NCBI GenBank assembly: GCA_015478735.1
Contig: JADMKQ010000003.1
Coordinates: 1 to 51,051 of the forward strand
Length of the DNA stretch: 51,051 bases
Origin: Sphingorhabdus sp.
GTDB lineage: Bacteria; Pseudomonadota; Alphaproteobacteria; Sphingomonadales; Sphingomonadaceae
Direction: 5' to 3'
The position numbers were made by a program, and so were the translations under genes. How positions within the stretch are numbered: the stretch's first letter is position 1; the number at the start of each line of letters is the position of its first letter. Shown here in pieces: positions 1 through 51,051 of this stretch. The notes below the pieces were generated by a model. It made no database searches and was not told the DNA's origin. It was given only the letters and a program-made list of their open reading frames with translations.

Positions 1-416
1 GATAAAGCCTCGACCATCGCGCGGACCGGCGTGATGTCATATCCGGCATTACCGGCAAGGCGGGCAATCTCATCCGCAGGAACACCCTGCTTCGCCTGGG
101 CCAGCGACCACAGAAAAGCGGAGCGAGTGCCCGACCGGCAATAAGCCAGCGTTTTGCCTTCTGCGCCATCAAGTGCGGCGATCATGGCATCGACTTGCGG
201 AGCGGAAAAGCCGCTGTGCGAGATTGGAATGCTGACATAATCAAGACCTGCCGATTTTGCTGCCGCTTCGATGTCGGCGCTTTGCGGTGCGGAAGGTTCC
301 TCGCCGTCCGGACGGTTATTGATGATAAGCGTTACGCCTTCGGCCTTGGCGGCCTCGATATCCGCCAGTTCGATCTGGGGAGATACGCTGATTTTGTCAT
401 TAATCTGGCGGAACAT
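1..416 (-). CDS. TIGR01244-like sulfur transferase / phosphatase (beta-lactamase hydrolase-like), 3' end truncated by window
   Basis: Reverse-strand translation MFRQINDKISVSPQIELADIEAAKAEGVTLIINNRPDGEEPSAPQ...LAYCRSGTRSAFLW, with a CxxGxRS phosphatase-like active site; runs off the window start. Confidence 0.85.
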   Translation of the reverse strand, partial: MFRQINDKISVSPQIELADIEAAKAEGVTLIINNRPDGEEPSAPQSADIEAAAKSAGLDYVSIPISHSGFSAPQVDAMIAALDGAEGKTLAYCRSGTRSAFLWSLAQAKQGVPADEIARLAGNAGYDITPVRAMVEAL

Positions 417-509
417 GGCTTGGCTTTCCTCTTGTGTATTTGGACTCGGCGCTTCTATCGGGCGTGAGCGGCCATTACCATCATTGAAGCGCAAATTGCA
501 CGGCCCTTT

Positions 510-2300
510 TCACGCGCTTTCTTCCTGCGCTTCGGTAACGGCTTGAATCACGTCAAGAAATTGCGGGCCATATTTATCCAGCTTGGCCGCGCCAATGCCG
601 GGAAGTTCCGCCAGTGCCGACAAGTTGCGCGGTTTGAAGCCGGTCATATCACGCAGCACGCTGTCATGGAAAATCACATAAGGCGGAACGCCATGCTCCT
701 TGGCAAGTTCCATCCGCTTGGCCCGCAGCGCATCGAACAGCGGATCGCCGACCGGATTGGGCGAAGCACTCGCACCGCGCCGTCTTTTAGGTTCGCGCAC
801 GGGTGGCTCGACAATCGCAACCTCGGTTTCGCCCTTCAATATGCTGCGCGCCTCTGGCCCGAACATCAATCCGCCATGTTCGGTATTGCGAAGAGCATCG
901 CGCAGCAGCAGCGAGCGCGAGACAGGCTTGATCAGCGGTGCTTCTTCGTCGTTTACAATGTCAAAAACCGAAAGCTTGTCATGCCCGCGCGACAATATCT
1001 TGTCTTCCTGCTTGCCGGTCAGCACCGCTTCCAGATGGCCGACGCCAAAGCTCTGTCCGGTGCGGTAAACGGCAGACAGGAACTTGCGGGCAAGCTCCGT
1101 GACATTGCGGGTAACCGGCGCGTTCAGGCAATTATCGCAATTTCCGCAGCTTTGCGGTGGTTCTTCACCAAAATGTTTGAGCAGGATCGCCCGGCGGCAG
1201 CCCGCTGCCTCGACCAGACCGCCCAAAGCGGCAAGCCTTGTGCGTTCGCTGGCAAGGCGCGTTTCATCGACTTCGGATAATCTTTGCCGGGCGCGCGCGA
1301 AATCTTCCGCGCCCCAGAACATGTGGGCCTCAGCGGGGTCACCGTCGCGGCCTGCGCGGCCGGTTTCCTGATAATAAGCCTCGATCGATTTGGGCAGTCC
1401 GGCATGGGCGACAAAACGGACATCCGGCTTGTCGATGCCCATGCCAAAGGCAATGGTAGCGACCATCACCATATCTTCGGATGCTACAAAATCAGCCTGG
1501 TTACGCTGGCGGATTTCGGGGGGAAGCCCCGCATGATAAGCGCGTGCGCTGCGACCCGTTCTGGCGATCTGGTCCGCCATTTTTTCGGTCGCGTTGCGGG
1601 TGGGGGCATAGATGATGCCGGGGCCGGGGATGCGCTCCACAAGATCGGTAATCTGTTTCGTCAGTCCCTTGCGCGGGGAAATGCTGTAACGGATATTGGG
1701 GCGGTCAAATCCGGCAATGATCAAACCGTCCTGCTCTATACCAAGCTGCACCAATATGTCTTCGCGGGTATGCTTGTCCGCCGTGGCCGTCAGCGCAATG
1801 CGCGGAACATCGGGGAAATGGTCGAGCAAAGGGCGCAGCAAGCGATAATCGGGTCGGAAATCATGCCCCCATTCCGATACGCAGTGCGCTTCATCTATGG
1901 CAAAAAGGGAAATGCTGGTCTGCTCAAGCAGGCTGCGAAAATGGTCGCCCGAAGCGCGTTCGGGGGCGGCATAGAGCAGGTCCAGTTCGCCTGCTTTCAA
2001 CCGCGCGATAGTCTCGGCCCTGTTGTCATCGGCAGAGGTAAGCGTTGCTGCGCGAATACCCACGGCTTCGGCGCTGCGTAATTGATCGTGCATTAGTGCG
2101 ATCAGAGGAGAGATCACGACCACCGTGCCTGCATTGGTAATGGCTGGGAGCTGATAGCACAGGGATTTTCCCGCGCCCGTCGGCATGACCGCCAGCGTAT
2201 TCCTGCGCTCCATCACCCGCGTAAGGACTTCAGCCTGCACCCCGCGGAAAGCATTAAAGCCAAAGGTCGATTTAAGCAGGGGAAGGAGATTCTCGATCAT
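510..2300 (-). CDS. recQ: ATP-dependent DNA helicase RecQ
   Basis: 596 aa; motifs MPTGAGKSLCYQLPA, DEAHCVSEWGHDFRPDY, QETGRAGRDG, CGNCDNC zinc-binding region, C-terminal HRDC-like domain. Confidence 0.97.
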   Translation of the reverse strand: MIENLLPLLKSTFGFNAFRGVQAEVLTRVMERRNTLAVMPTGAGKSLCYQLPAITNAGTVVVISPLIALMHDQLRSAEAVGIRAATLTSADDNRAETIARLKAGELDLLYAAPERASGDHFRSLLEQTSISLFAIDEAHCVSEWGHDFRPDYRLLRPLLDHFPDVPRIALTATADKHTREDILVQLGIEQDGLIIAGFDRPNIRYSISPRKGLTKQITDLVERIPGPGIIYAPTRNATEKMADQIARTGRSARAYHAGLPPEIRQRNQADFVASEDMVMVATIAFGMGIDKPDVRFVAHAGLPKSIEAYYQETGRAGRDGDPAEAHMFWGAEDFARARQRLSEVDETRLASERTRLAALGGLVEAAGCRRAILLKHFGEEPPQSCGNCDNCLNAPVTRNVTELARKFLSAVYRTGQSFGVGHLEAVLTGKQEDKILSRGHDKLSVFDIVNDEEAPLIKPVSRSLLLRDALRNTEHGGLMFGPEARSILKGETEVAIVEPPVREPKRRRGASASPNPVGDPLFDALRAKRMELAKEHGVPPYVIFHDSVLRDMTGFKPRNLSALAELPGIGAAKLDKYGPQFLDVIQAVTEAQEESA

Positions 2301-2369
2301 CCGGCTGTCCTACCCAGAGGAGCGAGGGAACGGAACCGTTAAAGTGGGGAAGGGCAATTTTGTGAGATA

Positions 2370-3680
2370 TCAATCCTGCAATCTGCGCGCAGCCCGCCAG
2401 AAGTGAAAGCCAGCCCAGATGTTAAACAGCGCCAGCAACGCGAGGGCCCGCTGCAACGCGGCGCTGTCGCTCAGGTCGCTGCTGAACATATCAGACAACA
2501 TGCCGACAAAGACCGGACCAATGCCAAGCCCGATTATTCCCGCGAGCAAAAGGTAGATAGCCACCGCCATCGCTCTGGTTTCGTCGCTTGCCAGTTTCTG
2601 TATGGCGGAGAAATTGGGGCCGTAATAGAATGTCGCTGCGAAGGTCGGGATGGCCAGCAAGAGCATGGCCAGATTGCCGTTTGGTGCATAGAGCGCCAAA
2701 ATCATGCCCGGAACAGAGACAAGCATGACCAGAGCGGTCAGCACAAGTGGCAGCGTAGCGCGAATTGTTCCGAAACGATCACCGGCTTTCCCGCCAAGCC
2801 AAGCGCCGAGCGCACCAGACAGCCCGACCATGATACCCAGTTTCCAGCCCAACTCCCCATAGCCCATATTATGCACACGGACGAACAGGCTGCCGTAGAA
2901 ACTGGCAATGCCATAAGCAACAAATTGCACGAGAATACCTGCGGCGACCAGATGCCAATAAGCCGGCTTGGCTGACAGGGTGCGTAAGGCTTCTTTCAAA
3001 CTGATCTTGCTGGGATCACGCTTGAACGCCTGTGACAAGGGTATATTGCCGCGCGGATCGTGTATGGTGAACCAGACGACCAGAGCGATAATGATACCGG
3101 GCAATCCCGCCATGAAAAATGCGATGCGCCAGTCAAAACGCTCGACGATCCAGCCGCCACCTGCATAAGCAATGAACGCGCCGATAGGGATGGACATGCC
3201 CAATATGCCGAGCGCGCCAGCGCGGCGCTCTGGCGGGAAAAGATCGGCAATTAACGAGTGGGATGCAGGGCCGGACCCTGCTTCACCAATGCCAACGCCA
3301 ACACGGGCCAGGAACAGCTGCGTAAAATTGGCCGCCAGCCCGCAAAGCACTGTCATTGCTGACCAAATCGCAATGGCAATCGCGATGATCCGGCTACGAT
3401 TCCATTTATCCGCCAGAGCCGCCACCGGAATGGCCAGCGTCGTGTAGAAAAGTGCAAAAGACAGCCCGGTCATCAAACCTATCTGTGTATCAGACAGGCC
3501 GAGATCCTGTTTCACCGGTTCCGCCAATATGGTGATGATCTGCCGGTCAAGGAAGTTCAGCATGGTGAGCATGAACAACACGCCAATCACATAATTGGGA
3601 TATTGATTGGGCACCGCTGGGGTGATTTCGGATCGGGTTTCAAGAACTGCCATTACGCAATGATTGACACGAGGGTGCAT
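2370..3680 (-). CDS. MFS transporter (spinster-like)
   Basis: About 436 aa, 12-TM-like; NFLDRQIITILAEPVKQDLGLSDTQIGLMTGLSFALFYTTLAIPVAALADKWNR is typical of MFS. Confidence 0.9.
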   Translation of the reverse strand: MHPRVNHCVMAVLETRSEITPAVPNQYPNYVIGVLFMLTMLNFLDRQIITILAEPVKQDLGLSDTQIGLMTGLSFALFYTTLAIPVAALADKWNRSRIIAIAIAIWSAMTVLCGLAANFTQLFLARVGVGIGEAGSGPASHSLIADLFPPERRAGALGILGMSIPIGAFIAYAGGGWIVERFDWRIAFFMAGLPGIIIALVVWFTIHDPRGNIPLSQAFKRDPSKISLKEALRTLSAKPAYWHLVAAGILVQFVAYGIASFYGSLFVRVHNMGYGELGWKLGIMVGLSGALGAWLGGKAGDRFGTIRATLPLVLTALVMLVSVPGMILALYAPNGNLAMLLLAIPTFAATFYYGPNFSAIQKLASDETRAMAVAIYLLLAGIIGLGIGPVFVGMLSDMFSSDLSDSAALQRALALLALFNIWAGFHFWRAARRLQD

Positions 3681-3878
3681 CACCGAACACCCTTTGTTTA
3701 ATTAGGGTTTCGATAGAAAAATGAGCAGTTTTTGATAGAAGGATACTATTGCAAAACTTGAGACCACGCCCTGTCAAGCGTGGTGCTGATTGAAGCAAAA
3801 CTCCAATATTCCCCCTGTTCATCACAGTAATTTTGTTGTTTACTGGCGACATAAAATAAACAGGCCATCGGAGTTTTC

Positions 3879-6800
3879 ATGAAATATCGTCTTATTACCG
3901 CCCTTGCAGCCATCTCTTTTGCCGGAACTGCCTATGCACAGCCTGTCGATGAGAAGGCCAAAGAGGAAAAATGGGACGTAAACGCACCAAAGGGCGCGAC
4001 GATTAAACAGGTTCCGATCAATACCGATGAGGGTAGCTGGATCGATGTCGATGTCAGCCCCGATGGCGGCAGCGTCGCTTTTGCTCTGCTGGGCGATATT
4101 TACACCATGCCGATTTCCGGCGGCAACCCGACCCGTATTGCCGAAGGGCTGGCCTGGGAAGTCCAGCCGCGATTCTCCCCCGATGGTAATCGTATCGCCT
4201 TTACGTCGGATCGCGGCGGCGGGGATAATATCTGGATCATGAACCGGGATGGCAGCGACAAAAAGCAAGTGACCAAAGAAGAGTTCCGCTTGCTCAACCA
4301 GCCAAGCTGGAGTCCGGATGGCCGTTACATCATTGCCAAGAAACATTTTACCACCGGCCGTTCACTTGGCACCGGAGAGGTCTGGGTCTATCATGTTTCC
4401 GGCGGGGCGGGCGTTGTGCTGGTCAAGAAGCCCAATGACACGCATCAAAAAGAACTGGGCGAGCCGATTTACGCGCCCGATGGCAAATCGCTCTATTATA
4501 CGCGTAACATCACGCCTGGCGGCCAGTTTATTTATGCGCAGGATTCCAATACCGACCTGTTCAATATCGAGGAATATGATCTGGAAACCGGCGAAATCAG
4601 CACCGCAGTTTCCGGCCTTGGCGGGTCCGTGCGGCCAACCCCTTCGCCCGATGGCAAAAGCATTGCCTTTGTCCGGCGTGAACGCACCCAGTCAAAATTA
4701 TATGTCAAAGACATAACCACCGGCATCGAGCGGAAAATCTATGATGACCTGGATCAGGATGTGCAGGAAACCTGGGCAGTCACCGGCGTCTATCCCAATA
4801 TGGACTGGACTCCCGATAGCCGCAGCATCGTGTTCTGGGCAGGTGGCAAGATCCGCAAGGTGGCTGCAGATGGCTCCGGATCGTCGGTCATTCCGTTCAC
4901 AATCAACGACACTCGCGGCGTTGCCGATGCTCCGCATCCCAAAATCCCGGTCGCGTCTGACAGCTTCACCGCCAAAATGCCGCGCTTTGCAGCGGTATCG
5001 CCCAATGGCCGGCAAGTGGTGTTTGAAAGTCTGGGGCAGCTTTATATAAAGCCGATGAGCGGCGGAACGGCCAAGCGGTTGACCAACAGCAATGGCGAGC
5101 GCGAGCTTTTCCCCTCATGGTCGCGCGATGGGCGCTCAATTGTATATGTCGGCTGGACCGACAAGGAGCTGGGCCAGATAAAGACGGTTAGCGCGTCTGG
5201 TGGTTCCGCGCGCGCCGTTACCAATCGGCCCGGTCATTATGCCCGTCCGCGTTTCTCACCCGATGGCCGCACGATCATATTTGAAATGAAGGATGGCGGC
5301 TATCTGACCTCTCCCGCTTATTCGATGGATGACGGGATTTACAGCGTCGCTGCATCCGGCGGGACACCGCAGCGTATCACCAAGGATGCGGCTGGCCCGC
5401 AATTTGGTGCAAATAGCGACCGTATCTTCATGATGGAGCAAAAAGATAACAAGCGCATATTGACGAGCAGCGATATGAATGGCGAGGCCAAGCGCACCCA
5501 TGCGACGGGTGAACTGACCACCGATTATATCGTATCGCCCGACGGCCAATATGTCGCTTTCCGACAGAATTACGAAGCTTTTGTCATGCCGCTTCTGCCC
5601 GGCACTCAGGAGGTCGCGGTGACTCCGGATAGCAAATCGCTGCCCGTAGCAGCGGTGAGCAGCGGTGGTGCGGACTATATCCACTGGTCCCAGAATGGTC
5701 AGCAGCTTCACTGGAGCGTGGGACCGACGGTTTACACGGTCCAGACCAACGCGATTTTCCCCTCTGCACCGACTGGCAAGGACGCGCCTAAATTCACTCC
5801 GCCAAGCAGCGGCGTGTCGCTGGAGCGGACGATCGCGGCGGATAAACCCAGCGGCACATTGGCGCTGGTCGGAGCGCGGTTGATAACTATGGGCGATGAA
5901 GCAGGCGGGATTGTCGAAGACGGCACGATTGTCGTGAGGGATAACAAGATTGTCTCCGTCGGTCCGCGCGGCTCTGTTGCTGTGCCAGCGGGCACGACCA
6001 TCGTTGATCTGACCGGCAAGACCATTGTTCCCGGCTATATCGACGCCCATGCTCATGGTCCGCAGGGCACGGATGAACTGGTGCCGCAGCAAAACTGGTC
6101 GCTGATCCAGAACCTCGCGCTTGGCACAACCACGATCCACGACCCATCTAGCCGTGCGAGCGAGATTTTTGTCGCTGCGGAAATGCAGCGGGCAGGGCAG
6201 ATGCTTGGACCGCGTATCTTTTCCACCGGTGAAGTCGTCTATGGTGCAAAGGCCGCCGATGTCTATGCAGAGATCAACAATCTCGACGATGCGCTTGATC
6301 ATGTCCGGCGGCTAAAGGCACAGGGCGGGCATAGCGTGAAAAACTATAACCAGCCACGCCGGGAACAGCGTCAGCAAGTGGTCGAAGCGGCGCGTCAGGA
6401 AAATATGCTGGTCGTGGCGGAAGGCGGCTCGCTTTTCGGCATGGACATGTCGCTGGTCGCCGATGGCAACAGCACGCTGGAGCATAATATCCCGCTCGAT
6501 ATTTTCTATGACGATGTGGTCCAGATGTTTTCCCAGTCACAGACCAATTACACGCCCACACTTGTGGTGAGCTATGGCGGCCTGGCGGGTGATCCATACT
6601 GGCGGCAGGCGACTGACGTGTTCAAACATCCGTTGTTGATCCACACACCGCCCAAGCAACTGGCCGCTGCGACTGTGCGCAGGACAATGGCGCCGGAAGC
6701 GGATTTTGTGGATGATGACAATGCCCGTGAAGCCAAGAAGCTGGCGGATAAGGGCGTTCTGGTATCCATTGGCGCGCATGGGCAGCAGGCGGGTATCGGA

Positions 6801-7088
6801 ACACATTGGGAGCTGTGGTCCTTTGTTCGCGGCGGCATGTCCCCGCTTCAGGCACTGCGCTCCGGAACGATTGACTCGGCAAAGTCGCTTGGCATGGATG
6901 AAGAAATCGGATCACTCGAAGCGGGCAAGCTGGCCGATCTCGTCGTGCTCGATGCCGATCCCACGGCGGATATCCAGAACAGCGACAATATCCACCGGGT
7001 GATGGTGAATGGCCGGATGTATGACCCCGTGACCATGAACGAAGTCACCACTGGCACGCGTCAAAGAGCAGCTTATTGGTGGGAATGA
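3879..7088 (+). CDS. Secreted amidohydrolase with N-terminal TolB/WD40-like beta-propeller
   Basis: 1069 aa; signal peptide; repeated SPDGxxIAF propeller motifs; C-terminal amidohydrolase (GKTIVPGYIDAHAHGP, GSLEAGKLADLVVLDADP). Confidence 0.93.
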   Translation: MKYRLITALAAISFAGTAYAQPVDEKAKEEKWDVNAPKGATIKQVPINTDEGSWIDVDVSPDGGSVAFALLGDIYTMPISGGNPTRIAEGLAWEVQPRFSPDGNRIAFTSDRGGGDNIWIMNRDGSDKKQVTKEEFRLLNQPSWSPDGRYIIAKKHFTTGRSLGTGEVWVYHVSGGAGVVLVKKPNDTHQKELGEPIYAPDGKSLYYTRNITPGGQFIYAQDSNTDLFNIEEYDLETGEISTAVSGLGGSVRPTPSPDGKSIAFVRRERTQSKLYVKDITTGIERKIYDDLDQDVQETWAVTGVYPNMDWTPDSRSIVFWAGGKIRKVAADGSGSSVIPFTINDTRGVADAPHPKIPVASDSFTAKMPRFAAVSPNGRQVVFESLGQLYIKPMSGGTAKRLTNSNGERELFPSWSRDGRSIVYVGWTDKELGQIKTVSASGGSARAVTNRPGHYARPRFSPDGRTIIFEMKDGGYLTSPAYSMDDGIYSVAASGGTPQRITKDAAGPQFGANSDRIFMMEQKDNKRILTSSDMNGEAKRTHATGELTTDYIVSPDGQYVAFRQNYEAFVMPLLPGTQEVAVTPDSKSLPVAAVSSGGADYIHWSQNGQQLHWSVGPTVYTVQTNAIFPSAPTGKDAPKFTPPSSGVSLERTIAADKPSGTLALVGARLITMGDEAGGIVEDGTIVVRDNKIVSVGPRGSVAVPAGTTIVDLTGKTIVPGYIDAHAHGPQGTDELVPQQNWSLIQNLALGTTTIHDPSSRASEIFVAAEMQRAGQMLGPRIFSTGEVVYGAKAADVYAEINNLDDALDHVRRLKAQGGHSVKNYNQPRREQRQQVVEAARQENMLVVAEGGSLFGMDMSLVADGNSTLEHNIPLDIFYDDVVQMFSQSQTNYTPTLVVSYGGLAGDPYWRQATDVFKHPLLIHTPPKQLAAATVRRTMAPEADFVDDDNAREAKKLADKGVLVSIGAHGQQAGIGTHWELWSFVRGGMSPLQALRSGTIDSAKSLGMDEEIGSLEAGKLADLVVLDADPTADIQNSDNIHRVMVNGRMYDPVTMNEVTTGTRQRAAYWWE

Positions 7089-7094
7089 TGTACG

Positions 7095-7124
7095 GCGCGC
7101 CGGATTCGGGGTAATCCGGCGCGC
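7095..7124. terminator. 12-bp perfect hairpin after the amidohydrolase gene
   Basis: GCGCGCCGGATT-CGGGGT-AATCCGGCGCGC; no long T tract. Confidence 0.55.
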
Positions 7125-7335
7125 AATTCGGGCTTAGTCGCAAGGTTTTCTGCTATCACTTTAAACAGGAATGCTCTGTTTCTCGCGTAATAATCTTACA
7201 AAACACCCTGCTTTTTGCAGAAAATGCAAGCGAGTTGCAAAAATGAAACTCGCAGGTGCAGCATTTCAAATTGATACTTATTTTTTCCTCAGCCAATAAC
7301 CACTCCAAATTTACTACTTTTACCGGAGTCTCGTT

Positions 7336-7605
7336 ATGAACAAATTTACTGCTATCATTCTCGGCGCAGCTGCGCTTTCTCTCACCGCTCCTGCTTTTGC
7401 TGCTGACGTAGAAGTCGAACGCAACGAACGTCTCTATGATGCGTCCGGTGCAAGCGTTGCAAAAGTGAACCGCGTTGAAACTGACGGCGACGTACTGGTT
7501 ATCTACAAAGGTAAAGTGCGCCGCATCCAGTCTGACACCCTCTCAAAAACCGACGGCAAACTGGCGACGACATTGACCAAAAAAGAAATTCGTGGCCTGA
7601 ACTAG
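7336..7605 (+). CDS. Small exported hypothetical protein (89 aa)
   Basis: Signal peptide MNKFTAIILGAAALSLTAPAFA-AD; upstream ACCGGAG RBS; followed by a terminator. Confidence 0.75.
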   Translation: MNKFTAIILGAAALSLTAPAFAADVEVERNERLYDASGASVAKVNRVETDGDVLVIYKGKVRRIQSDTLSKTDGKLATTLTKKEIRGLN

Positions 7606-7648
7606 GTTAGCCGTTATTCAGCGACTGATTTTTCGGTCGGTGATTGTT

Positions 7649-7684
7649 AAAAGCCAGCGCGCGCATGTCGTTCGCTGGCTTTTT
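7649..7684 (+). terminator. Rho-independent terminator
   Basis: AAAAGCCAGCG...CGCTGGCTTTTT hairpin with T tract. Confidence 0.8.
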
Positions 7685-7694
7685 ATTTGAGTCG

Positions 7695-8294
7695 TTAGAT
7701 TTGCACTTCTGCCTGCGCTAAGTCTTCGGGCGTATTGATGTTCATAAAAGCCTGCTCATCGGGCCAGCTAATCCGCTTTGCATCGCATTGCCGGGCCAGC
7801 CATTGAAGCGATGGTGACGGTTCGTGCAGCGACCCGGATTGTTTGCTGATCCGGTAAGCTTCACACACCGAGCGCACAATATCGCAGCGCCAATAACCAA
7901 AAACCGGATGCAAATGCTGCGGTCCCTGGGCTACAGAGCAGCCGGGAACGGAGCTTAGCCGCCGAATAAGATCATCCGGTGCAAAAGGCGCATCAACGGG
8001 GATCGTCACAAAGCCTTCTGCTTCCGGGCATAACATCGGCAAATGCGCTGCGATCGTGAATATCGCGCCAACCGGTCCGCCCGGCATGTCCGGATCATCA
8101 GAGATAATATCGACACCCGTATCAAAATCGTCGGACGCCGATAGCCATATCCGGTCGGCAGAAGATTGAAAGCGCCCAATCGCCCGGTCGATCAGCCGGA
8201 CTCCATCAAGCCGGATCGCGGCCTTGTCCTGACCCATCCGGCGCGACTGGCCCCCCGCTAATATAATCAGGCAGGTCGGGGGATTATCGTTCAT
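7695..8294 (-). CDS. mobA: Molybdenum cofactor guanylyltransferase
   Basis: LAGGQSRRMGQDKAAIRLDGVRLIDRAI nucleotidyltransferase motif; VDAPFAPDDLI. Confidence 0.92.
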   Translation of the reverse strand: MNDNPPTCLIILAGGQSRRMGQDKAAIRLDGVRLIDRAIGRFQSSADRIWLSASDDFDTGVDIISDDPDMPGGPVGAIFTIAAHLPMLCPEAEGFVTIPVDAPFAPDDLIRRLSSVPGCSVAQGPQHLHPVFGYWRCDIVRSVCEAYRISKQSGSLHEPSPSLQWLARQCDAKRISWPDEQAFMNINTPEDLAQAEVQI

Positions 8295-8373
8295 CTCTTA
8301 TCGCTCCAGCCGGAAAAGCAGTTCCTGCACTTTGGCTTTCGCGGTGCATCCTGTCCAGCAATTCCCCGTCCGT

Positions 8374-8490
8374 TTAGAAGACCGGAAAAAATATTGCCTG
8401 AAGCACCAAAAGGATCGGAATGATCGCGCTGCCCAGCTTCGCCAATCCAGTGGTTGCGACATGCGGGACATAAGGAGCGGACTTTTGCAT
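8374..8490 (-). CDS. Putative 38-aa single-TM microprotein
   Basis: MQKSAPYVPHVATTGLAKLGSAIIPILLVLQAIFFPVF*; lies between recF and mobA; RBS weak. Confidence 0.3.
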   Translation of the reverse strand: MQKSAPYVPHVATTGLAKLGSAIIPILLVLQAIFFPVF

Positions 8491-8537
8491 GGTGCGAACC
8501 TGAACAAAAGAAGCAAATATAATGTTAACGTGCGCGA

Positions 8538-9611
8538 TTAACGAACAGTAACGCTGCCTTCCGCTACCCTGAAGTGCAGGGCATCATCAGGCGCATCGTC
8601 AAACAATCCCGGTTCGGTTCCGGTCAACCAGACCTGACCGCCTTTTTCCGACAATTTGCCAAATAAAGCGGCCCGGCGTCTGGGGTCGAGATGGGCTGCT
8701 ACTTCGTCAAGCAACAGGACTGGGCGGCTTCCACGCTGCTCAGCGATCAGATCGGCATGGGCCAATATGATCGAGAAGAGCAGGGCCTTTTGCTCGCCGG
8801 TAGAACATTTCTCCGCCGCCTGATCCTTGGCTGCGTGAAAAACGGTGAGGTCGGCGCGATGTGGGCCTTTCAGTGTGCGGCCCGCGGCTCTGTCTTCCCG
8901 CCGGTTCGATTTCAAGCTGTGGAGCAAAACCTCCGGATCATGATGGCCGCCATCCTCCAGATTCAGCCTGGGCGCAGCAAACAGCCCGTCATCTGTGCCT
9001 TCCAGCATTGCGTTCAGTTCCTGCGTAATGCGTAAACGCGCCTGCGCGGCGGCGCTGCCAAAGCGCACTAATTGTCCATCCAGCGCGTCGAGCCATTCGC
9101 TATCCGGCATATAGTCGTCCGCCAGCAGCCGGTTACGCTCCCGCCTTGCCGCATCGTAGCGGGTGCAATTCCGCGGATGGTCAGGTTCCAGAGCAGTCAC
9201 CAACCGGTCGAGAAAATTGCGTCGACCCGACGGTCCTTCCATGAACAAGCGGTCCATCGCAGGGGTTAGCCATAATATCGAAAGCCATTGCGCCAGATCA
9301 TTTGTCGGCACTGCGGCACCGTTGACACGTGTCTTGCGCCGCTCCGGATAGGCTGCGCTGGTCCCTGTGCCCAATTGGACATCGCCCATTTCGGCGGCTA
9401 CCGCGAAATCGCCGGAGCCATCTTCATAAGCAATGTCTTTTAGTGCGGCGCGCCGCAAACCCCGACCAGGCGCCAGAAGCGATACAGCCTCCAGAATATT
9501 GGTCTTTCCAGCCCCGTTCTCACCGCTCAACACCACAAAGCCCGGAGCGGCTTCCAGGCGTAATTGCGGGTAATTCCTGAAATTCTGCAAAGTGAGCCGG
9601 GAAATCGTCAT
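8538..9611 (-). CDS. recF: DNA replication/repair protein RecF
   Basis: [43 protein letters not shown] Walker [12 protein letters not shown] Walker B. Confidence 0.96.
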
Positions 9612-9821
9612 GACAGGGTGATGCTCTACCCGTGGGTGAATGGGATGAGAAGGAAAATCGCGATTCACGGCCATGCGCGGTGATGCGTCTGTTCTAAAGC
9701 GTTCATATCCCATTCACCTAATCCCAAAAGTTAGGAATAAATCCCAAAGGTAAGTTTATGGCAATATCGGATAAGTGTCTGAATCTCAGTAAATCATTGT
9801 AATTCATAGACTTTATAAAAC

Positions 9822-9837
9822 TGGCACGGCCTGTGCA
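9822..9837 (+). promoter_or_regulatory. Sigma54-type promoter (-24/-12)
   Basis: TGGCACGGCCTGTGCA versus consensus TGGCACGNNNNTTGCW; one mismatch; GG/GC spacing correct; 60 bp upstream of a microprotein-pspC pair. Confidence 0.7.
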
Positions 9838-9896
9838 AAGTATGAGACATCTTCGCCAACACGGACGAAGGCCAAATTTAAAGGAAGGACCTCACA

Positions 9897-10016
9897 ATGT
9901 TTATCAATAGCTCAAGCAACATCGCCGCTGCATTCGCCGCCATCATCTCTGCTGCAATCTTCATTACAGCCAGCGTAGGACCAGCCGTTAACAACGCCGG
10001 CACATTGCTGATCTGA
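9897..10016 (+). CDS. 39-aa membrane microprotein upstream of pspC-like gene
   Basis: MFINSSSNIAAAFAAIISAAIFITASVGPAVNNAGTLLI*; RBS AAGGAAGGACC; not in the supplied ORF track. Confidence 0.65.
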   Translation: MFINSSSNIAAAFAAIISAAIFITASVGPAVNNAGTLLI

Positions 10017-10099
10017 TGGCAAGCCGGAAAGAAAGCACCGGTTCCTCGCCGCGCAGTTGGCCGGAACCGGTTGCTCCCCCACACAGGAAGAAGGGTATT

Positions 10100-10279
10100 A
10101 TGAAGAAAGAACTACATCTCGACAAAGCCAACGGAAAATTGATGGGCGTATGCGCCGGTCTTGCCAACTGGAGCGGGATTGACAGAAATATTCTGCGCAT
10201 CATCTTTGTGCTCGCAACAATATTCGGTTTTGGTTCAGCGATCATTGTTTATCTGGCCATAGGTCTGATCGTCGATTAA
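10100..10279 (+). CDS. PspC domain protein
   Basis: MKKELHLDKANGKLMGVCAGLANWSGIDRNILRIIFVLATIFGFGSAIIVYLAIGLIVD; RBS AGGAAGAAGGG. Confidence 0.9.
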   Translation: MKKELHLDKANGKLMGVCAGLANWSGIDRNILRIIFVLATIFGFGSAIIVYLAIGLIVD

Positions 10280-10408
10280 TCGCTAACCCGTCGTTTTGAT
10301 GATATAACATACAGAAAAGATTAAATAATCTGGAGCATCCCGGCCAATCGAATATTTGCAAAACCGAGTTTAATGGTCCAATAGGGGCTGCGAACTATTG
10401 GAGTGCTT

Positions 10409-11365
10409 ATGTCCGCCGGGACCGATCATAGTCATAATCACGGGCTAATCCCGCACAGCCATCATGACCGTCATGGGCCACACGGGCATATGCCAACCGA
10501 TTTTGGCAAGGCTTTTGCTTTCGGCATCACGCTCAACATAATCTATATTGTCGTTGAAGTGATCTATGGCCTGCTGTCGGGCTCCATGGCTTTGCTGGCT
10601 GATGCAGGGCATAATCTTTCGGATGTTCTGGGCCTTGCCGTTGCATGGGCAGGGGCGGCGCTGGCGAAAAGACCGCCGAGCGCACAATTCACTTACGGTC
10701 TGGGCGGCTCGTCAATATTGGCTGCACTCCTCAACGGCTTGTTCCTGCTCGTCGCTTGCGGTGCAATCGCATGGGAAGCCATAGGCCGGTTTAATTCGCC
10801 TAGCGAAGTGGCTTCCACGACTGTCATCGTCGTCGCTTCTATCGGTATCGCAATCAATTTCGGAACCGCGATGCTGTTCATTCGCGGGCAGAAGGAAGAC
10901 ATCAACATTCGCGGCGCATTTTTGCACATGATGGCGGATGCCGGAGTGTCTGCCGGCGTTGTCATTGGCGGGATCATTCTTTTTTATACGGATTACACCT
11001 GGGTTGACCCGCTCATCAGCCTGTTCATCGTTGCGTTGATTTTCTGGAGCACCTGGGGCTTGTTGAAAGAAGCCATCCGGATGTCACTGGCCGGTGTGCC
11101 GCAGGATATTGATGTTGAAGAGGTGTTAAAAGCCCTGACCGATTTGCCCGGCGTATCGACGGTGCATGACCTGCATATCTGGCCGATGAGCACCAGCGAG
11201 ACCGCGATGACAGCGCATCTTGTTCTTCCCGGCGGCCATCCGGGCAAGAGGTTCCTGGCCGATGTGCAGAAGATGGTGAAAGAGCGCTTTTCCATCCACC
11301 ACATCACGGTCCAGATAGAACTGGAAGATGAAGAAGCGGAGATTTGCGAAACCAATTGCGGTTGA
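10409..11365 (+). CDS. Cation diffusion facilitator (CzcD/ZitB-like) metal exporter
   Basis: His-rich N-terminus (HSHNHGLIPHSHHDRHGPHGH); LLADAGHNLSDVLGL; C-terminal cytoplasmic domain VHDLHIW. Confidence 0.95.
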   Translation: MSAGTDHSHNHGLIPHSHHDRHGPHGHMPTDFGKAFAFGITLNIIYIVVEVIYGLLSGSMALLADAGHNLSDVLGLAVAWAGAALAKRPPSAQFTYGLGGSSILAALLNGLFLLVACGAIAWEAIGRFNSPSEVASTTVIVVASIGIAINFGTAMLFIRGQKEDINIRGAFLHMMADAGVSAGVVIGGIILFYTDYTWVDPLISLFIVALIFWSTWGLLKEAIRMSLAGVPQDIDVEEVLKALTDLPGVSTVHDLHIWPMSTSETAMTAHLVLPGGHPGKRFLADVQKMVKERFSIHHITVQIELEDEEAEICETNCG

Positions 11366-11532
11366 GTGTTCTCATCACTGGCACAGAAATATCATCACCA
11401 AAAATAGGTTCTCTTAACCTTTGCATAAACATCGGGCGTTATTATCGATCTGAATCGGGGCTCGCATGCAAAAGCGAAAAGACGTTCCGGAATTATTCCG
11501 GGCGGGGAAATTCTGGCAGGATTATTTTGGAG

Positions 11533-11886
11533 ATGGGCGAAAAATCTTTTCACCGTGCTTTGGATAGGCAGTTCGGGCTGAGTGACAACCGCTTTGCTTC
11601 GCGCAAGGGTGTGGAGATTCCGGCAGATGTCCGCCAGCTTGGTTTTGGCAAGGTCGGGGTCATGGTGATTGATCTGTCACTGACTGGATTTCGCATGCGC
11701 TGCATGACCCGGCTAAGCTACGAAAAGCCTGTTTTCATGACACTGCCATCTTTTGCTGCGCTGGAGAGCAAGATCTGCTGGAACAATGAGGACCTCTATG
11801 GCTGCCAGTTCGAGACGACCTTATATCCCGCTGTTTTTGACCATATCGTGACGCGCTATCCTTCGCTGAAAGAAGGCTCTTTCTAA
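11533..11886 (+). CDS. PilZ domain protein (start uncertain)
   Basis: SRKGVEIPADVRQLGFGKVGVMVIDLSLTGFRM matches RxxxR...D/NxSxxG PilZ signature. Confidence 0.75.
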   Translation: MGEKSFHRALDRQFGLSDNRFASRKGVEIPADVRQLGFGKVGVMVIDLSLTGFRMRCMTRLSYEKPVFMTLPSFAALESKICWNNEDLYGCQFETTLYPAVFDHIVTRYPSLKEGSF

Positions 11887-11904
11887 GAATTTATAGGTCA
11901 GAAA

Positions 11905-12609
11905 TTACTGAGCCGTGCTTTCAGCCGAAAGGATTTTGGGAAGCACTTTATGCTCGATTATCCGGGCGAATACATCGCTGTCCTGAGCGCCGGGAACCAT
12001 GAATTTCTTGTCAAAGATAAAGGCAGGAACGCCGGAGATAAAGCGGTCTTCCCATCCCGCTTCGACAGCGCGCACTTGCGAGGCATATTCATCGCTGGCG
12101 AGAATTTCTTGGGCGCGAGCGGTATCAAGGCCAGCTTCACCTGCAATGGCGACAAGCGTATCATGGTCACTGACATTCTTGCCATCGGTAAAATGTGCTT
12201 TGAACAGGGCCAGTTTAAGCGCGGTTTGCTTGTCTTTTTCTCCGGGCTTTCCACTGGACATTTCTCCCGCCCAGTGAAGCAGACGGTGCGCGTCAAACGT
12301 GTTCACCATCCGCATATTCTCGTGATAGTTGAACGTGAAATCAAGGTCAGCGCCCGCGTTACGCAGCCGGTCGCGATTACCTTTGCTCTGTGCGGGAGTA
12401 GCGCCATATTTTTGCGCCATATGCTCGTTTATATCCTGCCCTTCTGGCGGCATGCCTGGGTTCAGCTCGAACGCGTGCCAGGTGAGGGCGAACTGTGCCT
12501 GGCCCTCAAACCGCTGCATGGCCTGTTCCAGCTTTTTATAACCGATAATGCACCAAGGGCAGACCACGTCCGAGACAATATCTACGGTAATGACCGGGGT
12601 CTCTGACAT
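11905..12609 (-). CDS. DsbA family (FrnE-like) oxidoreductase
   Basis: VDIVSDVVCPWCIIGYKKLEQAM with CPWC active site; VPAFIFDKKFMVPGAQ. Confidence 0.93.
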   Translation of the reverse strand: MSETPVITVDIVSDVVCPWCIIGYKKLEQAMQRFEGQAQFALTWHAFELNPGMPPEGQDINEHMAQKYGATPAQSKGNRDRLRNAGADLDFTFNYHENMRMVNTFDAHRLLHWAGEMSSGKPGEKDKQTALKLALFKAHFTDGKNVSDHDTLVAIAGEAGLDTARAQEILASDEYASQVRAVEAGWEDRFISGVPAFIFDKKFMVPGAQDSDVFARIIEHKVLPKILSAESTAQ

Positions 12610-12654
12610 GGCTCTATTCCTTATATTTGCGTATTGGCTAGTGCGGGTGCCGGT

Positions 12655-13092
12655 TCACGCTTTTTCTAATGTGCATTGCAGGGGATGCTGGTTCTTGCGT
12701 GCAAAGTCCATCACCTGGGTGACTTTGGTTTCCGCGACTTCATAGCTGAATGTCCCGCATACGCCGACGCCCTTTTGATGGACATGGAGCATCACGCGCG
12801 TGGCTTCGTCAATGTCCATCTGGAAAAAGCGTTTGAGCACCAGCACGACAAACTCCATCGGAGTGTAATCGTCGTTGAGCAGCAGCACTTTATAGGGATT
12901 GGGCTTTTTCGTTTTGGCCCGCGTTTTGGTGGCGATACCAATATTGGTATCATCGCTGTCATCACCGCCGCCTACGCCGCTGTCTTTGTCGTCATCCCCG
13001 GCACGGACGCCCGGCAACACGCTGTAGCCAGCCTGTGAAGCAAGCGGGTAGGCACCGGACAGGTTCGGGGAGAGAATCTTTACTTTAATCAT
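12655..13092 (-). CDS. clpS: ATP-dependent Clp protease adaptor ClpS (N-terminal start uncertain)
   Basis: [52 protein letters not shown] is canonical ClpS. Confidence 0.95.
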
Positions 13093-13208
13093 GATGCACA
13101 AGATATGGTATTTTAGCCCCCAAGAGCAAGTGGCTGATTCATTAGTGGGGGATGAGTGGACCGAGATCCCGCGACGATAATACCGTGAACCGCTCGATCC
13201 GGTCCAAA

Positions 13209-13245
13209 TGAAAAAGGCCGCTCCCTTTGGGAAGCAGCCTTTTTG
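13209..13245 (-). terminator. Rho-independent terminator of phasin gene
   Basis: AAAAAGGC.GCTCCC-TTT-GGGAAGC.GCCTTTTT inverted repeat. Confidence 0.7.
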
Positions 13246-13276
13246 TGAAGTCGTTACAGTCGTTGGACAAAAGCGC

Positions 13277-13984
13277 TTAAGCGGCTTTTTTGATTTCCTT
13301 GCGGATGGCGCTGAGGCGATCAGCGATGGGCTGATAGGCGTCCCCGGCCAGCTTGGTCACGGCATCAATATTGCTTGATGTCTGATCCATCACACGGTCA
13401 ACGCCGGTGCGAAGGTAATCGGTCTGCTGTTCAAAAAAGTCTTTTGGCGTTGCGACGCTGAATACACCGCGCAGCGCACGGCTGGCTTCAACGAAGTTTT
13501 CGCGGGTATATTTCAGGTTGGTTTTGCCGAGTTCCTGAGCGCCTTTAGCGGTGATTTTGCCGCTTTCGATCAGGGTTTCGATATTCTCGCGGTTAAACTC
13601 GACCGTGTCCTTGGACAGCTTAACAGCGCGGTCAGCGGCTTCTTTCGCGCGTTCCTGTGCTTCGGCGGCCAGTTTCTCGAACCGCTCGCCGAGCGTTTCA
13701 GCGGCATTTTTCGCTTTGTTAGCGGCCTTGGTGTTGGCGGTCTTGGCGTTTTGCGCCACGGTTTTTGTTGCTGTGGTCATCTTGGTGTTTCCTTTTCTGG
13801 CACTCTTGCGAGCCGTCGCGGTTTTCTTGGCTACAGACTTTTTAGCGGCAGGCTTTTCAGCAGCCACAGGCTTAGCCGTTGCAGCCGCACTGGCAGTAGT
13901 TTGTGCGGCAGGGGTTGGGGCAGAGGGACTAACCGACTTTGCATCAGCCGAAACAGCCTGGGGATTAATATTCGTGTCAGCCAT
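13277..13984 (-). CDS. Phasin family protein (PHA granule-associated), Ala/Lys/Pro-rich N-terminus
   Basis: [111 protein letters not shown]. Confidence 0.92.
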
Positions 13985-14000
13985 CATTGCCTCCAATTTA

Positions 14001-14015
14001 TGTTGCAGTGCACAA
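14001..14015. promoter_or_regulatory. PhaR-type operator, copy 1
   Basis: TGTTGCAGTGCACAA, identical to copy 2; TGCA-G-TGCA palindromic core; in phasin 5' region. Confidence 0.5.
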
Positions 14016-14048
14016 ATATGCTTGGGCGACATCGAAGTCAAGAAAAAT

Positions 14049-14063
14049 GTTGCAGTGCACAAT
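14049..14063. promoter_or_regulatory. PhaR-type operator, copy 2
   Basis: TGTTGCAGTGCACAA, 48 bp from copy 1. Confidence 0.5.
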
Positions 14064-14088
14064 AAACAGAAGCGCTGAATCCAGCCGT

Positions 14089-14106
14089 TAATTGTCCGGA
14101 CAATTA
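14089..14106. promoter_or_regulatory. 18-bp perfect palindrome, candidate operator
   Basis: TAATTGTCCGGACAATTA, upstream of the phasin gene. Confidence 0.4.
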
Positions 14107-14298
14107 TATCTCCATGCTCGCCCAGAACGACTGTGCATGTGCTTGCAGCATTTCATGTTGAGGGCTGGATAGGGCAGGCTAGTAATATAAAAATGCTATA
14201 TTATATAAGTTGCCTTAATATAGCGCTACATATTGATGTGGGCGGTAAGGGGAGTGAAACCAGGCTGGTGAACGAGCCATATTCCTCCCGATCCACTG

Positions 14299-14327
14299 TT
14301 GACGTTTTGGCGAATCCCCGCTAAGGG
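14299..14327 (+). promoter_or_regulatory. Candidate sigma70 promoter of the str operon with GC-rich discriminator
   Basis: TTGACG-N17-TAAGGG followed by CCGCGC; 147 bp upstream of rpsL. Confidence 0.5.
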
Positions 14328-14473
14328 CCGCGCTTCTGTTAGTGGGAATGCTATTTCTGCCTGTCAGGGGTTACATCCCTCGCTTCCGGAAAAACACATA
14401 GGCAAAACACTTTCGGCGATTTGCGTCGATAGAGTAACCCTAGTTTATCTAGATCCAATAAGGTGAAGACTTT

Positions 14474-14845
14474 ATGCCAACGATTAACCAGCTCGTCCGT
14501 AAAGGGCGGGTGGCTCAGAAGACGAAGTCCAACGGACCGGCACTGGAAGCAAACCCGCAAAAGCGCGGCGTTTGTACTCGTGTCTATACGACGACTCCGA
14601 AAAAACCAAACTCCGCTTTGCGTAAAGTTGCGAAGGTTCGCCTGACCAACCAGCGTGAAGTTATCAGCTACATTGGCGGTGAAGGCCACAACCTTCAGGA
14701 ACATAGTGTTGTTCTGATCCGCGGCGGCCGTGTGCGCGACCTTCCCGGTGTGCGTTATCACGTTGTTCGCGGCGTTCTCGATACACAAGGCGTTAAGGAC
14801 CGGCGGCAATCCCGTTCCAAATACGGCGCCAAGCGTCCTAAGTAA
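14474..14845 (+). CDS. rpsL: 30S ribosomal protein S12
   Basis: [12 protein letters not shown]...[21 protein letters not shown]. Confidence 0.99.
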
Positions 14846-14893
14846 TTGGGCTAAACAATTTGGCCAATATCCGGCTAACTGGAGTTATATAAT

Positions 14894-15364
14894 ATGGCAC
14901 GTCGTCGTCGTCCCGAGAAACGGGTAATTCTTCCTGATCCAAAGTTTAAGGATCAGATTCTTTCTAAGTTCATGAACAACCTCATGATGGATGGTAAGAA
15001 ATCCACCGCCGAGCGTATTGTTTATGGTGCGCTGGATAGCGTGGAAGCCAAAGCGAAAAAAGATCCGCTGCAGCTTTTCCACGATGCCCTCAACAATGTG
15101 AAGCCGGGCATTGAAGTCCGCTCTCGCCGTGTTGGTGGTGCAACCTATCAGGTTCCGGTTGAAGTACGGCCGGAACGTGCTCAGGCTCTTGCTATTCGCT
15201 GGGTCATTGCTGCCGCTCGCGCTCGCAGTGAAACCACAATGGCGGCGCGTCTGTCCGGTGAAATTCTTGATGCTTCAAACAATCGCGGCAACGCGGTGAA
15301 GAAGCGTGAAGATGCGCATAAGATGGCTGATGCTAACCGCGCATTTGCCCACTACCGCTGGTAG
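14894..15364 (+). CDS. rpsG: 30S ribosomal protein S7
   Basis: [31 protein letters not shown]. Confidence 0.99.
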
Positions 15365-15576
15365 GCTTGAAGCCTATACTGCCGGTAGGCACAATTATAG
15401 TATACCGTTAGCGGTAAACCGGCCGCAGGCTTGTTGTCGAATGACATATTTTTGCAGGTTTGGCGCTAACGGATTTATTTGTTAAATTTCCTGCTAATCA
15501 GGTCTGGTCAACGCTGGCCTGTTTCACTATATGGGCGGCGCTAATTGGGGCCCCTCAAGATTCTGGAGTAAAGATT

Positions 15577-17670
15577 ATGGCACGCAGCCATCCGCTCGAA
15601 CGATACCGTAATATCGGCATTATGGCCCATATTGATGCTGGCAAGACAACCACCACCGAACGTATCTTGTTCTATACGGGCAAGTCTTACAAGATCGGCG
15701 AGACCCATGAAGGTACGGCCACCATGGACTGGATGGAGCAAGAGCAGGAGCGTGGTATTACCATTACCTCTGCTGCTACCACCTGTTTCTGGAATGCCGA
15801 AGATCGTCAAGGTCCAGAGCACCGGATTAACATTATCGACACACCAGGCCACGTTGACTTCACCATCGAAGTTGAACGTTCGCTGCGTGTGCTTGACGGC
15901 GCGGTAGCCTGTTTCGACGGCGTTGCCGGCGTTGAGCCGCAGTCAGAAACGGTCTGGCGTCAGGCTGATAAATATAAAGTGCCGCGGATGTGCTTCATCA
16001 ACAAGCTCGACCGGACCGGCGCCAATTTTGAATTCTGTGTGCAGTCGATCATCGACCGTCTCGGTGCGACGCCGGCTGTGATCTATATTCCTATCGGTAT
16101 CGAATCGTCGCTTGTCGGACTGGTTGACCTTGTGAACATGCGTTCCATCGTCTGGAAGAACGAAGATCTTGGCGCTGAATATACCTATGGCGAGATCCCG
16201 GAAGATCTGGTCGACAAGGCCACTGAATATCGTGAAAAACTGATCGAGCTTGCTGTTGAGCAAGACGATGACGTGATGGAACAATATCTGGAAGGCAACG
16301 AGCCTGATGCAGCGACCCTGAAGGCGCTCATCCGCAAAGGCACGCTGAACCAGAGCTTCGTTCCTGTGCTCTGCGGTTCCGCGTTCAAGAACAAAGGCGT
16401 TCAGCCTCTGCTCGACGCGATTGTCGACTATATGCCAAGCCCGATCGACGTGGAAGACATCAAAGGCGTCAAGCTTGATGGCGAAACCGAAGATTCCCGT
16501 CCTTCCACCGACGACGCACCATTTGCTGCACTGGCTTTCAAAGTCATGAATGACCCGTTCGTGGGTTCCTTGACCTTTGCCCGTATCTATTCCGGCAAGC
16601 TGGAAAAAGGTTCCGTGCTGAACTCGGTTAAAGACAAGAAAGAAAAAGTCGGCCGTATCCTCGAGATGCACTCGAATGACCGGAAAGATATTGATGAAGC
16701 CTTTGCTGGCGACATCATTGCTCTGGCTGGTATGAAGGCGACCACGACCGGTGACACGCTTTGTGATCCTGCTCATCCGATCATTCTTGAACGGATGGAG
16801 TTCCCTGATCCCGTGATCGAGCTTTCGGTTGAACCAAAAACCAAGGCTGACCAGGAAAAGATGGGCGTTGCTCTGAACCGTCTGGCTGCGGAAGATCCCT
16901 CGTTCCAGGTAACCACCGACCACGAATCCGGTCAGACGATCATCAAGGGCATGGGCGAGCTTCACCTCGACATTCTGGTTGATCGCATGAAGCGCGAATT
17001 CAAAGTGGAAGCCAATGTTGGTGCACCGCAGGTGGCTTATCGTGAATCCCTCGGTAAAGCTGTTGAAGTCGATTACACCCATAAGAAACAATCCGGCGGT
17101 TCCGGACAGTTTGCGCGTATCAAGTTTGAAGTCACGCCCGGTGAGCGCGGTTCAGGCATTACCTTTGAAGACGAAATCAAGGGCGGTAACATTCCGAAGG
17201 AATATATCCCGTCAGTCGAAAAAGGTATGCGTGAGACTGCTGAAACCGGCAGCCTGATCGGCTTCCCGATCATCGACTTTAACATTCGTGTTTTTGACGG
17301 CGCCTATCATGACGTTGACTCCTCGGCCCTGGCTTTTGAAATTGCGGCTCGCGCTGCAATGCGTGAAGCGGCCCAGAAGTCCGGCATCAAATTGCTTGAG
17401 CCGGTCATGAAGGTCGAAGTGGTTACTCCGGATGATTATCTGGGTGACGTGATCGGCGATCTTAACTCTCGCCGTGGCCAGATCCAGGGTACCGATACAC
17501 GCGGCAACGCGCAGTCGGTTGACGCTCTGGTGCCACTGGCAAACATGTTCGGCTATGTGAACGAGCTACGCTCTTTCACACAGGGACGCGCACAATATAC
17601 CATGCAGTTCTCTCACTATGAAGAAGTGCCACGGAATGTTGCAGATGAATTGAAAGAGAAGCTGGCTTAA
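15577..17670 (+). CDS. fusA: Elongation factor G
   Basis: [42 protein letters not shown] upstream of ATG 15577. Confidence 0.99.
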
Positions 17671-17821
17671 CCGCCGCGGCTCTTTTTACGAGTAACCGCG
17701 CTTACTTTCTGTTTCTGGGGAAGAATCCAGCCCAGAAGCCGAAAGGGTGTTGACAGATTTGGATAGTCTCGCCAAAGCGCGGCACGGACTATCAAGACGA
17801 TAGAAATTAGAGGTAGATAAA

Positions 17822-19012
17822 ATGGCAAAAGCAAAGTTTGAACGCAATAAGCCGCATTGCAATATCGGCACCATCGGTCACGTTGACCACGGTAAAACCA
17901 CGTTGACCGCAGCAATCACGAAAGTGCTGGCTGAATCTTCAGGTGGTGTAGCCGTAGACTTCGCGAACATCGACAAAGCTCCTGAAGAGCGTGAGCGCGG
18001 CATCACCATTTCAACGTCTCACGTTGAATATGAAACCGAAGCGCGTCACTATGCGCACGTCGACTGCCCAGGTCACGCTGACTATGTTAAGAACATGATC
18101 ACCGGTGCTGCTCAGATGGACGGCGCTATCCTGGTTGTGAACGCAGCTGACGGCCCAATGCCACAGACCCGTGAGCACATCCTGCTTGCTCGTCAGGTTG
18201 GTGTTCCTGCTCTTGTTGTTTTCATGAACAAAGTTGACCAGGTTGACGATCCAGAGTTGCTCGAACTCGTCGAAATGGAAATTCGTGAACTGCTTTCTTC
18301 TTACGACTTCCCAGGTGATGACATTCCTGTGATCGCTGGTTCTGCTCTTGCAGCACTTGAAGGTCGTGACGATGAGATCGGCAAAGACAAGATCCTTGAA
18401 CTGATGAAAGCTGTCGATGACTTCATTCCTCAGCCAGAACGTCCTGTTGACCTTCCGTTCCTGATGCCAATCGAAGACGTGTTCTCGATCTCTGGTCGTG
18501 GTACGGTTGTTACCGGCCGTGTTGAAACCGGCATTGTTAACGTAGGCGACGAAGTTGAAATCGTTGGTATCAAAGATACCACGAAAACAACCGTTACCGG
18601 CGTTGAAATGTTCCGCAAGCTGCTCGACTCCGGTCAGGCTGGCGACAACATTGGTGCTTTGATCCGCGGCGTTGCTCGTGAAGACGTTGAGCGTGGCCAG
18701 GTTCTTTGTAAGCCAGGTACGATTACACCGCACACCGAGTTCAGTGCAGAAGTCTACGTTCTGTCCAAAGACGAAGGTGGACGTCACACGCCATTTTTCG
18801 CTAACTATCGCCCACAGTTCTACTTCCGTACAACGGACGTAACCGGCGAAGTTATCCTTCCTGAAGGAACGGAAATGGTTATGCCTGGTGACAACGTGAC
18901 CATCAACGTGAAGTTGATCGCACCAATCGCTATGGACCAGGGTCTTCGCTTCGCTATCCGCGAAGGTGGCCGGACTGTTGGTTCTGGGGTTGTCAGCTCC
19001 GTAACAAAGTAA
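17822..19012 (+). CDS. tuf: Elongation factor Tu
   Basis: [36 protein letters not shown]. Confidence 0.99.
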
Positions 19013-19026
19013 TATAGGACTGCATC

Positions 19027-19117
19027 GCCGCCCGGATTTAGTGATTCGGGCGGCTGCTTCCAGCCCGAATGGGCATGGCGTAAATTCCGCCCGGCAAAAT
19101 CGGGCGGTTTTTATTTT
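19027..19117 (+). terminator. Tandem hairpins between tuf and rpsJ; the second has a T tract (attenuator-like)
   Basis: GCCGCCCG(19027-34)/CGGGCGGC(19047-54), then CCGCCCG(19087-93)/CGGGCGG(19101-07)TTTTTATTTT. Confidence 0.7.
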
Positions 19118-19213
19118 GAAGGTTTTAACATAGGTTTCCTTCGTTGTGACTTGGCAGAGTAACTGCCCGAGCTTAGCGAAGGATGGCTCTTTGACATTGG
19201 TATAAGGTTCATA

Positions 19214-19525
19214 ATGGAAACGCAGAATATTCGCATACGCCTGAAGGCATTCGATCACCGGGTTCTTGATCAGGCAACAGGGGATATCGCTGACACAGCT
19301 CGTCGTACCGGCGCGCTTATCCGTGGACCGATACCATTGCCAACGCATATTGAAAAATTCACCGTAAACCGCGGCCCGCACGTTGATAAAAAATCACGTG
19401 AACAGTTTGAGGTCCGGACTTATAAGCGGTTGCTCGATATTGTGCAGCCTACGCCGCAAACCGTTGATGCTTTGATGAAGCTCGACCTTGCTGCTGGTGT
19501 GAATGTAGAGATTAAGCTCGCTTAA
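19214..19525 (+). CDS. rpsJ: 30S ribosomal protein S10
   Basis: [34 protein letters not shown]. Confidence 0.99.
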
Positions 19526-19730
19526 TGTGAGTGATGACGCTGCCCCGATCGGGCAGCGGTGACATGGGAAACCGCCGGACTTGTCCGGGTCATGTGTCCC
19601 CCGTCTTAGTTTACTTGATCCTCGGATCATTTGAGCGCTTTGGCCCGGACGGGGCGATATTCAAAATTTTGGGCTGAGTTTTTGTAGCACGCCCGCTAGC
19701 AATACCGCGACCGGGCCTCTGTAAGGAGAA

Positions 19731-20591
19731 ATGATCGTGCGTACTGGCGTGATCGCGAAGAAAATGGGAATGACCCGTTTGTTCCAGGAAGATGGTCGGC
19801 ACGTGCCGGTAACCGTTCTTTCCCTGGAAGAATGTCAGGTTGTTGGAGCCCGTAACCAGGAACGTGATGGCTATTTTGCTGTCCAGCTTGGTGCAGGTGC
19901 CCGTAAAGCGAAAAATGTAAACAAACCACAACGTGAAGCTTTTGCTAAAGCAGAAGTAGAGCCCAAGGCACGTGTTGCCGAATTCCGGGTCGAGAGCGAA
20001 GATGCTCTGCTCCCCGTTGGTGCGACCATCACCGCAGACCACTTCATTGCGGGTCAAATGGTTGACATTCAGGGTGTGACGCAAGGTAAAGGCTTTGCCG
20101 GTGCCATGAAGCGTTGGGGTTTCGGCGGTATGCGCGCCAGCCACGGTGTTTCTATCTCTCACCGTGCTCACGGTTCGACTGGTCAGAACCAGGATCCGGG
20201 TAAAGTCTTCAAAGGCAAGAAGATGGCCGGTCACATGGGTGCCAAAAACCGCACTCAACAAAATCTTGAAATCGTTCGCACAGACGCCGCTCGCGGTCTG
20301 ATCTTTGTGCGCGGCAGCGTTCCCGGTTCAAAGGGTGGCTGGCTGCTGGTTAAAGATGCTGTGAAAGTTGCTCTTCCTGAGGGCGTTCCATTCCCGGGTG
20401 CTATGCGCCGCAATGCGGATGAAACGGCTACCGAAGATGCGCCAGCAGGTATGATCGAAGCGGATGCAGCGGTCGAAACGCCAGTTGGTCCAACCGATGC
20501 GGAAATCGCAGCAGCAGCAGCGGAAACTCCCGCAGAAACACCGGCAGAAGAAAAATCCGATGCCGCAGATGATGCAGGGAAGGAGGGCTAA
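19731..20591 (+). CDS. rplC: 50S ribosomal protein L3 with acidic/Ala-rich C-terminal extension
   Basis: [28 protein letters not shown]...[27 protein letters not shown]. Confidence 0.98.
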
Positions 20592-20594
20592 GCC

Positions 20595-21233
20595 ATGAAA
20601 ATCAAAGTGAAATCCCTCGACGGTAAAGCCCTGACCGGCGCAAAAGCTGACATCGAGCTGAATGATGACGTGTTCGGCCTCGAAGCGCGCGCAGATATTC
20701 TGCACCGCGTCGTAAACTGGCAGCGCGAAAACGCACGCGGCACGGCTCGTGCCGTTCGTGAGCGCGGCGATGTTGCCCGTACCGGTAAGAAGTTCGGCAA
20801 CCAGAAAGGTGGCGGCGGTGCTCGTCACGGTTCACGCCGGGCTCCTGTCTTCATCGGTGGTGGTAAAGCCCACGGGCCTCGCAAACGTGATTTCAACACC
20901 TCGCTGAACAAGAAAGTTCGTGCGCTTGGTCTGAAAATGGCGCTGAGCGACAAAGCGAAGAACGACAATCTGATCGTGCTGGAAAATATCGAGCTTAAGG
21001 AAGCGAAAACAAAAGCGCTTTTGGCTCTTATCGCGAAACTTGGTTTCGGAAACTCGGCTCTCGTCATGGACGGTGATGCAGTGAATGACGCTTTCTCGAA
21101 AGCTTCGTCCAACATCCCGCGCCTGAACGTCATGCCGGCTGCTGGTGCCAATGTTTATGACATTTTGAACCACGACACCTTGGTGCTTACCCGTGCCGCG
21201 GTCGAAAAGCTGGAGGCACGCTTCAATGGCTAA
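20595..21233 (+). CDS. rplD: 50S ribosomal protein L4
   Basis: [55 protein letters not shown]. Confidence 0.98.
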
Positions 21234-21534
21234 AAAAGAAGCAATCGACATTCGTCACTATGACGTGATTGTCGGCCCGCACATCACCGAGAAATCAACT
21301 TTGCTAAGCGAAAATAACGCTGTGGTTTTCAAAGTCGCTAACACCGCGACCAAGCCGCAGATCAAAGCCGCTGTCGAAGCGTTGTTCGATGTCAAGGTCA
21401 AGGGCGTGAACACGCTGGTCCAAAAGGGCAAGAGCAAGCGCTGGAAGGGTCGTCCCTACACGCGCAACGATGTTAAGAAAGCTGTCGTTACTTTGGCTGA
21501 AGGCCAGACCATCGACATCACAACCGGAATCTAG
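21226..21534 (+). CDS. rplW: 50S ribosomal protein L23
   Basis: [31 protein letters not shown]...; overlaps rplD stop. Confidence 0.97.
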
Positions 21535-21548
21535 GGCGGGAATAGAAG

Positions 21549-22385
21549 ATGGCATTAAAATCCTATAAACCGACAAGTCCCGCGCAACGTGGTCTTATCC
21601 TGGTGGATAAGAGCGGCCTTTGGAAAGGCAAGCCCGTCAAAGCGCTTGTTGAAGGTAAGCGCAAGACTGGCGGTCGTAATAATAAAGGGCATGTGACCTC
21701 TCGCGGTATTGCTGGTGGTCATAAGCAAAGATATCGTCTGGTGGACTTCAAGCGCCGCAAGTTCGATATGTCTGCAACTGTTGAGCGGATCGAATATGAT
21801 CCTAACCGGACCGCCTTTATTGCACTGATCAAGTACGAAGACGGTGAGCTGAGCTATATCCTGGCTCCTCAGCGTCTTGCTGTTGGCGATTCAGTGATTG
21901 CTGGCGAAAAAGTTGACGTGAAGCCTGGTAACGCGATGAAACTGTCGCAGATGCCAATCGGTACGATCGTTCACAATGTGGAAATGAAGCCAGGGAAGGG
22001 CGGCCAGATCGCTCGCTCCGCCGGCACTTATGTCCAGATTGTTGGCCGTGACCGCGGCATGGTTATTGTTCGCCTGAACTCTGGTGAACAACGCTATATC
22101 CGCAGCGATTGCATGGGCACGGTTGGCGCGGTTTCAAACCCCGACAACTCGAACCAGAATTTCGGTAAAGCTGGCCGTACTCGTTGGAAGGGGCGTCGTC
22201 CTCTTACTCGCGGCGTTGCCAAGAACCCTGTCGATCACCCGCACGGCGGTGGTGAAGGCCGGACTTCCGGTGGTCGTCACCCAGTGACACCATGGGGCAA
22301 GCCGACAAAGGGTGCTCGTACTCGTAAGAACAAAACGACGGACAAGATGATCATCCGGTCGCGTCACGCTAAGAAGAAGAGGTAA
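21549..22385 (+). CDS. rplB: 50S ribosomal protein L2
   Basis: [27 protein letters not shown]...[28 protein letters not shown]. Confidence 0.99.
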
Positions 22386-22387
22386 GC

Positions 22388-22663
22388 ATGGCTCGTTCCA
22401 TCAAAAAAGGTCCATTTGTTGACCTCCACCTGCTGAAAAAAGCACAGGACGCTCAGGAAGCTAGCAAGCGCGCGCCGATCAAGACCTGGTCACGTCGCTC
22501 CACTGTTCTTCCCGATTTTGTCGGGCTTACTTTTAACGTTTATAACGGTCAGAAATTCATTCCGGTTTCCGTGAATGAAGACATGGTTGGCCACAAGCTG
22601 GGCGAGTTCGCACCGACGCGTAACTATTACGGCCACGGCGCTGACAAAAAAGGCAAGAAATAA
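22388..22663 (+). CDS. rpsS: 30S ribosomal protein S19
   Basis: [20 protein letters not shown]. Confidence 0.99.
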
Positions 22664-23046
22664 TGGGTAAAGCATCATCACCCCGCCGCGTTGGCGACAA
22701 TGAAGCTTTGGCTGTCGGCAATTCCATTCGTGGATCTGCCCAAAAGCTGAATCTTGTTGCACAGCTGATCCGTGGCAAGAAAGCGGAAGACGCTTTGAAC
22801 ATCCTGTCCTTTTCCAAAAAGGCCATGGCGAAAGATGTGAGCAAGGTTCTCGCTTCCGCCATCGCGAATGCTGAAAACAACCACAACCTGGATGTTGATG
22901 CATTGGTCGTTCAGGAAGCCAGCGTTGGCAAGAGCCTGACCATGAAGCGGTGGAAAGCACGTGCTCGCGGTCGTTCAGCCAAGATCATCAAGCCATTTAG
23001 CCGCGTTCGTATCGTAGTTCGCGAAGCGCAAGAAGAAGAGGCGTAA
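22663..23046 (+). CDS. rplV: 50S ribosomal protein L22
   Basis: [40 protein letters not shown]. Confidence 0.98.
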
Positions 23047-23049
23047 ACC

Positions 23050-23745
23050 ATGGGTCAAAAGAGTAATCCTATCGGGCTTCGCCTGCAGATTAACCGGACT
23101 TGGGATAGCCGCTGGTATGCGGATGGTTCCAATTATGGCGACCTCTTGATGGAAGACATCAAGATGCGGAAATACATTCTGGAAACCGTGCCACAGGCTG
23201 CGATCTCCAAGGTTGTGATCGAGCGTCCTGCCAAAACTTGCCGCGTATCCATCTATGCTGCCCGCCCCGGTGTTATCATCGGTAAAAAGGGTGCGGATAT
23301 CGAGAAGCTGCGCCGCAAATTGAGCGAAATGTCTTCTGGCGATGTGTCTTTGAACATTGTTGAAATTCGCAAGCCCGAAGTTGACGCACAGTTGGTGGCA
23401 CAGGGCATTGGTGACCAGCTCATCCGCCGTGTTGCTTTCCGCCGCGCTATGAAGCGTGCTGTTCAGTCGGCTCTGCGTCTGGGCGCTGAAGGTATTAAAA
23501 TTGTTTGTGGTGGCCGTTTGGGCGGAGCAGAAATTGCTCGCGTTGAATGGTACCGTGAAGGCCGCGTGCCGCTTCATACGCTGCGCGCCAATATCGACTA
23601 TGCCGAGCATGAAGCACTGACTGCTTATGGCATTATCGGTATCAAGGTCTGGATTTTCAAAGGCGAGATATTGGGTCACGACCCGATGGCTCAGGATCGG
23701 TTGATGGTGGAAGCGCAAACTTCCGGTGTTCGACCCTCTCGTTAA
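23050..23745 (+). CDS. rpsC: 30S ribosomal protein S3
   Basis: [30 protein letters not shown]. Confidence 0.99.
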
Positions 23746-23782
23746 TTGCCACGTTGATAGATTAGGGAATAGGTAGAGCATC

Positions 23783-24214
23783 ATGCTGCAACCAAGAAAA
23801 ACAAAATTCCGGAAGGCTCACAAGGGCCGGATTAAAGGAAGCGCAAAGGGCGGCACGACGCTGAACTTCGGCACTTATGGCCTGAAAGCCATGGAGCCAG
23901 AGCGGATTACGGCTCGTCAGATCGAAGCGGCTCGCCGTGCGATCACACGCCACATCAAACGGCAAGGTCGTTTGTGGATCCGTATTTTCCCGGACGTGCC
24001 GGTTTCAAAGAAGCCTGCCGAAGTCCGTCAGGGTAAAGGTAAGGGTTCTGTTGAATTCTGGGCGGCTCGCGTAAAGCCAGGCCGTATCATGTTTGAACTT
24101 GACGGTGTTCCCGGCCCAATTGCAGCGGTTGCTTTCGAGCGTGCAGCGATGAAGCTTCCTATTAAGACAAAAGTTGTGGCCCGCCTTGGCGACACCACAC
24201 ATTTGGAAGGTTAA
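23783..24214 (+). CDS. rplP: 50S ribosomal protein L16
   Basis: [30 protein letters not shown]. Confidence 0.99.
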
Positions 24215-24218
24215 GGAC

Positions 24219-24431
24219 ATGAGCAAGATACAGGATTTGCGGACCAAAACCGACGATCAGCTTGAAAGCGATCTGGGCGAACTGAAGCGCGAGGCATTTA
24301 ACCTGCGCTTCCAGGCCGCAACCAACCAGCTTGAAAAGCCTAGCCGGATGCGTGAAGTGCGCCGCACGATTGCGAAGATCAAAACACTACAGGGCGAGCG
24401 TGCGCAGGCCGCTGTCTCAGAAAAGGCGTAA
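24219..24431 (+). CDS. rpmC: 50S ribosomal protein L29
   Basis: MSKIQDLRTKTDDQLESDLGELKREAFNLRFQAATNQLEKPSRMREVRRTIAKIKT. Confidence 0.98.
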   Translation: MSKIQDLRTKTDDQLESDLGELKREAFNLRFQAATNQLEKPSRMREVRRTIAKIKTLQGERAQAAVSEKA

Positions 24432-24440
24432 GGAACCGAT

Positions 24441-24752
24441 ATGCCAAAATCTATTCTCACCGGCACGGTAGTGTCAGACAAAGGCGACAAGACAGTTGTC
24501 GTCAAAGTCGAACGCAAAATCAAACATCCGCTTTACGGAAAGATTATGCGGCGCTCGAAGAAATATCATGCGCATGATGAAAATAACGAGATCCGCACCG
24601 GCGAAACCGTGCGTATCGAGGAAACGAAACCGATCTCCAAGCTGAAAACTTGGAAGGTGCTGGAACGGGTTGGCGCTGCTGCCGGTCCTGCAACACCAAA
24701 GGTTGCCGAAATTACTGCTGCAGACGAAGGCGAAGTCAAAGCCGAAAGCTGA
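24441..24752 (+). CDS. rpsQ: 30S ribosomal protein S17
   Basis: [49 protein letters not shown]. Confidence 0.98.
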
Positions 24753-24813
24753 AGCTAGCGAAGTTTAACTGTGCTCCGTTTGTCCGGGGCGGAATGAAGA
24801 AGGAATTGGATCC

Positions 24814-25182
24814 ATGATCCAGATGCAATCGAACTTGGAGGTCGCTGATAATAGCGGAGCCAAACGCGTGCAGTGTATCAAGGTGCTGGGCGGTTCCAAG
24901 CGCCGGTTCGCTGGCGTTGGCGACATTATTGTTGTGTCGATTAAAGAAGCTGCGCCGCGCGGTAAGGTCAAGAAAGGTGATGTTCACCGGGCCGTTATCG
25001 TTCGCACTCGTAAAGATATCCGCCGCAAAGACGGTTCGGTTATCCGCTTCGATACGAACGCCGCTGTGCTGGTCAACAATGCGAAGGAGCCAATCGGCAC
25101 CCGTATCTTTGGCCCAGTGGTTCGTGAACTGCGTGCCAAGAAGCACATGAAAATCATCAGTCTTGCGCCGGAGGTGCTATAA
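24814..25182 (+). CDS. rplN: 50S ribosomal protein L14
   Basis: [37 protein letters not shown]. Confidence 0.99.
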
Positions 25183-25184
25183 TC

Positions 25185-25505
25185 ATGGCTAATGCTAAGA
25201 TTAAAAAGGGTGACACCGTTGTTGTTCTGTCCGGCAAGGACAAGGGCAAATCCGGTGAAGTAACCAAAGTGATGCCAAAGGACGGTAAACTAATCGTCGC
25301 TGGTGCCAATGTTGCTGTTCGTCACCGCAAACCGACACAGGCCAATCCGCAAGGTGGTCTGGAACGCCGTGAAGCACCTATGCACATCAGCAAGGTTGCC
25401 CTGGCCGATCCTAAAGATGGCAAACCGACACGGGTTCGCTTTGAAGAGAAAGACGGTAAAATGGTCCGTGTGGCCGTGAAATCCGGGGAGAAAGTCGATG
25501 GCTGA
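25185..25505 (+). CDS. rplX: 50S ribosomal protein L24
   Basis: [43 protein letters not shown]. Confidence 0.98.
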
Positions 25506-26079
25506 TAAATATTTGCCTCGTATGCGCAAAAAATATGACGATGAAATCGTCAAAGCGATGCGGGAAAAGTTCAACTATTCGAACCACATGGAAGTTCCAC
25601 GTATCGAAAAGATCGTGATCAACATGGGTGTGGGCGAAGGTAGCCAGGACAAGAAAAAGGTCACCACGGCTGCAAAAGAAATGGAACTGATCGCTGGTCA
25701 GAAGCCTGTCATCACCAAAGCGAAAACGTCTATCGCGACGTTCAAGCTGCGTGAAGGCATGCCAATCGGTTGTAAGGTTACCTTGCGCCGTCAGCGTATG
25801 TACGAATTTCTTGACCGCCTGGTCACGGTGGCTATGCCCCGTATTCGTGACTTTCGCGGACTGAACCCGAAAAGTTTTGATGGCCGCGGCAATTTTGCCA
25901 TGGGCATTAAAGAGCAGATTATTTTTCCTGAGATTGCCTATGACGACATCGACGTGGTGCGCGGCATGGACATCATCGTGACGACAAGCGCAAGAACAGA
26001 CGACGAAGCACGTGAGCTTCTGAAATTGTTCGGCTTCCCGTTCCCGAAGGAAGAAGAAGAAGAGAAAGCCGCGGCGTAA
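25498..26079 (+). CDS. rplE: 50S ribosomal protein L5
   Basis: [47 protein letters not shown]. Confidence 0.99.
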
Positions 26080-26147
26080 ACCCGCCCCTAACTTTATTAG
26101 TCCCCCTGTTTTCTGGGGGCACGCAAGAAAGGAAGAGAACTTAAGTC

Positions 26148-26453
26148 ATGGCGAAACTGAGTTCCATTAATAAAAACGAACGTCGCAAAAAGCTGGTTAA
26201 GAAATATGCCGGCCGCTATGCGAAGTTAAAGGCGATGGCCAACGACCAGTCTCTTGACGAGACAGAGCGGTTGATTGCGCGTCTAAAAATGGCGGAAATT
26301 CCGCGCAACGGTAATCCTACCCGCGTGCGTAACCGCTGCGAAACCACAGGGCGTCCGCGCGGATATTACCGCAAGTTCCGTCTCTGCCGCATTGAGCTGC
26401 GTGATATGGCCAACAAAGGTCTTATCCCCGGCGTAACGAAATCCAGCTGGTAA
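26148..26453 (+). CDS. rpsN: 30S ribosomal protein S14
   Basis: [29 protein letters not shown]...[41 protein letters not shown]. Confidence 0.99.
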
Positions 26454-26465
26454 AGGGAAGATAAT

Positions 26466-26861
26466 ATGGCTTTTACCGATCCCTTGGGTGACATGCTCAC
26501 CCGTATCCGTAACGGACAGCAAGCTCGTAAGGACAGTGTGGTTTCACCTGCTTCCAAATTACGCGGCGCTGTTCTAGAAGTTCTCCAGCGCGAAGGTTAT
26601 ATTCGTGGCTACAGCGAAGAAGAGGTCAACAAGCACCCCGGTCTTCGTATTGAGCTGAAATATTTTGAAGGCGAGCCGGCAATCCGCCACGTAGCCCGCG
26701 TTTCAAAGCCTGGTCGTCGTGTCTATAGCGGTTCGCAAGAGCTGCCGACTGTGCGTAATGGTCTGGGCATCACAATTGTTTCTACGCCAAAAGGTGTTCT
26801 GTCTGACGCAGAAGCGCGCAGCCAGAATGTTGGCGGCGAAGTACTCGCAGAGGTATTCTGA
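26466..26861 (+). CDS. rpsH: 30S ribosomal protein S8
   Basis: [33 protein letters not shown]. Confidence 0.99.
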
Positions 26862-26863
26862 TC

Positions 26864-27397
26864 ATGTCACGTATCGGAAAGAAAACAGTGAGCATTCCTG
26901 CTGGCGTTACCGCCACCATGGAAGATGGCCTGGTTAAGGTCAAAGGACCAAAGGGCGAGCTTTCGACCCCTATGGTTGACGATCTGACCTATGATCTGAG
27001 CGACGATGGTTTGCAGGTTAAGCCAGCAAATAAAACCACCCGCGCACGCGCCTTTTGGGGTATGCAGCGCACGTTGGTCCAGAACCTTGTTGACGGTGTG
27101 ACCGAAGGCTTCACCCAGGTGCTCGAAATCAACGGTGTTGGTTATCGTGCTGCGGTGAAGGGCAAAGTCCTGAACCTGCAACTCGGTTTCAGCCATGATG
27201 TCGATTTCGACATTCCGGAAGGCATCACGATCAAAACACCGGATCAGACCACGATCGAGATCTCGGGTATTGATAGACAGCAGGTTGGTCAGGTAGCTGC
27301 CGAAATTCGGCGCTGGCGGAAACCGGAGCCTTATAAAGGCAAGGGCATTAAATATCGCGGCGAATATATTTTCCGCAAAGAAGGGAAGAAGAAATAA
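26864..27397 (+). CDS. rplF: 50S ribosomal protein L6
   Basis: [33 protein letters not shown]...[23 protein letters not shown]. Confidence 0.99.
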
Positions 27398-27400
27398 GCC

Positions 27401-27754
27401 ATGGCTAATCTTTCTTTATTCAAACGGCGTCAGCAACGTGTTCGCACCAAATTGCGTAAACGCGGCCTGACAAAGCCTCGTTTGTCTGTGCATCGCACGG
27501 GCCGTCACATTTACGCGCAGGTCATTGACGATGCAGCGGGCAAAACACTGGCCTCTGCTTCGACGATCGACAAAGCGTCCAAAGTGAAAACCGGTGCCGA
27601 TAGCGCAGCGGCAGCCGATGTTGGCAAGCGCGTTGCGGAAGCAGCGAAAAAAGCTGGCATCAAGGAAGTAATTTTTGATCGCGGCGGTTTCCTGTATCAC
27701 GGACGTGTGAAGGCTTTGGCCGATGCGGCCCGCGAAGGCGGATTGGAGTTTTAA
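27401..27754 (+). CDS. rplR: 50S ribosomal protein L18
   Basis: [44 protein letters not shown]. Confidence 0.99.
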
Positions 27755-27755
27755 G

Positions 27756-28508
27756 ATGGCTGATGAAAACAAAACACCAGAAGGTGCAGCACAGCCCGGT
27801 ACAACCGGCGAAGGCAATCAGCCTGAAGCTGCTGTAGCACCTGAAAACAAAACCGGTGGTAACGAGCGTCAATCACGCGGCGGAAATCGCGGCGGACGTG
27901 ACAATCGCGGCGGTGGGCGTGATGGCGGACGTGGCCGTGGCCGCGGAGGTCGTGACCGGGATCAGGATCAGGGCGAAGAACTGATCGAGAAACTGGTTCA
28001 CATCAACCGCGTTTCCAAAACCGTTAAAGGCGGTAAGCGCTTTGGTTTTGCTGCTTTGGTTGTTGTTGGCGATGGCAAAGGCCGCGCCGGTTTCGGTAAA
28101 GGTAAAGCACGCGAAGTGCCTGAAGCCATTACCAAAGCAACGGCTGCTGCGAAAAAGAAAATGGTTCGCGTTCCATTGCGTGAAGGCCGCACCTTGCATC
28201 ATGATGGCAAAGGCCAGTTTGGCGCAGGTAATGTGACCTTGCGTTCGGCACCTCCGGGTACCGGTATCATGGCTGGTGGTCCTATGCGTGCTGTTTTCGA
28301 AAGCCTTGGTGTTGCCGACGTGGTGACCAAGTCTAACGGAACGTCCAACCCCTATAACATGATCCGGGCGACCTTTGTGGCGCTTGGTGAACAGACCAGC
28401 CCCAAGTCTGTATCGCAGCGGCGAGGCAAGAAAGTTGCTGATCTGCTCGGTCGCGGCGGTGCTTCTGAAGCAGAGGCTCAGGCCGAAGCTGCATCAGTTA
28501 CGGAGTAA
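27756..28508 (+). CDS. rpsE: 30S ribosomal protein S5 with N-terminal RGG-rich extension
   Basis: [51 protein letters not shown] preceded by an about 70-aa low-complexity N-terminus. Confidence 0.98.
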
Positions 28509-28514
28509 GGCATA

Positions 28515-28694
28515 ATGGCTAAAGTGAAAATCAAACAGATTGGTTCGCCAATCCGTCGCCCCGAAGAACAGCGCAAGACGCTGGTCGGACTGGGTCTCAA
28601 CAAGATGCACCGTGTCAGCGAATTGGAAGACACACCGGAAGTGCGTGGCATGATCCGTAAAGTGCAACATCTGGTAGAGGTTGTCGAAGGCTAA
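28515..28694 (+). CDS. rpmD: 50S ribosomal protein L30
   Basis: [59 protein letters not shown]; 59 aa, not in ORF track. Confidence 0.98.
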
Positions 28695-28740
28695 ACCCCT
28701 GAAACAACCGTGCGAATAAAAGCGAAAGCGAGTACAAGAC

Positions 28741-29295
28741 ATGAAATTAAACGATATTAGAGATAATGACGGCGCACGCAAATTGCGGACCCGTATCGGC
28801 CGTGGCATTGGTTCCGGCAAAGGCAAAACCGGTGGGCGTGGCCAAAAAGGTCAGAAATCCCGTTCCGGTGTAGCTATTAAAGGCTTTGAAGGCGGTCAGA
28901 TGCCCCTTCACATGCGGCTTCCAAAGCGTGGTTTCAACAACCCGTTCGGAACCGACTATGCCGAAGTCAACCTGGGCATGATCCAGAAATTCATCGACAG
29001 CAAACGTCTTGCCAATGACGGCACGCTCGACCAGGCAGCTTTGAATGAAGCTGGTCTGACACGCGGCGGTAAAGATGGTGTTCGTTTGCTCGCCAAGGGT
29101 GAAATCAAGGCGAAAATCACGATTGCGGTTGCTGGTGCATCCAAAGCAGCTATCGAAGCTGTTGAAAAAGCTGGCGGCAAAGTAGAAATTCTTTCTGGTC
29201 CAGCTGCACACCGCCCGAAAAACGAGAAAAAAGCAGTTGCTTCCAAGCCTGCGAAAGAGAAAAAAGCGGCTAACAGAGCCAAGAACAAAGCTTGA
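28741..29295 (+). CDS. rplO: 50S ribosomal protein L15 with Lys/Ala-rich C-terminal tail
   Basis: [43 protein letters not shown]. Confidence 0.99.
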
Positions 29296-29303
29296 TTCTT
29301 GAA

Positions 29304-29336
29304 AGGGGTTCTGCACGCCAGAACCTCTTTTTTTTC
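29304..29336 (+). terminator. Strong Rho-independent terminator-like hairpin between rplO and secY
   Basis: AGGGGTTCTG-CACGC-CAGAACCTC followed by TTTTTTTT. Confidence 0.75.
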
Positions 29337-29519
29337 TGCCTCTTGTCTTTGGCTCTCCAACAACCGATATGAAGGCAGTTATATTTCCGCCTGAGCGGGA
29401 ATCGTTTTCGTAGCAAGGGTACAGGACTTGCTAAAGGGCAACCCACTGCATCTGTGCGGTGGGTTCAGGATTTAATAGCCGTTATGTTTTGACGGTATAG
29501 TGTGGCAGGGAAGTCTAGT

Positions 29520-30893
29520 ATGGCATCAAAAGCCGATCAGGTTGGAGCAAATTTGAACCTGGCAAAATTCGGAGAAGCAACCGAGCTTCGCAAACGGATT
29601 TGGTTCACTTTGGGCGCTTTGGTGATTTTTCGCCTATTAAGCTTTGTTCCGCTGCCAGGTGTTGACCCTGTTGTGCTCGCAGATCTTTACGATCAGACGC
29701 GCGGCGGCGTTCTTGATATTTTCAATACATTTTCCGGCGGTTCGCTGGAGCGGATGAGCCTAATCGCGCTCGGCGTTATGCCTTATATTACCGCATCTAT
29801 CGTGGTCCAGCTGGCTGCAGCATTGTCGCCGACACTGGCCGCGATCAAGAAAGATGGCGAGGCGGGCCGCAAAAAACTCAACCAATATACACGCTATGGC
29901 ACGGTCGGTCTGACCGCGGTCCAGGGCTATTTCATCGCTGTCGGCCTTGAAAGCTTTGCGTCTCAATCTGGCCTGCAAGCCGTGGTTAATCCCGGCATGG
30001 GGTTCCGCGTTGGTGCGGTTATCAGTCTGGTAGGCGGCACGTTGTTCCTGATGTGGCTGGGTGAACAGATTACCAGCCGCGGTATCGGCAACGGTATCTC
30101 CCTCATCATCATGGCCGGTATTGTCGCACAGATGCCAACGTTCGTCGGCAACCTGATGGAAGGTAGCCGGACCGGTTCGATCGGCGCTATCACCATCATC
30201 GGGTTGCTCGCCATGGTCATTGGCCTGGTCCTGTTCATATGTTTCATGGAACGGGCGCAAAGACGCGTGCTGATCCAATATCCCAAGCGCGCCACGCAAA
30301 ATGGCGTGATGCAGGCGGACCGCAGCCACTTGCCGCTAAAGGTAAACACCGCTGGTGTGATCCCGCCCATCTTTGCATCGTCATTGCTTTTGATGCCGCT
30401 GACTGTCAGCCAGTTCGCAGGCAACACGACTGCTGGTGAAAGCGTAATGGGTGATTTTATCATCGCGCTGAACCAGTATCTTGCACACGGCCAGCCGCTT
30501 TATATGGGGCTTTATGCTGCCGGTATTATCTTCTTCTGTTTCTTCTACACGGCGGTTGTCTTCAACCCCGAAGAAACGGCTGACAATCTTAAGAAAAATG
30601 GCGGGTTTGTTCCGGGTATCCGTCCGGGCAAAAACACTGCCGACTATCTGGATTATGTCCTGACCCGTATCACGGTCGTTGGTGCAGCCTATCTGGCGCT
30701 GGTTTGTGTGTTGCCGGAATATGTGATGGCACAAACCAATCTGCCACTGTTTTTCCTCGGCGGCACCAGCTTGCTGATTATCGTGAACGTAACCGTGGAT
30801 ACAGTGACCCAGATTCAAAGCCATTTGCTGGCCTTGCAATATGGCGATCTGCTTAAGAAGGCGAAACTGAAGGGTGGACGGCGTAAACGCTAG
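29520..30893 (+). CDS. secY: Preprotein translocase subunit SecY
   Basis: FRLLSFVPLPGVDP...GNGISLIIMAGIVAQMP; 10-TM-like; ATG 29520 with AGGGAAG RBS. Confidence 0.98.
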   Translation: MASKADQVGANLNLAKFGEATELRKRIWFTLGALVIFRLLSFVPLPGVDPVVLADLYDQTRGGVLDIFNTFSGGSLERMSLIALGVMPYITASIVVQLAAALSPTLAAIKKDGEAGRKKLNQYTRYGTVGLTAVQGYFIAVGLESFASQSGLQAVVNPGMGFRVGAVISLVGGTLFLMWLGEQITSRGIGNGISLIIMAGIVAQMPTFVGNLMEGSRTGSIGAITIIGLLAMVIGLVLFICFMERAQRRVLIQYPKRATQNGVMQADRSHLPLKVNTAGVIPPIFASSLLLMPLTVSQFAGNTTAGESVMGDFIIALNQYLAHGQPLYMGLYAAGIIFFCFFYTAVVFNPEETADNLKKNGGFVPGIRPGKNTADYLDYVLTRITVVGAAYLALVCVLPEYVMAQTNLPLFFLGGTSLLIIVNVTVDTVTQIQSHLLALQYGDLLKKAKLKGGRRKR

Positions 30894-30938
30894 AACCGGT
30901 TTTGCAACATTTTCATAGGTTATAGGGGACAATGAGAT

Positions 30939-31586
30939 ATGGATATCATCCTTCTGGGACCACCGGGCGCTGGTAAAGGCACCCAGGCCGCACTGCTTGA
31001 AGACAAATATGGCATGGTTCAGCTTTCAACCGGCGACATGCTGCGCGCTGCGGTCAAGGCCGGCACCGAAGTTGGCCTGAAAGCCAAAGCATTGATGGAA
31101 GCTGGTGAGCTGGTCCCTGATGAAGTGGTTTCCGGTATCATTGGTGAAAAGCTCGACGATCTTGGCCCCGAACAAGGCGTAATCTTCGACGGATATCCGC
31201 GCACTGCCGCTCAGGCTGTCTCGCTGGACGAGATATTGGCTGCGCGCGGCCGCAAGCTGGACCATGTTATCGAACTGGTCGTTGATGAAGACGCGCTGGT
31301 CGAACGGATCACCGGCCGCTTTACCTGCGGAAATTGCGGGGAAGGCTATCACGACACTTTCAAAAAGCCTGCCAAGGACAATGTTTGTGATGTCTGCGGC
31401 GCCAGTGATTTTAAACGCCGCCCGGATGATAATGAAGAAACCGTCCGGACACGCATGAGCGAGTATCGCGCGAAAACTCAGCCTATCCTGCCAATTTATG
31501 AAGAACGCGGCATCGTGACAAAGGTTGACGGCATGGGCAGCATGGATGAGGTTAGCAAAGCTATCGCAGCCGCTCTGGCCACGTGA
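30939..31586 (+). CDS. adk: Adenylate kinase (four-Cys zinc-type LID)
   Basis: MDIILLGPPGAGKGTQAALLEDKYGMVQLSTGDMLRAA; CGNCGEGYHDTFKKPAKDNVCDVCG. Confidence 0.98.
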   Translation: MDIILLGPPGAGKGTQAALLEDKYGMVQLSTGDMLRAAVKAGTEVGLKAKALMEAGELVPDEVVSGIIGEKLDDLGPEQGVIFDGYPRTAAQAVSLDEILAARGRKLDHVIELVVDEDALVERITGRFTCGNCGEGYHDTFKKPAKDNVCDVCGASDFKRRPDDNEETVRTRMSEYRAKTQPILPIYEERGIVTKVDGMGSMDEVSKAIAAALAT

Positions 31587-31762
31587 TAGACCGGGCTTGT
31601 CAAGTCCGGAAAAGTTAAAACATCTTATCAAATAAGTTAGAAGTTCAGTGCTTTGCGTATCTGTTGGAATGCTTCTAATAGGAACACATAGTCGGCCCGC
31701 GAGTCTCAAGCGTTGCAGCCGACGGGTAGCACGCAGGTAAACACTCTAGGGGGTATAAGACG

Positions 31763-33118
31763 ATGGCCGTTTCCGATCATGTAGATTTCGCTGCATTCAT
31801 GGAAGGCGTGAGAACTCGCAATCCCGGTCAGACCGAATTTATTCAGGCGGTGCAGGAAGTCGCCGAGGATATTTACGAATTTATCGATGATAAGGAACAA
31901 TATCATACCGCGCAGATCCTGCGCCGTATGGCAGAACCTGATCGTGTGGTTTCCTTTCGTGTGTGCTGGGAAGATGACACCCACCGCATCCGTGTCCAGC
32001 GTGGCTGGCGGGTCCAGAGTAACAATGCCATCGGTCCCTATAAAGGCGGCATCCGGTTTCACCCCAATGTTACCGAAAGTATCCTGAAATTCCTGGCCTT
32101 TGAACAGACGTTCAAAAACTCGTTGACCGGCTTGCCTATGGGCGGAGCAAAGGGCGGGGCGGATTTCGATCCCAAGGGAAAATCCGATGCCGAAGTCATG
32201 CGCTTTTGCCAATCCTATATGACGGAGCTTTACCGTCATATTGGCCCTGACACCGATGTCCCTGCGGGTGATATTGGCGTGGGCAGCCGTGAAATCGGTT
32301 ATATGTTCGGTCAGTATAAGCGGATCACCAATCGCTGGGAAGGAGTACTGACGGGTAAAGGCCGCGAATATGGCGGCAGCGAACTTCGTCCCGAGGCCAC
32401 CGGCTACGGCGCTGTTTACTTCCTTCAGGATATGCTGAACCACAAGAATAACAGCATTGAAGGCAAAACCGTTGTTATCTCCGGGTCCGGCAATGTTGCA
32501 ACCCATGCTGCTGAGCAGATTCTGAAACAGGGCGGCAAAGTGTTGACCTTGTCCGACAGCGGCGGATTTGTTCATGACCCTGAAGGCTTTACGCAAGAGA
32601 AAATCGACTGGGTCAAAGATCATAAAATCAAGCGGCGCGGACGCATGTCGGAATATGCCAACGAGTTCAAAGGCGCCACCTACCATGAGGGACTTCGTCC
32701 CTGGGGTGTTCCTTGCGATCTCGCCATGCCCTGTGCGACGCAAAACGAACTGAATGAAGTTGAAGCCAAAACACTGGTATCCAACGGCGTGATCGCTGTA
32801 TCAGAAGGCGCGAATATGCCGACGACACTGGAAGGTGTCCATGTCTTCCACGATGCCAGGATCATGTATGGCCCGGGCAAAGCGGCCAATGCTGGCGGCG
32901 TCGCGGTATCTGGCCTGGAAATGAGCCAGAATGCAGAGCGCGTTAGCTGGAACCACGAACGGCTTGGCACGATGTTGACCGAATTGATGAAGGGCATCCA
33001 TAGCCAATGCGTCGAATATGGCGACCAGGGTGATGGCTATGTCGATTATGCGAAGGGTGCAAATATCGCCGGCTTCAAGAAAGTGGCCGATGCGATGCTT
33101 GCTTACGGGGTTGTGTAA
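31763..33118 (+). CDS. gdhA: Glutamate dehydrogenase (NADP-type)
   Basis: PDRVVSFRVCWEDDTHRIRVQRGWRVQSNNAIGPYKGGIRFHPNVTESILKFLAFEQTFKNSLTGLPMGGAKGG. Confidence 0.97.
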   Translation: MAVSDHVDFAAFMEGVRTRNPGQTEFIQAVQEVAEDIYEFIDDKEQYHTAQILRRMAEPDRVVSFRVCWEDDTHRIRVQRGWRVQSNNAIGPYKGGIRFHPNVTESILKFLAFEQTFKNSLTGLPMGGAKGGADFDPKGKSDAEVMRFCQSYMTELYRHIGPDTDVPAGDIGVGSREIGYMFGQYKRITNRWEGVLTGKGREYGGSELRPEATGYGAVYFLQDMLNHKNNSIEGKTVVISGSGNVATHAAEQILKQGGKVLTLSDSGGFVHDPEGFTQEKIDWVKDHKIKRRGRMSEYANEFKGATYHEGLRPWGVPCDLAMPCATQNELNEVEAKTLVSNGVIAVSEGANMPTTLEGVHVFHDARIMYGPGKAANAGGVAVSGLEMSQNAERVSWNHERLGTMLTELMKGIHSQCVEYGDQGDGYVDYAKGANIAGFKKVADAMLAYGVV

Positions 33119-33196
33119 CGCCTGACTCTCGTAACAGGCGGGGAGGGCATGATAATAATCTTGCCTATCCTGTAACCATCGACCACATATTGGGCG

Positions 33197-33691
33197 ATGG
33201 CCAACAACAACCCCAAAAAACTGCCACGTTTACGGAAAAAGCTGAAAGAACCTTGTGAAATAGGTTGGTGCGAACTTGTTAGCTTGCCGGAACTGGGTAT
33301 CGAGAATATTCACGCGAAGATCGACAGCGGGGCGGCAACATCGTCACTCCATGCTGTCAGGATAAAACCGTTCGAGCGTGATGGTGAGCAATGGGTCAGG
33401 TTCACGATCCCCAAGTCACCGGAATTTCCCGCGATACGTTGTGAAGCGAAGGTCATGGCAAGGCGCCTGATCAAAAGTTCCAACGGTCGCTCTCAACAAA
33501 GATATGTTATAGAAACAATTATGCAACTCGGACCGCTTACATGGGTTGGCCATATGACATTGGCTAACCGGCAATCTATGGCATTTCCGGTGCTTATCGG
33601 ACGGCGGGCGCTGAAACGGGGCTTTCTGGTCAATAGCGCCAAACGCTGGATGCTGGGACAACCCGCCATCCAAACTATTGCGAAAGGGTAA
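33197..33691 (+). CDS. rimB: RimB-like retropepsin-fold protein (annotated family: ATP-dependent zinc protease)
   Basis: [36 protein letters not shown], with DSGA motif; stop lies 2 nt before the rimK start. Confidence 0.85.
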
Positions 33692-33693
33692 TT

Positions 33694-34599
33694 ATGAAAA
33701 TCGCCATGCTCGCACGCAATCCGAAGCTATATTCCCACAGGCGTCTGTTAGAGGCAGCGGAAGAGCGCGGGCATCAGCTGCAAATCCTGAACACGCTTCG
33801 CTGCACGATGAACATAACATCGCATCGGCCGTCGATCCTTTATAATGGAGAGACGCTGAAGGGCTTTGATGCCGTGATACCGCGTATCGGCGCTTCGATT
33901 ACCCATTATGGCCTGGCGGTTCTGCGGCAGTTCGAGATGATGGGCGTGTGGCCGCTGAATGAAAGCGTTGCCGTTGGCCGCTCGCGCGATAAATTGCGCT
34001 CGATGCAGATATTCGCCAAGCATGGCCTTGGCCTGCCGGTCACCGCTTTTGCCCATGACCCGAAACAGACCGATGAAGTTCTGAAAATTATCGGCGGCGC
34101 GCCTGCGGTTATCAAGCTGCTGGAAGGAACGCAGGGCATCGGCGTTGTGCTGGGCGAAACTTCTAATAGTGCCAAGTCGGTTATCGAGGCTTTTCGCGGC
34201 TTGAACGTGAACATCCTGGTCCAGGAGTTCATCAAGGAAGCAGGTTCCAGTGATATCCGGATATTTGTCGTGGGCGGCAAAGTGGTCGCGGCGATGAAGC
34301 GGACGGGCGCGGAAGGTGATTTCCGGTCTAATCTGCACCGCGGCGGGACTGCAACCATGGTCAAAATCACGCCGGAGGAACGCTCCACCGCTGTGCGCGC
34401 TGCCAAGGTCATGGGGCTTAACGTGGCGGGCGTCGATATATTGCGCTCCAATCACGGTCCTGTGATTATGGAAGTGAACAGCTCGCCGGGACTGGAAGGC
34501 ATTGAAAACGCCACGGGCAAGGATATTGCCGGGCAGATTATCCAGTTTATCGAAGCTAATGCCAGCCCCGGAAAGACAAAGACCAAGGGGAAGGGGTGA
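33694..34599 (+). CDS. rimK: RimK: ribosomal protein S6--L-glutamate ligase, ATP-grasp
   Basis: [37 protein letters not shown]...[62 protein letters not shown]. Confidence 0.95.
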
Positions 34600-34646
34600 G
34601 GGCACACCCTTTGTTCGAGTTATACCCGTTTGTGCCGAGCGCGCGC

Positions 34647-34675
34647 TTGACTCCCGGCCTCATGGGTTTTACATG
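34647..34675 (+). promoter_or_regulatory. Candidate sigma70 promoter upstream of alpha operon (rpsM)
   Basis: TTGACT-N17-TACATG in the 214-bp rimK-rpsM spacer. Confidence 0.35.
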
Positions 34676-34813
34676 GACTTCATTCGAAGCAGTATTGAAC
34701 CGGCAGTACCTCTTGTGGTGCGCGCTGGTTTTGTGCGTTTCGGATGTGTTTTTAACCACTTAGCGATGAGATAGAGGCCAGCGACTCGGCCTCTGTGGAG
34801 CAGGAGAAAAATA

Positions 34814-35182
34814 TTGGCACGTATTGCCGGGGTAAATATCCCAACAAACAAGCGCGTAATTATCTCGCTTACCTATATTCACGGTATCGGACGCACTAAA
34901 GCGGCTGGCATTGTCGAAAAACTGAAAATTGATCCGGCCCGCCGGGTTCAGGACCTTACCGATCAGGAAATTTTGCAAATTCGGGAAACCATTGACGCAG
35001 AATTGACGGTTGAAGGTGATTTGCGGCGTGAAACCGCGATGAACATCAAGCGTCTGATGGATCTGGCCTGCTATCGCGGTCTTCGTCACCGTAAAGGACT
35101 TCCTGTTCGTGGACAGCGCACGCATACCAATGCGCGCACCCGTAAAGGCAAGCCCAAGGCAATTGCCGGTAAGAAGAAATAA
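34814..35182 (+). CDS. rpsM: 30S ribosomal protein S13
   Basis: [30 protein letters not shown]. Confidence 0.99.
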
Positions 35183-35297
35183 GATTGGAAGTTGGTCCTT
35201 ATTGGGCCGGCTTTTCTTGTTTCGCCACCGGAAGGTTGCTCAGGTCACAAGACCAACCGGGCAGCTTAACACAGGATATTAGGTAGGAATTGATAAC

Positions 35298-35687
35298 ATG
35301 GCACGCGAACCGCAGCGCTTAAAGAAAAGCGCGCGCAAAAATATTTCGGCAGGCGTAGCGCACGTCAACGCCACATTTAACAACACGATGGTTACCATCA
35401 CCGATGCTCAGGGCAATGCGATCAGCTGGTCCTCCGCAGGCATGATGGGCTTCAAAGGCTCTCGTAAATCTACGCCGTACGCGGCGCAGGTGGCAGCAGA
35501 AGACGCTGGTAAAAAAGCGGCTGAACATGGTGTCCGCACCCTGGAAGTGGAAGTGAAAGGCCCTGGTTCTGGACGTGAGTCTGCGCTGCGGGCACTTCAG
35601 GCTGTTGGCTTTACCATTACCTCGATCCGCGATGTAACGCCGATCCCGCATAATGGTGTACGTCCGTCCAAGCGTCGCAGAGTTTAA
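35298..35687 (+). CDS. rpsK: 30S ribosomal protein S11
   Basis: [34 protein letters not shown]. Confidence 0.99.
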
Positions 35688-35788
35688 CCACTTTGTTCAT
35701 GGGAGCTATCCGGCCGGTAGTTCCCAATTTTTGGTAATTCGGAGTGGTAACGGTCCAACCCACTCTTTGAACTCACTAGGGGAAGTCC

Positions 35789-36847
35789 ATGACTGTCAAT
35801 ATGAAGAACTGGCAAGAACTGAAGAAGCCCAATGTTCTCGATATAAAATCTGGTGGTGATCCCAAGCGCAAAGCTACTTTCGTAGCTGAACCTCTTGAGC
35901 GCGGCTTTGGTTTGACGATTGGTAACGCGCTCCGCCGCGTTTTGCTGTCATCGCTTCAGGGCGCTGCAGTTACATCGATCAAGATCGAAAACGCGCTGCA
36001 TGAATTCTCGTCGCTTCCCGGTGTTCGTGAAGATGTCACCGACATCGTTCTGAACGTCAAGCAGATTGCGCTGAAAATGGAAGGCGACGATGCCAAGCGT
36101 CTCCAACTGTCCGCAACTGGCCCTGCCGAAGTAAAGGCGGGTGACATTGCTGTTTCCGGCGACATTGAAGTGATGAACCCTGATCTGGTCATCTGCCATC
36201 TTGACGAAGGCGCATCGTTCAACATGGAGCTGACGGTTAACTCCGGCAAGGGCTATGTTCCAGCGGTTGCCAATCGTCCGGTAGATGCTCCCATCGGCCT
36301 GATCCCGGTTGATTCGCTTTATTCGCCAATCCGTCAGGTTTCTTACAAAATCGACAATGCCCGCGTTGGTCAGGAGCTTGACTTTGACAAGCTGAACCTG
36401 AACATCGAAACAGACGGCACCGTGACACCGGAAGATGCGATTGCTTATGCAGCCCGTATTCTTCAGGACCAGTTGCAGCTGTTCGTGCATTTCGAAGAAG
36501 CTCTGGAAAGCGTGTCATCACCCATCGGCATGGCATCTGCACAGAGCCAGCAGGAAAGCGACGCCAACCAGCTCAACCGTTACCTCCTCAAAAAGGTCGA
36601 CGAGCTGGAACTTTCGGTACGTTCAGCAAACTGCCTCAAGAACGACAATATCATCTATATTGGCGATCTGGTTCAGAAAACCGAAGCCGAAATGCTTCGC
36701 ACCCCGAACTTTGGCCGCAAATCCTTGAACGAGATCAAGGAAGTGCTGTCCAGCATGGGACTGCGTCTGGGAATGGATATTCCCGGTTGGCCACCTGAAA
36801 ATATCGAAGAAATGGCCAAGAAGCTCGAACAGGAATTGCTCGGTTAA
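35789..36847 (+). CDS. rpoA: DNA-directed RNA polymerase subunit alpha
   Basis: [38 protein letters not shown]...[23 protein letters not shown]. Confidence 0.99.
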
Positions 36848-36942
36848 TCAAATAACCGGCTTAAACGGGAAGCTGGGCCGACCCTTAAACCGGCCTGCAT
36901 CGGGGTACCTCATACGGCCCCAATACGAACGGAGTATAGAAT

Positions 36943-37365
36943 ATGCGTCATAGAATGAAGGGCCGCCGTATGCAGCGGACCGGTGCCCACCGTCAGGCAT
37001 TGTTGAAAAACCTGGCAGCGGCATTGATCAAGCATGAGCAGATCCAGACCACTCTTCCTAAAGCCAAAGAAATGCGGCCTTATGTTGAAAAGCTGATTAC
37101 CCTGGCGAAAAAGGGCGGCCTGTCCAATCGTCGTCTCGTCCACTCACGCTTGATGGACGAAGTGCAGGAAAAGAAACTTTTTGAAACTCTGGCTGAACGC
37201 TACAGCGACCGTAACGGTGGCTATACGCGGATCATCCGTGCCGGTTTCCGTGCATCCGATGCTGCGCCAATGGCGATTATCGAGCTGGTTGACCGCGACA
37301 CAGAAGCCAAGGGTCAGGACAGCGGTCCGGACCAGAATGCTGAAGAAGAATTCGAAGACGCATAA
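36943..37365 (+). CDS. rplQ: 50S ribosomal protein L17
   Basis: [43 protein letters not shown]. Confidence 0.99.
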
Positions 37366-37400
37366 GTCCGAATTTTCTAAAGACAGTTTCATTTGAAAAC

Positions 37401-37436
37401 AGGGGCTGCAAGCGATAAGCTTGCGGCCTCTTTTTT
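37401..37436 (+). terminator. Rho-independent terminator after rplQ
   Basis: AGGGGCTGCAAGC-GATAA-GCTTGCGGCCTC + TTTTTT. Confidence 0.85.
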
Positions 37437-37467
37437 GTTTATATCCTCAGTCTTCGGGAAATCCTTC

Positions 37468-39624
37468 ATGCGTCTCACCACTTTATTTGCTTTGGCATTG
37501 GCCAGTAGCACCGCAATCTCCCCTATCTCTGCATTGGCCCAGACCGATGCATCAATGAAAGACGATGCTTTGACCTATCCCGAAACCAAGACTGTTGACG
37601 TAGTGGAAGAACAATTTGGCGAGAAAGTCGCTGACCCTTACCGCTGGCTGGAAAATGACGTGCGTGAGGATGCCGATGTAGCGGCATGGGTGAAGGCCCA
37701 GAACAAGGTAACAAACGCCTATCTTGAAACGCTGGACGGGCGAGAGGCTTTGGCGGCGTCGATGACAAAGCTGTTTGACTATGATGCGCTGGGCGTTCCG
37801 GTCGAGGCTGGCGGAAATTATTTCTACCAGCGCAAGAGCGGCGGCCAGAATCAGGCTGTTCTCTATGTTCGTGAAGGCGAAGACGGGGAAGAGCGCGTTT
37901 TGATCGATCCGGCCAAGTGGTCGGACGATGGTGCAACGGCGCTTGCGGAGTGGAAGCCTTCGGACGACGGCAGCTTGCTCGTATATGCTATTCAGGATGG
38001 CGGCTCTGACTGGAGAACCGTGAAAGTGATCGAAGTTGCGACCGGCAAGATACTGGAAGATACGGTTGAATGGGTGAAGTTCAGCAATCTGGCGTGGATG
38101 CCGAACAATTACGGTTTCCTCTATTCCCGTTTCCCGGCTCCCCAAGAAGGAGAGGCGTTTCAATCGCTGAACAAGGACCAGACCATCTACCTGCACCTGA
38201 TCGGAAAGCCGCAGGATCAGGATATGAAAGTTTACGAAACACCCGATAGGCCGGACCTCAACCATGTAGCGGAGCTGACATCGGACAGCGCATGGGTGGT
38301 TATCAGTTCATCCTCCGGCACAGATGAGCGTTATGAAATCACGCTGGTCAAGGTCGATGCGCCTGAGCTTGAAGCACGCACACTGGTCAAGGGCCTGGAG
38401 AATAACTGGACCTTGATCGATGGTATTGGCGACACGCTTTATTTCGCGACTGATAAAGATGCACCGCGGCGGCGGATCATGAAGACGGATGTCAGCGCGG
38501 AAATGCCTGAATGGGAAGAGATTGTTCCCGAACATGTCGCCACGATCGACACCGCCATATTGGTCGGTGAGACATTGGCGGTGGACTATATTGATGACGC
38601 AAAAAGCAGACTGGAGCTATTTGCGCTGGACGGCACACCCAAAGGCGTCGTTGATCTGCCCGGATTGGGGCAGGTAGGCGGCCTTAATGGCTCGGCCAAG
38701 GACAGCGAGGCATTTTTTGCTTTCACCAGCTTTAACCGCCCCTCCACAATCTACCGTTTTGACGATGCTGGCGCTCCAAAGGTCTGGGCTAAGCCGGATA
38801 TTCCGTTCGATCCCGAAAATATCGCGGTGTCGCAGCGCTTTTACGAAAGCAAGGATGGCACGAAAATTCCGATGTTCCTTGTCCACAGGAAGGATATTGA
38901 TCTCAGCAAAGGCGCGCCGACCCTGCTTTATGGCTATGGCGGGTTCAATATCTCGCTGCTGCCGGAATATAGCGCTCCGAAAATGGCGTGGATCGAAGCG
39001 GGCGGAGTCTATGCGTCTGCCAATCTGCGCGGCGGCGGCGAATATGGTAAGGAATGGCACGACGGCGGACGTCTGAATAACAAGCAGAATGTGTTTGATG
39101 ACTTTATCGCTGCGGGCGAATATCTGGTCGAGCAGGGCATTACGCCGGAAGACGGCCTTGCGATTGAAGGGCGCTCCAATGGCGGCTTGCTTGTTGGCGC
39201 CGTAGTGAACCAGCGCCCGGACCTGTTCACCGCCGGCCATGCTGCCGTGGGTGTTATGGATATGCTGCGTTTCGACCGGTTTACCGCCGGGCGTTACTGG
39301 GTTGATGATTATGGCTATCCGGAAAAGGAAGCGGATTTCCACGTTTTGCGGAAATATTCGCCTTATCACAACATAAAGGATGGCACGGATTACCCAGCGC
39401 TTATCGTTTCAACCGCCGACACGGATGATCGCGTTGTTCCCGGCCACAGCTTCAAATATACCGCGCGGCTACAAGCGCTTGATACCGGTGACAAGCCGCA
39501 CCTGATCCGCATCGAAACGCGGGCAGGGCATGGCAGCGGCAAGCCCACGGACAAGCTGATCGAGGAATATTCCGATATTTACGGCTTTCTGGCCGATGCA
39601 GTTGATCTGGATATTGCCGACTAG
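37468..39624 (+). CDS. Prolyl oligopeptidase family serine peptidase (S9A), exported
   Basis: Signal peptide MRLTTLFALALASSTAISPISALAQ; GRSNGGLLVGAVVNQRPDLF; VVPGHSFKYTARLQ; AGHGSG. Confidence 0.95.
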   Translation: MRLTTLFALALASSTAISPISALAQTDASMKDDALTYPETKTVDVVEEQFGEKVADPYRWLENDVREDADVAAWVKAQNKVTNAYLETLDGREALAASMTKLFDYDALGVPVEAGGNYFYQRKSGGQNQAVLYVREGEDGEERVLIDPAKWSDDGATALAEWKPSDDGSLLVYAIQDGGSDWRTVKVIEVATGKILEDTVEWVKFSNLAWMPNNYGFLYSRFPAPQEGEAFQSLNKDQTIYLHLIGKPQDQDMKVYETPDRPDLNHVAELTSDSAWVVISSSSGTDERYEITLVKVDAPELEARTLVKGLENNWTLIDGIGDTLYFATDKDAPRRRIMKTDVSAEMPEWEEIVPEHVATIDTAILVGETLAVDYIDDAKSRLELFALDGTPKGVVDLPGLGQVGGLNGSAKDSEAFFAFTSFNRPSTIYRFDDAGAPKVWAKPDIPFDPENIAVSQRFYESKDGTKIPMFLVHRKDIDLSKGAPTLLYGYGGFNISLLPEYSAPKMAWIEAGGVYASANLRGGGEYGKEWHDGGRLNNKQNVFDDFIAAGEYLVEQGITPEDGLAIEGRSNGGLLVGAVVNQRPDLFTAGHAAVGVMDMLRFDRFTAGRYWVDDYGYPEKEADFHVLRKYSPYHNIKDGTDYPALIVSTADTDDRVVPGHSFKYTARLQALDTGDKPHLIRIETRAGHGSGKPTDKLIEEYSDIYGFLADAVDLDIAD

Positions 39625-39677
39625 ACCCCGTTCAATTTTGATTGAATCAAAATTGGGGCCTGGTTTATTGTTTTACC

Positions 39678-39720
39678 GTGATTTCCGAGCCGTGAAATGT
39701 TCCATTTCACTCGAAATCAC
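39678..39720. repeat. Long imperfect inverted repeat
   Basis: GTGATTTC..GTGAAATG-TTC-CATTTCAC..GAAATCAC. Confidence 0.6.
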
Positions 39721-39785
39721 TCTAGATTAGCCGCAAAGATACTAAACCTTACCATCATTCCCGCCTGCGCGGGAATGACGGGGTT

Positions 39786-39831
39786 TGATTATGTGGAGCA
39801 TTATGAAATGAACTTCAGCTCCACATAATCA
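39786..39831. repeat. 14-bp perfect inverted repeat (convergent terminator candidate)
   Basis: TGATTATGTGGAGC (39786-39799) / GCTCCACATAATCA (39818-39831). Confidence 0.65.
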
Positions 39832-39846
39832 CAGGCCTTATACCCT

Positions 39847-42354
<2,508 letters not shown>

Positions 42355-42526
42355 CTAATCCTCTTAGCCGTTTGAGCCCCGAAACCCAAGGATTTTGTTT
42401 GAAAAGCAGATAATAAATTGCATATTTTACAGTCAGTTATCATAGATTGACCGGGGGGTCTTTCCACTAGCGCTATTCGTCGCTGAAATGATGCACTAGA
42501 CCCCTGTTAGAGGAGGAACATGCCAT

Positions 42527-42928
42527 ATGACAAACCCTGCCGATATTGTGCCTTTTGCCAAGACGATGGGCATTACAATTACCGAAATGACCAAAGAGAA
42601 AATCACTGGCGAAATGCTGGTGCGGCCAGAGATATGCACGGCGGCGCAGGCGGGCGGTGCGCTATCTATCCATGGCGGTGCGGTGATGACCTTTGCCGAT
42701 GTTCTGGGTGCATTCGGGGGCTTTGTGAACCTGCCGGAAGGATCAGGCGGAACGACGACATCCGAAAGCAAGACCAACTTTCTGAACGGTGCACCGGCAG
42801 GGCAGACAGTTTACGGCGAATCCACCCCGTTAAAAGTCGGCAAAAGACAATCGGTCTGGCAAACGCGGATCACGCTGGAAGACGGGACATTGGTTGCGGT
42901 CGTGACCCAGACGCAGATTGTTCTTTGA
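42527..42928 (+). CDS. PaaI family thioesterase (hotdog fold)
   Basis: LSIHGGAVMTFADVLGAFGGFVNLPEGSGGTTTSESKTNFLNGAPAG; RBS GGAGGAAC. Confidence 0.85.
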   Translation: MTNPADIVPFAKTMGITITEMTKEKITGEMLVRPEICTAAQAGGALSIHGGAVMTFADVLGAFGGFVNLPEGSGGTTTSESKTNFLNGAPAGQTVYGESTPLKVGKRQSVWQTRITLEDGTLVAVVTQTQIVL

Positions 42929-42983
42929 GCCAGTTGCCATTCAAATCTTTCCATCAGGGCGATTCTTGGGCTAGGCTCTATCC

Positions 42984-43475
42984 ATGATGAGAAAGCTTTG
43001 CTCCGCCCTGTTGATTTGCCTGGCCGCCAGCGCCTGTTCCGAAACCACGAAAGTCAGCGATGACCTGGAGCAGAGCCAGACGGATGCCGGAAATCCGACT
43101 GGCCGTGTGGAAAGGGAGGGCGCCAGTCCGGGTGAACGGCCGGTCCGCATCGGTGAGGGTGGTCCCCGCTTTGAAGCCTGCCAGGGCGCGGGCAGGGTGG
43201 CCAATCTGCGCGGCAATGAAGAACTGGCTGTATTGATCGCGCCCTTTGCCAGCGCGGAAAGCAAGGACAGTCTGCAAGCCGGACAATTCCTCCATATATG
43301 TAGCCGCAGCCTTGACCAGCAATGGATGGGCGTCGTCTATAGCCCCGCGCCAGCAGAGGGTGAGGAAGCAATAGATTGCGGTGTATCCACGCCCGTCCGC
43401 TCCAAGCGCAATTATGATGGCCCGTGCAAAAGCGGCTGGGTCGAGAGCGCTTTTGTGAAACTGGTAGCGGGTTAA
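42984..43475 (+). CDS. Putative lipoprotein of unknown function
   Basis: MMRKLCSALLICLAASACSETTK lipobox; C-terminal SH3-like CKSGWVESAFVKLVAG. Confidence 0.8.
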   Translation: MMRKLCSALLICLAASACSETTKVSDDLEQSQTDAGNPTGRVEREGASPGERPVRIGEGGPRFEACQGAGRVANLRGNEELAVLIAPFASAESKDSLQAGQFLHICSRSLDQQWMGVVYSPAPAEGEEAIDCGVSTPVRSKRNYDGPCKSGWVESAFVKLVAG

Positions 43476-43527
43476 CGCCGTTTAGCCGCTCACTCCTATC
43501 ATGGGCCTAACAAGGGGAAATATTTCT

Positions 43528-45099
43528 ATGGCATTAAATCCTGTCACCTATCTGGAACAGCCTTTCGGACAAATGGCCGAGCTTATCAACGCCCATGCCG
43601 AGAACCAGCCGGAGCGGATTGCGCTCGATGATAGTGAGGAAAAACTGAGCTGGGCGCAGACAGCCGATCTGGTCAACCGGGTCGCGGCGCAGCTTCAGGC
43701 AGATGGCTTGAAAAAAGGGCAGGCGGTTTCGATCCTCGGCACAACGACAGTCCGCTATGCCATTGCCTATCTTGCCGCGATCGTGGCTGGTGGCTGCGCG
43801 GCGCCGCTCACTACCTCCGCGACGCCGAAGCAGCTTGCAAATATGATGGCCGACAGCGGCGCGATGCATCTCTTTGTCGATAGCGCGAAACGTGCGGAGC
43901 TTTTCGACAGCGGTATTGACCTGCCGCCGCTCAAGCATGTCATGCTGGATGTGGCACAGGAAGACGCTCCGTTGATGTATGACTGGATGGCGGAAGAAGG
44001 CGCCATCCCGGAAGATCTGGGCGCTGGTCCCAAAGATCCGTTCAACATCATCTATTCCAGCGGCACGACAGGCACGCCCAAGGGCATTGTCCACAGCCGC
44101 CAGATGCGCTGGTATCAAATCTCCGTCGGCGAAGGCACCGGCTATGGCAAACCGGGTCAGGTGTCGCTGTTATCAACCCCGCTCTATTCCAACACGACGC
44201 TGGCTGTTTTCCTGCCGACCATGGCTTATGGCGGCACGGCCATCCTTATGCGGAAATTTGATTGCCAGCGCTGGCTGGAACTGGCTCAGGAAAACCGCGT
44301 GTCCCATACCATGCTGGTCCCCGTGCAATATCAGCGGCTGATGGATTTCGAGGGCTTTGACGACTATGATCTGAGCAGCTTCACCCATAAATATTGCACC
44401 AGCGCGCCGTTTTCTGCCGAACTAAAGGCCGAAGTCATAAAACGCATGCCCGGCGGATTGATCGAGGTTTACTCGATGACCGAAGGCGGCGTGGTCTGCA
44501 TCCTGCTCGCCCATGCCCATCCGGACAAATTGCACACGGTCGGCATTGCCTGGGGCGGCAGTGAAGTGATTACCGTGGACGAAGATCTGAACCGTTTGCC
44601 ACGCGGTGAAATAGGCGAGCTGGTCGGGCGGTCACAAACGATGATGAGCGGTTACCAGAACCAGCCGGAAAAAACCGAGGAAGCAAGCTGGTATGATGAA
44701 AATGGCGACCGCTGGCAACGCATGGGCGACATTGGCAAGGTGGATGAGGATGGCTTCATCACCCTGATGGGCCGGTCAAAAGACATGATTATTTCCGGCG
44801 GCTTCAACATCTATCCCCGCGACCTCGAAGAAGCATTGATGGCGCAGCCCGATGTTGCCGATGCGGCGGTGGTCGGTATAGCTTCACGGCAATGGGGCGA
44901 AACGCCTGTCGGCTTTGTCGTGGTAGAAGCAGGCGCATCGCTTGATCTGGAAGCGCTGAGAGAGGCGACCAATGCCCAGCTTGGCAAGACACAGCGCCTG
45001 TCCGAACTGCATCTGGTTGATGAATTGCCGCGCAGCCATATCGGCAAGATCCTGAAAACCGAATTGCGGGAGCTGGCCGAGGCGCAAAATCCAAAATAA
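43528..45099 (+). CDS. Class I adenylate-forming enzyme (AMP-dependent acyl-CoA synthetase/ligase)
   Basis: IIYSSGTTGTPKGIVHS; YSMTEGG; GDIGKVDEDGFITLMGRSKDMIISGGFNIYPRDLEE; HIGKILK. Confidence 0.95.
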   Translation: MALNPVTYLEQPFGQMAELINAHAENQPERIALDDSEEKLSWAQTADLVNRVAAQLQADGLKKGQAVSILGTTTVRYAIAYLAAIVAGGCAAPLTTSATPKQLANMMADSGAMHLFVDSAKRAELFDSGIDLPPLKHVMLDVAQEDAPLMYDWMAEEGAIPEDLGAGPKDPFNIIYSSGTTGTPKGIVHSRQMRWYQISVGEGTGYGKPGQVSLLSTPLYSNTTLAVFLPTMAYGGTAILMRKFDCQRWLELAQENRVSHTMLVPVQYQRLMDFEGFDDYDLSSFTHKYCTSAPFSAELKAEVIKRMPGGLIEVYSMTEGGVVCILLAHAHPDKLHTVGIAWGGSEVITVDEDLNRLPRGEIGELVGRSQTMMSGYQNQPEKTEEASWYDENGDRWQRMGDIGKVDEDGFITLMGRSKDMIISGGFNIYPRDLEEALMAQPDVADAAVVGIASRQWGETPVGFVVVEAGASLDLEALREATNAQLGKTQRLSELHLVDELPRSHIGKILKTELRELAEAQNPK

Positions 45100-45159
45100 C
45101 CGCCCGCGCATGAACGCAGGCTATAGACTCTTTCCGCGCGCGAGATTAAGCGCATAGCC

Positions 45160-46719
45160 ATGTCTATAGCTCATGAAGAAACCATCCTGATCGTTGATTT
45201 TGGCTCTCAGGTCACGCAGCTTATCGCCCGGCGCGTCCGTGAAGCGGGGGTCTATTCAGAGATCGCCCCGTTCAACAATGCCGAGGAGGCGTTTGAGCGT
45301 CTGAAGCCCAAGGGAATCATCCTTTCCGGCGGCCCCGCCAGCGTCACCGAAGAAGGCAGCCCGCGCATCCCGCAGGCGTTTCTGGATGCCGGTATTCCCG
45401 TGCTTGGCATTTGCTATGGCCAGCAGGTGTTGACCACGCAACTGGGCGGTCAGGTCGAAGGCGGCGAGAGCGGTGAATTTGGCCGCGCGTTTATCGAGAT
45501 TTCCGAAAGCTGCGTCCTGTTCGACGGCCTGTGGAAAGTCGGCGAAAAGCATCAGGTGTGGATGAGCCACGGCGACAAGGTAACAGAATTTGCCCCCGGC
45601 TTCCGCATCGTCGCAACGACCGAAGGCGCACCTTTTGCGATTATCGCAGATGATGAAAAGCGCTTCTACGGCATGCAATTCCATCCCGAAGTTGTGCACA
45701 CGCCCGATGGTGGCCGCCTTGTCGCCAATTTCGTGCGCCACGTCTGTGGGTGTTCCGGTGACTGGACCATGGCAGAGTTCAAGGAAGCCAAGATCAAGGA
45801 AATTCGCGAGCAGGTAGGGGATGGCAAAGTCATTTGCGGCCTGTCCGGCGGCGTCGATAGCGCTGTTGCCGCGGTGCTGATCCACGAAGCGATCGGCGAT
45901 CAGCTCACCTGCGTCTTTGTCGATCACGGCTTGATGCGGATGGGTGAGGCGGATCAGGTGGTGAGCCTGTTCAAGGGGCATTATAATATCCCGCTGGTGC
46001 ATCTCAATGTCGAGACTTTATTCCTGAACGGCCTGAAGGGCGAGACGGACCCCGAAAAGAAGCGCAAATTCATTGGCAAGACCTTCATTGATGTCTTTGA
46101 AATTGAAGCCAAAAAAGTCGGCGGCGCGGATTTCCTCGCACAAGGCACGCTCTATCCCGATGTGATCGAAAGCGTCAGCTTTACCGGCGGTCCGAGTGTC
46201 ACAATCAAATCGCATCATAACGTCGGCGGTCTTCCCGAACGCATGAACATGAAGCTGGTCGAACCTTTGCGCGAACTGTTCAAGGATGAAGTCCGCGAAC
46301 TTGGCCGCGAGCTTGGTCTGCCCGAAATATTCGTTGGCCGCCATCCGTTCCCCGGCCCCGGCCTTGCGATTCGCATCCCCGGAGAAGTGACCAAGGAACG
46401 CTGCGACATTTTGCGCAAAGCCGACGCTATCTATCTGGAAGAAATCAGAAATGCCGGATTATATGACGCGATCTGGCAGGCCTTTGCAGTCCTGCTCCCC
46501 GTCAAAACAGTCGGCGTGATGGGCGACCAGAGAACCTATGACAGCGTCTGCGGCCTGCGCGCAGTAACCAGCACCGACGGCATGACCGCTGACGTTTATC
46601 CTTTCGACGCAGGCTTCCTGACCCGCGTTTCGACCCGGATCGTCAACGAGGTAAAGGGCATAAACCGCGTGGTCTACGATTATACCAGCAAGCCGCCGGG
46701 GACGATCGAGTGGGAGTGA
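45160..46719 (+). CDS. guaA: GMP synthase (glutamine-hydrolysing)
   Basis: [65 protein letters not shown]-terminus [11 protein letters not shown]. Confidence 0.99.
46705..46719. repeat. 15-bp direct repeat copy 1 (candidate attL), guaA 3' end
   Basis: ATCGAGTGGGAGTGA, identical to 47805-47819. Confidence 0.85.
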
Positions 46720-46794
46720 GTTGCAGCAGCGGGGCGCTCCGGTGCCCCGTCTTTGCGCCCGAAGGGGATAGTGGAACTACCAGCGAGTAAACCG

Positions 46795-47508
46795 ATGAAC
46801 AGCAGCGAAAAGATCTATTCCGGCAAGACAAAAGACCTGTACGCCCTGGCGAATGACAACATCCTCCTCGTCTTCAAGGACGACGTCACCGGGGGGGAAG
46901 ATGGCGTCATCGACCCGGGTGCCAACGCCGTCATCGGTCAGGTCGAAGGCAAAGGCCGAAAGTCTCTCGCCATGACCGAGCATTTCTTCAAGTGTCTCCA
47001 TGCCGCTGGCATCCCTACCCATCTGGTGCGTCTCGACCTCGAGCAGGCCAGCATGGAAGTCCGTCGTGCCGAGCCCCTGGGCAAGGATATCAGCGGCAAG
47101 GGTGGCCTCGAATTCATCTGCCGCACTCGGCCCTGGGGAAGTTTCCAGCGCCGTTACCAAAATTACATCGGTGAAACTACGGGTGATCTCGACTACCTCG
47201 TCGAGATCACCATCAAGGACGACGAACGCGGTGATCCGCTCATCAACGACGACACCATCGTTGCCCTCGGCCTCCTTAGCCAACAGCACCTCGATCAGGC
47301 CAAGGATCTCACCCGTCAGGTGTGCCGTATCGTCGAGTCAGACCTGGCTGACAAGGGCCTCGGCCTGATCGACATGAAGATCGAAATCGGCTTCGTCGAT
47401 GGCGAGGTCGTGGTTATCGACGAGGTCTCGGCAGATGCGATGCGGGTCATGGACGGCGAAGGCAAAGTGCTGGAACACGGGACGCTGTACGAACAACTGA
47501 TCCGCTAG
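46795..47508 (+). CDS. purC: Phosphoribosylaminoimidazole-succinocarboxamide synthase, divergent type
   Basis: MNSSEKIYSGKTKDLYALANDNILLVFKDDVTGGEDGVIDPGANAVIGQVEGKGRKSLAM...LGLIDMKIEIGFVDGEVVVIDEVSADAMRV. Confidence 0.92.
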   Translation: MNSSEKIYSGKTKDLYALANDNILLVFKDDVTGGEDGVIDPGANAVIGQVEGKGRKSLAMTEHFFKCLHAAGIPTHLVRLDLEQASMEVRRAEPLGKDISGKGGLEFICRTRPWGSFQRRYQNYIGETTGDLDYLVEITIKDDERGDPLINDDTIVALGLLSQQHLDQAKDLTRQVCRIVESDLADKGLGLIDMKIEIGFVDGEVVVIDEVSADAMRVMDGEGKVLEHGTLYEQLIR

Positions 47509-47543
47509 GGTGCTGGGGCACAGCTGACAGCATCAACCCCACG

Positions 47544-47574
47544 AAGCCCGCAGTTCATAACTGGGGGCTTTTTT
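47544..47574 (+). terminator. Rho-independent terminator of purC
   Basis: AAGCCC.CAGTT-CAT-AACTG.GGGCTTTTTT. Confidence 0.8.
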
Positions 47575-47619
47575 GCGGACTTTGAAAGTACGACATTCAC
47601 GAATGCTGCTATGTGCGTC

Positions 47620-47757
47620 TCAGCGTTCAAGTGCCGAGATGAGTTGAGCCAAGCTGCTGGCGAGGGTTTCAGTCTCGGCCGCTGAGAAGGGGCTGCTTCC
47701 AGCACTTTTGAAGAACAAGTATTGGGTATGGTATTTTTTATGGCATTGCTTGGGTGC
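47620..47757 (-). pseudogene. Possible 3' remnant of an unidentified coding sequence inside the guaA-adjacent element
   Basis: Open minus frame APKQCHKKYHTQYLFFKSAGSSPFSAAETETLASSLAQLISALER*; amphipathic C-terminal helix-like tail, no start codon. Confidence 0.25.
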
Positions 47758-47804
47758 TTATTTTTAATACACTGATTTTTAAGGTAAAATTCTATCTGTT
47801 GATA

Positions 47805-47819
47805 ATCGAGTGGGAGTGA
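47805..47819. repeat. 15-bp direct repeat copy 2 (candidate attR)
   Basis: ATCGAGTGGGAGTGA, exactly 1100 bp from copy 1. Confidence 0.85.
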
Positions 47820-47877
47820 TTCTGCTAAATTAAGCAGCCACGCATCCATCTCTTGTTCTTCGCCTGTCTTGCAGAGA

Positions 47878-47896
47878 TCCTGAAACCGGTTCAGGA
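47878..47896. repeat. 19-nt near-palindrome
   Basis: TCCTGAAACCGGTTCAGGA. Confidence 0.5.
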
Positions 47897-47941
47897 TGGC
47901 GAGTGAAAAGATAGTCATAGCTGACAAAACAGGAGAATCCC

Positions 47942-48949
47942 ATGAAAGCCATTCAACTTCACGCGCCTGCATCGCTTGATAATCTTAAACTTGTTGATCT
48001 CCCTGATCCTGCGGCGCCCGGTCCGGGTGAAATTGCGGTTCGGCTGCGGGCGTCTTCGCTCAACTATCATGATTATGCGGTGGTGAAAGGCATGATTCCG
48101 ACCGCCGAGAATCGTATTCCGATGTCGGATGGTGCGGGCGAAGTGACGGCGGTTGGTGAGGGCGTGACAGAATTTAAGGTCGGCGACACGGTTGTCTCGA
48201 CCTTCTTCCCCGACTGGCTTGATGGCGGGCCACCAGAGAGCGGCTTTCAGCGAGTGCCCGGTGACGGAATTGACGGCTATGCTTGTGAGCAGGCGGTGGG
48301 GCAGACGACTTCCTGGACCCATGCGCCCAAGGGATATAGCGCGGCAGAGGCGGCGACGCTGACCTGCGCAGGGCTTACGGCCTGGCGCGCGCTCTTCGTT
48401 GATGGCTGCGTGAAGCCCGGCGATACCGTGCTGGTGCAAGGGACTGGCGGCGTGTCGATATTTGCCCTGCAATTTGCCAAGGCGGCTGGGGCGAAGGTCA
48501 TCGCGACATCATCTTCGGATGAAAAACTGGCTCGGCTCAATGATTTGGGCGCAGACCATCTGATCAATTATAAAGAGGTGGAAGCCTGGGGACCGAAGGT
48601 GCTGGAACTGACCGGCGGGGCAGGCGTCGATTGCGTGGTGGAAATTGGCGGCCCCGGAACGCTCGACCAGTCGATGATGGCAACGCGCATCGGCGGTCAT
48701 ATTGCGCTGATCGGTGTGCTGACCGGCTTTGCCGGACCAGTGCAGACCGGACTGTTAATGGGCAAAAACCTGCGGGTACAGGGCCTCACCGTGGGCAGCC
48801 GTGCGCATCAGCTCGACATGATTGCGGCCATCGAGGTCAATGGCATCAAGCCGGTTCTCGACAAGCATTTCCCGCTGGCTGATTTGGCCGATGCATTCCG
48901 GCATCAGGAATCGGGTGCGCATTTTGGCAAGATCATTGTGGATATCTGA
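47942..48949 (+). CDS. Zinc-independent/quinone oxidoreductase-like NAD(P)-dependent alcohol dehydrogenase (MDR family)
   Basis: MKAIQLHAPASLDNLKLVDLPDPAAPGPGEIAVRLRASSLNYHDYAVVKG; VLVQGTGGVSIFALQFAKAAGAKVIATSSSDEKL. Confidence 0.92.
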   Translation: MKAIQLHAPASLDNLKLVDLPDPAAPGPGEIAVRLRASSLNYHDYAVVKGMIPTAENRIPMSDGAGEVTAVGEGVTEFKVGDTVVSTFFPDWLDGGPPESGFQRVPGDGIDGYACEQAVGQTTSWTHAPKGYSAAEAATLTCAGLTAWRALFVDGCVKPGDTVLVQGTGGVSIFALQFAKAAGAKVIATSSSDEKLARLNDLGADHLINYKEVEAWGPKVLELTGGAGVDCVVEIGGPGTLDQSMMATRIGGHIALIGVLTGFAGPVQTGLLMGKNLRVQGLTVGSRAHQLDMIAAIEVNGIKPVLDKHFPLADLADAFRHQESGAHFGKIIVDI

Positions 48950-49173
48950 TCGCTTTCCGGCGGAATGACGTGGGGCGCGTGGATTAGCTTCGCCGCCCCG
49001 ACACATGCTCGACATGACTAAGCCAGGAAGCATCAATAGGCTTTGCAACCTGAGCATATCTGGCCTATTCAGTCGGAAAGACAATCTGCACATTCCGGAG
49101 GTTTATGTGACCTATGTCCGCACAGTGGCATGTGTCTCTGGTTTGCTGCATATTCAAAACTAGGATGAAGACA

Positions 49174-49542
49174 ATGAGTAACGAAACGAAAATGTATGGC
49201 ATCTCCAATTGCGACACGATCAAGAAAGCGCGCAACTGGATGGAGAAAAACGGCATTAATTACGCTTTCCATGACTATAAGAAATCCGGCATTACCAAGG
49301 ACAAGCTGGAAGAGTGGGTGATGCAGGTCGGCTGGGAACCGCTGTTGAACAAGCGCGGCACGACGTTCAAAAAGCTGCCGGACATGGTGAAGGAAAATGT
49401 TAGCGAAGACACCGCGATCATGCTGATGCAGGAAAATCCCAGCATGATTAAGCGCCCGGTTCTGGAGCATGGTGACGAACTGGTCGTCGGTTTCAAGGCC
49501 GCAGATTATGAAGCGGTCGGACTAACCGCGCGCAACGGATAG
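49174..49542 (+). CDS. ArsC/Spx/YffB-like protein (thioredoxin fold)
   Basis: MSNETKMYGISNCDTIKKARNWMEKNGINYAFHDYKKSGITKDKLEEW...NPSMIKRPVLEHGDELVVGFK. Confidence 0.93.
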   Translation: MSNETKMYGISNCDTIKKARNWMEKNGINYAFHDYKKSGITKDKLEEWVMQVGWEPLLNKRGTTFKKLPDMVKENVSEDTAIMLMQENPSMIKRPVLEHGDELVVGFKAADYEAVGLTARNG

Positions 49543-49569
49543 ATAGCTGGCGGTTAGGGAAGGGATGTG

Positions 49570-50670
49570 ATGCAGCGGTTTTTCCTGATCCTGTTTCTTG
49601 TGACGGGAACAACCGCCTGCAACATGCAAAGCCGCGCTAATGATGGACCAGCACAATCGATGCCGACATTAACCGGAGAGCCGCCCATCATCATCGCGCA
49701 TCGCGGCGCGAGCGGCAATGTTATCGAACATACGCTGGAAGCCTATCAGCGCGGGATTGATCTGGGCGCTGATTTTATCGAGCCTGATCTGGTCCTGACA
49801 AAAGACGGGGTTCTGGTCGCTCGCCATGAGAATGAGATTAGCGAGACGACAAATGTCGCGGACAAGCCGGAATTTGCGGACCGCAAAACGACCAAGGCCA
49901 TTGACGGATCGGACCATAGCGGCTGGTTTACCGAGGATTTCACGCTCGCCGAATTAAAAACCCTGCGCGCCAAGGAACGGCTGCCAGACATAAGGGCCGC
50001 GAATACAGCCGATGACGGGAAGTTTGAAATCCCGACCTTTGAAGAAGTGCTGCAACTCATCAAGGCGCATGAGGAAAAGACCGGCAAGCGCGTGGGCGTG
50101 TATCCCGAAACCAAGCACCCGTCCTATTTCGCCTCAATCGGTCTGTCGCATGAAAAGCCAATGCTGGAACTGCTTGCAAAATATGGCTTTGCAGGCGCGG
50201 CCGACCCCGTTTTCATCCAGTCATTTGAAGTCGGCAATTTACGCGCACTCGACAAGATAACCGACATCCGGCTGGTGCAGCTTGTTTCCGAGCGGGGCGG
50301 GCCAGCAGATATGCCGGACCTTGATTATGCGGATATGCTGACAGCAGACGGGCTGGCAGAAATCGCAAGCTATGCAGATGGCATCGGACCGGCCAAGGAT
50401 CTGGTCATCGCGCGCTCGCTGCTCGGCTATCTGGGCGAGCCAACCGGTCTGGTTGCCGCGGCGCACAAGGCTGGTCTGGCCGTGCATCCCTGGACATTCC
50501 GGGCGGAAAATGCCTTTTTGCCCAAGGATTTCCAGAAGGGCGGTTCAGCATCTGACACCGGAGATATGAAAGCGGAGATCGGCGCGTTTCTGGCTACCGG
50601 GATTGATGGTTTTTTCAGCGATAATCCGCGCGAAGCCGTTTCCGCTGCCCGGCAATATTCGGACAAATGA
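49570..50670 (+). CDS. Glycerophosphodiester phosphodiesterase, lipoprotein
   Basis: Lipobox MQRFFLILFLVTGTTAC; PIIIAHRGASGNVIEHTLEAYQRGIDLGADFIEPDLVLTKDGVLVARHENEI. Confidence 0.95.
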   Translation: MQRFFLILFLVTGTTACNMQSRANDGPAQSMPTLTGEPPIIIAHRGASGNVIEHTLEAYQRGIDLGADFIEPDLVLTKDGVLVARHENEISETTNVADKPEFADRKTTKAIDGSDHSGWFTEDFTLAELKTLRAKERLPDIRAANTADDGKFEIPTFEEVLQLIKAHEEKTGKRVGVYPETKHPSYFASIGLSHEKPMLELLAKYGFAGAADPVFIQSFEVGNLRALDKITDIRLVQLVSERGGPADMPDLDYADMLTADGLAEIASYADGIGPAKDLVIARSLLGYLGEPTGLVAAAHKAGLAVHPWTFRAENAFLPKDFQKGGSASDTGDMKAEIGAFLATGIDGFFSDNPREAVSAARQYSDK

Positions 50671-50785
50671 CGCACCACGGCGCGGCGGGATTGCGCCGGC
50701 TAATAAATATTTGATTTTGCGTCTGGAAAATGGTGATTTCATGTTAGTCTGGTTTTAATGTTACCTGGAGGCTATTAGAATATCT

Positions 50786-51051
50786 ATGTCCACGACTTAC
50801 ACACTCGATACGTCAACAAGCCGTGCCAACCCGACGCCGCAGCCGATGAAGCGGCTCTCGGTCCCCAAAATCCAGCGCCGCAAGGTCGATGGCGTGACGG
50901 CAGAGCCCGTGGTGATGCTGACAGCCTATACCGCGCGGATGGCGCAGTTGCTGGACGCGCACTGCGATATGCTGCTCGTTGGTGATTCCCTTGCCCAGGT
51001 GATTTATGGCTTGCCGTCCACGATCCCGGTGACTGTGGATATGATGTGCAA
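50786..51051 (+). CDS. panB: 3-methyl-2-oxobutanoate hydroxymethyltransferase, 5' part only (truncated by window)
   Basis: [98 protein letters not shown]; open to window end. Confidence 0.93.

Follow-up and report, generated by a model that had tools for sequence, protein, structure and literature searches.

The integrase of the island GIsul2 excises and integrates both that island and the integrase-less unit CR2-sul2, and it works through sites with the core GAGTGGGA at the end of guaA (Zhang et al. 2022, PMC9376610). The stretch of Sphingorhabdus sp. DNA analysed here (51,051 nucleotides in all, hereafter the window) holds a comparable arrangement, in which a segment of 1.1 kb at the 3' end of guaA is bounded by two copies of such a site and carries a purC gene, designated purC2. 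We consider it highly probable that this segment is a horizontally acquired, integrase-less mobile unit with a second, divergent and probably active SAICAR synthase. A sequence-only reading of the window had already singled out the codons and the N-terminal motif of purC2; the anatomy of the mobile unit is new detail beyond that observation.

Codon usage and N-terminal motif of purC2

The purC2 gene (46795..47508, plus strand) is predicted, on the basis of PF01259, the PurC fold and dN/dS, to encode a divergent SAICAR synthase (phosphoribosylaminoimidazolesuccinocarboxamide synthase) of 237 amino acids. A minus-strand ORF of 155 amino acids (47505-47972) was rejected as a gene. The sequence-only reading had described the codons of purC2 as C-ending and unlike those of its neighbours, and the counts agree with this: C3 is 0.515, against 0.333 ± 0.043 for 25 long ORFs of the window (z about 4.2), and GC3 is 0.751, against 0.608 ± 0.051 for the same ORFs (z about 2.8). 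However, the overall codon-preference score of purC2 (0.160) is not outlying; since it falls within the range of the host (0.009-0.21), codon usage alone is weak evidence. The N-terminal motif, which had also been called unusual, is indeed so: the pattern GKTKDLY..FKDDVTG..DGVIDPGAN is present and is conserved throughout the purC2 family, whereas the ordinary PurC of the host carries GKAKILY..FKDDATAFN.

Insertion at the 3' end of guaA

The guaA gene (GMP synthase; 45160..46719, plus strand) is native, with 82-88% DNA identity to the guaA of genus-mates, and its 3' end is the target site. Its last 15 bp, ATCGAGTGGGAGTGA (46705..46719, plus strand), constitute the left recombination site and include at 46708-46715 the core GAGTGGGA, which matches the core published for GIsul2 (PMC9376610). 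The right recombination site is a second, exact copy in direct orientation (47805..47819, plus strand), and the repeat occurs exactly twice in the whole genome. Beyond it lie a native spacer of 122 bp (47820..47941, plus strand) and a native zinc-type alcohol dehydrogenase gene (ADH; 47942..48949, plus strand), which in relatives comes directly after guaA. Empty sites, with 84-119 bp from guaA to ADH, were found in genus-mates L110, L112, L117 and L119, and relatives have a single core at the end of guaA, with no second core in the stretch covered. The exact repeat and the empty sites therefore indicate that 1,100 bp (46720..47819, plus strand) were inserted at the end of guaA. An old, genus-wide insertion was ruled out because the guaA-ADH gaps of genus-mates hold no homologous insert, and a contaminant contig was ruled out because both flanks are native genus DNA. 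In some genus-mates (e.g. L092, L097, L103 and L108) these gaps measure 443-1358 bp and contain other DNA without a second core. The spacer of the window contains a repeat dispersed in the genus, a palindrome at 47872-47914 (CCTGAAACCGGTTCAGG at 47879-47895) that recurs widely in genus-mates and is probably REP-like.

Within the unit, a GC hairpin and then a T-rich stretch (46731..46748, plus strand) separate the left site from purC2, and a terminator-like hairpin (47543..47574, plus strand; -18 kcal/mol, z -5.4) lies 3' of the gene. Further on, the last 22 codons of a marR gene remain on the minus strand (47620..47688; FSAAETETLASSLAQLISALER and the stop), matching the C-terminus of the intact marR in the corresponding unit of H. 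bauzanensis (L035). Relative to the latter unit, about 1.6 kb (marR and adh) are deleted, and the homology blocks meet at a junction at 47691..47700. The right-end arm (47697..47804, plus strand), which terminates in TGTTGATA ahead of the right site, is 87-88% identical to the right ends of L035 and of a Halopseudomonas-group unit (G393), and it also gives a 71% match to the end of a segment found upstream of purC2 in L042. No integrase gene is present in 46720-47819, so the unit lacks the own integrase that defines an autonomous island of the GIsul2 type. What it has in common with CR2-sul2 are flanking GAGTGGGA sites, including the one at the end of guaA, an empty site and occurrence in a distant host. 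No conserved metabolic partner was found beside purC2 except guaA, which is itself the target site.

Related units in other bacteria

Homology to L035 extends from site to site (46705 corresponds to L035:7911 and 47819 to L035:10629), interrupted by the marR and adh genes. The G393 unit is located directly on guaA and measures 1,245 bp from core to core; the window unit is 95.7% identical to it over 867 bp and 88% identical over the last 128 bp, and both ends of the homology fall at the sites. The first codons of adh are retained in G393, without marR, whereas the window unit retains the end of marR. Given these different remnants, the two short units are separate deletion derivatives of a longer purC2-marR-adh unit, and, as both deletions spared purC2 and both ends, purC2 looks like retained cargo.

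Between the window and G393, guaA is only 60% identical in DNA (dS 1.8), whereas the adjoining purC2 is 96% identical (dS 0.135). This contrast is the strongest single evidence for transfer of the segment from repeat to repeat. Alternatively, purC2 could have spread by homologous recombination between guaA regions, through transformation with guaA-purC2 fragments and not by a site-specific process. Joint travel of the two genes is indeed possible: in Aquibaculum arenosum (L059), an extra guaA 3' fragment (7367-7933), 85% identical to the guaA of the window, lies just before purC2 in addition to a full guaA, so that guaA and purC2 sequences seem to have arrived in this genome on a single piece. 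Nevertheless, we regard homologous recombination as very improbable, since the similarity between the window and G393 switches at the 15-bp site itself, the unit has a second site at its right end, and units with the same guaA-type bounding site are also found away from guaA (L035, L038 and L053).

In at least 19 loci, purC2 lies a short distance downstream of the guaA that belongs to the host. Among the named-genome loci examined, the right-hand second site is clear only in L035 and L053; in most other copies the right end may have been lost or changed, or the motif may be too degraded to be seen. The order in H. bauzanensis is guaA, a partial integrase with no more than the arm-binding and central domains, an island of about 14 kb and then the purC2 unit, with a site on either side of it. 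This island (L141/L035) encodes several large uncharacterised proteins, a DNA methylase and a type-III-like restriction helicase of the ResIII type, and is possibly a defence island. In Advenella alkanexedens (L053:4616-7922), sites at 4616 and 7908 enclose an ISCR-type transposase gene and sul2; the 7908 site is shared with the purC2 unit, which extends from there to a site at 12787, before tadA. Similarly, sul2 precedes the site shared with the purC2 unit in H. xiamenensis (L038:407-1529). In a Paenalcaligenes MAG (L057:1698-6625), purC2 follows, on the same strand, genes that resemble metK, ahcY and metF by eye. A record titled Bacillus subtilis SK6B4 (L044) has Pseudochrobactrum-like guaA and purC2 and is probably misnamed or contaminated.

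A second purC of foreign origin

The sequence-only reading had proposed that purC2 is a second copy and that it was acquired horizontally. A profile search of the genome (an assembly of 243 contigs) with PF01259 returned two loci, one on contig C176 (281.6 bits) and one in the window (127.6 bits), which bears out the first proposal. The two proteins are 34% identical to each other, and the ordinary PurC is 95% identical to that of a genus-mate. The purC2 type was found in none of 60 relatives searched, 32 genus-mates included, where every PurC match was to the ordinary type, at 30-38% identity to the protein of the window, and in none of 300 further genomes or species sampled from the order. 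A tree of 81 sequences was built by a quick method with SH-aLRT as the only branch support; in it, the purC2 type forms one side of a branch (support 97) and the window purC2 clusters with those of Halopseudomonas (Gammaproteobacteria) and Pollutimonas (Betaproteobacteria; support 97), whereas the ordinary PurC of the host groups with its own genus. A recent duplication of the host purC was ruled out by the 34% identity and the separate clades. Horizontal acquisition is thus upheld by the foreign cluster in the tree, the absence of the type from the sample of the order and the insertion bounded by recombination sites; a sole copy with vertical phylogeny, which would have spoken against it, was looked for and neither part was found.

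The distribution is patchy elsewhere too: in the genus of H. bauzanensis, purC2 is present in 8 of 37 genomes. In every proteobacterial genome checked it is a second copy. A phage or plasmid origin was rejected, as searches of 50,697 phage records and 72,556 plasmid records gave no protein match above 60% identity; at the DNA level, purC2 had no match in plasmids or in E. coli genomes, and viral contigs yielded one distant relative (44%).

Relationship of the purC2 product to SAICAR synthases

The purC2 protein clearly passes the curated cut-off of PF01259 (127.6-128.2 bits against 20), and its score with TIGR00081, the NCBI equivalog model for purC, is below the cut-off (115.9 bits against 189.9). 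Invariant in the family are the motifs GKTK, CR..GS, DxKxE and DE...R, with positions G10-K13, R110, G115, S116, D193, K195, E197, D209, E210 and R217, which presumably have active-site roles. The AlphaFold model (pLDDT 88.5, pTM 0.86) was compared with the PDB, and the best 38 matches are all SAICAR synthases or PAICS, with TM about 0.8. Solved bacterial and archaeal PurC structures (2yzl/2z02, 4fe2, 1kut and 2gqr) share fold, length and conserved residues with purC2, the nearest solved relatives being 28-31% identical to it; in contrast to these enzymes, purC2 belongs to a clade of its own with Firmicute and Bacteroidete enzymes and has the extra DGVIDPGAN segment.

The relatives in Enterococcus alcedinis and E. 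aquimarinus (L150 and L151) are 48-49% identical to purC2. The pur operons of these species contain purE, K, Q, L, F, M, N, H and D, assigned by visual inspection of sequence and gene order and, for purH, confirmed by profile, and leave too little room for purC. The only PF01259 gene in either genome is of the purC2 type and is located outside the pur operon. As the sole PurC beside otherwise complete pur operons, the purC2 type very probably has SAICAR synthase activity, and by extension the enzyme would be active in the Sphingorhabdus host. The protein might instead be a related ligase with another substrate or pathway, no longer acting as SAICAR synthase, and several features fit such a change: the TIGR00081 score, a loop preceding the conserved serine that reads WGS and not AGS, the longer DGVIDPGAN segment, the constant status of second copy in the proteobacterial genomes checked and the lack of a conserved pathway partner next to it. 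We nonetheless judge a change of function to be quite unlikely in view of the enterococcal operons, the invariant motifs and the fit of the predicted model to PurC structures; the Enterococcus relative is itself below the TIGR00081 cut-off, though it is the sole PurC there. As to the earlier suggestion of a substitute or altered-regulation enzyme, the type can substitute in some Firmicutes, where its homologues serve as the only PurC; in the proteobacterial genomes checked purC2 is an addition to the ordinary enzyme.

Expression, retention and possible benefit

No sigma-70 type promoter was found before purC2 by a simple scan, and the leader hairpin is only about 40 bp from the start codon, so the expression of purC2 may rely on guaA read-through. 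The GC hairpin and T-rich shape of the leader also occur in L035 and, with different bases, in L051; a search of the leader for a riboswitch gave no Rfam match worth reporting.

The missing promoter signal, the lack of partner genes and the presence of a second copy in all the proteobacteria checked would suit a gene that is carried along neutrally with guaA islands, to no gain of the host. This reading is unlikely, in our estimation: dN/dS between purC2 copies is 0.07-0.15, indicating purifying selection, purC2 was spared by two separate deletions, and many lineages that have lost the right site still carry it. As for what a retained purC2 would provide, a PurC that evades an inhibitor or is regulated differently would be a reasonable guess by analogy with Sul2; dosage or passive freight are possible reasons for its carriage as well. 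The diverged PurC, which is the sole one in some Firmicutes and an extra one in proteobacteria, lends itself to a clean pairwise comparison of regulation or of sensitivity to inhibitors.

Proposed movement of the unit and comparison with GIsul2 and CR2-sul2

The purC2 unit has the same core, target and neighbours as GIsul2 and CR2-sul2, and its movement by an integrase of the GIsul2 family is therefore the most likely explanation. A tyrosine integrase of this kind would have been supplied in trans or from a neighbouring island, and the GAGTGGGA core of a circular purC2 unit would have recombined with the identical core at the 3' end of guaA. Such an insertion would rebuild the end of guaA and leave the unit between two copies of the site. 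Two independent deletions removed marR and adh, sparing purC2 and both ends. Of the three tyrosine recombinases seen in the genome of the window, two have the size of Xer proteins and the third is interrupted by a stop codon; none is a candidate GIsul2-type integrase, so the window copy looks stranded. It is unusual for a single housekeeping purine gene to move alone between proteobacterial classes on an integrase-less unit of 1.1 kb, and no description of the purC2 unit was found in a literature search of limited extent that covered few subscription papers. The findings suggest that the guaA integrase system known for the spread of sul2 also spreads core metabolic genes. More broadly, integrase-less units at guaA-type sites might be a general route for spare core enzymes, common to alpha-, beta- and gammaproteobacteria, with purC2 as an inhibitor-insensitive PurC in the way that sul2 relates to sulfonamides; this generalization is tentative and, as a whole, rather doubtful.

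Compared with the described systems, the purC2 unit shares target and recombination core with GIsul2 and other guaA islands, but these bring their own integrase and the purC2 unit has none. The CR2-sul2 unit is closer, being likewise integrase-less, with sites of the GAGTGGGA type and the 3' end of guaA as target, and the sul2 side and the purC2 unit have one common site in L053 and L038. The purC2 unit differs from it in lacking the CR2 transposase, in its size of about 1.1 kb and in its PurC cargo, which has no known drug link; moreover, the mobility of CR2-sul2 is experimental, whereas that of the purC2 unit is predicted from sequence. The cargo of CR2-sul2, the dihydropteroate synthase Sul2, is, like purC2, a second, divergent housekeeping enzyme. 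The best parallel for purC2 is sul2: a spare, divergent, drug-evading enzyme at the same sites.
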